This document shows positions 1-54,495 of a DNA stretch of 54,495 bases, piece by piece (position 1 is the first letter of the stretch; every line of letters starts with the position of its first letter). The notes below the pieces were generated by a model that had not been told where the DNA came from, did not search any database, and saw only the letters and a list, made by a program, of their open reading frames with translations. Source of the stretch: Candidatus Methylomirabilis tolerans (GTDB lineage: Bacteria; Methylomirabilota; Methylomirabilia; Methylomirabilales; Methylomirabilaceae); NCBI GenBank assembly GCA_019912425.1, contig JAIOIU010000018.1, positions 1 to 54,495 on the forward strand, in the 5' to 3' direction. A program made the translations under genes and the position numbers.

Positions 1-2
1 CT

Positions 3-548
3 CGCATCGCCGTGCTGGGTGATCTCAACATTCTGAATCCGCAGTCGCTGGCGCTGTTCTGCTCGGTGAAATGCCCCGGCAACCTCATCCTGCACACCTA
101 CGACCTTGCGCAGCGCTTACGGCAATCCGGCGTCACCACGATCGGCGGCTTTCATTCGCCGATGGAGCAGGAATGCCTGACGATCCTGCTGCGCGGCACG
201 CAGCCGGTCATTGTGTGTCCGGCCCGAAGTCTTTCCGGCATGCGAATCCCCGCAGCGTATAAGCCGCCGCTCGAACAAGGCAGGATGCTGCTTCTCTCAC
301 CGTTTGCCGATACAGTGCGCCGTGCGACTGTGGAAACGGCCATGCTCCGGAACCGCTTTGTCGCCGCAGTTGCCAGCGCGATCTTCGTGGCCCATGCGGA
401 ACCCCGGAGCAAAACCGAGCAGTTCTGCCGCGAGGTGCTTGCATGGCGGAGGCCGCTTTATACATTGGCCGACAACGCGAACGGCCACCTGCTCACGATG
501 GGCGCTCAGCCGTTACGCCCAGACGATGTGCCTCTGTCACTCGGATAA
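3..548 (+). CDS. DprA/Smf-like Rossmann-fold protein (5' end outside window)
   Basis: The reading frame is open to the window edge, so the gene begins upstream and only about its last 180 residues are seen. The pattern is that of the DprA/Smf-related family: CSVKCPGNLIL, then a glycine-rich GGFHSPMEQECL segment, then VIVCPARSL, GRMLLLSPF and RNRFVAA. Classical DprA loads RecA onto incoming single-stranded DNA. Shorter relatives like this one are usually annotated only as DNA-processing or DNA-binding proteins, so the role here is inferred from the fold. A GTG at position 12 could be taken as a start, but the residues before it (RIA) continue a beta strand, which argues for truncation by the window. 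Confidence 0.7.
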   Translation, partial: RIAVLGDLNILNPQSLALFCSVKCPGNLILHTYDLAQRLRQSGVTTIGGFHSPMEQECLTILLRGTQPVIVCPARSLSGMRIPAAYKPPLEQGRMLLLSPFADTVRRATVETAMLRNRFVAAVASAIFVAHAEPRSKTEQFCREVLAWRRPLYTLADNANGHLLTMGAQPLRPDDVPLSLG

Positions 549-572
549 AATGTGTTGGGAAGCTTGTCGGGC

Positions 573-632
573 CACCCCAAAGGTGCCGTCGGTCTGGATT
601 CCGGGTCACGCCAGGAATGACAATCACAATAA
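573..632. repeat. fragment of a GGATTCC...GGAATGACA intergenic repeat
   Basis: The stretch reads TGGATTCCGGGTCACGCC then AGGAATGACAATC. This resembles the widespread environmental repeat in which GGATTCC and GGAATGAC arms flank a short GC-rich centre. It lies between two same-strand genes and contains no convincing reading frame. Confidence 0.4.
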
Positions 633-693
633 TTACGCTCGGCAGGCCGCGGGCCTAACGGCCGAAAGGTATTCGTGATAAGGTATATGTCTT

Positions 694-1218
694 ATGGATA
701 TCTTGTCACATGGGCTGTGGGGTGGGATTGCGTTCGGGCGGACAAACCGACGGAGTTTCGGTCTGGCGTTTTCGTTTGGCATTCTCCCGGATCTAGTGCC
801 GTTCGGCCCCTTTTACGTCGCCGTCCTCCTCGGGCTTGCTCAGCGTCCGCATTTTGGTCCCGAACCCCCTGATCCATCCGTCTTTCCGGATTACGTCCAT
901 CGTGCCTACAGTGTCACGCATAGCCTGGTCGTCTTCCTCTTAGCATTCGCGCTCCTGTGGATGGTATTCCGAAAGCCGATCTGGGAGTCCACCGCCTGGG
1001 GGCTCCATATCCTCTTTGACATCTTCACACATTCTTTCCGATTTTTTCCAACCCCGTTTCTCTGGCCGATTTCGAATTTCAAGGTCAACGGCCTGCATTG
1101 GGGCCGGTCTGAGATCTTTATCCCCAACGTGGTTCTGCTCGTACTGCTCTACGCCTGGTTCTTGTATCGCCGCCGGAGGGTACGGAAAGGTCCAATGCGG
1201 GCGTTTCTTCGAAAATAG
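694..1218 (+). CDS. YdjM-like inner-membrane metal-dependent hydrolase family protein
   Basis: The 174-residue protein has several hydrophobic segments and a set of polar residues buried among them: His6 (SHGLWGG), Asp33 (GILPDLVPF), His76 (VTHSLVV), and His105, Asp109 and His113 (HILFDIFTHS). This is the pattern of the YdjM/LexA-binding membrane hydrolase family (PF04307-like). The substrate of that family is not established. The ATG at 694 is preceded by a weak AAGG. The C-terminus is basic and probably cytosolic (YRRRRVRKGP). The next gene is on the opposite strand, beyond a repeat element. The family is fairly clear and the function is unknown. Confidence 0.65.
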   Translation: MDILSHGLWGGIAFGRTNRRSFGLAFSFGILPDLVPFGPFYVAVLLGLAQRPHFGPEPPDPSVFPDYVHRAYSVTHSLVVFLLAFALLWMVFRKPIWESTAWGLHILFDIFTHSFRFFPTPFLWPISNFKVNGLHWGRSEIFIPNVVLLVLLYAWFLYRRRRVRKGPMRAFLRK

Positions 1219-1255
1219 TATTCAGCAATCAGCGCTTCGCCGTCTGCTTCAGACA

Positions 1256-1360
1256 AACCCCCCAGACCCCCCTTTCATAAAGGGGGGAATACTCATACGT
1301 TCCCTTACCTCCCCATTTTGTAAAGGGGGATTGACGGGGTTGTATGCGTCGTGGTGCGGC
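1256..1360. repeat. palindromic CCCCCCTTT/AAAGGGGGG repeat with TATGCGTCGTGGTGCG tail
   Basis: There are two palindromes: a perfect one at 1267-1287 (CCCCCCTTTCATAAAGGGGGG without its last base) and an imperfect one at 1311-1329. They are followed by a conserved tail at 1341-1359 containing CGTGGTGCG. The same arrangement recurs near 6571 and 23227. It lies between converging genes, so either hairpin could also end transcription. Confidence 0.75.
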
Positions 1361-1416
1361 CGTGACCGCATGGAAGGTTGCTTTGGAGGTAGGCTGTCTT
1401 GGTTGAGGGCGGGTAA

Positions 1417-1725
1417 TCAGAGATCTTCGGGACGAATCGGCGATGCCGCATCCGCACCGACCACCGTCGTCCACTCGCGAATACGCCAGCGAGTTACCAC
1501 GCCGTGTGCGACGTACGGGTCGGCCGCAGCGAACGCCTCGGCCACAGCAGGTGAAGAACCACGGAAGAGTAGCACTACTCCGTCCGCAGGGTTGGCGAGC
1601 GCCCCGCCGAGGACCAGTTCGCCACGCGCAACGGCTTGGTGCGCAAGCTCCAGATGCGCCTTGCGAAAGGGCTGTCGCCGTTCAAGGTAATCGGGGGCGA
1701 CGTCGTAGAACAGGAGATAATGCAT
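1417..1725 (-). CDS. YciI-like (YCII domain) protein
   Basis: The protein has 102 residues and is a single YCII/EthD-like ferredoxin-fold domain. It begins MHYLLFYDVAPDY, carries an RKAHLELAH segment with the conserved histidine, and has the family's GGALANPADG and DPYVAHGV motifs. YciI proteins are small dimers, and some act as dehalogenase- or peroxidase-like enzymes, but most have no known substrate. The start is set by an AGGAAGGA Shine-Dalgarno sequence just upstream of the ATG at 1725. The longer frame up to 1812 would run through the tRNA-Ala gene and is rejected. The gene lies directly downstream of that tRNA on the same strand and may share its transcript. Confidence 0.8.
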   Translation of the reverse strand: MHYLLFYDVAPDYLERRQPFRKAHLELAHQAVARGELVLGGALANPADGVVLLFRGSSPAVAEAFAAADPYVAHGVVTRWRIREWTTVVGADAASPIRPEDL

Positions 1726-1751
1726 GAGGCATCCTTCCTGCGACTGGAAGT

Positions 1752-1827
1752 TGGTGGAGGGTAGGGGATTCGAACCCCTGGCCTCGGCGTTGCGAACGCC
1801 GCGCTCTCCCAACTGAGCTAACCCCCC
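1752..1827 (-). tRNA. tRNA-Ala (anticodon CGC)
   Basis: The full cloverleaf was read on the minus strand: acceptor GGGGGGT pairing with ACCCTCC (one G-T pair), D-stem GCTC/GAGC, anticodon stem CGGCG/CGCCG with loop TTCGCAA, and T-stem AGGGG/CCCCT with loop TTCGAAT. Anticodon CGC reads GCG alanine codons. CCA is encoded at the 3' end (1754-1752). Confidence 0.95.
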
Positions 1828-1835
1828 ATGAAGAG

Positions 1836-1862
1836 CAGCGTTCAGCGCTCAGCTTTCAGCGT
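1836..1862. repeat. TCAGC-word repeat
   Basis: Overlapping words CAGCGTTCAGC, GCTCAGC and TTTCAGC fill the space upstream of the tRNA gene. Related strings occur at about 1221, 6546, 15486, 18284, 19371 and 44519, always at gene borders. Confidence 0.55.
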
Positions 1863-1972
1863 GTGTGGGGCTTCCTTGGTGAACGACTGATCGCCAGGAC
1901 TGAAGGCGTCAATAAATTAGCGGAAAGCAACCGGTTTGTCCAGTGGCCTTTTTGGGCGGGACGTGAAGTACG

Positions 1973-2575
1973 TCAGTCGCCTGACTGGCGAACGAGGCGC
2001 ATGAGATCCTCGGTGGTGTAGATCGACTCCATCTTATACCCGTTTTTCAGCAGTTCCTCGCGGCCACCCTCCTGCCGGTCCACAAGCGCCAGCACTTTGA
2101 CGATCTGAAAGCCGGCATGCAGTGCGCCGTCGATCGCCTTGAGGGTGGAGGCTCCTGTCGTGACGACATCTTCAATAATCACAACCCTCGCGCCCAGCCG
2201 CTCGAATCCCTCCACCCATTTCTGGGTGCCATGTCCTTTCGGCTCCTTTCGGACGCTGAAGGCCTGGATCGGCGTCCCTTGAAGCGCACTGTGATAGGCG
2301 ATGGCGTAGGCGATCGGGTCCGCGCCAAGCGTGAGTCCTCCGACGGCGGTGATCTGCGTGTCATCCTTTTGTTCAGCGGCCTTGATCCGTTCGAAGAAGA
2401 GCCGGCCGAGGAGCGGCATCGCCTCCGACATGAACGTTGTCTGCTTACAGTTGATGTAGTAACGGCTCTTTCGGCCGGAGGCCAGGGTAAAGACCGGTTC
2501 GGCGCTGTGCTGGAAGGAGTGCTGAACCAGCAGTCTCAGGAGTTGGTCTCTTGGGGTATCCACGGGGGTGAGCAT
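1973..2575 (-). CDS. pyrE: orotate phosphoribosyltransferase
   Basis: PyrE makes orotidine 5'-phosphate from orotate and PRPP in pyrimidine synthesis. The protein has 200 residues when started at MLTPVDTPRDQ, the normal family length. The PRPP-binding loop VVIIEDVVTTGAST is at residues 131-144. The lysine-rich flexible loop (SVRKEPKGHGTQKW) and the substrate segment SGRKSRYYINCK are present. The longer frame to 2632 would overlap the end of msrA, and its extra 19 residues look unlike the family. Only 22 bp separate it from msrA upstream on the same strand, so the two are probably co-transcribed. No other pyrimidine gene is nearby. Confidence 0.93.
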   Translation of the reverse strand: MLTPVDTPRDQLLRLLVQHSFQHSAEPVFTLASGRKSRYYINCKQTTFMSEAMPLLGRLFFERIKAAEQKDDTQITAVGGLTLGADPIAYAIAYHSALQGTPIQAFSVRKEPKGHGTQKWVEGFERLGARVVIIEDVVTTGASTLKAIDGALHAGFQIVKVLALVDRQEGGREELLKNGYKMESIYTTEDLMRLVRQSGD

Positions 2576-2597
2576 ACACGAGGACAGGTGGGGTTGT

Positions 2598-3068
2598 CTA
2601 GATCGTACAGCGAGGCTGAGCCTGCTTTTCAAAGTATTGCTGGTGGTATTCCTCTGCCCGGTAAAAGGTCGAGGCCGCTGTGATCTCGGTCACGATCGGC
2701 CGCTGATGCGTTCCGCTGAGTTCCAGCTTGCGTTTAGACGCGACCGCGGCAGCCTGCTGCTCGGCATCGTGAAAGAAGATCGCCGAGCGGTACTGCGCGC
2801 CGCGGTCCGGCCCCTGACGATTCAGGGTAGTTGGGTCGTGAATCGACCAGAAAAGAGCGAGGAGATCGTCGTAGGTGACCTGCGAAGGGTCGTACTCTAC
2901 CTCGACAACCTCCGCATGGCCGGTCGTGCCGGAGCAGACGTCTCGGTAGGTCGGGTTCTCGAAAGGGCCGCCCATGTACCCGACTGCCGTTGAGACGATA
3001 CCCGGCACCCGGCGAAACGCAGCTTCGACACCCCAGAAGCAGCCCGCCCCGAACGTGGCCTTTTTCAT
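2598..3068 (-). CDS. msrA: peptide methionine-S-sulfoxide reductase MsrA
   Basis: MsrA reduces the S-epimer of methionine sulfoxide in oxidised proteins. The 156-residue protein begins [13 protein letters not shown], with catalytic Cys10 in the diagnostic GCFWG motif. It continues with VGYMGG, the [12 protein letters not shown] segment, [14 protein letters not shown] and [11 protein letters not shown]. The longer frame to 3176 was rejected because the family always begins close to the GCFWG strand. The C-terminus (YHQQYFEKQ) has no clear resolving cysteine in the usual tail except the late Cys in QPRCTI, so recycling may use that residue or thioredoxin directly. It sits 13 bp downstream of a DUF427 gene. 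Confidence 0.93.
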
Positions 3069-3081
3069 CGGGTTACAAGGG

Positions 3082-3363
3082 TTATTCAACGATCTGGACC
3101 CCTTTCCAGAAGGCGACGCGGCCGGCAATCTGCTTCGCGGCCTCCTTGGGTAAAGAGTAGTACCAGGCGGCATCACGATTTACGGCGTCGCCGACAACGA
3201 GGTCGTAATAACCGGCTTCGCCTTTCCAGTGACAGGTCGTATGGGTGGCGCTCTCGCGGAGATAGTCGGACCGGACCGAGGCACGGGGAAAGTAATGGTT
3301 GCCCTCGACGACTACGGTGTCGTCGCTCTCGGCGATAGTGACTCCGTTCCAGATAGCCTTCAT
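3082..3363 (-). CDS. DUF427 family protein
   Basis: A 93-residue protein with the DUF427 (NTP_transf_9) pattern: [21 protein letters not shown], then [22 protein letters not shown] and AAWYYSLPK. The function of the family is not established, and many members are stand-alone small beta-rich proteins. Its ATG overlaps the stop of the slipin gene by four bases (ATGA), which indicates translational coupling, and msrA follows after 13 bp. The gene is therefore part of the nfeD-slipin-DUF427-msrA-pyrE minus-strand run. Confidence 0.85.
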
Positions 3364-4178
3364 GATTGGGTACCCTTCATCGGGTCGGACAGGAAGATCT
3401 TCAAGATGTCGATCGGGAGTGGAAAGACGATGGTGGAGTTTTTCTCTGTGGCGATCTCGGTGAGCGTCTGTAAGTAGCGAAGCTGGATGGTGACAGGCTC
3501 GGTCGCCATGATCCTGCCCGCCTGCGCCAGCTTTTCGGAGGCGATCAGCTCACCCTCGGCATGGATGATTTTGGCCCGCTTCTCCCGCTCGGCCTCCGCC
3601 TGTTTGGCCATGGCCCGCTGCATCTCGTGCGGGAGGTCTACGAGCTTGATCTCCACGACGGTGACCTTGATCCCCCACGGATCGGTGTGCTGGTCGATAA
3701 TCTGTTGCAGCCGCTGGTTGAGCCGCTCGCGCTCGGCAAGCAGCTCGTCCAGCTCCGACTGTCCCAGGACGCTCCGCAGGGTGGTTTGGGCGATCTGCGA
3801 GGTGGCGAAAAGGAAATTCTCGACCTGGACGATGGCGCGCTGTGGGTCGATCACCCGGAAATAGATGACGGCGTTCACCTTGACCGAGACGTTGTCCTTG
3901 GTAATAACGTCCTGGGAGGGAACGTCCATGGCCACCGTCCGCAGGCTGACCTTCGTCATCCGGTCGATGACCGGGATCAGGAGGATCAGCCCAGGGCCGT
4001 TGCCGGTCCCCCCGACATTGACCACCGCCTTCGCGAGACGGCCCAGACGGAAGATCACGGCCCGTTCGTACTCAGGGAGTATACGGACCGAGCTGGCAAG
4101 GACGAAAAGCGCCAGGATGAGGAGAAAGAGCATCGGGACTAAGCCGAAAACAGTCGAGAGAATATCCACGGGATTCAT
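3360..4178 (-). CDS. slipin, SPFH/stomatin-domain membrane protein
   Basis: A 272-residue bacterial stomatin homologue. One membrane segment lies at about residues 8-30 ([18 protein letters not shown]). The SPFH domain follows: [45 protein letters not shown]-like strands and a coiled-coil stretch ([21 protein letters not shown], written here in part). Such proteins form oligomeric rings in the membrane and are regulated by the NfeD-type protease usually encoded next to them, as here. The ATG overlaps the nfeD stop by four bases and is preceded by GGGAGGGCGG. The pair is one of the most conserved two-gene units of this kind. Confidence 0.9.
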
Positions 4179-5557
4179 GTCCGCCCTCCCTGTCGCTGTT
4201 GCGTTGATGGTGCATCGGCTTCAACGGCCACCGCCTCGTAATCTTTGCTGACGAATAACATGAGCCCCTTCACCGCCAGGATTCTGACCTTGTCGCCAGG
4301 TTCAGCGCCGTCCTCGCATTGAGCCGACCAGAGTTCTCCCTCCACCAGGATGCTTCCCTCCGGCTTGAGCGGCGTCATGACTGTGCCGATCTGTCCGATG
4401 AGCCCCTCTGCGCCGGTGGTGGTCTTCTGGCGCTGGGCTCTGAGGGCCATGGTGACAATGAAACCGAAGAAGGCCGCCGTTGCCGCGGTGGTCAAGAGGA
4501 TGGCGCTGAGTGAGATCCGCATGAACGGCTCAGGGCTCCTGATCAGCATGATGGAGCCGAGGACCATGGCGACAATCCCGCCCACAGTAAGCAGTCCATA
4601 AGAGACCACCTTCACCTCGGCGATGAACAGAATGATCGCCAGCAGGATGAGGAGCAGTCCGGCGTAATTGATGGGCAGGGTCTGGAGGCCGTAAAAGGCC
4701 AGAATCAGGCAGATCCCCCCGAGGGCCCCCGGCAGGATGGCGCCGGGCGTCGAGATCTCGAAGTAAAGCCCGGCTATGCCCAGCATTAACAGCATATACG
4801 CAATGGTCGGATCGGAGATCACCTTCAGGATCTTATCCCGAAGGTCCATCTCGATCCGTGTGACCTCGACCCCTTTGGTGTGCAACATGACCTTGCCGTG
4901 GGCCGTCGTGACCTCCCGGCCATCCAACGCCGCAAGCAGGTCATCCAGCTTGTCCGCTACAAGGTCGATGATCTTGAGCTTCAGCGCCTCCTTCTCAGTC
5001 GCTGAGACGCTCTTGCGCACGGCATCCTCGGCCCACTGAGCATTCCGGCCGCGCTGCTCGGCAATGGTCCGGATATAGGCGGCCGCGTCGTTGGTGACCT
5101 TTTTACTCATCTCTTTGTCCATCTGCCCCCCCATATTGACCGGGTGGGCGGCGCCGATATTGGTTCCAGGCGCCATGGCGGCCACATGGGCGGCCAGGGT
5201 GATGAAGGCGCCGGCGGACGCGGCGCGGCCGCCGCCCGGCGAGACATAGACCACGATTGGCCGCTCAGCCGCCAGCATCTCCTTGATGATGGAGCGCATC
5301 GAGAGGTCAAGGCCGCCCGGGGTGTCCAGTTCGATGACCAGGGCCTGGGCCGCCTCGCGGTCGGCCTGCTTGATCGCGCGAATAATATAGTCGGCCGTAC
5401 TGGGAGAGATGACCCCTTCCACCTGGATCGCCAGCACGGACCTGGCAGCAGGCTCCGATCGGGAGTAGATGACGGCAGGCCACGCCAGCGCGATCCCTAT
5501 CAGCGTACACCAGACGACGAGCCGTTTTATCATTCGCGTGCTTATTAATGGTCTCAT
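4175..5557 (-). CDS. NfeD-type membrane-bound ClpP-class serine protease
   Basis: The 460-residue protein begins with a signal or anchor segment (about residues 11-32). A ClpP-like protease domain follows with the nucleophile Ser114 in RAASAGAF. The likely catalytic Lys152/153 is in KEMSKKV, by analogy to the archaeal 1510-N protease. Then come four or five membrane segments ([43 protein letters not shown] and onwards) and a C-terminal OB-fold NfeD domain. The known partner is stomatin, encoded immediately downstream with a 4-bp overlap. The start could also be the ATG at 5533 (MIKRLVV), and neither has a clear ribosome site. The repeat element at 5594-5640 lies directly upstream. Confidence 0.9.
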
Positions 5558-5593
5558 GATTGAATGGACATCGATTGAGAAAATCTCCCCTCG

Positions 5594-5640
5594 CCCCTCT
5601 TTTCCAAAGAGGGGTTAACCCTCCCTTTGCCAAAGGGAGG
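5594..5640. repeat. paired palindromes of the CCCCTTT/AAAGGGG family
   Basis: Two near-perfect inverted repeats stand side by side: CCCCTCTTTTCCAAAGAGGGG less one base at 5594-5614, and CCTCCCTTTG with CCAAAGGGAGG at 5620-5640. They separate mazG from nfeD and could act as a transcription barrier. Confidence 0.7.
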
Positions 5641-5713
5641 TGAGGAGGGTTTGTTCGATAATGTAAAATGATTATTTTGAGCCAGCTAATAACTCATGGA
5701 TGGCCCATAAATG

Positions 5714-6523
5714 TCATGTGCCAGAGGAGCGGTCATGGCTCTTGGCTTCCTCCCACAGCCTGTCCATCTCCTCCATGTTGACCTCGTTGAGACAGCGACC
5801 ATCTTCCCGGAGCGCTGCCTCCATATACCGGAATCTGGCTGAGAATCGTGTGATGCTCTTGCGAAGCGCTTCCTCCGCGCTTAGGTTCAAGAACCTGGCA
5901 AGATTGACCAGGCTGCACAGGGCATCTCCCAACTCCTGCTCAACCTCTTCCGGCGCACCACGTTCGATCGCCTCCTTGAGTTCGTCAAGCTCCTCTTCGA
6001 CCTTGGCCATCACCCCTGAGATGTCAGGCCAATCAAATCCGACGCTTGAGGCCTTGTCCTGCAATCGCTGGACACGGAGAAGGCCGGGCAGCTCCCTGGG
6101 GACACCGTCAAGGGCCGATATGGGGGCTGCGGCGCCGGCGTTGCGTTCCTTGCGCTTCAGCTCTTCCCACTGTTCCAGCACCTCACCGGCCGTAGACGCC
6201 GTGCTCTCGCCAAAGACGTGTGGGTGACGGCGTATCATCTTGTCTTTCGTCGCCGCCAGGATCTGCCCGATAGTAAACTCACGCCGCTCAGCCGCGACCT
6301 GGGCGTGAAAGACTACCTGGAAGAGAAGATCGCCGAGTTCCTCCATGATCTGTTTGGGGTTACCCTCGTCGATCGCCTCTATCACTTCATAGGCCTCCTC
6401 GATCAGGAACGGTTTCAAGGTCTGCTGCGTTTGCTCCCTATCCCATGGACATCCGTCATCTGCCCGAAGCCGCTCCATGATTCGCACTAACGCCTCAAAC
6501 TGCTCTCCGCTTGCTTCCGCCAT
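5714..6523 (-). CDS. mazG: nucleoside triphosphate pyrophosphohydrolase MazG
   Basis: The 269-residue protein has two MazG domains. The first holds DDGCPWDREQTQQTLKPF, then the metal-binding EEAYEVIEAID and EELGDLLFQVVFHA. The second repeats the E-x2-E...E-x2-D pattern as EEELDELKEAI and EQELGDALCSLVN. MazG hydrolyses NTPs to NMP and PPi and helps clean the nucleotide pool. The start at MAEASGEQFE (6523) is chosen for the AGGAG seven bases upstream. The extra ten residues of the longer frame lie in the repeat-rich leader. It is the first gene of the minus-strand run that continues into nfeD. Confidence 0.92.
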   Translation of the reverse strand: MAEASGEQFEALVRIMERLRADDGCPWDREQTQQTLKPFLIEEAYEVIEAIDEGNPKQIMEELGDLLFQVVFHAQVAAERREFTIGQILAATKDKMIRRHPHVFGESTASTAGEVLEQWEELKRKERNAGAAAPISALDGVPRELPGLLRVQRLQDKASSVGFDWPDISGVMAKVEEELDELKEAIERGAPEEVEQELGDALCSLVNLARFLNLSAEEALRKSITRFSARFRYMEAALREDGRCLNEVNMEEMDRLWEEAKSHDRSSGT

Positions 6524-6545
6524 TCGGTCTCCTTGGAAAAGAGCC

Positions 6546-6640
6546 ATCAGCAATCAGTCGTCAGTCAAGTCCCCCCGTAGCCCCCCTTTGTTAAAGGGGG
6601 TTGGGGGGATTTTCATACGCCGTGGTGCGCGTCGCCTCAT
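6546..6640. repeat. TCAGC-word repeat plus palindrome with CGTGGTGCG tail
   Basis: The words ATCAGCAATCAGTCGTCAGT are followed by a palindrome CCCCCCTTTGTTAAAGGGGG at 6581-6600, nested within outer CCCCCC/GGGGGG arms. The tail CATACGCCGTGGTGCG at 6614-6629 is the same as that of the copies at 1256 and 23227. Confidence 0.7.
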
Positions 6641-6723
6641 AAGGTATCCCCCTAATAAGTATAGTCTCCGCCGGCGCTTCGGGCAAAGCGAATCTCCGCG
6701 CTCGAGAATAGAGATAGGGAGTT

Positions 6724-6832
6724 GTCATTGCGGGGGAGCGGACGCGACTGTGGCAATCTCACAGTAGTTGGGATGCGTGGCTGCTGGAACGAACAAGGAG
6801 ATTGCCGTGCTCCCGTTGGTCGCTCGCAATGA
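6724..6832. repeat. 110-bp inverted-repeat element (GTCATTGCG arms)
   Basis: The left arm (6724-6760) begins GTCATTGCG and ends GGCAATCTC. The right arm (6798-6832), read on the other strand, begins and ends with the same words and has a similar centre. It resembles the non-coding ATTGCGAGCGA...GCAATCTC repeats common in environmental genomes. A partial further copy may follow at about 6870-6905. No gene is seen between 6524 and 6971. Confidence 0.6.
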
Positions 6833-6913
6833 CCATGAGAGGTTTTTGGAGCAAGAGCGAGCGAATGAGCGCATTGTCATGGCGCTCGCGATTGTGAGAT
6901 CCGACAAATCCTT

Positions 6914-6942
6914 TGACAGGGGTGGGGCGACACGTTAAGTTA
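6914..6942 (+). promoter_or_regulatory. candidate sigma70 promoter for the ZIP transporter
   Basis: TTGACA at 6914-6919, a 17-bp spacer, then TAAGTT at 6937-6942. The -35 is perfect and the -10 is weak. It lies 30 bp before the coding start at 6972. Confidence 0.4.
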
Positions 6943-6971
6943 CGCTGTTATTGACCATTCACGAGGCGACC

Positions 6972-7709
6972 ATGGAATCGTTCTACATCAGCCTGGCCTT
7001 TGGCTGCGCCGCCGCCGCAGCGAATGTGGCAGGCGGGCTCCTGCTTACGATCAAACGACGTTGGGATGAGGTGCTGCTGAAGCACTTCGTGGCGGTCGGG
7101 ACCGGCTTCATGTTGGGGGCTGCCTTTCTTGGCATGGTCCCTGAGAGCATGCGCCTGACCGACAATGCTCCCCTGCTGATTCTCGGCGGCTATCTGCTGA
7201 TCCACTTCGCGGAACATACGCTGGCGTCTCATTTTCACTTCGGCGAGGAGACCCATGTGGAGGCGGTGTTGGCGCCGTCGGTGAGCCTCTTTGCCCTGAC
7301 GGGTCTGTTGGTTCATACCTTCTTCGACGGGGTATCGATTGCGTCGGGGTTTCACGTCAGTACGGAGCTGGGGGTATTAATCTTCGTCGCGGTGGCGCTT
7401 CACAAGATTCCTGAAGGGTTCACGGTCGGCTCCATCATGCTGGCGTCCGGCAGAAATCGTACAATAGCTGTTGCATCCTCGGTAGCGCTCGGGTTTTCGA
7501 CAATCTTTGGCGTACTATTTGCGTCTTACCTTGAGGGACTGCTGGGGTATCGGCTGGCCATATCGGCAGGGGTCATGATTTATGTGGCGGCGTCTGACCT
7601 GATGCCGGAGGTCAACCGCGAGAAAGGGATCCTGATGGCGCTTATGGTATTCGTCGGGGTCCTCCTGTTCTACCTGACCGAGCAGTTGCTCTCCGGTTTA
7701 GGCCACTGA
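6972..7709 (+). CDS. ZIP-family divalent metal transporter
   Basis: The 245-residue membrane protein has about seven or eight hydrophobic segments. The ZIP signatures are the HTFFDGVSIASGF segment of TM4 and HKIPEGFTVGS of TM5, whose His and Glu residues form the metal site. A histidine-rich loop (HFAEHTLASHFHFGEETHVE, shown in part) precedes TM4 and could sense or bind metal. ZIP proteins move zinc or iron into the cytosol. The start at ATG 6972 follows a GAGG. The upstream TTG at 6951 adds seven residues unlike the family. No metal-uptake partner gene or Zur box was recognised nearby. Confidence 0.85.
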   Translation: MESFYISLAFGCAAAAANVAGGLLLTIKRRWDEVLLKHFVAVGTGFMLGAAFLGMVPESMRLTDNAPLLILGGYLLIHFAEHTLASHFHFGEETHVEAVLAPSVSLFALTGLLVHTFFDGVSIASGFHVSTELGVLIFVAVALHKIPEGFTVGSIMLASGRNRTIAVASSVALGFSTIFGVLFASYLEGLLGYRLAISAGVMIYVAASDLMPEVNREKGILMALMVFVGVLLFYLTEQLLSGLGH

Positions 7710-7749
7710 GACCTGTCTGCCGCAGGTAAGCCTGGTGAGCCGATTATGT

Positions 7750-7777
7750 TTGCATTCGGTGTCGGGTTTGCTATAGA
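7750..7777 (+). promoter_or_regulatory. candidate promoter for the lytic transglycosylase gene
   Basis: TTGCAT at 7750-7755, a 16-bp spacer and TATAGA at 7772-7777. This overlaps the in-frame extension of the gene and supports the internal start at 7818. Confidence 0.35.
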
Positions 7778-7817
7778 CTACAGGCCTGTAACGACCGGCT
7801 GCGGACCAGGAGGATGC

Positions 7818-8534
7818 ATGGGAAAGACCAGGCTGATCGCGATATTGTGTGCAAGCGCTGCTCTGTTGTGGACAGGGCCGGCGCTGGGGGAGATCTATTA
7901 CCAGATTGATGAGAACGGGATCGCTCACTTTACCAATGCGCCGACAACACCGCAGCACAGGCGGCTTTCACCAGGCGTGTTGCCTCCAGCCGCCAAGCTC
8001 ACCGCCGCCAACCTAACAGAGTTGATCGATGCCTTCGCCGCCGAGTACGAGCTTGACTCCGCCCTGATCCGAGCCGTAATTCAGGTGGAATCGAACTTTA
8101 ACCGCAAGGCCGTCTCGCCCAAGGGGGCGCAAGGATTGATGCAACTCATGCCGGCCACCATCTTTCGCCTTTCAGTGGGGGACGCCTACGATCCTCACGA
8201 GAATATCGGAGCGGGTGTCCGTTATCTCCGCCAGCTTCTGGATCAGTTTCATGGCGATCTGACGCTGGCGCTCGCCGCCTACAATGCGGGGGAGAACGCG
8301 GTCCTTCGGTACAAAGGAATCCCTCCCTACCAGGAGACTCGTGATTACGTCGCGAAGGTCTTGAGCCTGTATCGGCGCGGACAAGGGGAGCGTTCGACGA
8401 GCAAGGCGATCAAGGCAGTCGCGCAGGTTGCCGCTGCAACGCCGCCGGCTCCTGCGCCCAAACCCATCTACAAAGCGGAATTGTCCGACACTATCTTGTA
8501 CTCGAATATCCCGCCGATTATTCAAACTCCTTAG
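7818..8534 (+). CDS. periplasmic lytic transglycosylase (SLT domain, DUF4124 N-terminus)
   Basis: The 238-residue protein starts at ATG 7818 behind AGGAGG. A signal peptide (LIAILCASAALLWTGPALG) is followed by a DUF4124-like strand pair (EIYYQIDENGIAHFTN) and the goose-type/SLT lysozyme fold. Glu91 in AVIQVESNFN is the expected catalytic acid, and the family motifs SPKGAQGLMQLMP, NIGAGVRYL and ALAAYNAGE are intact. Such enzymes cleave the MurNAc-GlcNAc bond of peptidoglycan and leave 1,6-anhydroMurNAc. The C-terminal tail (proline and alanine rich, ending PPIIQTP) is not part of the catalytic domain. Confidence 0.9.
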   Translation: MGKTRLIAILCASAALLWTGPALGEIYYQIDENGIAHFTNAPTTPQHRRLSPGVLPPAAKLTAANLTELIDAFAAEYELDSALIRAVIQVESNFNRKAVSPKGAQGLMQLMPATIFRLSVGDAYDPHENIGAGVRYLRQLLDQFHGDLTLALAAYNAGENAVLRYKGIPPYQETRDYVAKVLSLYRRGQGERSTSKAIKAVAQVAAATPPAPAPKPIYKAELSDTILYSNIPPIIQTP

Positions 8535-8678
8535 GTGCGTGACGGGCGGTTGTCGCTCGTTGTTGTGGTCCCGAACTTACTCTCCGGTATCGTTCGACCG
8601 TTGCCCTTGCCTATAAGTCAGTCTTCGGTACGACTCCTTTGGCGGGGGCCCAAGCAACGGTCGGACTCCTAACGGCCG

Positions 8679-9026
8679 TTAACGAAGCAATTTCTCGTAC
8701 GTTGCCGCGTCAAAGCCGACCACAAGCGTACGACCCGTCCGGAGGGTAGGGGCTCGCAGGCCCCCGGTTGGTCCCAGCAGGAGCGCGAGGAGTTGAGCCC
8801 TGCCTGGCTTGTCCTTCTGCAGGTCAACGTAGATAACCTTCCGCCCTTTCGTTGCGTAGATCTCGTCTACCTCTCGGACCAGCGCGAGCGCCTCCTTCTC
8901 TTTCAAGGGCTGTTTCTTTGCATCCACCTGCAACGTGATCTCGACGCGATGTTCCGCAAGAAACTCTTGCGTTTTGGTGCAGCCCTTTCATCCGGGGCGG
9001 TGGTACCTCCAATCGACTCGTCCCAT
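8679..9026 (-). CDS. ArsC/Spx-like thioredoxin-fold selenoprotein with in-frame TGA (UxxC)
   Basis: Read from the ATG at 9026, which follows GGAGGAG at a good distance, the frame is open for 12 codons. It meets TGA at 8990-8988 and then stays open to TAA at 8679. If the TGA is selenocysteine, the 115-residue product begins MGRVDWRYHRPG-U-KGCTKTQEFL. That gives a U-x-x-C motif exactly where ArsC/Spx-like proteins have their redox cysteine, followed by EFLAEHRVEI and the ATKGRKVIYVDLQ and LLGPTGGLRAPTLRTG segments of the fold. Length and start match the family only when the TGA is read through. A TTG start at 8933 would give a headless domain. A hairpin follows the TGA, and a tRNA-Sec gene is 300 bp away. 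The fold is fairly sure. The substrate is unknown, and arsenate reduction is not implied. Confidence 0.8.
8955..8971 (-). promoter_or_regulatory. candidate bacterial SECIS hairpin
   Basis: On the mRNA strand CGCAAG and CTTGCG form a perfect six-pair stem with loop AGTTT. The loop begins 23 nt after the UGA. Bacterial SelB-binding hairpins lie just 3' of the UGA inside the coding region and have a G and U in the apical loop, as here. Confidence 0.5.
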
Positions 9027-9325
9027 TGAGAACTCCTCCATCAGGCCCATGATGCGTACAGACGGTCCAGGTTGAACACTTACGGGTTCCAAGGGGGTTA
9101 CGCGCAACAGCGGCTTAGAGCGCACCTGACCATCGATTCCTCAGTATGATTTCCACGCCTCATCGTGACGGATACCCAAGTTATGTGCAAGGAGAAAGTT
9201 CTCACCTCCCGCACCAGGCTGACTGATGCGTATCCGCTCTTGCCGTCGGGACTGTTACCCCGCACGACCACTGCGTTGCCCTGGACATAGGAGGGGATAT
9301 CATAATCTATTAGCGATAGGATAAT
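9027..9325. other. 300-bp spacer between selenoprotein gene and tRNA-Sec
   Basis: No supported gene was found. A 96-codon minus-strand frame (9098-9388) crosses the region but has no ribosome site, no recognisable domain, and overlaps the tRNA-Sec gene. The spacer should hold divergent promoters, but none with two good boxes was seen. Confidence 0.4.
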
Positions 9326-9430
9326 GATCAGGCGACCGTGCTGGTGTGCGGTGCGGACTTCAAATCCGTGATGCCGTTCCGACTGCAAATCGGGCGGATG
9401 TGGGTTCGATTCCCACCCTGATCTCTACCA
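9326..9430 (+). tRNA. selC: tRNA-Sec (anticodon TCA), acceptor end irregular
   Basis: The features are diagnostic of tRNA-Sec: a six-pair D-stem CCGTGC/GTGCGG with four-base loop TGGT (9336-9351), an anticodon stem GCGGA/TCCGT with loop CTTCAAA giving TCA, and a long variable arm (CCGT-T-CCGA paired with TCGGGCGG, one bulged T). The T-arm is GTGGG/CCCAC with loop TTCGATT. The acceptor is odd: GATCAGG (9326-9332) pairs perfectly with CCTGATC (9417-9423), but the expected eighth pair is missing. The genomic CCA at 9428-9430 lies four bases too far to be the normal end. The 3' border is therefore approximate. It should decode UGA in the neighbouring UxxC gene. Confidence 0.8.
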
Positions 9431-9510
9431 TGCGTGGGCCAGCCGGGATAAATACGGCGGGCTTACGGAAATAATCGACGTTGAAGATCAATCCGCATAG
9501 CTGAAAAAGC

Positions 9511-9539
9511 TTGACATGATGATCTGCTCAAATTAGATT
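9511..9539 (+). promoter_or_regulatory. sigma70-type promoter for the fae/H4MPT operon
   Basis: TTGACA at 9511-9516, a 17-bp spacer, then TAGATT at 9534-9539. A leader of about 70 nt runs to the strong AGGAGG ribosome site of fae. This is one of the two best promoters in the window, consistent with a very highly expressed gene. Confidence 0.7.
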
Positions 9540-9617
9540 ATGAGCTTTGTGGCTGAGCAACGATAGATCGTTTTGAGCGGCAACATTAATCGGTACGTGT
9601 GAAAAGGAGAAGGAGGA

Positions 9618-10118
9618 ATGTCGATGCGTGACATCATGGTTGGTGAGTCATTGGCAGGTGACGGTAACGAGGTGGCGCACATTGATCTGATGATCGGGCC
9701 CAAGAACGGTCCGGTCGGCGCCGTCATGGCACAGCGTCTTGCTCAGCAGAGCGCGGGCCACAGCGCCCTCCTGGCGGTCGTAGCGCCGAATTTGCTGGCG
9801 AAGCCTGCGACGGTCATGTTCAACAAGGTGACGATCAAGGGGGCAAAGCAGGCGGTCCAGATGTTCGGTCCGGCCCAGGCGGCCGTGGCGAAGGCCGTGG
9901 TCGATAGCGTCGCTGAAGGCGTGATCGCCGCGAAGGATGCTGAGGATCTGGCGATCGTTGTCGGCGTCTTCATCCACTGGGAGGCCGATGACAATAAGAA
10001 GATCTACGACTACAACTATCAGGCGACGAAGGAGTCGATCGCGCGGGCATTGGCAGAGCAGCCCTCGATGGACGAGATCCTGGCGAAGAAGGACAAGGTC
10101 AAGCATCCATTTGCGTAG
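9618..10118 (+). CDS. fae: formaldehyde-activating enzyme
   Basis: Fae condenses formaldehyde with tetrahydromethanopterin to methylene-H4MPT in the cytosol. The 166-residue protein matches the stand-alone bacterial family. It has EVAHIDLMIGPKNGPVG with the catalytic histidine (His21 here, His17 in the Methylobacterium enzyme), then GHSALLAVVAPNL, KPATVMFNKVTI and GPAQAAVAKAVVDSV. ATG 9618 follows AGGAGGA at ideal spacing and sits behind a strong promoter. Downstream come mtdB and the whole formyl-transfer set, although a hairpin between fae and mtdB suggests that fae is made in excess. Confidence 0.96.
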   Translation: MSMRDIMVGESLAGDGNEVAHIDLMIGPKNGPVGAVMAQRLAQQSAGHSALLAVVAPNLLAKPATVMFNKVTIKGAKQAVQMFGPAQAAVAKAVVDSVAEGVIAAKDAEDLAIVVGVFIHWEADDNKKIYDYNYQATKESIARALAEQPSMDEILAKKDKVKHPFA

Positions 10119-10164
10119 TCGAATCGATACGAGGTAAAATTAAAGAGTAGGATCACCTATATCG

Positions 10165-10222
10165 AAGGGGGCTGCCGGGCGAGCGTTGAGGGTCTGATCG
10201 GCCCCTTGCCCGTCGGCCCCTT
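10165..10222 (+). terminator. hairpin between fae and mtdB (attenuating terminator)
   Basis: AAGGGGGCTGCCGGGC on the left pairs imperfectly with GCCCGTCGGCCCCTTT on the right across a loop. It is followed by TTTGATTTGTTTC. It may end most fae transcripts while letting some read through to mtdB. Confidence 0.5.
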
Positions 10223-10248
10223 TGATTTGTTTCGTTGAGTGAGGACCT

Positions 10249-11136
10249 ATGGCGACCGAGCGAAAGCATCTTCTCTATTTTTTGACGACGGAGGCCCAAC
10301 CGAGTCCGTTTGACATCAACATGGCGTACGATGCGGGCTTCCACGCTGTCATTCCCTATGGTGGCGTGAACGAGGAGTCTGCAGTCCTGCTGGTGCAGGA
10401 TATTATCTTCTCTCGAGGCCCGAAAGGCGCCAAGTTCAGCGCGCTCTTCATCGGGGGTAATGACATAGACTCGGCCGAAGGGGTCCGTCAAGCCGCCGCA
10501 AAGAGTATGTTCCCCCCCTTCCAGGTGTCGATGATGATCGATCCCAAGGGGTCCTACACGACGGCCGTCGCGCTGGTCGCCAAGGCGGAGAAGGCGCTGA
10601 GCGGATTGCGCGGCAAACAGGTAGCCATCCCGGGGGGCACAGGCCCTGTGGGTATTGTGGCAGCGACCCTCTGTGTGAAGCTGGGAGCCGAAGTCATTAT
10701 CGGCTCCAGGCAACTGAGCGGTGTAGAGCGCCTAGCCCAGCGGCTGTCAGCGCAGACGGGAGGCTCCGTCAAGGGCGCCGCGATGGCGACGGACGAGGAC
10801 AAGATCTCGCACCTGCGTAGCGCTGATGTGATCCTGACGACTGGTAAGGCGGGTATCCAGATGATTTCCGAGGCGGTCCTGAACGTGCTCCCGTCGGGTA
10901 AACTTGTCGCCGACGTCAATGCCGTTCCCCCGACCGGCATTTATAACCTCGCGCCTAATGATGACATGAAAGAGATCGTCCCTGGCATCAAGGGAATCGG
11001 AGCCCTTGCCGTTGGGGTCCTGAAGTACGATGTCGAGATAGAGATGCTCGAGACAATCCGGACTTCGGATAAGTTTGTCGTTCTTGACGAGAATCAGGCC
11101 TTGGAGATTGCTCAGAGGCGCCTTTCCGTTCGATAG
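10249..11136 (+). CDS. mtdB: methylene-tetrahydromethanopterin dehydrogenase MtdB
   Basis: MtdB oxidises methylene-H4MPT to methenyl-H4MPT with NAD(P). The 295-residue protein begins KHLLYFLTTEAQPSPFD, the family's N-terminal signature. Next comes a substrate segment (GGNDIDSAEGVRQAA). The Rossmann core has the nucleotide loop AIPGGTGPVGIVAATL, and GSRQLSGVERLAQRL follows. The conserved DVNAVPPTGIYN and the C-terminal MLETIRTSDKF motifs are present. It sits between fae and the formyltransferase complex. NADP- versus NAD-preference cannot be read reliably, although GSR after the second strand favours NADP. Confidence 0.93.
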   Translation: MATERKHLLYFLTTEAQPSPFDINMAYDAGFHAVIPYGGVNEESAVLLVQDIIFSRGPKGAKFSALFIGGNDIDSAEGVRQAAAKSMFPPFQVSMMIDPKGSYTTAVALVAKAEKALSGLRGKQVAIPGGTGPVGIVAATLCVKLGAEVIIGSRQLSGVERLAQRLSAQTGGSVKGAAMATDEDKISHLRSADVILTTGKAGIQMISEAVLNVLPSGKLVADVNAVPPTGIYNLAPNDDMKEIVPGIKGIGALAVGVLKYDVEIEMLETIRTSDKFVVLDENQALEIAQRRLSVR

Positions 11137-11149
11137 GAGTGAGGATCAG

Positions 11150-11488
11150 GTGGCTGAGACACAGTTTATATTGATTACCGGCCGATCGACGAAGCAGGGA
11201 AAGTCGGTTCATCTCGGTAAGGAAGCCCAAGAGTATCGGGATGAGATCTCGACCTTGCAGATGAACCTCAAGGATATCGAAGCGTTAGGGTTACAGGATG
11301 GGGCTCAGGTGCGGGTCACATCGAACTACGGTTCGATGGTGGTAACACTAAAGAAGTGGGATATTCCGCAAGGGGTACTCTTTATCCCCTACGGGGAAGT
11401 GAGCAATGCCCTGATCGGTTCGGATACCCAGTCCACAGGGATGCCGGATTCAAAGGGGATCGCGGTGGAGGTTGAGCGCTATGGCTGA
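11150..11488 (+). CDS. fmdD: formylmethanofuran dehydrogenase subunit D-like (molybdopterin-dinucleotide binding barrel)
   Basis: A 112-residue small subunit with the FmdD/FwdD pattern: QFILITGRSTKQGKSVHLGK, then MNLKDIEALGLQDGAQVRV, GVLFIPYGEVSNALIG and TGMPDSKGIAVEVE. In the archaeal enzyme this beta-barrel completes the binding site for the Mo/W pterin cofactor held by subunit B. It is not one of the four subunits (FhcABCD) of the classical methylotroph complex. The GTG at 11150 follows GGAGTGAGGA, and the upstream frame (to 11075) lies inside mtdB. Its end overlaps the fmdB start by eight bases, as expected of tightly coupled subunits. Confidence 0.85.
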   Translation: MAETQFILITGRSTKQGKSVHLGKEAQEYRDEISTLQMNLKDIEALGLQDGAQVRVTSNYGSMVVTLKKWDIPQGVLFIPYGEVSNALIGSDTQSTGMPDSKGIAVEVERYG

Positions 11489-12821
11489 GAGCGTTGCCGT
11501 GAAAGAACCGTATGTGATGACGGGCGTCGTGTGTCCCTATTGCGGGGTGACATGCGACGATCTTGAGGTTCGAGTCGAGAATGGGAAGATCACGGAAGTC
11601 AAGAATGCCTGCGTTCTTGGCAAGGACACCTTTCTCCATCATCTGGAGGGATTGTCGACCCCGAGGCTGTATGGGAAACCGGCGACTGTTGATGAGTGTA
11701 TAGACGCGGCCGCAGAGATTCTCGCCAAGGCCAAATATCCCCTCATCTATGGACTCGACTCCACAGAGCTGGGCGCGCAGCGGGCGTCGATCGAGCTGGC
11801 CGATTTGATCGGGGCGAATATCGATCATACCTCTTCTGTCTGCCACGCGCCGAGCTACCAGGCGGTGATGACAGCCGGCATCCCGACTTGTACGTCGGGA
11901 GAGACGAAGAACCGGGCCGATCTGGTGATCTTTTGGGGTTGTAATCCGGCAGAGGCTCACCCAAGGCACGCCACTCGGTACTCGGTCACCGTCAAGGGGA
12001 TGTTCACCCCCAGGGGGAAGAAGGACCGGATGGTCATTCAGGTCGATGTCAGGCCGACGCCGACCACACGCATAGCGGATGCCTTCATCCAGATGAAACC
12101 GAACTCCGACTACGAGGTCATCTCTGCTCTCAGGGCGCTCGTGAAAGGCCACGAACTGGATCAGACTGAGGTCGGAGGAATAGCGGTCGATGAATTGAAA
12201 GCTCTTGTGGAAAAGATGAAGAGCTGTAAGTTCGGGATCGTCTACTGGGGCATGGGCCTGACCCAGACCAGAGGCAAATATCTGAATCTTGTCGCGCTGC
12301 TCAAGCTTGCTCAAGACCTCAACGAGTTTACGAAATTTTCTTGTGCGGCGATGAGGGGGCATGGCAATGTGGTGGGCATGGCTCAGGTGCTGACGTGGCA
12401 AACGGGCTTTCCCTTCCATGTGAACATGAGTCGCGGCTATCCTCGATTCAACCCAGGGGAATTCTCGGTAGTCGATCTGTTGGCCCGTAAAGAGGTCGAT
12501 GCCGCGCTGATTATTGCCGGCGACGCCATCGGAAACTTTCCTGGGAGCCTGGCTGAGCATCTGAAATCGATTCCGTTGATTGCCATCGATCCTAAAGAGA
12601 GCGATACGACCAGAGTGGCTGACATTGTCATTCCGTCAGCGCAGGGAGCCATCGGCGCCGGGGGGATGGCATACAGGATGGACCATATCCCCCTGATGTT
12701 CAAAAAGGTGGTTGAGTCACCCTACCCATCGGATCGGGAGATCATCGACCGCATCATCGCGAAGGTGAAGGCGATGAAGAGTTGCGGCCATGGCGCTCCC
12801 GCTCCGGCCGGTAGAGGCTGA
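11481..12821 (+). CDS. fmdB: formylmethanofuran dehydrogenase subunit B (Mo/W-type, FhcB position)
   Basis: The 446-residue molybdopterin-oxidoreductase-family catalytic subunit starts at ATG 11481 inside the end of fmdD. CPYCGVTC with Cys18, Cys21 and Cys25, plus Cys44 in KNACVLG, forms a complete [4Fe-4S] site. Cys121 in SSVCHAPS is at the position of the archaeal FwdB tungsten ligand (Cys118). Pterin-binding segments such as IFWGCNPAEAHPRH and VIQVDVRPTPTTRIAD follow. The archaeal enzyme interconverts CO2 and formyl groups. The Methylobacterium FhcB is, as I recall, a metal-free relative. These intact ligands point to a working metalloenzyme. Confidence 0.88.
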   Translation: MAESVAVKEPYVMTGVVCPYCGVTCDDLEVRVENGKITEVKNACVLGKDTFLHHLEGLSTPRLYGKPATVDECIDAAAEILAKAKYPLIYGLDSTELGAQRASIELADLIGANIDHTSSVCHAPSYQAVMTAGIPTCTSGETKNRADLVIFWGCNPAEAHPRHATRYSVTVKGMFTPRGKKDRMVIQVDVRPTPTTRIADAFIQMKPNSDYEVISALRALVKGHELDQTEVGGIAVDELKALVEKMKSCKFGIVYWGMGLTQTRGKYLNLVALLKLAQDLNEFTKFSCAAMRGHGNVVGMAQVLTWQTGFPFHVNMSRGYPRFNPGEFSVVDLLARKEVDAALIIAGDAIGNFPGSLAEHLKSIPLIAIDPKESDTTRVADIVIPSAQGAIGAGGMAYRMDHIPLMFKKVVESPYPSDREIIDRIIAKVKAMKSCGHGAPAPAGRG

Positions 12822-12833
12822 GGACAAATCGAC

Positions 12834-14480
12834 ATGGGACGTTCATTACGAATTGTCGGCGGTGAGGTCTACGACCCGGCCAACGGGATCGATGGGGCCA
12901 TTAAAGAGATCTGTGTTGAGGATGGAAAGATTGTAGAGTCCTGTACCGGACCCGCTGAGGTGATTGATGCCGCGAATCTGGTCGTCATGCCTGGCGGCGT
13001 CGATATTCATACGCATGTCGGCAGTCCGGCGGTCAATGCGGCTCGCGGGTTCAGGCCGGAGGACCACCGGCACATGCATTTCAATTCAAAGCCTGCTGCC
13101 GGTATGAGATCCGGCGTCGGCTCCACGGTCCCCTCTACATTTGCGACCGGCTACCTCTATGCTCAGATGGGCTATACTACGGTGATGGAAGGCGCAAACG
13201 CGCCCATCGGTGTTCGGCATACCCATGAGGAGTTGATCGATATCCCGATCGTGGATAAGGGACTGTATATCGAATTGGGGAGTAACGAGTTTATCCTGAA
13301 GTTCATCAAAGCCGGCGAGATGGAGAAGGTCAAGCGATATGTCGCCTGGCTTCTCAAGTCGTTGAAGGCGTATGGCGTCAAGCTGGTCAACCCCGGTGGC
13401 GTAGAGGCATGGAAGTACGGCAAGGACGTCGCAAACCTGGACGACAAGGTCCACTACTTCGACGTCACGCCGCGCCAGATTCTGAAGGCGCTCGCCTGGG
13501 CCAACGAAAGCCTCGGATTGCCCCACTCGATCCACCTGCACGCCAATAGCCTGGGCACACCCAACAACTACCTGACCACCCTGGACACGATGCGGACGCT
13601 TGAGGGCTCCAGGCTCCACGTGGCGCATGCTCAGTTCCACAGTTACGGCGGGGAAAACTGGGGCGGTTTCTGCTCAAAGGCGGCCGAGATTGCAGAGTAT
13701 ATCAACACCCATCCCAACATCACGACGGACATCGGCCAGATCGTCTTTGGCGATGCCACGACCATCACGGCGGACGGCCCATGGCAGTACCGGTTGTATA
13801 AGCTCAGCAAGAATAAATGGTACAACCAGGACGTCGAGATCGAAACGGGATGTGGGATCGTTCCGTATACCTATCGGGAGAACAACTTTGTCAACGCCCT
13901 GCAGTGGGCCATCGGACTGGAGCTCTTCCTCCTGATCCGTGATCCGTGGCGGGTATTTCTTTCCACCGACCATCCCAACGGCGGCCCCTTCTACCTCTAT
14001 CCCTGGATCATCAGACTGCTCATGGATAAACCGTTCCGGGATGAGATGCTGAAGCGCGTCCATAAGCGTGTGTTGCCGGAGACGATGCTGTCGTCGCTTG
14101 ACCGCGAGTATACCCTGAATGAGATCGCCATCATCTCGAGGGCTGGTCCAGCGAGAGCATTGGGGCTCACGCACAAGGGCCACCTGGGGGTTGGAGCGGA
14201 TGCCGACATTACGATCTATTCCAAAGACAGCGATAAAGAACACATGTTCGAGCATCCCGTCTATGTCATCAAGGACGGCGAGACGGTCCTTCGAGATGGT
14301 GAGATCGTACACAGTCCCGCTGGGAAGACCTTGTTTGTTGTTCCGCCTGAGGTCGGCGAGATGGATTCGACTTTCAAGACCGAATTCGAAAACTACTACA
14401 CGATTCGGTATCAGAATTTCCCAATCGATATCGAGGACATCCCGAACCGAGAGGCCATCCCGGTGGGAGCGCCTCGATGA
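12834..14480 (+). CDS. fmdA: formylmethanofuran dehydrogenase / formylhydrolase subunit A
   Basis: A 548-residue amidohydrolase that hydrolyses the formyl-carrier amide to formate. The metal site is seen as His59 and His61 in DIHTHVG, a lysine for carbamylation in KLVNPGG (about Lys183), His residues in HLHANSLG and HVAHAQFH, and the catalytic Asp in STDHPNGGPF. In the archaeal complex formate travels by tunnel between FwdA and FwdB. The ATG follows GAGG by ten bases, with 12 bp between it and fmdB. A hairpin lies downstream before ftr. Confidence 0.94.
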   Translation: MGRSLRIVGGEVYDPANGIDGAIKEICVEDGKIVESCTGPAEVIDAANLVVMPGGVDIHTHVGSPAVNAARGFRPEDHRHMHFNSKPAAGMRSGVGSTVPSTFATGYLYAQMGYTTVMEGANAPIGVRHTHEELIDIPIVDKGLYIELGSNEFILKFIKAGEMEKVKRYVAWLLKSLKAYGVKLVNPGGVEAWKYGKDVANLDDKVHYFDVTPRQILKALAWANESLGLPHSIHLHANSLGTPNNYLTTLDTMRTLEGSRLHVAHAQFHSYGGENWGGFCSKAAEIAEYINTHPNITTDIGQIVFGDATTITADGPWQYRLYKLSKNKWYNQDVEIETGCGIVPYTYRENNFVNALQWAIGLELFLLIRDPWRVFLSTDHPNGGPFYLYPWIIRLLMDKPFRDEMLKRVHKRVLPETMLSSLDREYTLNEIAIISRAGPARALGLTHKGHLGVGADADITIYSKDSDKEHMFEHPVYVIKDGETVLRDGEIVHSPAGKTLFVVPPEVGEMDSTFKTEFENYYTIRYQNFPIDIEDIPNREAIPVGAPR

Positions 14481-14503
14481 CCCAGAGGGAGTTTTGAGTT
14501 CTG

Positions 14504-14580
14504 AGTTTCGGGTTTTGAGTTGATGGTGGAGCGTCTTCGGATGTGACCCGAAACACGTAGCCCGAAACCCGAAACTTTTT
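14504..14580 (+). terminator. repeat-derived hairpin with T-run between fmdA and ftr
   Basis: AGTTTCGGGTTT at 14504-14515 is the exact complement of AAACCCGAAACT at 14565-14576, and TTTTT follows. The stem is long enough to stop transcription, although the loop of about 49 nt is large. The arms are built from GTTTTGAGTT and CCCGAAAC words and look like a repeat element. Confidence 0.45.
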
Positions 14581-14591
14581 GTGGAGTGTCA

Positions 14592-15506
14592 ATGGAGATC
14601 AACGGCGTTTACATCGATGAGACCTACGCAGAGGCATTCGGCGCTTATGCCGGCCGGGTGCTGATTACCGCGTGCAACAAGACGTGGGCCCTGGAGGCCG
14701 CTCGGAGCATGACGGGCTTCGGGACCTCGGTGATCGGCTGTGGTTGCGAGGTTGCCATTGAGGCGATCGAGCCGACGGACACGCCGGACGATCGTCCCGG
14801 CGTGAGTGTGCTGCTGTTTGCCATGTCAAAAAAGGCAGTTCACGAGCAACTCATCAACCGGATCGGTCAGTGTGTGATGACCGCCCCGACCTCGGCCTGC
14901 TACAACGCGCTGGAGGCGGAAGATCGTCTGTCGATAGGGGGCAAGCTCAAGTTCTTTGGAGACGGATTCCAGATCAGCAAGCGGCTTGACCCACTGATAA
15001 CCGGAAATGGGAGCGGTCCGCGGCGCTTCTGGCGGATTCCTGTGATGGACGGCGAGTTCATTGTCGAAGACCGTTTCGGTGTGCAGAAGGGCGTGGCGGG
15101 CGGCAATTTCTTACTGATGGGGCGCGAACTGCCGGGGACCCTGCAGGCTGCGGAGCGGGCGATCGAGGCAATGCGAAAGGTAGCGGGCGTCATTATGCCG
15201 TTCCCTGGCGGCGTTGTGAGATCCGGCAGTAAGGTCGGCTCACGCTATAAGTTCCTGAATGCCTCAAGTAACACCGCCTTCTGCCCATCACTACGGCGAG
15301 CGGTCAAGAGCGAACTGCCGGAAGGGGTTGGGGCGGTCCTCGAGATCGTCATCGATGGCCTGACGCCGGAGGCGGTTGGAGAGGCGATGCGGGTCGGTAT
15401 TCGAGCCGCGTGCGGTCCGGGTATCGTGAAGATCTCTGCCGGCAACTACGGTGGAAAGTTGGGGAAACATCACTTTCACCTCCATCAGCTATTGGCTGAG
15501 GGCTGA
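14592..15506 (+). CDS. ftr: formylmethanofuran:tetrahydromethanopterin formyltransferase
   Basis: Ftr (FhcD in methylotrophs) moves the formyl group between H4MPT and the methanofuran-type carrier. The 304-residue protein starts MEINGVYIDETYAEAF at ATG 14592 after TGGAG. Recognisable segments are GRVLITACNKTWALEAA, TGFGTSVIGCGCE, NRIGQCVMTAPTSACYN, GDGFQISK and the C-terminal ISAGNYGGKLGKHHFHLH. Its last codons (HQLLAEG then stop) coincide with a TCAGC-word repeat that continues into the spacer, so the extreme C-terminus may have been re-made by the repeat. fmdC follows after 33 bp. Confidence 0.94.
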   Translation: MEINGVYIDETYAEAFGAYAGRVLITACNKTWALEAARSMTGFGTSVIGCGCEVAIEAIEPTDTPDDRPGVSVLLFAMSKKAVHEQLINRIGQCVMTAPTSACYNALEAEDRLSIGGKLKFFGDGFQISKRLDPLITGNGSGPRRFWRIPVMDGEFIVEDRFGVQKGVAGGNFLLMGRELPGTLQAAERAIEAMRKVAGVIMPFPGGVVRSGSKVGSRYKFLNASSNTAFCPSLRRAVKSELPEGVGAVLEIVIDGLTPEAVGEAMRVGIRAACGPGIVKISAGNYGGKLGKHHFHLHQLLAEG

Positions 15507-15522
15507 TCGCTGACGGCTCACT
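15486..15522. repeat. TCAGC/GGCTGA-word repeat over the ftr stop
   Basis: CATCAGCTATTGGCTGAGGG then CTGATCGCTGACGGCTCAC. This runs from the last codons of ftr into the spacer. Confidence 0.5.
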
Positions 15523-15539
15523 TGTGAAAAGAGGGTAGC

Positions 15540-16349
15540 ATGTCACCAGTCGTGCTTCGCATGAAAGAGGCCCCAACGAATATTCCGCTTGAGGCGGAGT
15601 CGATCTCGCCCGATCTGTTCGTGCAGCGTAGCCAGGGGGAGATTGAGGCTATGCCTGTCGCGTTAGGGAACGAGACCTACCGGCTTGGCGACTTCTTCAC
15701 GGTGGAGGGGGAGCGGTCGGATGAGATCGTTGTAGAGGGCTGCGCGGGACGAGTCAAGTGGATCGGCTCAGGGATGACGCGGGGACGGATTGTGGTTCGC
15801 GGCGACGTCGGGATGCACGCCGGATCGTACATGCGAGGCGGCGATATCCTTGTCGAAGGGAATGCGGATGACTTTCTCGGTGTCGAAATGGAAGGCGGAC
15901 TGATCCGTGTGAAGGGCAATGCACGGCATCGGGTTGGAGCCGCCTATCGGGGGAGCAAGTACGGTATGCAGGGCGGGACCATCCTGGTCGACGGAAACGT
16001 CGGACATGAAGTGGGCGCCTATATGCGGAGAGGTCTCATCGTCATCAAAGGGAACGCCGAGGACTTTCTGGGGGCCATGATGATGACCGGGACGATCTGC
16101 CTCTTCGGCCAGGCGGGTATCAGAACAGGAGGCGGAATGCAGAAGGGGACGATCATCTGCATGCGTCCCGTTGATCTACTGCCGACCTTCGCCTATGACT
16201 GCACCTATGCGCCGGTCTTTCTCAACATTTTGTTTAAGGAACTGAAGCGGTTGGGGGTGGAGTGCCCCGCTCAGGCGAATGGCCTTGTTCGGCGCTATCA
16301 CGGCGACCTGGCTGATGTCGGCAAGGGCGAAATCCTGATCGCCGCATAA
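15540..16349 (+). CDS. fmdC: formylmethanofuran dehydrogenase / Fhc subunit C
   Basis: The 269-residue subunit is built on the glutamate-synthase GXGXG beta-helix domain. Tandem G-x2-G-x3-G turns follow one another: GRIVVRGDVGMHAGSYMRGG, GGLIRVKGNARHRVGA, GGTILVDGNVGHEVGAYM and GLIVIKGNAEDFLGA. In the archaeal complex the C subunit joins A and B. The C-terminal part (PTFAYDCTYAPVFLNILF onward) is typical of the bacterial FhcC. ATG 15540 follows GAGGG. mch starts 13 bp after its stop with a shared AAGGAGG overlapping the TAA. Confidence 0.92.
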   Translation: MSPVVLRMKEAPTNIPLEAESISPDLFVQRSQGEIEAMPVALGNETYRLGDFFTVEGERSDEIVVEGCAGRVKWIGSGMTRGRIVVRGDVGMHAGSYMRGGDILVEGNADDFLGVEMEGGLIRVKGNARHRVGAAYRGSKYGMQGGTILVDGNVGHEVGAYMRRGLIVIKGNAEDFLGAMMMTGTICLFGQAGIRTGGGMQKGTIICMRPVDLLPTFAYDCTYAPVFLNILFKELKRLGVECPAQANGLVRRYHGDLADVGKGEILIAA

Positions 16350-16362
16350 GGAGGACGCTGCT

Positions 16363-17313
16363 TTGTCGCTTAGTCTGAATCGCCGGGCCGGCGAGATACT
16401 TGATCGGATGTCGGAGCAGGTTGAGGCGCTCGGGATCTCGGTCTCGACGCTCACGAACGGCGCCAGGCTTGTCGATTTCGGAGTGAAGGCACCAGGAGGC
16501 CTACTCGCCGGGAAGGGGCTGGCGGAGATCTGCCTCGGTGGACTTGGGGAGGTATCGTTTCTCCCGCTTCATTACGGAGACGTCTCGCTGACCGGCGTCA
16601 GCGTGGCGATTGACGGACCGGTGCTCCCCTGCCTCGGTTCGCAGTATGCCGGCTGGAAGATTCATCGTGGGAAGTTCTTTGCGATGGGATCTGGTCCGGC
16701 CAGGGCGCTGGCAAGGACCGAGGAGTTATTCGAGACGATTCGCATTCAGGATACGGCCGATTCGGCGGTCCTCGTTCTGGAGAGCGGCCGACTGCCCACA
16801 GAGGAGGTGGCCGATTACGTCGCGGAGAAATGCGGCGTCAAGTCGGATCGAGTCTCCCTGGCGGTTGCTTCAACTCGAAGTGTGGCCGGTGCCGTGCAGA
16901 TCGCTGCGCGGTCTGTCGAGACTGCCATGCACAAGCTCCTGGAGTTAGACTTCGATGTGACCAAGGCGCTCAGCGGCTTTGGGGTCTGCCCCATCGCAAC
17001 GCCTGCCGCCGACGACATGGTTGCGATCGGTCGGACCAACGATTGTGTCCTGTATGGCAGTGAGGTCTTCCTGACGATCTCAGCAGCCGATACTGAGATC
17101 GAAACCTTAATTGATAAAATCCCTTCCTGCTCGTCTCGCGACTATGGACAGTTGTTCGGTGAGCTATTCAAACGGTACGATGGGGACTTCTACAAGATCG
17201 ATCCGTTCCTCTTCAGCCCAGCCAAAATTACCATCACCAACGCCGTCAGCGGCCGAACCTATCGAGCCGGGCGCTTCAATGCCGAACTGCTTCAGAGTTC
17301 CCTCCTCGGGTAA
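16363..17313 (+). CDS. mch: methenyltetrahydromethanopterin cyclohydrolase
   Basis: Mch hydrolyses methenyl-H4MPT to formyl-H4MPT. The 316-residue protein uses a TTG start, set by AAGGAGG at 16347-16353, nine bases upstream. No ATG or GTG lies nearby in frame. Family segments are APGGLLAGKGLAEICLGGLG, SQYAGWKI, FAMGSGPARALA, VASTRSVAGAVQI, GVCPIATPAADDMVAIGRTN and the C-terminal YKIDPFLFSPAKITI. It completes the oxidation branch encoded upstream. The ATP-grasp gene follows after 100 bp of repeat-like spacer. Confidence 0.95.
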   Translation: MSLSLNRRAGEILDRMSEQVEALGISVSTLTNGARLVDFGVKAPGGLLAGKGLAEICLGGLGEVSFLPLHYGDVSLTGVSVAIDGPVLPCLGSQYAGWKIHRGKFFAMGSGPARALARTEELFETIRIQDTADSAVLVLESGRLPTEEVADYVAEKCGVKSDRVSLAVASTRSVAGAVQIAARSVETAMHKLLELDFDVTKALSGFGVCPIATPAADDMVAIGRTNDCVLYGSEVFLTISAADTEIETLIDKIPSCSSRDYGQLFGELFKRYDGDFYKIDPFLFSPAKITITNAVSGRTYRAGRFNAELLQSSLLG

Positions 17314-17371
17314 TCACAAAAGCGCTGTCATGCGTTCCGCGTTTATTACGTGCAGCGCCCCGCATTCATAA

Positions 17372-17413
17372 TAGACGTAACGAACGCCGCACGCAACGAA
17401 CGCAATCGACGCG
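17372..17413. repeat. ACGCCGCACGCAACGAACGC-word repeat
   Basis: AACGAACGCCGCACGCAACG then AACGCAATCGACGCG. Nearly the same string occurs at about 43660-43690, and related ones lie at 20940-20995, 22345-22425 and 47433-47512. Confidence 0.6.
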
Positions 17414-18283
17414 ATGAAGATCGGGATCCTGGCCGATAGAAACGGATGGCATGTCGAGGTCCTCGCAAAGGCGCTGGCTCGGCGCGGCTGCCAAGCCGAC
17501 TTTCTTCCGATTACACGGCTGGTGGCCCGTGTTCCAGGCGATCCACTCGTTACGATCAACGGCCAACCCCTCGAATCGTACGATGCGCTGCTGATCAGAA
17601 CGATTCCGGAAGGGTCGCTGGAGCAGATCATCTTCAGGATGAATGCGCTGCACCGGCTGGAGGCGGCCGGGGTTAGAATCGTGAATCGGCCGAGCCCGCT
17701 GGAGCGAACCGTCGATAAGTACTATACGTCCAGCCTGCTCGCGTCGCTCGGTCTGCCGACCCCACGGACAATAGTGGCCGAAGGGTTCGACGAGGCGATG
17801 GCGGCATTCGGCGAATTTGGCGATGTGGTGGTGAAGCCGCTCTTCGGCGCCGGCGGGCGAGGGATGGTGCGGGTGTGCGACGCCGACGTTGCCTATCGAG
17901 TCTTTCGCGCCCTTGTGCTGACTCGGAGCATCTTCTACATCCAGGAATTTGTCCCACATGGCGATTACGATCTCCGAGGTCTGGTGGTAGGGGATCGTGT
18001 GGTCGCAGCCATGCGCCGACGGTCGGATGGGTGGCGGCATAATGTCTCTCTGGGTGCTCGACCGGAACCCCTCACCATGGACGAGGAGGCGACCAGACTC
18101 TGTCTCGAGGCCAGTCGATTGCTTGAGACCGATTATGCCGGGATCGATCTGCTGAGGACTGATGGAGGGTATACAGTAGTCGAGGTCAACAGTATCCCCG
18201 GCTGGTCCGGTCTGCAGCGAACGACGGAAATCGATCTTGCCCAGGAGATTGCCGACTACCTGCTGAGTCTACTTAGCAAATAG
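17414..18283 (+). CDS. RimK-like ATP-grasp ligase of the H4MPT cluster
   Basis: The 289-residue ATP-grasp protein has KPLFGAGGRGMVRV as its glycine-rich loop, IQEFVPHGDYDLR as the central motif and TVVEVNSIPGWSGLQ with the magnesium ligands. RimK/MptN/LysX-type enzymes add amino acids such as glutamate to cofactors and proteins. Methylotroph H4MPT clusters carry such a gene next to mch (the place often called orf5), which fits a late side-chain step of the methanopterin cofactor, but the exact substrate is not shown by sequence. ATG 17414 directly follows a repeat and has no clear ribosome site. Confidence 0.85.
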   Translation: MKIGILADRNGWHVEVLAKALARRGCQADFLPITRLVARVPGDPLVTINGQPLESYDALLIRTIPEGSLEQIIFRMNALHRLEAAGVRIVNRPSPLERTVDKYYTSSLLASLGLPTPRTIVAEGFDEAMAAFGEFGDVVVKPLFGAGGRGMVRVCDADVAYRVFRALVLTRSIFYIQEFVPHGDYDLRGLVVGDRVVAAMRRRSDGWRHNVSLGARPEPLTMDEEATRLCLEASRLLETDYAGIDLLRTDGGYTVVEVNSIPGWSGLQRTTEIDLAQEIADYLLSLLSK

Positions 18284-18300
18284 CCATCAGCGATCAGGTA
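18284..18300. repeat. TCAGC-word repeat
   Basis: AGCCATCAGCGATCAGG lies directly after the ATP-grasp stop codon. Confidence 0.4.
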
Positions 18301-18334
18301 TGGTTCGTGGTGTGGGCGGCAGTCTGCTCCGCAC

Positions 18335-18430
18335 CCTAAACCCTGGATCCTATCCCCTATACCCTGTTTTTGAGGTTCGAAGTGCGAGCGCATCCCCTAC
18401 ACCCTACACCCTACACCCTACACCCTGTTC
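18335..18430. repeat. CCCTACA heptamer repeat entering the CitG-like gene
   Basis: A CACCCTAAACCC...CCCTATACCC stretch is followed by four near-perfect CCCTACA units at about 18395-18425. The array lies inside the predicted 5' end of the next gene and reads as HPLHPTPYTLHP. The same words occur at the lpxL/waaF border near 50830. Confidence 0.65.
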
Positions 18431-19299
18431 AGGTGTCTCTTGCTGCCCAGCTCGCCTGTTTGCTGGAGGTCAGCGCCGATAAGCCGGGGAACGTCACCCC
18501 GTTCGCCGACTTCGCCGATACTCGCTACACCGACTTTCTGGTCAGTTCGGTCATTATGGGGCTGGTTCTGCGGAAGGTCGAGACGCTTGCGACCGGCTCG
18601 TTGGTCCTCAACGCAGTTCGAGAAACGAAGCGGCTGGTCGGCCGAAACACCAATCTTGGTATCGCGCTCCTGTTCGCTCCACTGGCAAAGGCGGCCATAC
18701 GTAAAGGCCGCCGACCACTGCGGTCACGCCTGCGTAGCGTGCTGACCGCCCTCACGCCTTACGATGGACAACGCGTTTACGAGGCGATCCGTCTCGCGGC
18801 CCCCGGTGGCCTTGGGGACGCGGACCAGTTCGATGTGAGAGAGAGGCGTAACGGGGTTCCTCTACTTGAAGCGATGTGCTTGGCGATGGATCGGGATTCG
18901 ATCGCGCGCGAGTATGTCACCGACTTCGAGATCACCTTCACCGTCGGTGCGCCGTCGCTCGAACGGTTTCTCCGGGAGTCCAAAGATCCGAGGCCCGCAG
19001 TCATTCAGACTTATCTCACGCTGTTGTCGCGGATCCCGGATTCCCTGATCGCGCGCAAATGCGGCGCTCGTGAGGCCGACCGGATCTCACGGGAAGCGGG
19101 AAAGATCCTGGCCATCGGTGGGGCGTTCACGCAAGAGGGGCGACGGAGGCTTCAGCAGTGGGATCGCGCCCTGCGGCGAGACGGCAACCGCCTCAATCCT
19201 GGAACGACGGCCGATCTGACCGCCTCGGCCCTCTTTGTTGTGATGCTGGAATACGGCGTAGAATTCGTAATACGAACCCCTCTCGCCCCCCTTTCATAA
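18382..19299 (+). CDS. triphosphoribosyl-dephospho-CoA synthase (CitG/MdcB)-like protein of the H4MPT cluster
   Basis: A protein of about 305 residues of the CitG/MdcB family. The N-terminal SADKPGNVTPF motif, the nucleotide-binding GRNTNLGIALLFAPLAKA segment and the C-terminal NPGTTADLTASALFVVMLE are all conserved. Relatives in methylotroph clusters are required for H4MPT synthesis, but their reaction is not settled. GTG 18382 has GAGG eight bases upstream. A later GTG at 18433 would drop a stretch encoded by CCCTACA repeats. The last residues (RTPLAPLS) come from a palindromic repeat, so repeats have invaded both ends of the gene. Confidence 0.82.
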   Translation: MRAHPLHPTPYTLHPVQVSLAAQLACLLEVSADKPGNVTPFADFADTRYTDFLVSSVIMGLVLRKVETLATGSLVLNAVRETKRLVGRNTNLGIALLFAPLAKAAIRKGRRPLRSRLRSVLTALTPYDGQRVYEAIRLAAPGGLGDADQFDVRERRNGVPLLEAMCLAMDRDSIAREYVTDFEITFTVGAPSLERFLRESKDPRPAVIQTYLTLLSRIPDSLIARKCGAREADRISREAGKILAIGGAFTQEGRRRLQQWDRALRRDGNRLNPGTTADLTASALFVVMLEYGVEFVIRTPLAPLS

Positions 19300-19352
19300 A
19301 GGGGGGTACCGGATGCTTCCCTTCGATCCCCCTTTGGAAAAGGGGGATCGAA
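19278..19352. repeat. two palindromes between convergent genes
   Basis: CCCCCCTTTCATAAAGGGGG at about 19285-19306, then a 32-bp near-perfect palindrome CTTCGATCCCCCTTT / AAAAGGGGGATCGAAG at 19321-19352. They sit exactly between two converging operons and could serve as a two-way terminator. Confidence 0.75.
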
Positions 19353-19403
19353 GGAGGTTTTTCCAAGACTGACGGCTGAGCGCTGATTGCTGACGGCTAT
19401 TTT

Positions 19404-20393
19404 CTAAGAAAGACTGATTTCCGCCCCACGGTTAGAGGCTCTTGTCGGAAAGATGTCAGCGTCAATCTTTGTAGGGACGACCTTTCGCATCTTGTCCATG
19501 ATCGATGTGGCCATCTCCTGATCCTTTGCCAGTCCATAGACCGCCGGTCCCCAGGAGCTCTGCCCAACCCCTAACGCCCCTGCTCGCGACAGCGCCTTGA
19601 CTAACGCCGCCCCCTGTGCGGTGGCAAACGTTCCGCCCTGGACGGGTTGAAACCAGTGCCCGACAATTCGCTGAATCATCGTGAGCGATTCGCCGAAGAC
19701 GACGGGATCGCGTTCGAGGACGGCCGGGAGCATCTGCACGAGGAGAATTCGGCTGAGTCGTCCCGCGTCGGCAGGACGGCCGGCGATTCGGTGAAACGCC
19801 CGGACTTCTTGTACTCCGGCCAGCCCGCGGCCGGAGCGGGGAATGGCCACGACAAAAGTCCAGTCTTTCGGAAAGGGGTAACGAGCGATCGTCGGCGGGA
19901 CACCCTCCACTGTTTTGTCGACGCTCGACGCTCGACGCTCCACGCTCCACGCTGTTTTGCGTCCGGCGTCTACGATAAAGCCGCCCCGCTCGAAGGCGGC
20001 GATCCCGATCCCTGACCGACGTCCTCTGCCCATTACGCCTGCCAACTCCCGAACATCAGCGTCGATAGAGAACAGGCGAGCCAGTGCAGCAGCGACGCTT
20101 AAGGCCAGTTGCGTTCCTGAGCCCAAGCCGGTATGGGCAGGGATCGTTGTCTTGACGGAGATATGTACCCTTTGGCGAATATTGTAGTGACTGAGGAATT
20201 GGCGTGCGAGCACAAGGACTCGGTCTCTCTCTGTCCCTGCGACCGAGAGGCGATTTGCCGGCATCGCCTCGAGCATGAGCGAGGGTTCGTCGATTGCCAG
20301 CCCGATACTCCCAAACTGTCGACCCGATGAGCCGTCGGGGTCGATGAATCCGAAGTGAAGCCTGGCATGGGCCTTGACCGTTACCTTCGTCAC
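19404..20393 (-). CDS. mptG: beta-ribofuranosylaminobenzene 5'-phosphate synthase
   Basis: MptG (beta-RFAP synthase) joins 4-hydroxy- or aminobenzoate to PRPP, the first dedicated step of methanopterin synthesis. The 329-residue GHMP-kinase-fold protein begins VKAHARLHFGFIDPDG and has the GHMP loop PAHTGLGSGTQLALSVAAA, GRGRRSGIGIAAFERGGFIV, VVAIPRSGRGL and the C-terminal GVGQSSWGPAVYG. An odd feature is the stretch WSVERRASSVDKT, encoded by tandem GAGCGTGGAGCGTCGAGCGT words (19917-19956). This looks like an in-frame repeat insertion in a surface loop. The ATG abuts the DUF447 stop. Confidence 0.92.
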   Translation of the reverse strand: MTKVTVKAHARLHFGFIDPDGSSGRQFGSIGLAIDEPSLMLEAMPANRLSVAGTERDRVLVLARQFLSHYNIRQRVHISVKTTIPAHTGLGSGTQLALSVAAALARLFSIDADVRELAGVMGRGRRSGIGIAAFERGGFIVDAGRKTAWSVERRASSVDKTVEGVPPTIARYPFPKDWTFVVAIPRSGRGLAGVQEVRAFHRIAGRPADAGRLSRILLVQMLPAVLERDPVVFGESLTMIQRIVGHWFQPVQGGTFATAQGAALVKALSRAGALGVGQSSWGPAVYGLAKDQEMATSIMDKMRKVVPTKIDADIFPTRASNRGAEISLS

Positions 20394-20938
20394 TATTGCC
20401 GCTCGACATAATTGTGAAGGTATTGCATCGCCTGGGCCTCCTGTTCCCCGCCGGTCTTCTGTACAATCTCAGCAAGGCGGCGATACTCCTGAAGAATCGT
20501 TTCCACACCCAGGAACCGGACCCGAGTGGCCAGGATCGCCGCCTCAATGATTGCGTTCTTCGCCCGGTTGAACCCGATGAATTCGCGCAGGATCCCTTTC
20601 TTGAGGATCTTGCAGCGGAAGGTCGCGCGCTCTGAAGCCGTGTCGGCATGCATGACCGAACACTCATAATACGAGCAGGCGTCGGTCAGAACAAGGCCGG
20701 GAACCAGCTCAGCCGGAAATGTCGGAAACTGAGGACTCGTGATGGCGCTTTCAGCGAACAGCCGGCAGTTGTCGGTTAGATTCACGACAGCGGTCCCGGT
20801 GGCGACAAGATTGCGATAGGTGGCCGAATCTTTGTAGGGGCGGATGAGGATCTCCCCGTCCCCGATAGTGACCCCCATTGGCGCAAAGTTCGCCTCTCCC
20901 GTCTCATTCAGTGTTGTGACGATGGTCTCAATAATCAT
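20393..20938 (-). CDS. DUF447-family protein of the H4MPT cluster
   Basis: A protein of about 181 residues with the DUF447 split-barrel flavin-binding-like pattern: MIIETIVTTLNETGEANFAPMG, shown in part, then ILIRPYKDSATYRNL, AVVNLTDNCRLFAESA and a C-terminal helical part with REFIGFNRAKNAIIEAAILA and VRFLGVETI. Such genes recur in H4MPT-synthesis clusters of methanogens and methylotrophs, but the reaction is unknown. The longer start at 20965 would add MQQTQWTQL, which is encoded by the ACGC-word repeat, so MIIETI is preferred. Its stop shares a base with the mptG start. Confidence 0.8.
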   Translation of the reverse strand: MIIETIVTTLNETGEANFAPMGVTIGDGEILIRPYKDSATYRNLVATGTAVVNLTDNCRLFAESAITSPQFPTFPAELVPGLVLTDACSYYECSVMHADTASERATFRCKILKKGILREFIGFNRAKNAIIEAAILATRVRFLGVETILQEYRRLAEIVQKTGGEQEAQAMQYLHNYVERQ

Positions 20939-20939
20939 C

Positions 20940-20995
20940 AGTTGCGTCCATTGCGTCTGTTGCATTCACGCTATAGAGGCTATAAACGCCGCACG
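20940..20995. repeat. GCGT/ACGC-word repeat
   Basis: TTGCGTCCATTGCGTCTGTT and AACGCCGCACGC fill the 57-bp spacer between the DUF447 and DHPS-like genes and run into the possible N-terminal codons of DUF447. Confidence 0.5.
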
Positions 20996-22342
20996 CTATT
21001 GACGCGAGGGGAGGCCGTGCTCAAGATACCCCCACTTGAGATCTTCTTCCTGGATATATTTTTTCCCAAGGCGCATCGCAAGCCGCGCCTTCGTTAACTC
21101 ACGACCCAGGTAAAAGGCATGGCCGACCGGTTCCTGGCCCAGGTACGGCTTGAGCTGATCGAAGATCCGGCGGATGTCGGTCTCCTTGATGAAGAGATCG
21201 CGATTGAACACATAGATGGCCGTTCGGTCGGCAAAGATTCGGAAGTTCGGATCTGTCACCATCCGTTGCATCTGACGCAGTTCCGCCTCAGAAGGACAAT
21301 CGACCTTCCGGTCCTTGATCGTGAGCAGGCCGTCGTCGATGTCTTTCGGCAGCACCCCCCGCTGCCGGGCGTAATACATCAGCCGCCGAGCCAGGTCCAA
21401 CTCGCGGACGGAGCCTCTAGCCCACGAGGCCACCTCGGTGGTGAGCACATATCGGATCTGCAGCTCCGACATCACCCCTGTGAGCAGCGCATTGATCCCC
21501 GTGCTGTCGGCATCGGTGAGTTCGGTGACGTTTCCCACCCCCATGAGGATCTCAGCCTGCGGGAATCGGCGTCTCGTCTCGGTGTAGCGGGCGAGCGATT
21601 CGGCGAAACCAAAGCCGATCGGCGCGAGGATCGGGTCGATGAGATATCGTTTTACGCCCAGCCGCTCTACGGCTTCGATGTTCGCTGTCAGGGAATCCAG
21701 CCCCTTACCGAAATCAGGGATGATCACCGGGGTACAGGCCAGATCCGTGGCCAGATGCAGGTTCAGAGCGTTCACGCTCAGGAGCAATTCAGCGCCGGCC
21801 TTGTCGGCGGCAAGAATCTCCTGCGGATCGAAGGTGTCGATGCTGACGCGGAACCCTTCAGACCGGAGTGCCGAGACAATCTCACCGACGTTGTCGGCTG
21901 GTCGCCCGGGAGTGCAGCCGACATCGATGATATCTGCGCCGCAGGCTGCGTAGTAGCGGGCCTTATGGAGGATCTCCCCGATCGGCAGGGTGGGGGCATC
22001 GTTGATCTCGGCCAGGATGGTCAGATCGTGCTCGCCATACCTCTCCCGTTTTTTCTCGACACCGAAGTAGTAGGGGATATCACGCAGATCCTTCGGCCCC
22101 TTTTCGACCTTCACGCCCAGCGCCTGCTCCAAGTCGCCAGGTTCCACACGGCAGAGTCCGGGGATCATCAGCAGATCACAGGATGGCGAGCGGAGCGCAT
22201 GGAGGATGAAGGGCTGGGTCATCAGGGCGGCCACGCTGATCCTGAGGACGGCCACTTCGTGGTCGAAGTCGGCCTGCATGCCTGCCAGCGTCTCTTTCAG
22301 GGCGCGCTCTGCCAGCTTACCGGTAATGAAGAGAATCTTCAT
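20996..22342 (-). CDS. dihydropteroate synthase-like protein of the H4MPT cluster
   Basis: The 448-residue protein has an N-terminal domain of about 150 residues (MKILFITGKLAERALKETL onward). A TIM-barrel pterin-binding domain follows, with GADIIDVGCTPGRPADN, FRVSIDTFDPQEILAADKAG, LLLSVNALN, RYLIDPILAPIGFGFAESL and LMGVGNVTELTDADS. A C-terminal extension of about 120 residues completes it. This long architecture is the archaeal/methylotroph DHPS-related type and not folate DHPS. It is the likely candidate to join the pterin pyrophosphate to beta-RFA-P in H4MPT synthesis (inference). The ATG abuts the repeat at 22345 and has no ribosome site. Confidence 0.85.
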   Translation of the reverse strand: MKILFITGKLAERALKETLAGMQADFDHEVAVLRISVAALMTQPFILHALRSPSCDLLMIPGLCRVEPGDLEQALGVKVEKGPKDLRDIPYYFGVEKKRERYGEHDLTILAEINDAPTLPIGEILHKARYYAACGADIIDVGCTPGRPADNVGEIVSALRSEGFRVSIDTFDPQEILAADKAGAELLLSVNALNLHLATDLACTPVIIPDFGKGLDSLTANIEAVERLGVKRYLIDPILAPIGFGFAESLARYTETRRRFPQAEILMGVGNVTELTDADSTGINALLTGVMSELQIRYVLTTEVASWARGSVRELDLARRLMYYARQRGVLPKDIDDGLLTIKDRKVDCPSEAELRQMQRMVTDPNFRIFADRTAIYVFNRDLFIKETDIRRIFDQLKPYLGQEPVGHAFYLGRELTKARLAMRLGKKYIQEEDLKWGYLEHGLPSRQ

Positions 22343-22344
22343 AT

Positions 22345-22425
22345 GGGTCTATTGGGTCTGTTGGGTGCGGCGTCTATTGCGAACGACGCGATGGACGCGA
22401 CAGACGCAACGACGCGATAGACGCG
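22345..22425. repeat. TGGGTCTATTGGGTCTGTTG / ACGCGACAGACGC word repeat
   Basis: The spacer before the DHPS-like gene is made of TGGGTCT and GCGTCTATTGCG words, then GACGCGATGGACGCGACAG. It contains no reading frame. Confidence 0.55.
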
Positions 22426-22427
22426 TC

Positions 22428-23177
22428 TCACACCCAGAGGCCGCCGTGGACGTGGAGGACCGCTCCTGTCACATATCGCGCCTTCTCGGATACCAGGTAA
22501 CTTACCGCCTCGGCGACATCGTCGGGCGTGCCCAATCGACCGAGAGGGATCATCCGGGCCCAGGCCGCTTTGTCCTGAGCCCGATACCCGCCATAGGTCT
22601 CGGTCTCGATGAAACCGGGGTTCACGGCGTTGACCCTGATGCCCCACGGCGCTTCGGACCTGGCGAGCGATCTGGTCAGCATGATCACGCCGGACTTGGC
22701 GATGTAGTAGGCCGGGGCCTCAAAGACGCCGATCGGCGAGTGTTCGACATTGAGTGCCCCGATATTGATGATGCTGCCGACTCGCTGCTCTCGCATGACC
22801 CGCAGGGCCGCCCTGCTGCAATAGAAGACGCTACCCAGGTTACTGTCCAGGGTTCGTTGCCACTCGTCGTCGGTGGTGTCGTACAACGCCCGCGTAAGAA
22901 ACGGACCAACGTTGTTGACCAGGACGTCAAGGGAGCCAAGCTGGCTGACCGCCGTCTCGATGAGATGGGACGCGCCGGCGGAGACGGAGACATCCGCCTT
23001 CACGGCTACGGCCTTCACAGGCAGGCCATCGAAGTCCCGGAGGGCCGATTGGGCCGTCTCGTCGTCGGCGTGATAGTTCAGGACGACATCGCACCCATCC
23101 TGGGCAAGGTGGCAGGCAATCGCCTTGCCGATCCCTTTGGTGCCGCCGGTAATCACCGCAACTCGTCGTGACTGCAT
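22428..23177 (-). CDS. short-chain dehydrogenase/reductase beside H4MPT-synthesis genes
   Basis: The 249-residue SDR has the dinucleotide loop TGGTKGIGKAIA, LVNNVGPF in place of NNAG, the YxxxK pair in APAYYIAKSG and the PGFIETETYGG turn. The usual catalytic Ser strand reads IINIGALNVE, so a glycine stands where serine, or Asp in pteridine reductases, is expected, and the loop to the tyrosine is a few residues longer. FabG-like activity is the default name. Given the neighbours, a dihydropterin or dihydromethanopterin reductase is an attractive guess only. The ATG has AGGGA ten bases upstream. Confidence 0.8.
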   Translation of the reverse strand: MQSRRVAVITGGTKGIGKAIACHLAQDGCDVVLNYHADDETAQSALRDFDGLPVKAVAVKADVSVSAGASHLIETAVSQLGSLDVLVNNVGPFLTRALYDTTDDEWQRTLDSNLGSVFYCSRAALRVMREQRVGSIINIGALNVEHSPIGVFEAPAYYIAKSGVIMLTRSLARSEAPWGIRVNAVNPGFIETETYGGYRAQDKAAWARMIPLGRLGTPDDVAEAVSYLVSEKARYVTGAVLHVHGGLWV

Positions 23178-23226
23178 TCACTTAATCCCTTTGGCAGGAA
23201 AAGCAATTAGCTGTCAACTTCGGACA

Positions 23227-23370
23227 ACCCCCCCTCGCCCCCCTTTCAATAAAGGGGGGGTGTTGCTGACATGCCTTCTTGCCTCCCCCTTTCGAAAAAA
23301 TTGGGGTGCTTAACAGTTTCCTCATCTCCCCCTTTCGTAAAGGGGGAGGTTACGTATGCCGTGGTGCGAT
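23227..23370. repeat. composite palindromic repeat with TATGCCGTGGTGCG tail
   Basis: CCCCCCTTTCAATAAAGGGG at about 23239-23258, a second arm pair near 23285-23306, and a third, CTCCCCCTTTCGTAAAGGGG, at about 23327-23345. The tail GTATGCCGTGGTGCG at 23354-23368 follows. No supported gene lies between 23178 and 23533. Confidence 0.7.
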
Positions 23371-23488
23371 CGCGACATCCGTCCCCTGCCCCTTCGGAAC
23401 CGTATCTTATGCCCGCCTCGGTGAAACTTCAAGATGAATCCGCCCTTGCGCGTGCGGATAGTGCCATGACCTGCGCCACCAGAATTAC

Positions 23489-23516
23489 TTGACTAATTTC
23501 GGGTGGGATGTAGAAT
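23489..23516 (+). promoter_or_regulatory. promoter of tRNA-Val
   Basis: TTGACT at 23489-23494, a 16-bp spacer and TAGAAT at 23511-23516. The mature tRNA starts 18 bp after the -10 box, as expected for a short leader. Confidence 0.6.
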
Positions 23517-23533
23517 AAGCTACCCGACAGATT

Positions 23534-23609
23534 GGGCGGTTAGCTCAGTCGGGAGAGCGCCGCCTTCACACGGCGGAGGTCACTGGTTCGATCCCAGTAC
23601 CGCCCACCA
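23534..23609 (+). tRNA. tRNA-Val (anticodon CAC)
   Basis: Acceptor GGGCGGT pairs with ACCGCCC, the D-stem is GCTC/GAGC, and the anticodon stem is CCGCC/GGCGG with loop TTCACAC. The T-arm has CTGG/CCAG with TTCGATC. The discriminator is A and CCA is encoded. Anticodon CAC reads GTG valine codons. Confidence 0.95.
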
Positions 23610-23785
23610 TATAACGCTCATCTGATCAGCCTCGAAGTTATTTCTGGATTTCATTTGTGCACGCCATGAGTCGAAGTACCCCTCGCAAGCAGCTTGGTCG
23701 TTTCTGGTATTTTAAGGAGAATACGGAAAGCGGTTGCCGAGTATTTTTCTACGCCTTGTAGAATTGAAGCAGGAGGCACGGACCG

Positions 23786-24127
23786 ATGGAGCCGCGTCCT
23801 GATCATACGACAACCAAGGACAGGATCGAGGAGATGATCCGGAGGATCGCGGAGAGATTCCAGCCTGAACGGATCATCCTGTTCGGTTCCCATGCGCGCG
23901 GGACTGCCGGGCCGGACAGCGATGTAGACTTACTGGTGGTCATGGAGGTTTCTGGCGGTAAGCGACAGCAGGCTGTAGAAATTGACCTGGCGCTTGCCGA
24001 CGTCGGACTGCCTAAGGATGTAATTGTCGTTACTCCGGAGGACGTGGCAAGGTACCGAGAACTCGTGGGAACGATCATCCGGCCTGCCCTACTCGAAGGG
24101 AAGGTTGTGTATGAGCGGGCAGCCTGA
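23786..24127 (+). CDS. minimal nucleotidyltransferase (MNT-domain, MntA-like)
   Basis: A 113-residue single-domain nucleotidyltransferase with the hallmark GSHARGTAGPDSDVDLLVV, that is G-S-x-A-x-G followed by the D-x-D metal pair. MNT proteins of this size are commonly the antidote partner of a HEPN protein. In the characterised MntA-HepT pair the antidote modifies the toxin with AMP. ATG 23786 follows AGGAGG by nine bases. Its 3' end overlaps the HEPN gene by 17 bp, a normal arrangement for such pairs. No transposon or phage gene is next to it. Confidence 0.85.
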   Translation: MEPRPDHTTTKDRIEEMIRRIAERFQPERIILFGSHARGTAGPDSDVDLLVVMEVSGGKRQQAVEIDLALADVGLPKDVIVVTPEDVARYRELVGTIIRPALLEGKVVYERAA

Positions 24128-24527
24128 GATCTTGCACCTAGTCCGGCAACGGATCGAGAGAGCTGAGGAGGATCTTACCAATGCGGAACATACACTCACG
24201 CTGCACGAGCATTGCCCGCTGACCACAGTCTGTTTTCATGCGCAGCAGTGCGCGGAGAAGTACCTCAAGGCCCTTCTGACATTTCATACGGTGCCATTTC
24301 CGAAAACCCACGACTTAGCGGAGTTGCTGCGTCTTGTGCCAGAAACAGGATCTCTGACTATTCCGCTGAAGGAGATCGTCGTGATCAACCGCTATGCTAT
24401 TGAAGCACGCTACCCTGGTGACTGGGAGCCGATCACGCGTACCGAAGCAGAGCGTGCGGTGGCCATCGCCAGAACGGTTCGCTCTGCCGTCAGGTCCGCG
24501 CTTCCGAAGGAGACCACGCGAGGATAA
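24111..24527 (+). CDS. HEPN-domain protein paired with the MNT protein
   Basis: A 138-residue helical HEPN protein with the FHAQQCAEKYLKALL core helix, the TFHTVPFPKTHDL loop and NRYAIEARYPGDW. HEPN toxins of the HepT type carry an R-x(4-6)-H ribonuclease motif. None is seen here, where the place is taken by RYAIEARYP, so a ribonuclease toxin role is doubtful. The protein may instead be a binding partner of the MNT domain. ATG 24111 lies inside the end of the upstream gene. The bio operon starts 32 bp after its stop and could share its transcript. Confidence 0.8.
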   Translation: MSGQPEILHLVRQRIERAEEDLTNAEHTLTLHEHCPLTTVCFHAQQCAEKYLKALLTFHTVPFPKTHDLAELLRLVPETGSLTIPLKEIVVINRYAIEARYPGDWEPITRTEAERAVAIARTVRSAVRSALPKETTRG

Positions 24528-24559
24528 AGCCGGAGTGCCGGCGTGGAGGTATCGAAGCT

Positions 24560-25621
24560 GTGCAGTCAGACGGTATGATGGAACGGGTGCGGCGGATCGG
24601 CGAGCGGGTGCTCGCCGGAGGGACGCCGACGTTCGAGGAGGCCGTCGAACTCTTCGAACGGTCCGATTATGACGTCTATGAGTTGTTTCAGACGGCGAAT
24701 CGTCTCCGGCTGAATCGATTCGGCAACCGGATCCATCTGTGCGGCATCGTCAACGCGAAGAGCGGCGGCTGCCCTGAGGACTGTAGCTTCTGCAGCCAGT
24801 CGGCGCGCCAAGCCACCGATGTGACCAGGTACGACGTCATCGCTTCCGATGAGATGGTGATGGCTGCAAGGCAGGTGCGGGCGTACGGTGCCGTTGCGCT
24901 TGGAGTCGTGACCGCGGGGCGCGGCTATACTGCCGGGTCCGAAGATTTTCACCGGCTTGTCGAGGGGATTCGGGCCATTGCGCAGGACGGTCTGGTCGAG
25001 GGGCATGCCTCGCTCGGCATTATGGGCGGCGAGGAGTTCCGACAGCTCAAGGCGGCCGGCCTCACGACGTTCAACCACAATCTGGAAACCGGCCGCTCCT
25101 ACTTTCCGAACATCTGCACGACCCACACCTATGACGAGCGGGTTGCGACCATTAAGGCGGCCAAGGCCGCAGGGATCAGGGCGTGCAGTGGAGGGGTCTT
25201 CGGGATGGGGGAGGAGCCTTGGCATCGCGCCGAGCTGGCTTTTGCCCTGAAAGAGCTGGACGTCGACGAGGTCCCCCTGAACTTCCTGATCGCTGTCGAT
25301 GGGACCAGCCTGGCGAATATCGTCCCGCTCTCACCGCGCGAGATCTTGAAGGTCATTGCCCTCTTTCGCTGGATCCTCCCGACCAAGAATATCTTCATCT
25401 GCGCCGGCAGAGCGCTGCTGGGCGAATTGCACCCGATGATCTTTTTTGCCGGCGCAAGCGGGGTCATGGTGGGCGACTTCCTGACCACCAGGAACCGAAG
25501 CGTAAGCGACGACCTCAAGATGTTTCATGATCTGGGGCTTGATTGTGGCGAATCGTTGCTCGCTTCGGAACGCCACGCCCCCACCGCTTCGACAGGCCTC
25601 ACCACAGGCGCTGCGCTCTGA
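24560..25621 (+). CDS. bioB: biotin synthase
   Basis: BioB is a radical SAM enzyme that inserts sulfur into dethiobiotin. The 353-residue protein has Cys71, Cys75 and Cys78 in GGCPEDCSFCSQ for the radical cluster. The conserved barrel segments HASLGIMGGEEFRQLKAAG, FNHNLETGRSYFPNI and CSGGVFGMGE follow, with NFLIAVDGTSLAN towards the end. The GTG at 24560 has GGAGG ten bases upstream, and an ATG at 24575 is the alternative. The C-terminus (about 20 residues after GLDCGE) is low in conservation. bioA starts eight bases after the stop. Confidence 0.95.
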   Translation: MQSDGMMERVRRIGERVLAGGTPTFEEAVELFERSDYDVYELFQTANRLRLNRFGNRIHLCGIVNAKSGGCPEDCSFCSQSARQATDVTRYDVIASDEMVMAARQVRAYGAVALGVVTAGRGYTAGSEDFHRLVEGIRAIAQDGLVEGHASLGIMGGEEFRQLKAAGLTTFNHNLETGRSYFPNICTTHTYDERVATIKAAKAAGIRACSGGVFGMGEEPWHRAELAFALKELDVDEVPLNFLIAVDGTSLANIVPLSPREILKVIALFRWILPTKNIFICAGRALLGELHPMIFFAGASGVMVGDFLTTRNRSVSDDLKMFHDLGLDCGESLLASERHAPTASTGLTTGAAL

Positions 25622-25629
25622 CCCTCGCC

Positions 25630-26979
25630 ATGGCCTCACGCAGCCATCGGCTCCGGCAGGATGACAAACGCTACGTCTGGCACCCGTTCACCCAGATGCA
25701 GGACTGGCTGCAGGAGCGCCACCCGATCATCGAACGGGGCGAGGGGAGTACCCTCATCGACGTGGATGGGCGTTCCTACCTGGACGGCGTCTCCTCGCTG
25801 TGGGTGACGGTCCATGGCCACCGCAACGCAGTCATCGATCGGGCCATCCGTACCCAACTCGGAAAGATCGCGCACACCACCTTTCTGGGGCTTTCGCACC
25901 CGCTCGCCATTGACCTGGCCAGGGCGCTTGTCCTGGTCGCCCCGAAAGGGCTCACCAAGGTGTTTTACTCTGACAACGGCTCGACTGCCGTCGAGATCGC
26001 GCTCAAGATGGCGTTTCAGTACTGGCAGCAGCGAGGCGGAACGTTTCGCCGTAAGAGGCGGTTCATCGCCCTGGAAGAGGCATATCACGGCGACACCCTG
26101 GGCGCGGTCAGCGTAGGCGGGATCGATCTGTTCCATCAGCTTTACCGGCCGCTCCTCTTCCCGATCCGGCGGATTCCGTCGCCGTATCGGGCGCCATGGG
26201 ACCGCCGCCGCCGGCGGCTCGACCCGCTTGTGCGGCTGGAGTCGATCCTGGCGCGCGATCATGATCGGGTGGCGGGTCTGGTGATGGAGCCTTTGATGCA
26301 GGGTGCAGCCGGGATGCTCCCCTCGCCGCCGGGCTTTCTCAATGCCGTGCGATCGCTCTGCTCGCAGTACAATGTCCTCCTGATCGTGGACGAAGTCGCC
26401 ACCGGTTTCGGCCGGACCGGGACGATGTTTGCCTGCGAGCAGGAGGGGGTCACGCCGGACCTGCTTTGCCTCGCGAAGGGGCTGACCGGCGGCTACTTGC
26501 CGCTGGCCGCAACGCTCACAACGCAGCAGATCTTCGACGGCTTCTGCGCCCCCCATGAGGACAAAAAAGCCTTCTTTCATGGGCATAGCTACACCGCCAA
26601 TCCGCTGGCCTGCGCCGCGGCTCTCGCGAACCTCCAGTGTTTTCAGCGGGACCAGACCCTCAAGCGGTTACAGCCCAAGATCGCGTTGCTCCGTCGGGAA
26701 CTCGAATCGCTGCGATCGCTGCCGCATGTGGGCGACATCCGACAGGTGGGGTTTATGGTGGGGATCGAGCTGATGCACGATCCGGCCCAGGGAACGCCAT
26801 ACCCCTATAAGGCGAAGATCGGAATTCGGACGATCCTCGAGGCCCGGCGGCGAGGGCTGATTATCAGACCGCTGGGCAACGTCATCGTGCTGATGCCGCC
26901 CCTGTCGATCTCTCAAAGAGACATCGTCAGGATGGTTCGCATTGTCGGTGACTCCATCAGGGCCGCAACGGAGAGATGA
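25630..26979 (+). CDS. bioA: adenosylmethionine-8-amino-7-oxononanoate aminotransferase
   Basis: BioA transfers the amino group of S-adenosylmethionine to KAPA to give DAPA. The 449-residue fold-type I PLP enzyme begins WHPFTQMQDW, typical of BioA. It has SDNGSTAVEIALKMA, LEEAYHGDTLGAVSVGG, LIVDEVATGFGRTG and Schiff-base Lys283 in LCLAKGLTGGYLP, and ends with the family GIRTILEARRRGLIIRPLGN. The longer frame starts inside bioB, and ATG 25630 follows the bioB stop closely. The stop overlaps the bioD start by four bases. Confidence 0.94.
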   Translation: MASRSHRLRQDDKRYVWHPFTQMQDWLQERHPIIERGEGSTLIDVDGRSYLDGVSSLWVTVHGHRNAVIDRAIRTQLGKIAHTTFLGLSHPLAIDLARALVLVAPKGLTKVFYSDNGSTAVEIALKMAFQYWQQRGGTFRRKRRFIALEEAYHGDTLGAVSVGGIDLFHQLYRPLLFPIRRIPSPYRAPWDRRRRRLDPLVRLESILARDHDRVAGLVMEPLMQGAAGMLPSPPGFLNAVRSLCSQYNVLLIVDEVATGFGRTGTMFACEQEGVTPDLLCLAKGLTGGYLPLAATLTTQQIFDGFCAPHEDKKAFFHGHSYTANPLACAAALANLQCFQRDQTLKRLQPKIALLRRELESLRSLPHVGDIRQVGFMVGIELMHDPAQGTPYPYKAKIGIRTILEARRRGLIIRPLGNVIVLMPPLSISQRDIVRMVRIVGDSIRAATER

Positions 26980-27710
26980 AAGGCGCGATGGGCAAGGGTC
27001 TTTTTGTGACCGGGACGGATACGGGCGTTGGGAAGACGCTGATCACGGCCGGGCTTGCGCATGCTTTGCAGGCCAGAGGGATCGATGCCGGGGTGATGAA
27101 GCCGGTCGAGACCGGCTGCCCTACCCGGAATGGGCGCCTGCGGCCACCGGATGCTCTCGCGCTGCGTGAGGCGGCAGGATTGCGGGACGCCCTTGACCTG
27201 ATCAATCCGTATCGCTTCCGCGAGCCGTTGGCCCCTATGGTTGCGGCTGAACAGTCACGACGATCCATCGATGTCGAGCGTGTACTGACATGCTTTGATC
27301 GTCTCGCCGATCGGCATACGGTGATGCTGGTGGAGGGGGCCGGCGGCCTGTTGGTGCCCATCACCGAAAAGGTGTCGTTCCTCGATCTGGCAATCCGGTT
27401 GCAACTTCCTCTACTCGTTGTAATTGGGTCCAGGCTTGGTGCGCTGAACCATGCCAGATTGACCGTTGACGCCGCGCTTCATGCCCGCGTCCCGGTAGCA
27501 GGGGCAATCCTGAGCTGCCCCAGCGACGAGCGCTCGGCCGCTCGGACGGCAAATCTTTCGGCTCTCCGCCGCCTCTTGCCGATTCCGGTCCTTGGAGAGA
27601 TCCCGCATCTGTCCGGCCCCAGCGGACACGCGCTGTGGCGAAGTCGTGTCCTGCAGCGCATCCTGACGTCATATCTCGAAGATCCGTTCGCGGAACTGAT
27701 GAGGAGGTGA
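26976..27710 (+). CDS. bioD: dethiobiotin synthetase
   Basis: BioD closes the ureido ring of dethiobiotin using CO2 and ATP. The 244-residue protein has the P-loop GTDTGVGKTLITAGLA, the MKPVETGC strand, and LVEGAGGLLVPI. It is a complete single domain. ATG 26976 overlaps the bioA stop, and a second ATG at 26988 is also possible. With bioB and bioA it forms a three-gene operon, but bioF and the pimeloyl genes (bioC/bioH) are not in the window. rlpA follows after four bases. Confidence 0.93.
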   Translation: MKGAMGKGLFVTGTDTGVGKTLITAGLAHALQARGIDAGVMKPVETGCPTRNGRLRPPDALALREAAGLRDALDLINPYRFREPLAPMVAAEQSRRSIDVERVLTCFDRLADRHTVMLVEGAGGLLVPITEKVSFLDLAIRLQLPLLVVIGSRLGALNHARLTVDAALHARVPVAGAILSCPSDERSAARTANLSALRRLLPIPVLGEIPHLSGPSGHALWRSRVLQRILTSYLEDPFAELMRR

Positions 27711-27714
27711 ACCG

Positions 27715-28374
27715 GTGCTGATCATACGACGACCCGCGATACTTACGTTCCCGCTGCTCTGCCTCGTATTCCTGACGTCGTGTGCGCTGTTCGGCCAAGG
27801 GCCGCGCGCCTGGGAGGATCCGTCCGGCGAGAAGGGGCTGGCGTCGTGGTATGGTCATCCGTACCATGGTCGCCGCACCAGCAATGGCGAGGTCTACGAT
27901 ATGTATCAACTGACGGCGGCCCACCGCGAGATCCCGCTTGGAAGCTGGGTGGAGGTGACCAATCTCAATAATGGCCGGTCCCTTACGGTCAGGATCAACG
28001 ATCGGGGACCGTTCGTGGATGGGCGGGTTATCGACCTGTCGTATGCCTCCGGTACGCTGCTCGGTGTAATAGGACCCGGGGTGGTGCCGGTCAGAGTTCG
28101 CCTTACCCAGGCGCCACAAGGTAGCGTGAGCCCTGGCCGGTATTCGATACAGGTCGGCTCATTTGCCGCAGAGGCGAATGCACTCGCGCTGAAAGCAGAG
28201 CTGGAGCAGAAGGCTGCTGGCGTTCACCTCGTGAAAGCTCTGGTTGGTGAAGAGGTGTATTATCGAATCCGGGTCGGACAGTTTACTTCACGCGCCGAGG
28301 CCAAGACCGCAGCGGAACGACTGGCCTCCCTGGGCTATCGAGTCCTGATCATGGGTCCTGAAGACCGCTCCTGA
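27715..28374 (+). CDS. rlpA: RlpA-like septal lytic transglycosylase lipoprotein with SPOR domain
   Basis: RlpA cleaves peptidoglycan strands lacking stem peptides. The 219-residue protein starts at GTG 27715 after a strong AGGAGGTGA. It has a lipobox LTSC with Cys23 as lipid anchor, a double-psi beta-barrel with GLASWYGHPYHGRRTSNGE and VRINDRGPFVDGRVIDLS, and a C-terminal SPOR domain (YSIQVGSFAAEANA to YRVLIMG) that binds denuded glycan at the septum. It is translationally close to bioD but has an unrelated function. Confidence 0.92.
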   Translation: MLIIRRPAILTFPLLCLVFLTSCALFGQGPRAWEDPSGEKGLASWYGHPYHGRRTSNGEVYDMYQLTAAHREIPLGSWVEVTNLNNGRSLTVRINDRGPFVDGRVIDLSYASGTLLGVIGPGVVPVRVRLTQAPQGSVSPGRYSIQVGSFAAEANALALKAELEQKAAGVHLVKALVGEEVYYRIRVGQFTSRAEAKTAAERLASLGYRVLIMGPEDRS

Positions 28375-28420
28375 GGCGCTCCGGAGACTCAATCGACACA
28401 ATAGACTCGACAGACGCGTG

Positions 28421-28452
28421 CCCCCCTTTAGCAAAGGGGGATACGGGGGGAT
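28421..28452. repeat. CCCCCCTTTA/GCAAAGGGGG palindrome
   Basis: CCCCCCTTTAGCAAAGGGGG at 28421-28440 with a GGGGGG echo after it. ACGC-words (GACTCGACAGACGCG) lie directly before. It separates rlpA from the next gene. Confidence 0.65.
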
Positions 28453-28491
28453 TTCAGTCGTGGGCGATTTTCTGAACAATCCGAGGGAGTC

Positions 28492-29210
28492 ATGGCGAAT
28501 CAGACGGTCCTCGTCGTAGATGATAACGCGCAGAACGTTGAGTTGCTGACGGCCCTGATGCAGGTCGAGGGGTATGAGGTTGTGGTGGCCGCTAACGGCC
28601 TGGAGGCCATGGCTCAGGTGGCCGCCTTCACTCCCGACCTGATCCTCCTGGACATCATGATGCCGAAGCTGGATGGCTATGGGGTCTGCCGCCGCCTGAA
28701 ACAGGAGGCGTCGACCCGCCTGGTGCCAATCGTCTTGCTCACCGCTCCAGGGGTGGAAGAAGCCAGAATCCAAGGGATCGAGGCGGAATCCTGCACGACT
28801 TGGGGAAGATCGGGATCCCGGATGCGATCCTCCTGAAACCAGGGAGCCTCAACAAGGCGGAGTGGGTGATTATGCGCGAGCGCCCGGTGATCAGCGAGCG
28901 GATCTGCCTGTCGCGACGATCGTTACGGCGAGTTCTACCGATTATCCGCTATCACCACGAGCGGTGGGATGGGAGCGGTTGCCCTGACGGCCTCGCGGGG
29001 GAGGCGATCCCGCTCACCGCGAGGATTCTACGGATCATCGACATCTTCGATGCGCTGAGGACCGCACGACCATACAAGCCTGCACTGTCGCTACAAACCG
29101 CGTGCGCCGTCCTGCGGGATGAGGTGGTGTGCGGCTGGCGTGATCCCGCCGTGGTGGAGCCGGGTGAGCTGCCGGAGGTCCCGGAGCCTGCCAGTGGAAC
29201 AGCGGCATGA
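28492..29210 (+). pseudogene. broken response regulator / HD-GYP phosphodiesterase
   Basis: The first 100 codons (28492-28790) give a good receiver domain: VLVVDDNAQN, phospho-acceptor Asp54 in ILLDIMMP, and VPIVLLTA. The frame then runs into nonsense and stops at 28836. In another frame, from about 28792, the second half of an HD-GYP domain follows: [40 protein letters not shown]. The end of the receiver, the linker and the first HD-GYP helices are missing, so a deletion plus a frameshift has joined the ends. HDLGK and HHERWDGSG are kept, but a c-di-GMP phosphodiesterase is not expected from this. The sensor kinase overlaps its stop by four bases. Confidence 0.8.
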
Positions 29211-31300
29211 GGCGGATTCGGGACTGGAGTATCCGTGCGCGCTTTGTCCTGGCGTTCGGTGGGATTCTGATCCTCTTTGTCGCTTTTACGAGCATTGGTC
29301 TGATCGCATCCCGCGCCATCCGCCAGGGTCTGTCAACTATCCATGAAGAGACAGTGCTCGATTTGGAACACGCGGTGAATCTGAAGCTTTCAAGGGATCA
29401 GCTTATGCTGGCGATGAAAAACTACATGGTTGCCGGAGGTCTCAAAGAGCGGATGCAGGTCGAGCGATACGCGGCCCATTTTGAAGCGGCATTCAGATCA
29501 CTAGCCGCTACGCCATCTCAGGGCGCAGAGGAGCGACAGGCGATCGAGGCGCTGAGGGGCACAGCTTCTCGTATTGAGGCGCGCAGCCAGGAAGTGCTGG
29601 CTGCGCCAGACCCTCTGACACATCGCGATACGCGTGCGATGATAGAGGGGCTGATTCGCATGAGTGATCATGCAGAGCCTCTGCTGCAGCGGCTCCAGGA
29701 AATCCATCTGAGTAAAATCAAAACACTGGCGCAACGCGCGTCCGGCCTGAGCCGCCAGGCTGAGACGACGACCCTTGCCGCTGTTCTTCTGGGCGCAGTC
29801 GGAGCTGTTGCCTTGAGTTCTCTATTCTCCGGCTGGTTAAGCCGTCCCATCCGAGCCATCGCACAAGGGAGTCGTCGTCTGGCCGAGGGGAATCTCTCCC
29901 AGCGGGTCGATGTGAATACCGGCGGTGAGCTGGGGGAGGCGGCTGTCGCCTTCAACGCAATGGCCGAGCGGCTGGAGACCTCAACCATTGAGAAAAAGAC
30001 ACTCTACGACGCTGCTGCCCAGAGGGCTGAGCGAATCGCGGCGATTAATCGGCTTATTACGGTGATCAGCTCATCGCTCGATCTTGACGCGGTCTACAAC
30101 GCCTTTGCCGAGGAGTTGAAGCCGTTCCTGCCATTCACCCGGATGGGGATTATTGTCCCTGAGACCCCAGGAAAGCGGCTCAGGGTCTTGCAGCTTGCGG
30201 CCGATCAACCCGGCACGGCCAAAGTTGGAAAGGTGTGGTCGAGTCAGAAAGGCACCGGCATCGAGTGGGTCATGACGCACCGGCAACCCCATATCGAATC
30301 GGACCTGGCCGAGACGCGGCTGTTCGTCGAAGATGAGATCGTTCTGAGCGAAGGGATGCGCTCTACCGCCCGTCTCCCGTTGATCGTGAAGGGGGAGGTC
30401 GTTGGCGCCTTCTTTCTGGACGATGTCGTGCCTGGTCGTTATACTGAGGGCGATCTCGACCTTCTCGTTCCCCTCGGGGAGCAGTTAGCCATCGCTATCG
30501 AGAACGCCCGGCTCCATGATGAGTTGGAGCGGAAGGTGGAGGAACGAACCATGGCGCTCCAGCAAACGCAGGCCCAGCTCATCCAGTCGGGGAAGCTGGC
30601 CGCCGTGGGGACCCTGGCTGCCGGGGTAGCGCACGAACTGAACCAGCCCCTGATGGTCATTCGGGGCTATGCCCAGGAGCTGCTGGCCGACGAGCGGGTA
30701 GCCTGCGAGGAGATCCGTGAGGACCTGCGGCGGATCGAGGCGCAGACCACCCGAATGGCGGCCATCATTAACCACCTCCGTGACTTCTCTCGCCAGTCCA
30801 GGGGGAAGCGAGAGGTTACGGACTTGAACCGGGTGGTAACGGATGCGCTCACCTTTCTTGCCCAGCAGCTCAAGACCAAAAATATCGCCGTAGTCCAGGA
30901 GCTACTCCCTGCACTTCCACCGGTCTGGGCCGATCCGATGCAGATCGAGCAGGTGTTCTTGAACCTGGTCACGAACGCGCGTGACGCCATGGAAGAGGAT
31001 GGGGCGGGGACCATCACCATCCGCACCGAACTGGCTGCCGGCGGCCGGGTGGGGCTTAGTGTCACCGACACCGGCCCCGGCATCCCCTCGGATCTGCAGA
31101 CGCGGATCTTTGATCCCTTTTTTACGACGAAAGAGGTCGGCAAGGGAACGGGTCTCGGCCTGAGCATCTGCCATGGGATTGTTGAGGAGCATGGGGGAGC
31201 GCTTACGATGGAGAGCCCGACGAGTGATGGAAGGGGCGCCCGATTCTCGATTGCCTTGCCATGCTCCCTCCGGGATGATAATCAGGGTGACCGGGTATGA
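29207..31300 (+). CDS. membrane sensor histidine kinase (HAMP, GAF, HisKA, HATPase)
   Basis: The 697-residue kinase has TM1 at about residues 12-35, a helical periplasmic sensor domain, and TM2 near 190 ([18 protein letters not shown]). HAMP ([19 protein letters not shown]) follows, then a GAF domain at about 285-440. The phospho-acceptor is His476 in [11 protein letters not shown]. The ATPase motifs are [17 protein letters not shown] and [18 protein letters not shown]. It is of the NtrB/ZraS-like group by its HisKA. The ATG overlaps the upstream broken gene, and the stop overlaps the response regulator, so kinase and regulator are a coupled pair. Confidence 0.93.
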
Positions 31301-31977
31301 AGGACGCGCGTATTCTGTTAGTCGATGACGATCCGGAGATCCGCAGACTACTCTCGCGCCGCTTAAGGCGGATGGGATATATGGTCGAGGAAGCCGGGAA
31401 CGGGGAGGAGGCCGTGACGCTGGCGCGCAAGGCCGTTCCGGACGTCGTCATCACCGACATGGCCATGCCTTGCCTGGATGGCCTGGGACTGCTTGAGAAG
31501 CTTCGGAGCCTGGACCCCGATCTTCCCGTCATCGTGCTCACCGGGTACGGATCGTTCGATAACGCCATCGCGGCGATGCGAAAGGGGGTCCTCTTCGACT
31601 ACCTGCACAAGCCGCTTGAGGACTTGGGTCTGCTGGAGGTGGCGGTTTCCCGGGCGCTGGAGGTCCGGATACTGCGCGCCAGGGCCAGGGAGGCGGACCA
31701 GGTTACCGCGATCCGGGAAATGGCTGTGACCGCGAGCGATAAGATCCTGAATCCCCTGAATATTATCCTTCTCAGCCTGGCGCGGCTTACCGGCGAAGGG
31801 GTCACAGCAGAGACCAAGGCTAAGGCTGTGGCGCACGTTGAAGCGGCTGTTGAGACTATCACCAGGGTCGTCCGGCAGATGCGTACGGTGGCGCGGTACA
31901 CGCCTCGCGAGGTCCTCCCCGGTCTCCGGGAGATCGATCTCGATCAAGCCACTGTGGACGAGAAGAGCGATGTCTAA
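31297..31977 (+). CDS. response regulator with C-terminal helical (HisKA-like) region
   Basis: A 226-residue protein with a receiver domain: ILLVDDDPEIRR, phosphoryl site Asp54 in VITDMAMP, VIVLTGYGSFDNAI and the conserved lysine in YLHKPLEDL. The last 100 residues (EMAVTASDKILNPLNIILLS onward) look like a kinase dimerisation helix pair without phospho-histidine, not a DNA-binding domain. The output is therefore likely protein-protein, not transcription. It overlaps the kinase stop by four bases. The gene after it, a 59-residue frame 15 bp on, may be part of the same unit. Confidence 0.88.
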   Translation: MKDARILLVDDDPEIRRLLSRRLRRMGYMVEEAGNGEEAVTLARKAVPDVVITDMAMPCLDGLGLLEKLRSLDPDLPVIVLTGYGSFDNAIAAMRKGVLFDYLHKPLEDLGLLEVAVSRALEVRILRARAREADQVTAIREMAVTASDKILNPLNIILLSLARLTGEGVTAETKAKAVAHVEAAVETITRVVRQMRTVARYTPREVLPGLREIDLDQATVDEKSDV

Positions 31978-31992
31978 TAGCCCGGAACTCTC

Positions 31993-32172
31993 ATGAGCAG
32001 ACGGCTTGGCCAGATCCTGATTGACGCTAAGGTCATGCAGCCGGAGCAACTTGCACAAACCCTGACGCTTCAGGGTCCAATTCCGCAGCCGCTTGGACAA
32101 CTGCTGGTGAGTCAGGGGTTGGCTATGGAAGAGCAGATCGCGACGTTCCTCGAATGCGGGAAAGCCCAGTAG
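31993..32172 (+). CDS. 59-residue orphan resembling a GspE/MshE N-terminal motif
   Basis: ATG 31993 opens a short frame ending at TAG 32172. The product begins MSRRLGQILIDAKVMQPEQL and continues with PLGQLLVSQGLAMEEQIATFL. The two LGQ-x-L...x2-Q/E-x-L halves are like the repeat pattern of the MshEN/GspE N-terminal domains, which bind c-di-GMP in some ATPases. No ATPase follows. It may be a relic of, or a small adapter for, the two-component unit upstream. Coding is supported by the motif only, as no strong ribosome site is seen. Confidence 0.55.
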   Translation: MSRRLGQILIDAKVMQPEQLAQTLTLQGPIPQPLGQLLVSQGLAMEEQIATFLECGKAQ

Positions 32173-32307
32173 TGGCGACCCGGCGTATCGTCCCTCCAAC
32201 CCTCGATTTCTCCCTTTGTGTCTCCTGTCTCTTTCGGTCTCAGTTGAAAACCCTCAGAGTGGTCGCCTCTTACTGATCGCTCGGCTAAGCCTTGAGGTCT
32301 GAAGTAC

Positions 32308-32337
32308 CTTGACACTCGTTACCCCCACTCCCTATAA
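32308..32337 (+). promoter_or_regulatory. consensus sigma70 promoter of lysS
   Basis: TTGACA at 32308-32313, an 18-bp spacer and TATAAT at 32332-32337. Both boxes are perfect. The lysS ribosome site AGGAGG follows 14 bp on. Confidence 0.8.
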
Positions 32338-32362
32338 TCGGACCGATTCGATAGGAGGTTAG

Positions 32363-33865
32363 GTGAGCGAAGAGCATTCATTAATCAGCGAGCGATTGCG
32401 GAAGTTGGCGGAGCTTGAAGCGGCCGGTATGGACCCGTATCCGGCTCGCTTCGAGGTCCGAAACCTCGCGGCCGACCTTCACCGGGAGTGCGCCGTCCTC
32501 CCTGAAGAGACCGATGCGGCGCCGGAGGCGGCCATTGCCGGCCGCCTGATGTCTCTGCGCCATCACGGCAAGATCACCTTTGCCCACCTTCAAGACCGCT
32601 CCGGGAAGATGCAGATCTATCTCTCGCGGGACGTGCTGGGCGCGACACCCTATGACCTCTGTAAGAAGCTGGACGTTGGCGATTACCTGGGGGTAGAGGG
32701 CCAGCTCTTTCGGACGCGGACGGGGGAGCTGACGGTGCGAGCCCGGTCGATTCAACTTCTGTCGAAGTCGCTGCGGCCGCTGCCGGAGAAGTGGCATGGA
32801 CTGACCGACGTGGAGACCCGCTTTCGCCAGCGCTACCTGGATCTCATCGTCAACCGCCAGGTGGCAGACGCCTTCAGGAAACGCAGCCGCTTGATCACGA
32901 AGATTCGCCGCTTCCTCGACTTGAGGGGGTTCCTGGAAGTCGAGACCCCCATGATGCAGCCGATGGCCGGTGGCGCCATGGCGCGCCCCTTTGTCACGCA
33001 TCACAACGCCCTCGACCTTACGCTGTACCTGAGGATTGCCCCCGAACTCTATCTGAAGCGGCTCGTGGTGGGAGGGTTCGACCGGGTCTTCGAGATTAAT
33101 CGGAACTTCCGGAATGAGGGTATCTCCACCCAGCACAACCCAGAGTTCACGATGTTGGAGTTCTACCAGGCGTATGCCGATTACCAGGATCTGATGGCAA
33201 TGACGGAAGAGATGCTGGCTCATCTGGCCAAGGAGATCACAGGAGATCAGCAGGTGACCTATCAGGGGCAGCAGATTTCCTTTGCTCCGCCCTGGCCGAA
33301 GCTCACGCTGGAGGAGGCTCTCGTCAAGGTGGCTGGACTTGATGCAGAGACCCTGAAGACAGAAGAGGACGTGCGCGCGACGGCCGGACGCTACGGGGTG
33401 AACATCTTGCCGGGTTGTGGTAGGGGGAAGGTACTGGCTGAGCTGTTCGACGCCCTGGTGGAGTCGAAGCTCATCCAGCCCACATTTATCATTGATTTCC
33501 CCACGGAGCTTTCCCCCTTGGCCAAAGCGAAACAAGGGGAGCCGATGACGGTTCAGCGGTTTGAGTTGTTCATCGGCGGAATGGAGATCGCCAATGCCTA
33601 CTCCGAGCTGAACGATCCGCGCGAGCAGCGCGCTCGCTTTCTTGACCAGTTGCGGCAGCGGGATCAAGGTGATCTTGAGGCCCATGGCCTGGATGAGGAT
33701 TTTCTGCGGGCATTGGAGTACGGGATGCCTCCGACGGCCGGTGAAGGGATCGGCATCGATCGGTTGGCCATGCTCTTCACCGACTCCCCATCCATTCGTG
33801 ATGTCATCCTCTTCCCTCTCCTGAAACCCGCTCAAGGCGAATCGGGTAGTACCGATGCCGTTTGA
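32363..33865 (+). CDS. lysS: lysyl-tRNA synthetase, class II
   Basis: LysS charges tRNA-Lys. The 500-residue protein has the N-terminal OB-fold anticodon domain (AGRLMSLRHHGKITFAHLQD) and class II motif 1 (FLEVETPMMQPMAGGAMARPF, shown in part). Motif 2 is FRNEGISTQHNPEFTMLEFY, and motif 3 is GIGIDRLAMLF. LYLRIAPELYLKRL and PVTEL-type residues near IDFPTELSPLAK identify lysine as substrate. The GTG at 32363 follows AGGAGGTTAG. The last ten bases overlap the next gene, so the ABC permease is translated from the same message. Confidence 0.97.
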   Translation: MSEEHSLISERLRKLAELEAAGMDPYPARFEVRNLAADLHRECAVLPEETDAAPEAAIAGRLMSLRHHGKITFAHLQDRSGKMQIYLSRDVLGATPYDLCKKLDVGDYLGVEGQLFRTRTGELTVRARSIQLLSKSLRPLPEKWHGLTDVETRFRQRYLDLIVNRQVADAFRKRSRLITKIRRFLDLRGFLEVETPMMQPMAGGAMARPFVTHHNALDLTLYLRIAPELYLKRLVVGGFDRVFEINRNFRNEGISTQHNPEFTMLEFYQAYADYQDLMAMTEEMLAHLAKEITGDQQVTYQGQQISFAPPWPKLTLEEALVKVAGLDAETLKTEEDVRATAGRYGVNILPGCGRGKVLAELFDALVESKLIQPTFIIDFPTELSPLAKAKQGEPMTVQRFELFIGGMEIANAYSELNDPREQRARFLDQLRQRDQGDLEAHGLDEDFLRALEYGMPPTAGEGIGIDRLAMLFTDSPSIRDVILFPLLKPAQGESGSTDAV

Positions 33866-35105
33866 GCTATTCGTAGGGCTTCGATATCTAAAGGCGAGGC
33901 GAGGACAGGCGTTTATCTCCCTGATTACACTGATCTCCATCGGCGGCGTGGCTCTTGGCGTGATGGCGCTCATTGTCGTTTTGGCGGTGATGAGCGGGTT
34001 TGAGCGCGACCTTCGAGGCAAGATCCTCGGGACCAATGCCCACCTCTGGATCATACGCGCTGGGGATCGAGGAATAGAGGAGCCGACTCAGACGCTCACA
34101 CGGGTTCGCGATGTTCCGCACGTGGTGGCCGTTTCGCCGTTCACCTACCACCAGGTGATGCTGAGCACCGGTCGAGGGGCGGCAGGGACGGTCCTTCGCG
34201 GTATCGACCTCGACTCGGCGCAGGAGGTCACGACGCTGACCAGGAGCTTTACCGAGATCGATCCGGCGCGGCTGAAAGGATCGGCTGAGGGGGGCGGATG
34301 GCATCTTGATCCCGAGGGGATCATTATTGGGCGCGCGCTGGCCACAAACCTCGGGGTTGGGCTCGGCGGGCGAGTAAATGTGATTTCTCCCTTCGGAAAT
34401 GTGCTGACCCCATTCGGGCTTGCGCCGCGTATGCGAAGTTTCACCGTCGCCGGGATCTTCGAGATGGGGATGTATGAATACGACAGCGCCTTGGCCTATA
34501 TCAGCATTTCGGCGGCTCAGCAGCTCTTCCAGATGGGACAGTCAGTGACAGGGATCGAGGTGAAGGTAGATGATCTATACAAGGCCAAGGAGATTGGAAC
34601 AGAGATTCAGCGACGCCTTGGGTTCCCGTACGTCGCGAGAGACTGGATGCAGTTGCACCGCAACCTCTTTGCTGCGCTGAAGCTGGAAAAGATCGCCATG
34701 TTTATCATCCTGACGATGATCGTTCTCGTGGCTGCCTTCAACATCGTGAACACCCTGATTATGAAGGTGATGGACAAGGGGGCGGAGATCGGTATCTTGA
34801 AGTCGATTGGCGCCACCTCCAGGAGCATCATGTTGATCTTCATGGTGGAGGGGGTGGTGATCGGGCTTGTCGGTACCCTGTTGGGAACTGCCGGGGGCGC
34901 CATGATCTGTAAACTGCAGGAAACCTATAAAATCGTCAGGCTCCAGGGTGATGTCTATCTGCTGGATGCCCTCCCGATCTTGATGAAAGGGACCGACCTT
35001 GTCTTAATTGCCTCTTCAACGCTGGTCCTAAGCTTCCTCGCGACGCTCTACCCTTCCTGGCGGGCGGCCAGGCTTGATCCGGTCGTCGCGATCCGCTATG
35101 AGTGA
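33855..35105 (+). CDS. lipoprotein-releasing ABC permease LolC/LolE
   Basis: The 416-residue inner-membrane subunit of the Lol exporter, which takes lipoproteins from the inner membrane towards LolA. It has four membrane segments: TM1 SLITLISIGGVALGVMALIV, a large periplasmic domain (residues about 45-270), then IAMFIILTMIVLVAAFNIV, LIFMVEGVVIGLVGTLLGTA and a last segment ending FLATLYPSWRAARLDPVVAIRYE. This is the conserved family tail. A single LolC/E-type gene plus lolD suggests a homodimeric permease. It overlaps lysS by 11 bp and lolD by 8 bp. Confidence 0.92.
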   Translation: MPFELFVGLRYLKARRGQAFISLITLISIGGVALGVMALIVVLAVMSGFERDLRGKILGTNAHLWIIRAGDRGIEEPTQTLTRVRDVPHVVAVSPFTYHQVMLSTGRGAAGTVLRGIDLDSAQEVTTLTRSFTEIDPARLKGSAEGGGWHLDPEGIIIGRALATNLGVGLGGRVNVISPFGNVLTPFGLAPRMRSFTVAGIFEMGMYEYDSALAYISISAAQQLFQMGQSVTGIEVKVDDLYKAKEIGTEIQRRLGFPYVARDWMQLHRNLFAALKLEKIAMFIILTMIVLVAAFNIVNTLIMKVMDKGAEIGILKSIGATSRSIMLIFMVEGVVIGLVGTLLGTAGGAMICKLQETYKIVRLQGDVYLLDALPILMKGTDLVLIASSTLVLSFLATLYPSWRAARLDPVVAIRYE

Positions 35106-35778
35106 GTTCATCAGGGCCGATGGCGTCCATAAGTCATTCCGGATCGATGGCGGAACAGTTGAGGTCCTGAAGGGTGTTGACCTCAGTATTGAAAAGGGAG
35201 AATTTATCGCAATCGTGGGACCTTCCGGGGCCGGCAAGAGTACGTTCCTGCATCTGCTCGGCGCCTTGGATCGCCCAACCGCAGGTGAGATTTTCTATGA
35301 GAATGCCGGTCTCGGACAAATGGACGATAGGCGACTGGCGGGCTTTCGTAACCGGACTGTCGGTTTTATCTTTCAGTTCCATCATCTGTTGCCGGAGTTT
35401 ACCGCGCTGGAAAATGTCATGATGCCGCTCCTGGTGGCGCGTCGGAATCTGCCACAGGCGCGAGAGGTCGCCGCGTCCCTGCTGAGAGACGTGGGGCTCG
35501 AGTCCAGGCTTTCGCATCGCCCTTCCGAGCTCTCCGGCGGGGAGCAACAACGGGTTGCGATCGCCAGGGCCCTGGGTGTTGATCCCAAGGTCGTTCTTGC
35601 CGACGAACCGACCGGGAACCTCGATACCAAGACAGGCGATGCGACCTTTGAGCTGCTCCAGTGGCTGAATCGAGAGCGCGGTCTCACCTTTGTGATGGTC
35701 ACCCACAATGAGAAGTTAGCCCATCGGTCGGATCGGATCGTGACGATATTGGATGGTCGAATAGCAGAGAAGGCTTGA
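35098..35778 (+). CDS. lolD: lipoprotein-releasing ABC ATPase LolD
   Basis: The 226-residue ATPase has Walker A GPSGAGKST, the Q-loop FQFHHLLPEFTALENVMMP, signature LSGGEQQRVAIARAL, Walker B VVLADEPTGNLD and switch His in MVTHN. The family word HHLLPEFTALENV is diagnostic of LolD/FtsE-type ATPases. It overlaps the permease gene by eight bases, so the two form the LolCD pair. The upstream frame start at 35074 lies within the permease and lacks family similarity. Confidence 0.94.
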   Translation: MSEFIRADGVHKSFRIDGGTVEVLKGVDLSIEKGEFIAIVGPSGAGKSTFLHLLGALDRPTAGEIFYENAGLGQMDDRRLAGFRNRTVGFIFQFHHLLPEFTALENVMMPLLVARRNLPQAREVAASLLRDVGLESRLSHRPSELSGGEQQRVAIARALGVDPKVVLADEPTGNLDTKTGDATFELLQWLNRERGLTFVMVTHNEKLAHRSDRIVTILDGRIAEKA

Positions 35779-35802
35779 AATTCCGGAAGGATTGGCTATA
35801 CT
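35775..35802 (+). promoter_or_regulatory. promoter of clpC
   Basis: TTGAAA at 35775-35780, a 16-bp spacer and TATACT at 35797-35802. The -35 box overlaps the lolD stop codon. No CtsR-type operator or CIRCE was seen. Confidence 0.6.
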
Positions 35803-35847
35803 GAATATGTTCGTGATGTGAGGGCGCTGAAGAGGGGGAGCGAAGAG

Positions 35848-38280
35848 ATGTTCGAACGATTTACCGAGCGAGCCCGCAAGGTCATTATCCTGGCCCGGGA
35901 GGAGGCGATCCGCCTCGGACACAACTTCGTCGGCACTGAGCACCTGCTGCTCGGGCTGATCCGCGAGGGCGACGGACTTGCGGTCGCGATCCTGAAGAAG
36001 CTGAACGTCAATATTTCCGCAGTGAAGGGTGAGATCGAGAAAATTGTCTCGGTCGGTTCCGAGTTCAGCCCTGCCGGAGAGATCCCCTTTACCCCGCAGG
36101 CGAAGAAGGTCCTGGAATATGCCATCTCTGAGGCCAGATCGCTCGGACACAACTATATCGGGACCGAGCACCTGCTGCTGGGGCTGATCCGCGAGGGCGA
36201 AGGGATCGCCTCCCTGGTTTTGAGGGACTTCGGCGTCAGCGTGGCCTCAGCGAAGGCACAGGCCCAGGAGTTGCTGGGTGAGCAGGCCTCCAAGCCCACA
36301 GCCTCGACCAGGACGCCTGCGCTGGATGAGTTCGGTGTAGACCTGACCGCTATGGCGCGTCAAGACCGGCTGGATCCCGTCATCGGCCGGGAGACCGAGA
36401 TCGAGCGGGTCATCCAGATTCTCTCGCGCCGGACGAAGAACAACCCGGTCCTTATCGGGGAGGCCGGCGTCGGGAAGACCGCCATCGTGGAGGGGCTGGC
36501 CCAACGGATCGTGGCCAGCAACGTGCCAGAGACCCTGCTTCGGAAGCGGGTGGTCCAGCTTGACCTCGCCGGCATGGTGGCCGGGACCAAGTATCGCGGT
36601 CAGTTCGAGGAGCGGCTGAAGGCCGTCGTCAAGGAGATTCAGCAGACGCAGAATATTATCCTGTTCATCGATGAGTTACACACGTTGGTGGGCGCCGGGG
36701 CCGCGGAGGGCGCGATCGACGCATCCAGCATGTTGAAGCCGGCGCTTGCGCGCGGGGAGTTGCAGTGCATCGGTGCGACCACCCTCGACGAGTATCGCCG
36801 CCACATCGAGAAGGACCGGGCGTTGGAACGACGGTTTCAAGCGGTACAAGTCGGGCCGCCGAGCGTGGAGGAGACGATCCGGATCCTCAGGGAGATTAAG
36901 GATCGCTATGAGGCGCATCACTGCGCAATCATTACCGATGAGGCCGTCACGGCTGCTGCGCGTTTGTCTCAGCGCTACATCGCCGACCGCTTTCTGCCTG
37001 ATAAGGCCATTGATGTCATCGATGAGGCCGGCTCGCGGGCGCGACTGAAAACCCTGATGTTGCCACAGGATCTCCGCGAGCTGGAGAACGAAGTCGAACG
37101 CCTTCGGGCCCAGAAGGAAGACGCTATCCGGACGCAGGCCTTTGAGGTTGCGGCCAGGCTCCGAGACTCGGAGCGCAAGCTCAGGGCCGAGTTGGAAGAA
37201 AAAAAGGCTCGCTGGAAGGAGTCCAGGGCGAAGGAGAAGACCGTCGTGACGGCCGAGGAGGTCGCCTACATCGTCTCCAAGTGGACCGGTATTCCGCTGT
37301 ATCAGATTGAGGAAGAGGAATCGGCCAAGCTGATCCGGATGGAGCAGGATCTGGCCAAACGGGTCGTGGGACAGACCGAGGCGATCGAGAGCGTAAGCCG
37401 AGCGATTCGCCGTTCGCGAGCCGGGATCAAGAACCCAAGTCGTCCCGTCGGATCGTTCATCTTCCTTGGGCCGACCGGCGTGGGGAAGACCGAGTTGGCG
37501 AAGGCGCTGGCGGAATTCCTGTTCGGAACGGAGGATGCACTGATCCGCGTCGATATGTCGGAGTACATGGAGCGTTTCTCTACCTCCCGCCTTATCGGCG
37601 CCCCTCCGGGATATATCGGGTACGACGATTCTGGACAACTTACTGAAAAGGTGCGGCGCCGGCCGTTCTCCGTCATCCTCCTCGATGAAATAGAAAAAGC
37701 CCACCCTGAGGTGTTTAATCTGCTCCTCCAGATCTTTGAGGATGGTCGCCTCACCGACAGCTATGGCCGCATTGTCGACTTCAAGAATACGATACTGATC
37801 ATGACGAGCAACATCGGCGCCCGTCAGATCGGTCTCCACGCCACAATGGGCTTCGCCAAGGGCGGCGACGAGACGGTGACGTACGACAAGATGAAGGAGA
37901 CCGTCCTGGGTGAGTTGAAGCGGGTCTTCAATCCGGAATTACTTAACCGGCTCGATGAGGTGATTGTCTTCCACCAGTTGAACAAGAATGATCTCTGTAA
38001 GATTGTAGATCTGATGCTCGCCCGCCTCCAGCTTCAGCTTGCGGAGCGCAAGATCTCACTGACGGTCGATGAGAGCGTAAAAACGTTTTTGATTAATCGG
38101 GGTTTTGATCAGACCCTCGGCGCCAGGCCGCTGCGCCGTGCCATCCAGCGCTATGTAGAGGACCGCCTGGCCGAAGAGGTGTTAAAAGGACGATTTGCAG
38201 GAGGGGGCGTCCTTAGGGTGAAACTGGAGGAAGATACCTTAGTATTCGATGAGGTCAGCCTCCTCGAAGCCCCTAAATAG
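35848..38280 (+). CDS. clpC: ATP-dependent Clp protease ATP-binding subunit ClpC
   Basis: An 810-residue Hsp100 unfoldase that feeds substrates to ClpP. It has two N-terminal Clp_N repeats ([18 protein letters not shown] at about residues 24-41 and [18 protein letters not shown] at about 99-116). The first AAA domain has GEAGVGKT at 204-211, followed by a UVR-like coiled middle domain ([19 protein letters not shown]). The second AAA domain has GPTGVGKT at about 541-548, and a C-terminal ClpB-D2 small domain follows. The ATG at 35848 is preceded by GGGGGAG. The middle domain makes it ClpC rather than ClpA. No mcsAB or ctsR is next to it. Confidence 0.96.
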
Positions 38281-38425
38281 TCCCACCTCTCTCCACCCCA
38301 TATCTCCTCGATTACGGCCCGTCCGGGCGAGTTTCTCCTTGCGTTTTCGCGATGAAGGTGGTAAGGTCAGCGCGTTTAGTCTGAGCGCAGGTATCCCGTC
38401 CAAATTCGAGGAGTAAAAGCGTTCG

Positions 38426-40714
38426 GTGCACTCCTTCGCGGATAGCGTCAAGGTTCTCGCCACGAGGTCCCTCTCCATCTTTCTCTTCCTGTTTTTAGCG
38501 TTGGCTTTCAGCAAGGCGTACGGCCAGGAACAGGCACCGGTCAAACAGCTCGACATCAAGGGAAGCCGAAAGATCGACGAGGCGACGATCCGGTTTAAAC
38601 TGAAAACCAGGGTCGGCGAGCCGTTCTCTCTGGAAAAAATCAGGGAGGACGTCAAGACGGTCTACCGTTTGGGCTTTTACGACGATGTGGCTGTGGACGC
38701 TGAAGTCTTTGAAGGGGGCCTGAAGATCACCTTTATCCTCACCGAAAAGCCGACTATCCGGGAAGTGAAGATTCGAGGCAATAAGCAGATTACTACCGAG
38801 AAGCTTAAAGAGAAACTCACCCTGGCTGAGGGTGGAGTATTCAATCTACAGACCGTTTCGGCGAATGTGGAAAGGCTTCGGTTGCTTTATGAAGAAGAGG
38901 GGTATTACCAGGCAAAGATCCTCCAGCAGGTAGATAAGACCCCGGAGGGAGATATCTCAGTCGCCTTCGAGATTAAAGAAGGGGAAAAGTTTGAGATTTC
39001 CACTATTCGGATCCTTGGGGCCAAAGGATTAGACGAACAGGAGATCAAGGTGCGTATGGCCACCAAGGAACTGTTCCTGTTCTTCTTTTTTGGGACGCTG
39101 AAACGGGATGAGTTGCAGCGCGATCTTGATCGGATCAAGGCGTTCTATTTGGATAACGGCTATCTCGACATTAAAGTGGGGGAGCCGGAGATCCGGGTGA
39201 TCGAGGCAAAGCAGAAGCTCGATATCAGTGTTCGCGTGGAAGAGGGCCCCCGATACCGCGTCGGAGAGCTGCGGGTAACGGGTAATACCGTCTTTTCCAC
39301 AGAGGAGGTGTTGAAGCCGCTTCAGATCGCCAAACAAGGTGTCTTTAGTCGGGAGGTGCTTCAGCGGGACCTGCTGACCCTCACTGATCGGTATTCGGAG
39401 CGTGGCTATCTCTTCGTGGATGTCGCCCCGATTATTAATACCGATCGAGAGAACCATATCGTGGATGTGGGTATGGAGATCAGTGAAGGGAAGCAGGCCT
39501 TTCTGGAGCGTATTGAGATCTCAGGCAACACAAAAACCAGAGATAAAGTGGTCCGGCGGGAGATCCCTTTGAATGAGGGCGACCTGTACAATAGCCGTCT
39601 ACTGGCGCGCGGTCGCCAGAATCTGACTAACCTTGGTTACTTCGAGGATGTGAAGGTCGAGACCCGTCGGGGCACGGCCGAGGATCGGGTGGATATCGAT
39701 GTGCTGGTCAAAGAGAAACCGACCGGCTCCTTCAGTATCGGGGGCGGTTTCAGCTCGATTGACGGTATCTTGGGTTCGGGTTCTATCTCCCAGAATAACT
39801 TTCTGGGACTGGGACAGCGAGTGTCGCTTACAGCCCAGTTGGGCGCCAGGGCAAGCCGGTTTGTCCTGAATTTCTTTGATCCTTACGTTCTGGATACCGG
39901 GACCTCGTTTGACTTCTCGATTTTTAATCAACGCATGCTCTTCGATGAACAGACCGGCTTTAATCAGGACAGCAAGGGCGGTTCGATTACCCTTGGTCGA
40001 CGGCTTCACAAGCAGTTGTTCGGTTCTATCGGGTATCGGTATGAGGTGAATAAGTTCTTTGATATCGAAGAGGATGCGCCGGAAGAGATCAAAGACCAGG
40101 AAGGGACGACGACCATCGGCAGAGTCTCGTTCGGTCTTACGCTGGACCTGAGGGACAACCCCCGTGATCCATCCAAAGGCTTCAGTGGGGCTGCCACGTA
40201 TCAGATTGCCGGGGCCTTTCTGGGTGGAGAGAAAAAGTTCAATCGCTTCAGCCTCGATCTGGGCTACTACCAGCCGCTGATCTGGAAGCTGATCGGTCAT
40301 ATCCGAGGGAACCTGATTGTCGTGGAGCCCTTCGGCGGGGAGAGCCTGCCACCATCGGAACGGATCTATCTCGGCGGCACCAACACGGTTCGAGGGTTTA
40401 AGACCTTTCACCTGAGCCCTATCGATCCTGAAACAGGGGAACGGGTCGGCGGTAACAAGGCCATCTACTTCAATAACGAGGTAGTGTTTCCCATCTATGA
40501 GCCACTGGGTGTGAAGGGCTTATTGTTTTTCGATGCGGGCAATGTCTGGAAAGAGGGGGAGAGTCTCTCACTGGATCTGCGGCCGACCGCAGGGGGCGGA
40601 GTTCGTGTTGCCACCCCCTTTGGGCTGGTGCGGGTTGAATGGGGTCTCAACCTGGATAAGCAGCCGGGGGAGTCGAGTAGCGCCGTGCACTTGACGGTCG
40701 GATCGTTGTTTTAG
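38426..40714 (+). CDS. bamA: outer membrane protein assembly factor BamA
   Basis: BamA inserts beta-barrel proteins into the outer membrane. The 762-residue protein has a signal peptide (SIFLFLFLALAFSKAYG) and five POTRA domains (from IKGSRKIDEATIRFKL to about residue 410, with the FLERIEISGNTKTRDKVVRR start of POTRA 5). A 16-strand barrel follows, including SIGGGFSSIDGILGSGSISQ, and the VRGF motif in TNTVRGFKTF. It ends with the barrel signal HLTVGSLF, with terminal Phe. The GTG at 38426 follows GAGGAG at 12 bases. skp lies 30 bp downstream. Confidence 0.96.
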   Translation: MHSFADSVKVLATRSLSIFLFLFLALAFSKAYGQEQAPVKQLDIKGSRKIDEATIRFKLKTRVGEPFSLEKIREDVKTVYRLGFYDDVAVDAEVFEGGLKITFILTEKPTIREVKIRGNKQITTEKLKEKLTLAEGGVFNLQTVSANVERLRLLYEEEGYYQAKILQQVDKTPEGDISVAFEIKEGEKFEISTIRILGAKGLDEQEIKVRMATKELFLFFFFGTLKRDELQRDLDRIKAFYLDNGYLDIKVGEPEIRVIEAKQKLDISVRVEEGPRYRVGELRVTGNTVFSTEEVLKPLQIAKQGVFSREVLQRDLLTLTDRYSERGYLFVDVAPIINTDRENHIVDVGMEISEGKQAFLERIEISGNTKTRDKVVRREIPLNEGDLYNSRLLARGRQNLTNLGYFEDVKVETRRGTAEDRVDIDVLVKEKPTGSFSIGGGFSSIDGILGSGSISQNNFLGLGQRVSLTAQLGARASRFVLNFFDPYVLDTGTSFDFSIFNQRMLFDEQTGFNQDSKGGSITLGRRLHKQLFGSIGYRYEVNKFFDIEEDAPEEIKDQEGTTTIGRVSFGLTLDLRDNPRDPSKGFSGAATYQIAGAFLGGEKKFNRFSLDLGYYQPLIWKLIGHIRGNLIVVEPFGGESLPPSERIYLGGTNTVRGFKTFHLSPIDPETGERVGGNKAIYFNNEVVFPIYEPLGVKGLLFFDAGNVWKEGESLSLDLRPTAGGGVRVATPFGLVRVEWGLNLDKQPGESSSAVHLTVGSLF

Positions 40715-40744
40715 CACCTGTTGAGCATCAGGAGGAAATCATCT

Positions 40745-41299
40745 ATGGCGCGTGTCATGTACGGTTGGCGATGGCGAGTGTTCTGGGGTATTGTGGCGGT
40801 AGTGGTATTGAGAACCTCCGTCAGTTGGGCTGCGGAACCTCCGTCAAAACTCGGGTTCGTCGACCTTCAGGCAGTGATCTCACAGTCGAAAGAGGGGCAG
40901 GAAGCGATGAATGCGGTGAAGGCGGAGGCGGCCGAGAAACAGAAGGAGATCGGCGCGAAAGAGGCCGAGATCAAGCAGATGGACACAGATCTCCAGAAAC
41001 AGGCATCCGCCCTGAGTGATGCGGCAAAGAAGGACCGGGAAGAAGAGATCCGACGCAGACTTCGCGATCTGAAACGGATCACCGAAGATTTCAATCGTGA
41101 TCTGGCCAAACGGGAAGGCGAGATGGTGAACGATCTGCTCAGAGATATTACGGTTGTGATCCGGGACTATGGCAAAGAGAAAGGATTTACCCTCATTATC
41201 GAGAAGGGGCAGAGCGGTGTGATCTATGGCCACGATGCGGCGGACCTCACCAAAGAGATCCTTGATCGCTACAACGCCCGCCGAAGCAAGAAGAAGTAA
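40745..41299 (+). CDS. skp: periplasmic chaperone Skp/OmpH
   Basis: The 184-residue protein has a signal peptide (residues 1-30, ending SVSWA), the OmpH opening LGFVDLQAVISQSKEGQEAM, and a long charged coiled coil from about 50 to 130 (KEIGAKEAEIKQMDTDLQKQ). It closes with FTLIIEKGQSGVIYGHDAADLTKEIL-type strands, shown in part. Skp carries unfolded outer-membrane proteins across the periplasm to BamA, encoded just upstream. The ATG at 40745 follows AGGAGG at nine bases. The bamA-skp-lpxD-fabZ-lpxA order is the classical one in Gram-negative genomes. Confidence 0.92.
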   Translation: MARVMYGWRWRVFWGIVAVVVLRTSVSWAAEPPSKLGFVDLQAVISQSKEGQEAMNAVKAEAAEKQKEIGAKEAEIKQMDTDLQKQASALSDAAKKDREEEIRRRLRDLKRITEDFNRDLAKREGEMVNDLLRDITVVIRDYGKEKGFTLIIEKGQSGVIYGHDAADLTKEILDRYNARRSKKK

Positions 41300-41314
41300 G
41301 AAGTAGTTACGGCG

Positions 41315-42394
41315 ATGCAATTGAAGGAGCTGGCTGAAAAACTACAGTGCCGGCTGGTAGGTAACGGTGAGATCGAGGTCCACCGTCTCGCCCCACTGTG
41401 TGAGGCGAGTGAGGGAGATTTGACCGTTGTCGTGAATGCTCGCGACCTTCCGAAGCTGGAGGCGAGCAGGGCCTCTGCCGTGATTGTCGGTGAGGGAAGC
41501 CCGCCATGGTCGAAACCGGCGCTGCTGGCGAACGATCCACATCTGGTTTTTGTCCATGCCCTCCGTCTCTTCTCTACTCCGGACCACCCAATGCCTGGTG
41601 CCCATCCTTCCAGTATTGTGCAAGAGGACGCACAACTGGCAGAGGATGTTGCGATCGGACCGCTCTCGGTTGTCGAGGCGGGTGTGACGATCGGCCCGAG
41701 AAGCATCGTGGGCGCCCAGGTGTATATCGGCAAGGGCTGTCGCATTGGTGCTGACTGCCGGTTCTACCCGCAGGTGATGATCCGAGACGGAGTCGAGATC
41801 GGCGATCGGGTGATTATCCACAGCGGGGCTGTGATTGGAAGCGATGGCTTCGGGTATCTGAAGGACAGACAGGGGGCCCGTATCAAGGTTCCGCAGATAG
41901 GGCGGGTGATTCTCGAGGATGATGTAGAGATCGGCGCCAACGTTACGATCGACCGAGCGACGATGGGGGCGACGCGAATCAAGCGTGGGACCAAAATTGA
42001 CAATCTGGTTCAGATCGCACATAACGTTGTTGTAGGAGCGGATACGGTCATTGCAGCCATGAGCGGCATCTCCGGCAGCGTGGAGATCGGAGACCGGGTG
42101 ACGCTGGCCGGCCAGGTCGGGATCGCCGATCATGTCAAGATCGGCGACGATGTGACCGTTGGAGCGCAGGCCGGAGTCACCAAGAGCCTCCCGCCTGGAG
42201 GCGCCTTCCTCGGTTTTCCCGCTGTGCCGCATCTCGAATTCAAGCGAAGCGTCGCCGCGATAAATCGGATCCCTCAACTCCTGATGGCCATCAAGCGCAT
42301 TGAAGCGCGTCTGGCATCGTTAGAGGGTACCATGAGAAAACGGCAGGAAGAGGCGCAGACTTCTCAGTCGGCGTCCGAGGGGGGACCCAAGTGA
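41315..42394 (+). CDS. lpxD: UDP-3-O-acylglucosamine N-acyltransferase LpxD
   Basis: LpxD adds the second acyl chain in lipid A synthesis. The 359-residue protein has the N-terminal uridine-binding domain ([14 protein letters not shown]). A left-handed beta-helix of hexapeptide repeats follows ([20 protein letters not shown] and onward), with the catalytic-region [13 protein letters not shown] and [13 protein letters not shown]. The C-terminal helix is longer than in E. coli and rich in charged residues. It starts 15 bp after skp and overlaps fabZ by four bases. Confidence 0.95.
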
Positions 42395-42870
42395 TCGATA
42401 TTCGACAGATTCAGGAGATGCTTCCCCACCGTTATCCTTTTCTTCTGGTCGATCGAATCCTCGAGATCGAGCCCGGAAAGAGGATAGTGGGGCTCAAGAA
42501 TGTCACCATCAACGAGGCGTTCTTTCAGGGCCACTTTCCAGGCCAGCCGATTATGCCGGGCGTGCTGGTGATTGAGGCGATGGCGCAGGTCGGAGGGGTC
42601 CTGCTGATGCGGACGATGAACGTGAGCGCCGAAAAGAAGCTTCTGTATTTTACCGGCATCGACCGGGCCAGGTTTCGAAGGCCTGTCCTGCCTGGTGATC
42701 AGGTGAGATTCGAGATCGAACTGCTTCAACTCAGGAGCCGCACCTGCCGAATGCACGCCAGGGCCTTCGTGCAGGACAAGCTGACTGCGGAGGCTGAGCT
42801 GACGTGTATGGTCGTTGACAGGGAATCGCCGAACCTGCCTCCAGGTGTTCCTGTCGTAATGGAAGAATAA
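42391..42870 (+). CDS. fabZ: 3-hydroxyacyl-ACP dehydratase FabZ
   Basis: The 159-residue hot-dog-fold dehydratase of fatty-acid elongation, encoded among the lpx genes because it competes with LpxA for hydroxyacyl-ACP. It shows [18 protein letters not shown] and [20 protein letters not shown] with the catalytic His and Glu, then [18 protein letters not shown]. The GTG start forms a GTGA overlap with the lpxD stop. Its stop shares the first base of the lpxA ATG. Confidence 0.96.
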
Positions 42871-43646
42871 TGGCGCGGATTCATCCGTCAGCGGTTGTTG
42901 CGCCGGAGGCGACGCTCGCATCGGATTGCAGCATTGGCGCCTTTTCGGTCATCGGTCCTGATGTCACCGTGGGGTCCGGGACCGCCATCGGCTCGCATGC
43001 TCTTATCGAGGGGATCACAGAGATTGGAGAACGATGTCAGATCTTCTCTCACGTCGTCCTTGGCGCGGCGCCTCAGATCTTCCAGGACAGAAGCGAGAGA
43101 ACCAGACTGGTGATCAGTGATGAGACAGTCATCCGGGAATTCGCCTCGGTCCATCGTGGCTCGTCGAAAGGCAGGGGTGCTACGGTGCTGGGGCGCCGGA
43201 ACTACATCATGGCCTATGCGCATATCGCACACGATTGTCTCTTACGTGATGACGTCGTGGTCGCCAGCCAAGCTGGATTGGCCGGCCACGTTGAGGTCGA
43301 AGACCGAGTGGTTATCGGCGGGCAGGCAGGGATCCATCAGTTCGTCCGTATCGGACAATATGCCATGGTTGGCGCCTGCTCCGCGGTACTGCAGGACATC
43401 CCACCCTTTCTCAAGGCACAGGGGAACCGGGCTAAGTGCTACGGGTTAAATACGGTCGGGCTTCGCCGCCATGGCGTCTGCCAGGAGACGATCCTTCGCC
43501 TCAAGCAAGCCTATCGATTGCTTTTCCTTTCCAACCTTAACACATCTCAGGCCCTGGAGAGGATTGCGTCGGAGGTGAGTTCCTGTCCAGAGATCGAACA
43601 TCTGACGCACTTTATCAAGCTATCGGCCAGAGGGATAGCACGATGA
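42870..43646 (+). CDS. lpxA: UDP-N-acetylglucosamine acyltransferase LpxA
   Basis: LpxA starts lipid A synthesis by moving a hydroxyacyl chain onto UDP-GlcNAc. The 258-residue protein has the hexapeptide beta-helix (IHPSAVVAPEATLASDCSIG), the catalytic histidine in YAHIAHDC, GGQAGIHQFVRIGQYAMVG and NRAKCYGLNTVGLRR. The C-terminal helices are normal. It overlaps fabZ by one base. A repeat and lpxI follow. Confidence 0.95.
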   Translation: MARIHPSAVVAPEATLASDCSIGAFSVIGPDVTVGSGTAIGSHALIEGITEIGERCQIFSHVVLGAAPQIFQDRSERTRLVISDETVIREFASVHRGSSKGRGATVLGRRNYIMAYAHIAHDCLLRDDVVVASQAGLAGHVEVEDRVVIGGQAGIHQFVRIGQYAMVGACSAVLQDIPPFLKAQGNRAKCYGLNTVGLRRHGVCQETILRLKQAYRLLFLSNLNTSQALERIASEVSSCPEIEHLTHFIKLSARGIAR

Positions 43647-43690
43647 AAGGCGTGCAGCGTTACGCCGCACGCAATGAACGCAATACACCG
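43645..43690. repeat. GTTACGCCGCACGCAATGAACGC-type word repeat
   Basis: TACGCCGCACGCAATGAACG then CAATACACC. It is nearly identical to the copy at 17372-17413 and spans the lpxA-lpxI spacer. Confidence 0.6.
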
Positions 43691-44505
43691 TGGACCAGAT
43701 GCTGATGGAGTGCCTCGGAATTATAGCCGGCGGAGGCCCGCTTCCCGTTGTGGCTGCGCGGGAAGCGCGCATGCAGGGGATCAAGGTCGTAGCGATAGCC
43801 GTCGAAGAGGCCGCCTCTGCCGACTTGGCCGGTGAAGTAGATGAGATCCGTTGGGTAGGCGCCGGACAGCTTGGCCGATTGATCGCAGCGCTGAAGCGTG
43901 AAAAGGTAACGGATGCGGTGATGCTCGGGAAGATCCCGCTGGGCCTTCTCTTTTCACGCGTGAAGATCGATCTGGCCGGCCTGCTGTTCTACCTGAAGCT
44001 CAAAGACCGACGCGGTGATACGATCCTCGCAGGCGTGAGCGATCTGTTGATGCGGGAAGGGATTACCCTGCATGATTGCCGGCAGTTCCTGTCTTCGATC
44101 GTCTTGCGGAAGGGACTGCTGACGGCGCGGGCGCCAAGCGCTTCGGAACAGCAGGATATCAGCTTTGGAAGGGAGCTTGCCCGATCCATGGCGCGATTGC
44201 GGATCGGCCAGACGGTTGTGGTCAAACGCCGAACTGTCCTCGCAGTGGAAGCGATCGAGGGAACTGATGCCGCCATTCGTCGCGGCGGCACACTCGGCAA
44301 TGGGGGGGTAGTGGTCGTCAAGGTCGGGCGTCCTGACCAGGATATGCGCTTTGATCTTCCGGTCGTCGGGCCGGACACTGTGACAGCCCTCGAAGATGCG
44401 GGTGCGACTGCGCTTGCTCTGGATGCCGATCATACCTTGATGCTCAATCGGGAGAAGGTGGCGGAGGCTGCCGATCGGCTTGGGTTGGCGATTGTGGCGG
44501 ACTAG
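43690..44505 (+). CDS. lpxI: UDP-2,3-diacylglucosamine hydrolase LpxI
   Basis: LpxI cleaves the pyrophosphate of UDP-diacylglucosamine to lipid X and UMP, replacing LpxH in many non-enteric bacteria. The 271-residue protein has LGIIAGGGPLPVVAAREA, VDEIRWVGAGQLGRLI, AVMLGKIPLG, LKLKDRRGDTILAGVSDLL and the C-terminal GGVVVVKVGRPDQDMRFDLP (part) with DVPVVGP-type end. The start is uncertain: GTG 43690 lies in the repeat, and ATG 43699 or 43705 are equally good. No lpxH is in the window, so this is the likely route. Confidence 0.9.
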   Translation: MDQMLMECLGIIAGGGPLPVVAAREARMQGIKVVAIAVEEAASADLAGEVDEIRWVGAGQLGRLIAALKREKVTDAVMLGKIPLGLLFSRVKIDLAGLLFYLKLKDRRGDTILAGVSDLLMREGITLHDCRQFLSSIVLRKGLLTARAPSASEQQDISFGRELARSMARLRIGQTVVVKRRTVLAVEAIEGTDAAIRRGGTLGNGGVVVVKVGRPDQDMRFDLPVVGPDTVTALEDAGATALALDADHTLMLNREKVAEAADRLGLAIVAD

Positions 44506-44518
44506 CGGCAGGACGGCA

Positions 44519-44560
44519 ACCAGCCGTCAGCTATCAGCGTTCAGCTTGCTGATAGTTGCG
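44519..44560. repeat. CAGC/ATCAG-word repeat
   Basis: CAGCCGTCAGCTATCAGCGT then TCAGCTTGCTGATAG. It contains inverted CTATCAGC/GCTGATAG words and could fold as a hairpin after lpxI. Confidence 0.55.
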
Positions 44561-44604
44561 TGCGAGCTTGCTTACATCAACGCGAAGGATGGGAAGAATT
44601 GCGA

Positions 44605-45552
44605 ATGAGGAACGGACATCCGATTCGAGTGGGCGTCGTAGGTGTCGGCTACGTGGGACATCACCACACCCGAATCTATTCGGAGTTGCCTGATGTTGAA
44701 CTGGTCGGCGTAGTCGATATCAACGAGGCTCGCCTGCAGGAGTTGGGGGCGCGGTATCGGGTCCAACTCTATCGCGATTACCGCGAGCTTCTGGAACGGG
44801 TCGATGCCGTCAGTGTGGCGGTGCCGACCCTGCTGCACTACCCGATCGCCAAGGAATTCCTGGAGCGCGGGGTGGATGTTCTGGTGGAGAAACCGATTGC
44901 GCAGTTCCCTGCTCAGGCCGACAAACTGGTTGAGATTGCCGGAGTTGACGATCGAATCATTCAGGTCGGTCATATCGAGCGATTCAATGGCGCGGTGAAA
45001 GCGCTTGAAACCGTCGTAAGAAACCCCGGCTTCATCGAATGCCACCGTCTTGGCCCTTTCGCTCACCGCAACACGGATGTCGATGTTGTCCTCGATCTGA
45101 TGATCCACGATATTGATATCGTGCTAAACCTGATTAAATCGCCTGTTACCGCGGTGACGGCTGTCGGTGTCCCGGTCGTCTCCGATCAGGTGGATATCGC
45201 TAATGCGCGGCTCCAGTTTGAGTCGGGGTGTGTTGCGAATCTGACCGCCAGCCGGGTCAGCGTTGAGCGAGTCCGACGAGTACGAATCTTTCAGCGCGAC
45301 ACCTTTATCTCCCTTGACTATTCCCAGCAAGAGATGACGGTCTACCATCGCATCCCTGGAGCAAAGGGAACGGCTACTGAAGCCACTCCGACGATCGTAA
45401 AAGAAGATATTCCCATCGATAAGGCGGAGCCGCTTCGCGTTGAACTCGAAAGTTTTATTGAGTGTGTCAGGGCCAGAAAAAGACCCTTGGTTTCAGGAGA
45501 GGAGGGTCGGGATGCCCTGAAGGTGGCCTCTCAGATTATGGAGCGACTGTAG
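44605..45552 (+). CDS. Gfo/Idh/MocA-family oxidoreductase in the lpx cluster
   Basis: The 315-residue protein has the Rossmann start RVGVVGVGYVGHHHTRIY, VVDINEARLQELG, VAVPTLLHYPIAKEFLERG and the family VEKPIAQ motif with the conserved lysine. A C-terminal alpha/beta domain carries HDIDIVLNL. The substrate is probably a nucleotide sugar. Such a gene often sits between lpxI and lpxB. In some bacteria a relative (GnnA) makes the 3-keto sugar for diamino lipid A, but no aminotransferase partner is seen here, so that is only a possibility. ATG 44605 replaces the repeat-proximal start at 44560. Confidence 0.82.
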   Translation: MRNGHPIRVGVVGVGYVGHHHTRIYSELPDVELVGVVDINEARLQELGARYRVQLYRDYRELLERVDAVSVAVPTLLHYPIAKEFLERGVDVLVEKPIAQFPAQADKLVEIAGVDDRIIQVGHIERFNGAVKALETVVRNPGFIECHRLGPFAHRNTDVDVVLDLMIHDIDIVLNLIKSPVTAVTAVGVPVVSDQVDIANARLQFESGCVANLTASRVSVERVRRVRIFQRDTFISLDYSQQEMTVYHRIPGAKGTATEATPTIVKEDIPIDKAEPLRVELESFIECVRARKRPLVSGEEGRDALKVASQIMERL

Positions 45553-45557
45553 GCCAG

Positions 45558-46730
45558 ATGCGAGATGGCCGGATCCTGATCGTCGCAGGGGAGTCATCGG
45601 GAGACCTGCATGCTGCTGCTGTCGTGACTGAGTTGCGGCGGCGCGCCCCGCACCTGCTTATAGAGGGAATTGGTGGAGACCGGATGCGCCAGGCGGGTGT
45701 CCGCCTCTATGCACATGCGAGTGATCTGGCGGTGGTCGGCCTCATTGAGGTGGCCTCCAGGCTCTCCGCCATCTGGCGCGCGTATCGGAGTATGACCCGG
45801 TATTTGCGCGACCGACGCCCGGACCTGGTGATTCTCGTGGATTTTCCGGACTTCAATTTGAGGCTTGCCCGCCGGGCATTTCGACTTGGCATCCCTGTCG
45901 TGTACTTCATCAGTCCGCAGGTGTGGGCTTGGCGTGCCGGCCGGGTACGGTCGATCGCGAAGTATGTCCGACGGCTTCTGATCATTTTTCCCTTTGAGGA
46001 GGATTTCTATCGTGAAAGGGGGGTCGAGGCCCTGTATGTCGGTCACCCGCTCCTGGATCAGTTAACACCTTTACCATTGATGGATGAGGCTCGTCGTCGT
46101 CTGGCGTTGGAGGGTACGGCTCCAATATTAGGGCTCCTGCCGGGCAGTCGCGTGGGCGAGATCGCGCGACATCTGCCCCTTTTACTGAAATCGGCCCGAC
46201 AACTGATGGTCGGGCAGCCGGATCTTCGCATCATCATCGCTGTTGCCGACGGTCTTCCCCTCGACCTCATCGGATCCTGGTTGAACCGGGAGGCTGTCTC
46301 GGCGAGGGTGGTACAGGGGCGGACCTATGAGGTCATGGCGGCCTCGGATCTGATCCTTGTGGCTTCAGGCACCGCGACCATGGAGGCGGCCATCATCGGT
46401 ACCCCCATGGTGATTGTGTATCGCCTCGCATTTTTCTCATGGCTGTTTGCCCGCTTGTTAATCAGGGTTCCGCATATCGGTATGGTGAATCTGGTGGCTG
46501 GAAGACGAGTCGCGCCTGAGCTGATTCAATTTGACGCAACACCGGAGCGGATTACCGATGAGGCGCGTCGGCTGCTCTTGTCGGCGGAGCAACGTCTCCG
46601 AATGCGGCAGGAACTCGGTGAGGTACGTAATCGATTGGGGCCGCCTGGAGCCCTGGGTCGGACGGTAGACGCGATCCTTGAGTGCTTGCAGTCCGGCGCC
46701 GTGGAGGAGATGGCGGTCCAGAGAGGGTAA
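45558..46730 (+). CDS. lpxB: lipid A disaccharide synthase LpxB
   Basis: LpxB joins lipid X to UDP-diacylglucosamine. The 390-residue GT19 enzyme shows RILIVAGESSGDLHAAAVV, GIGGDRMRQAGVRLYA, VILVDFPDFNLRLAR, YFISPQVWAWRAGR, LPGSRVGEIARHLPLLL and VASGTATMEAAIIGTPMVIV (all family signatures). ATG 45558 lies five bases after the upstream stop, and longer frames run into the Gfo/Idh gene. Its TAA overlaps the next ATG (TAATG). Confidence 0.95.
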   Translation: MRDGRILIVAGESSGDLHAAAVVTELRRRAPHLLIEGIGGDRMRQAGVRLYAHASDLAVVGLIEVASRLSAIWRAYRSMTRYLRDRRPDLVILVDFPDFNLRLARRAFRLGIPVVYFISPQVWAWRAGRVRSIAKYVRRLLIIFPFEEDFYRERGVEALYVGHPLLDQLTPLPLMDEARRRLALEGTAPILGLLPGSRVGEIARHLPLLLKSARQLMVGQPDLRIIIAVADGLPLDLIGSWLNREAVSARVVQGRTYEVMAASDLILVASGTATMEAAIIGTPMVIVYRLAFFSWLFARLLIRVPHIGMVNLVAGRRVAPELIQFDATPERITDEARRLLLSAEQRLRMRQELGEVRNRLGPPGALGRTVDAILECLQSGAVEEMAVQRG

Positions 46731-47425
46731 TGGGAAAGTCGCTCTTGTCCCGAACGGTTGCTGCGTTCAGGGAAGATCGCCGCGTTCTCTGTATTGTCCC
46801 ATGGCTTGCTGCGAGATGCATGCAATGCCTATTTCGGCTGCTTCGTGTTGTTCATGTGGGCCGTGCGTATCCGGAAAGCTGCTGGGCGAAGGGAGAGCGA
46901 ATCATCGTGGTCTTCTGGCACGGCCGGCTCCTGATGATGCCTTTTGTCTATCCCGGGAAACCTGGAGCGCTCCTCATCAGCCAGCATCGGGATGGAGAGT
47001 ATTTCAGCCGAATTGCCGCGATTCTCGGGTTCGAAGCGATTCGAGGCTCAGCGACACGGGGCGGCATGCGCGCCCTCAGGCAGATGATTCGCGCCATCAA
47101 AGGCAAGCTGAACCTGGTGATTACCCCTGATGGCCCAAAGGGGCCGCGGGCAAAGGTCAAGTCCGGTGTCATTGAGATCGCGAGGTTGACGGGCGCCCCG
47201 ATTGTACCGGTTAGCTTTAGTGCGTCACGACGCCGATTCCTGAAGAGCTGGGACGCCTTCCTCGTGCCGGTCCCGTTCTCCCGCGCCGTGTATATCTGGG
47301 GGGAACCGATCTATGTTCCTTCGACGGCTGCCAAGGATGAGATGGCTAAGCACCAGGAAGCCCTCGAAGAGCGTCTTGATCTGCTCACGATGAAGGCCGA
47401 CGATTACTTCAGAACTGACCCGTGA
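46730..47425 (+). CDS. DUF374 lysophospholipid acyltransferase-like protein
   Basis: A 231-residue protein of the DUF374 family: IIVVFWHGRLLMMPFVYPG, SQHRDGEYFSRIAAILGF, RGSATRGGMRALRQM and ITPDGPKGPRAKVKSG, followed by GAPIVPVSFS. The HGR...DGEY and PDGPKGPR segments are those of acyltransferases of the PlsC/LpxL superfamily in which H-x4-D is altered. It has been linked to lipid A or phospholipid acylation in other bacteria, but the substrate is not known. It overlaps lpxB by one base and precedes kdtA. Confidence 0.85.
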   Translation: MGKSLLSRTVAAFREDRRVLCIVPWLAARCMQCLFRLLRVVHVGRAYPESCWAKGERIIVVFWHGRLLMMPFVYPGKPGALLISQHRDGEYFSRIAAILGFEAIRGSATRGGMRALRQMIRAIKGKLNLVITPDGPKGPRAKVKSGVIEIARLTGAPIVPVSFSASRRRFLKSWDAFLVPVPFSRAVYIWGEPIYVPSTAAKDEMAKHQEALEERLDLLTMKADDYFRTDP

Positions 47426-47432
47426 CTACCGG

Positions 47433-47512
47433 TAAATATGGCGTCTATGGCGTTTATTGCGTTTAAGGCATCGCCACAACAACGCAATCCACGTCGCACG
47501 CAATAAGCGCAC
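47433..47512. repeat. GCGT/ACGC-word repeat upstream of kdtA
   Basis: GGCGTCTATGGCGTTTATTG and CACGTCGCACGCAATAAGCG. It fills the spacer of 87 bp and resembles the copies at 17372 and 43645. Confidence 0.55.
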
Positions 47513-48799
47513 ATGTATTCCGCCTATTCCCTTCTGTTGACCCTCGGTCTACTTACCTGGTCGCCCTCTATCCTTTTGCGGGCTCTTCGAAGTCCCCGCT
47601 ACCTGGAAGGGTGGCGGGAGCGTCTGGGGTATTACCCTGCGGTGCTACTCTCACAGCTTCACGCAGTTCAGCCTGTTTGGCTACATGCTGTCTCCGTGGG
47701 AGAGGTCGGCGCTGCCTGCATCCTGGCTAATCGCTGGATGGCTCGCCGACCGACGCTACCCCTTCTCGTGTCGACGGTCACCGGAACCGGACGAGAGGTT
47801 GCCAAACGTTCATTTCCGCAGGCAACCCCGGTCGTATACTTTCCGATCGACCTCCCGTTGGTCGTGCGTCGGACGTTGGCCGCCGTGAGACCACGCCTCA
47901 TCCTCCTGACGGAGACGGAAATCTGGCCGAATTTCCTCCACAGGTGTGCCGGTTCAAGGATTCCGGTTGCCATCATCAATGGTCGGATATCTGAGCGCTC
48001 GTTTTCACGTTACCGCCTTGTTCGACCTTTCATCCGTCGGGTTCTTCGGTGCGTTGATCTCTTTTGTATGCAAACCGGTACGGATGCCAACCGGATTCTT
48101 GCGCTGGGCGCCAGTCCTGAGCGGGTGCATGTGGTGGGCAATCTCAAGTTCGATGCAGTCCCTCACGCCGATACTGCATCGCTTGCCGAGCAGTGGCGTC
48201 GAGAGCTTCATATCGAGGCCACACGGCCGGTCCTGGTGGCAGGCAGCACTCATGCAGGGGAGGAGGAGGTGCTGCTCCAGGTGTTTCGTAGCCTGCGCGG
48301 TGAGTTTCCTGACCTGTTGCTGATCCTGGCGCCACGCCATCCCGAGCGGGTAGCCAAAGTGGAGACGGTGGTGACCGGCCAAGGACTCACCGCAGTGAGG
48401 CGAAGCGCCATGGCTCAAGGCGGAGACCGCGCAAAGGAGGTGATCCTCGTGGATACCGTCGGTGAGCTATCGGCGATATACGCAGTGGGGAATATTAGCT
48501 TTGTCGGGGGAAGCCTCATGCCGAAAGGCGGCCATAACCTGCTTGAGCCGGCTCTGCACGGTCGTCCGATTCTGTTCGGCCCACATATGGAAAACTTTAT
48601 CGAGGCAAGTACGTACTTTGTCGAGCAGAGGGCGGCTATCCAGGTTCGCGATGCAGCGGACCTCACCCGACAGCTCACCATGCTCTTGCGTGATCCTGCT
48701 GCCGGAGAAAGGATGGGTCAGACGGCAATGACCGCGCTCACGGCCCATCGCGGCGCGTGTGAGCGGACAGTGACCCTTCTGGAGAAACTCGTGTTGTGA
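47513..48799 (+). CDS. kdtA: 3-deoxy-D-manno-octulosonic acid transferase
   Basis: KdtA (WaaA) adds Kdo to lipid IVA. The 428-residue GT30 enzyme has an N-terminal membrane helix (LLLTLGLLTWSPSILLRAL), WLHAVSVGEVGAA, LLVSTVTGTGREVAKR, VYFPIDLPLVVRRTL, LTETEIWPNFLH, GRISERSFSRY and the donor-site FVGGSLMPKGGHNLLEPA. No repeated copies are seen, so one bifunctional or monofunctional enzyme is expected. It follows directly on a repeat and overlaps lpxK by four bases. Confidence 0.94.
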   Translation: MYSAYSLLLTLGLLTWSPSILLRALRSPRYLEGWRERLGYYPAVLLSQLHAVQPVWLHAVSVGEVGAACILANRWMARRPTLPLLVSTVTGTGREVAKRSFPQATPVVYFPIDLPLVVRRTLAAVRPRLILLTETEIWPNFLHRCAGSRIPVAIINGRISERSFSRYRLVRPFIRRVLRCVDLFCMQTGTDANRILALGASPERVHVVGNLKFDAVPHADTASLAEQWRRELHIEATRPVLVAGSTHAGEEEVLLQVFRSLRGEFPDLLLILAPRHPERVAKVETVVTGQGLTAVRRSAMAQGGDRAKEVILVDTVGELSAIYAVGNISFVGGSLMPKGGHNLLEPALHGRPILFGPHMENFIEASTYFVEQRAAIQVRDAADLTRQLTMLLRDPAAGERMGQTAMTALTAHRGACERTVTLLEKLVL

Positions 48800-49920
48800 A
48801 AGGCATAGAGGCGCTCTCAGCCTGGACGGTACACTGCATGACAGAGGCTTCGGAACGATGGATCGCTCGAGCCTGGCTGACATGCCTGCGTCCGGCTTCG
48901 TATGCGTATGGGACGGCCATCTCGTTCCGAACCGCTCTCTTTGCGCATGGCCTCGCCAGAACTCACCGGCTTCCGGTCCCGGTGCTGAGCGTCGGCAATA
49001 TCAGCGCAGGTGGAAGCGGAAAGACCCCGTTCGTTGAGATGTTGGCCGCTCGGTTGTGCGAACAAGGCCAGCGGGTGGTCATTATTTTGCGAGGGTATCG
49101 AGGTGGCTCGAAGAAGCCAACGATCGTTAGTGATGGCAGAGAGCTCAAGTGTGAGCCGCCGGTCGCCGCTGACGAGGCCTATCTGCTGGCCAGGCATCTG
49201 CCGGGTGTCGCCGTCTTGACCGGGGTCGATCGGTACCAAGTTGGTAAGGTTGCCCTTGAGCATGTGACCCCCAGCGTTATTATTCTGGACGATGGCTTTC
49301 AGCATCTCAGGCTCTACCGCGATCTGGATATTGTCCTGGTCGATGCGGCCAATCCTCTTGGATACGGTCGGCTGTTGCCGTCAGGGTTGTTGCGGGAGCC
49401 GCCGGAGGCGTTCGGACGAGCCGACATCGTGATCATCACTCACGCTGACGCGGGACGCAACCTGGGCTCCGCCATACGAGCGATCCGCAGGCATGCGCCG
49501 ACCACCCCGATTGGCATGGCTGTCCATCGGCCTGTCAACCTCATCGACGTGAGGAGTGGAGCATGTCTGAGCCTTGAACGTCTCACTGGACAGCGGTTGT
49601 TGGCAGTCTCCGGCATTGCCACTCCGAGTCGGTTTGAGGCGACCCTAGGTCAACTGGGTGCCTACGTCGCGGCTCACCGTGTCTTTCCCGATCACCACTA
49701 CTATTCTTCCGCAGATTTAGAGATCATCAACGAAGCGGCCAGGAATGTCGGCGCCTCTATGATAGTCACCACGGAAAAGGATATGGTAAAATTAATGCGC
49801 TTAGACCTTGTGAAGATAGATGCGCCACTTTACGCCCTGTCGATCGTACTCGAGTTAGTGGAAGGGGCGAAGATGCTAGACGCCATGTTAAGCCGTCTGG
49901 TCACACCGGGCGACTCATGA
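48796..49920 (+). CDS. lpxK: tetraacyldisaccharide 4'-kinase LpxK
   Basis: LpxK phosphorylates the 4' position of the disaccharide. The 374-residue protein starts at GTG 48796 (GTGA overlap with kdtA). It has the P-loop in SVGNISAGGSGKTPFVEML, ILDDGFQHLRLYRDLDIVL with the DDGFQH catalytic motif, LLPSGLLREPPEAF and a C-terminal domain with FPDHHYYSSADLE. The first 20 residues before MTEASERW are weakly conserved, so the ATG at 48838 is an alternative. It overlaps lpxL by four bases. Confidence 0.93.
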   Translation: MKGIEALSAWTVHCMTEASERWIARAWLTCLRPASYAYGTAISFRTALFAHGLARTHRLPVPVLSVGNISAGGSGKTPFVEMLAARLCEQGQRVVIILRGYRGGSKKPTIVSDGRELKCEPPVAADEAYLLARHLPGVAVLTGVDRYQVGKVALEHVTPSVIILDDGFQHLRLYRDLDIVLVDAANPLGYGRLLPSGLLREPPEAFGRADIVIITHADAGRNLGSAIRAIRRHAPTTPIGMAVHRPVNLIDVRSGACLSLERLTGQRLLAVSGIATPSRFEATLGQLGAYVAAHRVFPDHHYYSSADLEIINEAARNVGASMIVTTEKDMVKLMRLDLVKIDAPLYALSIVLELVEGAKMLDAMLSRLVTPGDS

Positions 49921-50867
49921 AACCGAAGGCCAGGGGCGGTGTTGTTGCCTATCTCGAATACCTCCTCGTGGCGGGACTCGCGAAGGGATTGTTGCGCCTG
50001 CCATCTTCAATGGCCTATTCTGTCGGCGAGGGGTTGGCGGCGCTTCTGTACCGCTTTGATCGCAAGCACCGGATCATTGCCCATGAGAACCTGCGTCGAG
50101 CCTTCAATGGCGAGCTTTCCTCTCCAGAGATTACTGACCTCGCGCGCTCGACCTTCATCAACCTCGGTCGAACCGTTGTTGAGACCTGCCGGATTCTCAA
50201 GATCGATCGGGAGAACTTTCAACAACTCATCCGGATCGAAGGGTATGAGCACTTTCAGGAGGCCAAGCGTCGAGGGAAAGGGGTCATGTACATTACGGCG
50301 CATTTGGGTTCGTGGGAACTGCTTCCACTTGCATCCGCCCTCATGGGGGAACCACTGACTATTGTGGCGCGCCCTCTGGATAATCCATATCTGAACAGGG
50401 TCATCAATCGGTTGCGGAGTATCTGGGGAACGAGGGTATTGGCCAAGAAGCTGGTGATGCCGGCGCTGGTTCAGACGCTGTCTCGCGGAGAGAGTGTTGG
50501 GATCCTGATGGATCAGAATATCACCTGGAAAGAAGGGGTGTTTGTCGATTTTTTTGGTATGCCGGCCTGTACCGCCCTCGCGCCGGCTCTCCTGGCTCTC
50601 AGAACCGACGCATCGGTTGTTCCCGTCGCCATTATACGGGATGGGCGGGATCGGCACACTATTCTTATAGAGCAAGAAATTCCCGTGATCAGAACAGGGC
50701 GACTGAGGGCAGACATCGTGGCCAATACCGCCTCTTTTACTAGGGCTATCGAAGCGCTTGTCCGTAGGGAGCCGGCCCAGTGGCTCTGGGTCCATCGTAG
50801 ATGGAAAACGCAACCGCGTGCCGAGTCCCCTGTACCCTGCACCCTACACCCGACACCCGGAACCTAG
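49917..50867 (+). CDS. lpxL: lipid A acyltransferase LpxL/HtrB-like
   Basis: A 316-residue acyltransferase adding the secondary acyl chain to Kdo-lipid A. It has an N-terminal membrane helix, ENLRRAF, the catalytic HLGSWELLPL (H-x4-E type), IVARPLDNPYLNRVINRLR, ILMDQNITWKEGVFVDFFG and the final WLWVHRRWK. The last 14 codons (after RWKTQPRAE) come from a CCCTACA-word repeat and encode SPVPCTLHPTPGT, which is not part of the family. ATGA couples it to lpxK. Confidence 0.92.
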   Translation: MKPKARGGVVAYLEYLLVAGLAKGLLRLPSSMAYSVGEGLAALLYRFDRKHRIIAHENLRRAFNGELSSPEITDLARSTFINLGRTVVETCRILKIDRENFQQLIRIEGYEHFQEAKRRGKGVMYITAHLGSWELLPLASALMGEPLTIVARPLDNPYLNRVINRLRSIWGTRVLAKKLVMPALVQTLSRGESVGILMDQNITWKEGVFVDFFGMPACTALAPALLALRTDASVVPVAIIRDGRDRHTILIEQEIPVIRTGRLRADIVANTASFTRAIEALVRREPAQWLWVHRRWKTQPRAESPVPCTLHPTPGT

Positions 50868-50880
50868 AACCGGAAACCAT
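50828..50880. repeat. CCCTGCACCCTACACCCGAC word repeat at the lpxL/waaF border
   Basis: TGTACCCTGCACCCTACACC then GACACCCGGAACC. It forms the end of lpxL and the leader of waaF. Its words match the 18335-18430 array. Confidence 0.6.
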
Positions 50881-52531
50881 GAACCTCGCCACACTCCATG
50901 TTCGGAAGACCTTCGAACCGGACCGGCTACGATCCATCCTGGTTGTGAGCCCTAACTGGCTGGGTGACGCAGTCCTCGCTCTGCCTACGCTCGCCAACCT
51001 TCGCCGCTCCTGTCCTGATGCCAGAATCTCACTTCTCGTGCGCCCGTGGCTGAGCCGGTTGTTTCGATCCTTGCCGTTCATCGACGAACTGATTGAACTG
51101 CCGAACAGGGGTGAATTAATGTGGGCGGCGACAGCGCTGCGGCAACAAGACTTTGAATTAGCCCTGCTCTTGCCGAATAGTTTTCGAGCGGCGATGATCA
51201 GTCGACTGGCAGGCATTCCGCATCGAGTCGGGTATGCGACCGATGGGCGAGGTCCTCTTTTGACGGTGGGGGTGCGCCCTCCGAATGAGATGCCACTACA
51301 TCAGGCGGACTCCTATCTTGGCCTGCTCCGGGCCCTGAAGTGGGATGCATGGTTGCGTCCGACAGAATTCCTGCTTCCGCCGGGAAGCGATGCGGAAGTG
51401 GAGAAGCTGCTTACCGACTCGGGCGTCTCTTCTCACACCCTGTTCATCGGCATGACCCCAGGCGCGGCCTACGGGACGGCAAAGCGTTGGCCGGCTGACC
51501 GGTTTGCCGCAACTGCCGATCTTTTGATTGATCGTCTTGGAGCCACTGTTCTGTTGTTTGGTGCACCGAATGAAGCCTCATTAACACGAGCTGTCCGCGA
51601 GCGGATGCGCGGGACCGCCATCGACTTCGGCGGAAGGACGAGTCTGACTGGATTAGCCGGCCTGCTCCGTCGATGCGCGCTACTCCTCACAAACGATACG
51701 GGGGCGATGCATCTGGCCTCCGCCTTGGGGATTCCGTGCGTCGTCCTGTTCGGCCCGACGGATCCTCGCCGGACCGGTCCTCTTGGCTCCGGACATCAGA
51801 TGCTTTACGATTCGCCGTCCTGTGGTCCGTGTCGCTACCGCCACTGCCCTCTCGACCACCGATGTATGCAAGGACTGGACGTAGAGAGGGTTGCAGCCGC
51901 GGCGGAGACCCTTCTTATGCGATCAACCTCCATCACTGAGGAGAAAGTCAGGCGGCTGCCCGCGGTCTTTCTGGACCGAGATGGTACGATTAATGAAGAA
52001 ATAGGACCGATTCAACGCCCGGACCTGATGAGGCCGATTCCAGGGGCGGCAGAGGGATTGAAACGTCTTGGCGAGGCAGGGTACCTGCGGATCGTCGTCA
52101 GCAACCAAGCGCGAGTGGCCCGAGGGGACGCAACGGAAGAGCTGGTTGAAGCGAGCCATCAGGCACTTCTGCGGCTACTCGGAGCGGATGGAGGAGAGGT
52201 AGATGCCTTCTACTACTGCCCTCATCACCCCCTGGAAGGGCGCTTCCCGTACAGACGGGTCTGCTTGTGCCGCAAACCGGCTCCCGGGTTGGTTCAGCAG
52301 GCGGCTTTTGAACAGCAGGTAGACATGGATCGGTCGTACGTCGTGGGGGATAAGGTGAGCGACATGCTGCTGGCGGATCGGTTAGGTCTCCCTTCGGTGC
52401 TGGTACTGACCGGCTATGGGCGAGCGTCGCTGGATTGCCTGAATTCGTCTGGAGGTCCGCTGCCCGCCCATACGGCCGCAGACCTGCGGGGCGCCGCTGA
52501 GTGGATTATACGCAGACGAATTTTGGGATGA
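50879..52531 (+). CDS. fusion of heptosyltransferase II and heptose-bisphosphate phosphatase (WaaF-GmhB)
   Basis: The 550-residue protein has two enzymes. Residues 1 to about 345 are a GT9 heptosyltransferase with ILVVSPNWLGDAVLALPTL, PGAAYGTAKRWPADRFAA, LLTNDTGAMHLASALGIPCV, LFGPTDPRRTGP and the CGPCRYRHCPLDHRCM segment. From residue about 358 a HAD phosphatase follows: VFLDRDGTINEE, VVSNQARVARG, YYCPHHPLEG with CLCRKPAPG (zinc loop of GmhB) and VGDKVSDMLLADRLG. GmhB makes the heptose 1-phosphate precursor, so a supply step and a transfer step of inner-core LPS share one chain. ATG 50879 has no ribosome site and follows a repeat. Confidence 0.9.
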   Translation: MNLATLHVRKTFEPDRLRSILVVSPNWLGDAVLALPTLANLRRSCPDARISLLVRPWLSRLFRSLPFIDELIELPNRGELMWAATALRQQDFELALLLPNSFRAAMISRLAGIPHRVGYATDGRGPLLTVGVRPPNEMPLHQADSYLGLLRALKWDAWLRPTEFLLPPGSDAEVEKLLTDSGVSSHTLFIGMTPGAAYGTAKRWPADRFAATADLLIDRLGATVLLFGAPNEASLTRAVRERMRGTAIDFGGRTSLTGLAGLLRRCALLLTNDTGAMHLASALGIPCVVLFGPTDPRRTGPLGSGHQMLYDSPSCGPCRYRHCPLDHRCMQGLDVERVAAAAETLLMRSTSITEEKVRRLPAVFLDRDGTINEEIGPIQRPDLMRPIPGAAEGLKRLGEAGYLRIVVSNQARVARGDATEELVEASHQALLRLLGADGGEVDAFYYCPHHPLEGRFPYRRVCLCRKPAPGLVQQAAFEQQVDMDRSYVVGDKVSDMLLADRLGLPSVLVLTGYGRASLDCLNSSGGPLPAHTAADLRGAAEWIIRRRILG

Positions 52532-53694
52532 CCGCCTTGTTGTGGAATGCTGCTGTGCCGATGGAACAGGTGCAGCGAATCCTTATCATTAAGCCGAGCT
52601 CCATCGGCGATGTGGTGAATGCGCTGCCGTTTCTTAGCTCGCTCAGGCAGCGGTACCCTGATCGACATATCGCATGGCTGATAGAGGAGGAGGCGGCAGA
52701 ACTGCTGCTGGGTCATCCCCTGCTGGATCAGGTCATTGTTTCAGGCCGCAGGAGATGGGGACGGCAGATACGGACACCCTTCCGCTGGGCGGCGGCGCTG
52801 CGAGAGATCGCTGCGCTGGTCGCTGAACTCCGTCAGGGTCGGTATGATCTCGTTGTCGATCTACAAGGACTGCTGAAGAGCGCCCTCATGGTAGTGTGTG
52901 TCGGCGCGCAGTATCGGGTCGGTCTCACTGGGGCTCGCGAGGGGAGCGAGCGCGTGTTGACTCACGTGGTGCCGCTTCCGCCAGGGCCGCTACATGCCGT
53001 AGATCGGTATCTGGAGGCGGCCAGGTTCTTGGGGGCGGACCCACTATCGAAGGCATTTGTATTTCCCTCCGGATCAGAAGACGAGGCAAGGGCTGAGGCG
53101 CTCCTGGCTGAGGCAGAGGTACGGCCGGATACTTTGGTAGTCGCCCTGAATCCTCACGCGCGTTGGCGGACAAAACTCTGGGAAGAGGAGCGGTTCGCGC
53201 GTTTAGGGGAAATGTTGGCACAGCGACATGGGGCCAAAATACTCCTGATCGGGTCCTCCTCGGACCTTCCGTCGGCCAGGCGTGTAGCAAGCCGGATGAA
53301 CCCCGCCCCGCTCGTGGCGGCAGGCCGGACAGATCTCACGCTCCTGATCGCCCTCCTGAAGCGAATCGATCTTCTGGTGACGGTGGATTCCGGTCCCATG
53401 CATTTGGCGGCGGCGCTCCAAACCCCCCTCGTCGCGCTCTTTGGCCCAACCGACCCACGCCTCATCGGTCCCTACGATGGCGACTTATCCACCGGCCAGA
53501 CAGGTGGGGTCGTGCTCCGTGCCCCTCTTCCCTGCAGTCCCTGCTCCAAGCGGTGGTGCCGGATTGACGCGGATCGTCTCTGCATGCGCTCGATCTCTGT
53601 CGAGGAGGTGGCGGAAGCCGCCTCTGCACTCCTGACCACAGGTGCAACATGTCGAACAGGTCGCAATCTTTCGTCATCAGAACCGCGAGGTTGA
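52528..53694 (+). CDS. glycosyltransferase family 9 heptosyltransferase (WaaC-like)
   Basis: The 388-residue GT9 enzyme starts at ATG 52528, overlapping the fusion gene as ATGA. A second ATG at 52561 (MEQVQRILI) is nearer to the domain. It has ILIIKPSSIGDVVNALPFLS, HIAWLIEEEAAELLLGHP, LVVDLQGLLKSALMV, LNPHARWRTKLWEEERFARL, LLVTVDSGPMHLAAALQTP and LFGPTDPRLIGPY. The KPSSIGDVV opening is typical of heptosyltransferase I, which puts the first heptose on Kdo. It is the last gene of the lipid A/core cluster. Confidence 0.88.
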   Translation: MTALLWNAAVPMEQVQRILIIKPSSIGDVVNALPFLSSLRQRYPDRHIAWLIEEEAAELLLGHPLLDQVIVSGRRRWGRQIRTPFRWAAALREIAALVAELRQGRYDLVVDLQGLLKSALMVVCVGAQYRVGLTGAREGSERVLTHVVPLPPGPLHAVDRYLEAARFLGADPLSKAFVFPSGSEDEARAEALLAEAEVRPDTLVVALNPHARWRTKLWEEERFARLGEMLAQRHGAKILLIGSSSDLPSARRVASRMNPAPLVAAGRTDLTLLIALLKRIDLLVTVDSGPMHLAAALQTPLVALFGPTDPRLIGPYDGDLSTGQTGGVVLRAPLPCSPCSKRWCRIDADRLCMRSISVEEVAEAASALLTTGATCRTGRNLSSSEPRG

Positions 53695-54020
53695 TCGAGT
53701 CCTCCAGAAAAAGCGATAATTGATTGATCGATTCTGTTTTACGAAGTCACGACTCAAGTATTTAGGCTGAAGACCAAAGATTATATATTATCTTGCAAGG
53801 CACGAATCGAGCCATTTACGCTCTTCTTGGTTCCTGTTCCAAAAAGCCTTCAGTCTTTAGCCTATGTACCTGCCGAAAGGGCGAATTCCCTTGACAAGTG
53901 TGGATCAGCTCGATTATTGTTTTCGGGGCTTCGTGCGATAGATACCCTGGAAAAGGGGACGGCCAGGCGTGACCGCGTACATGGTGAACGCTAGATGCGA
54001 TGATGGAGTGAGCCGTACCA
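53695..54020. other. 326-bp intergenic region with inverted repeat
   Basis: No convincing gene was found. A 77-codon minus-strand frame (53914-54147) runs antisense into the next gene and has no domain. TAGGCTGAAGACCAAAG at about 53763-53779 and CTTCAGTCTTTAGCCTA at about 53850-53866 form an imperfect inverted repeat. The region is AT-richer than its neighbours. Confidence 0.5.
53891..53920 (+). promoter_or_regulatory. candidate promoter for the YVTN protein
   Basis: TTGACA at 53891-53896 with TATTGT at 53915-53920 (18-bp spacer). The leader to the ATG at 54021 would be about 95 nt. Confidence 0.45.
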
Positions 54021-54495
54021 ATGACGCATAGACAATCAGGACTCTCAGGAGATAACGGTTGGCGCCCAATTGGCTTGATTGTCGCCGGTGTTGCCTGTCT
54101 GGGGTTTGTGGCATCCGGAGCGGTAAGAACTGCGAATGCCGCCCCATTGGCCTATGTGACGAATTCCGCCTCGGCCAGTGTCTCTGTCATTAACACCGTT
54201 ACAAAGACTGTTCTAAGCAATATTTCAGTCGGACTAACGCCCGAGCAGATCGCCATCACGCCGAACGGCGCTCGTGCCTACGTCACCAACTCCGGCTCCA
54301 ACACCGTCTCGGTCATCGACACCGGCGGTAACGCCGTAGTCGGTAGCCCAATCTCGGTAGGATCCAATCCGGTCGGTATCGCCATCACGCCGAACGGCGC
54401 TCGTGCCTACGTCACCAACTCCGGCTCCAACACCGTCTCCGTCATCGACACCGCCGGTAACGCCGTGGTCGGTAGCCCGATCCCGGTGGGGTCAA
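54021..54495 (+). CDS. YVTN-family beta-propeller protein (3' end outside window)
   Basis: The frame from ATG 54021 is open to the window edge. A signal peptide (PIGLIVAGVACLGFVASGAV and on to ANA) predicts export. Propeller blades follow: APLAYVTNSASASVSVINTV, then two near-identical units with ITPNGARAYVTNSGSNTVSV and IDTGGNAVVGSPISVG or IDTAGNAVVGSPIPVG. The DNA repeats with a period of 129 bp (43 residues), starting at 54252 and 54381, showing recent duplication. Such proteins are cell-surface or periplasmic, and no enzymatic role can be read. The ribosome site is weak (GGAGTGAG upstream). Confidence 0.85.
   Translation, partial: MTHRQSGLSGDNGWRPIGLIVAGVACLGFVASGAVRTANAAPLAYVTNSASASVSVINTVTKTVLSNISVGLTPEQIAITPNGARAYVTNSGSNTVSVIDTGGNAVVGSPISVGSNPVGIAITPNGARAYVTNSGSNTVSVIDTAGNAVVGSPIPVGS

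Follow-up and report, generated by a model that had tools for sequence, protein, structure and literature searches.

Within the window, the 54,495-nucleotide stretch of contig JAIOIU010000018.1 from the methane-oxidising bacterium Candidatus Methylomirabilis tolerans analysed here, positions 9026..8679 of the minus strand very probably encode an ArsC/Spx-like selenoprotein of 115 aa. In the genus Methylomirabilis, this gene stands alone between a lytic transglycosylase gene and fae. Its reading frame opens with ATG GGA CGA, passes through CGC CCC GGA TGA AAG GGC TGC—the in-frame TGA being codon 13 at 8988..8990 (minus strand)—and continues to a TAA stop; translated, it reads MGRVDWRYHRPG-TGA-KGCTKTQEFL and onwards, with a cysteine at residue 16. 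A Shine-Dalgarno sequence, GGAGGAG, occupies 9039..9033 on the same strand, 6 nt before the ATG at 9026, in agreement with the strong ribosome site claimed by an earlier, sequence-only reading of this DNA. That reading had also expected an ordinary gene call to begin at the TTG at 8933, and a mechanical ORF call does start there, giving 84 aa. It named no strand; 8679-9026 read on the plus strand yields a meaningless translation. A contig labelled 'Candidatus Methylomirabilis sp. Ru_enrich_MO2' (NSJM01000086) is of the same species and identical at the arsC-like locus.

NCBI holds a model for exactly the family of this gene, NCBIfam NF041106 ('ArsC family (seleno)protein'), which the translation matches with 138.2 bits (cut-off 85) over positions 1-107 of the model's 107. 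The window gene is a further member of this already known selenoprotein family, and the hint of novelty in the sequence-only reading is not supported: the family has been named, a 2026 review tabulates it as 'Arsenate reductase-like protein' with a UxxC motif (PMC13188914), and ArsC-like selenoproteins have been reported since the Sargasso and GOS surveys of 2005-2008 (PMC1088965, PMC2398784). The protein also scores slightly above the cut-off of Pfam ArsC. The U/CxxC motif that NF041106 places at the N-terminal end of helix 1 is found here as U13-x-x-C16, with the helix spanning residues 14-25 in the predicted model.

Among 95 genomes of the phylum, 35 homologues exceeded the NF041106 cut-off, each with exactly one internal stop, TGA, at the same position, in frames that are intact at 54-93% identity; these homologues are related, so their counts are not independent events. 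Across the 25 that were aligned, invariant residues flank the TGA on both sides (W6, Y8, H9, R10, G12, [U13], C16, and Q20). A second set of about 30 lower-scoring ArsC-like genes in the phylum genomes (E about 1e-13 to 1e-6), mostly with one in-frame TGA, is likely to be another selenoprotein subfamily of the phylum.

The structure predicted by AlphaFold from 25 own and sister sequences (pLDDT 92.4) had Spx and ArsC-related proteins as its best PDB matches in Foldseek, with modest TM-scores of about 0.5, and model and matches agree with the ArsC/Spx thioredoxin fold claimed earlier. In alignments with the ArsC-related structure 3gkx and with Spx 1z3e, residue 16 corresponds to the second cysteine of CxxC and the UGA column to the redox cysteine (Cys10 of Spx). 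The TGA had been proposed to take the place of just this cysteine, forming U-x-x-C, with a cysteine to be looked for in the U13 column; both structures have one there.

Beyond the UGA, at 8955..8971 on the minus strand, lies a candidate bacterial SECIS hairpin with a 7-bp stem, the loop GUU, a UGA-loop distance of 23 nt and a folding energy of -9.0 kcal/mol. These values fall within all four bSECIS limits, namely a loop of 3-9 nt with a G in its first two positions, a stem of 4-16 bp, a spacing of 16-37 nt from the UGA and an MFE <= -7.5. As a single sequence, the 60 nt past the UGA in the window fold no better than shuffles (z -0.24), and the case for the hairpin therefore rests on conservation. 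In 30 of the 30 above-cut-off genes that were read out, a hairpin of the form CGCAAG[A/G]GUU[U/C]CUUGCG starts 16 nt past the UGA, the outer pair being one base off in two genes and one G-U pair occurring in another. Its innermost pair (26-30) is a compensating one—G-C in 15 genes, A-U in 13, and A-C in 2—and the change links Glu/Gly (GAG/GGG) with TTT/TTC. Codon choice in the stem is correspondingly rigid: the Leu codon is CTT in 30/30 genes vs 17/358 Leu codons (5%) in the remainder of these genes, and CAA is used in 29/30 vs 14/67 there, with Fisher values that are descriptive only, the sequences being related.

The sequence-only reading had suggested a search of the genome for selA, selB, and selD. 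All three are present (597, 375, and 401 bits, respectively), together with a canonical tRNA-Sec (67.4 bits; G000:C162:74042-74132), and selD has an in-frame UGA of its own, before GCK. To judge from sequence, the hairpin, the forced codons of its stem and the Sec genes together mark a genuine selenoprotein gene, and the earlier interpretation of the locus is supported, each of its proposed checks that was run having turned out in its favour. With this gene, a named family gains an example that is well supported and phylum-wide, and the strongly conserved SECIS of NF041106 genes could be taken as a model for Methylomirabilota, whose selenoproteome is reported to be among the largest in bacteria; one Methylomirabilota MAG with 63 selenoprotein genes is mentioned in PMC13188914. 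Separately, an int-alpA RNA match was seen downstream of the canonical tRNA-Sec gene (L040, within +180 bp), which suggests a genomic island integrated at that tRNA.

A second, predicted UGA-reading tRNA gene starts 300 bp from the arsC-like gene, at 9326..9424 on the plus strand. ARAGORN misses it, while the Rfam tRNA-Sec model matches 9326-9423 with 57.9 bits. The acceptor branch of this tRNA is of the 7/5 type, while the 6-bp D stem with its 4-nt D loop and the anticodon UCA (9360..9362, in the loop CUUCAAA at 9358-9364) are as in tRNA-Sec. Its variable arm folds as CCGA-CUGCAAA-UCGG, in which the 7-nt loop (9383..9389), specific to U73 tRNAs, displays GCA at 9385-9387 in the manner of a Cys anticodon loop; the minimum-energy fold of the whole is a cloverleaf with five arms, two of them ending in 7-nt anticodon loops. 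GCA is the anticodon of tRNA-Cys, and U73 its discriminator. An ordinary tRNA-Cys is also encoded in the genome (C124). Position 9424 of the two-loop tRNA is a T (U73), not the G73 held essential for tRNA-Sec (PMC5330540).

The tRNA sits in a segment of ~296 bp (9201..9496) that sister genomes lack: in them, only 10-15 bp separate the arsC-like gene from fae. It occurs in 4 of the 15 genomes of the genus, in all of them next to fae, and nowhere else among the 95 phylum genomes. Because the tRNA is ~95% identical among carriers while most of the segment around it is not alignable, the comparison argues for selection on the tRNA. A search for a phage or plasmid origin of the tRNA gave no match. 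We also considered tRNA and arsC-like gene as one module and rejected this, as most Methylomirabilis have the gene here without the tRNA, and one genome of the genus (G032; L062) has the tRNA without the gene. In G032, the two-loop tRNA was found alongside SelA, SelB, and SelD; neither a canonical tRNA-Sec nor the arsC-like gene was detected there, an absence that is weak evidence in a fragmented assembly. Two Chloroflexi-type contigs (L112, L099) hold clear homologues of the tRNA, also with U73, and on one of them (L112, 2573-3019) the two-loop tRNA is directly followed by a gene similar to the C-terminal portion of YedF, a protein of selenium metabolism (99 bits, slightly below cut-off).

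When 84,980 genomes were scanned with a pattern for such tRNAs, the combination of UCA, U73, and the GCA loop turned up in 17 Deltaproteobacteria (L066-L141). In 85 genomes of one deltaproteobacterial class, UGCAAA was present in the variable arm of 9/9 UCA tRNAs with an encoded CCA and U73, vs 0 of ~63 UCA tRNAs with G73 (Fisher 1e-11, relatedness ignored). Among 13 of these deltaproteobacterial U73 tRNAs, the loop of the variable arm is invariant, while three of the six pairs in its stem vary on both sides. Further matches were set aside: in those with G73 (Planctomycetes, Gammaproteobacteria, Spirochaetes, Aquificaceae), the 7-mer lies in the stem or off-centre and is probably there by chance, and most of those with a longer span are ordinary tRNA-Cys that happen to have CTTCAAA upstream.

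A tRNA-Cys encoded by selC* was reportedly described by Mukai in 2017 (NAR). Such tRNAs are reviewed in PMC7609411, and we assign the deltaproteobacterial U73 tRNAs to them because the 8/4 structure and the bulged A recur in them, as does A1-U72 in some, and because a second selB directly follows them in several genomes. A variable-arm GCA loop goes unmentioned in the same review (PMC7609411). Nearly all deltaproteobacterial genomes searched contain a second CysRS, which in the loci read (L166-L171) is a cysteine synthase-CysRS fusion of ~780 aa. The one fusion scanned by Pfam has the anticodon-binding domain CysS_C, whereas CysRS* is described as being without such a domain (PMC7609411).

The neighbouring U73 tRNA, which the sequence-only reading missed, qualifies the claim that the UGA of the arsC-like gene stands for Sec only, as this tRNA might also read it, as cysteine. 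Taken as a full alternative, with the UGA read as cysteine always or at selenium shortage by a CysRS-charged two-loop tRNA, and with Cys or a Sec/Cys mix in the product, we consider the idea improbable. It draws on the joint presence of the UCA anticodon loop, U73 and the GCA loop, on the preservation of the tRNA in four Methylomirabilis genomes amid unalignable spacer, and on the strict company that the GCA loop keeps with U73 (9/9, as opposed to 0/63 with G73). However, most Methylomirabilis carry the arsC-like gene and its SECIS without this tRNA, G032 shows from the other side that tRNA and gene are not bound together, and the genome has no second SelB or CysRS. An ordinary short gene of 84 aa from TTG 8933, with a non-coding part upstream, is what the mechanical ORF call proposes, but this is already contradicted and very improbable: the upstream codons and the UxxC motif are among the best-conserved parts, and in the predicted fold the product would lack helix 1 along with all of strand 1 and some of strand 2. 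A pseudogene, with the TGA as a nonsense mutation, has nothing beyond the stop codon itself in its favour and is refuted by conservation, given the same TGA, intact frames and SECIS phylum-wide.

We are thus left with high confidence that a stand-alone gene at 9026..8679 encodes an NF041106 selenoprotein with an ArsC/Spx-like thioredoxin fold, into which selenocysteine would be inserted at the UGA via the SECIS. Ribosomes would start at ATG 9026 and meet the UGA at codon 13, where SelB with Sec-tRNA-Sec would bind the hairpin 16 nt beyond and selenocysteine would be inserted in vivo. The protein would then run a selenenylsulfide cycle in which the selenol of U13 acts as redox nucleophile and the thiol of C16 probably resolves; the presumed substrate is a disulfide or an oxyanion. 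Gene, UGA, hairpin, predicted fold and Sec machinery can each be read from the DNA and its relatives; the protein is most likely a Sec-dependent oxidoreductase of the thiol/disulfide type, with U13 attacking and C16 resolving. Operon or ars context gave no recognisable clue to function: reading of the flanking ORFs, in ten other genomes and in other families of the phylum too, revealed no ars genes, and no conserved neighbours hinting at a substrate were found, the neighbours in the genus being the transglycosylase and fae. Since this context and a match to the arsenate reductase ArsC equivalog TIGR00014 (none up to E=10) are both missing, strict arsenate reduction by the window protein is not supported.

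As for the two-loop tRNA, we infer that the GCA of its variable arm would serve recognition by CysRS and the UCA decoding of UGA. Some Methylomirabilis might then possess, next to a canonical tRNA-Sec, a Cys-type tRNA that offers UCA to the ribosome and GCA as bait to the anticodon domain of the ordinary CysRS, such that UGAs like that of the arsC-like gene could be read as Sec or Cys; deltaproteobacterial selC* tRNAs would split decoding and charging in the same way, with the cysteine synthase-CysRS fusion as partner. We put this scheme forward tentatively, as a possibility that we think rather less probable than its opposite; the molecule may instead be a regulatory RNA. If the tRNA works, the decoding anticodon and the charging anticodon would be separated within one molecule, and one organism could read UGA as two amino acids. 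The two-loop tRNA is more unusual than the selenoprotein gene and raises the interest of the locus, the more so if it is functional.

Set beside selC* tRNA-Cys, the window tRNA is alike in its tRNA-Sec shape, its U73 and its UCA anticodon, and the deltaproteobacterial examples of selC* share its GCA loop in the variable arm. It differs in having a 7/5 branch with no bulge, whereas selC* has an 8/4 structure with the A51a bulge, and while selC* is linked to selB* and cysS* in some lineages, Methylomirabilis has one SelB and one ordinary CysRS. The protein, for its part, resembles the Spx/arsC_related family (TIGR01617) in fold, in the position of the redox Cys/Sec and in its CxxC-like motif, but has Sec for Cys and scores 35.5 bits, below the cut-off of 75.05. 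With the arsenate reductase selenoproteins of the Sargasso and GOS surveys (PMC1088965, PMC2398784), it shares the ArsC-like character and Sec at the catalytic cysteine; the commoner family of those surveys is UxxS, listed under TIGR00014 in the 2026 table, a model without a match to the window protein, whereas the GOS 'arsenate reductase 2' has UxxC, as found here. From NF041106 itself there is no essential difference: the window protein agrees with it over the whole 107-position model, in the UxxC motif and in the in-frame UGA.
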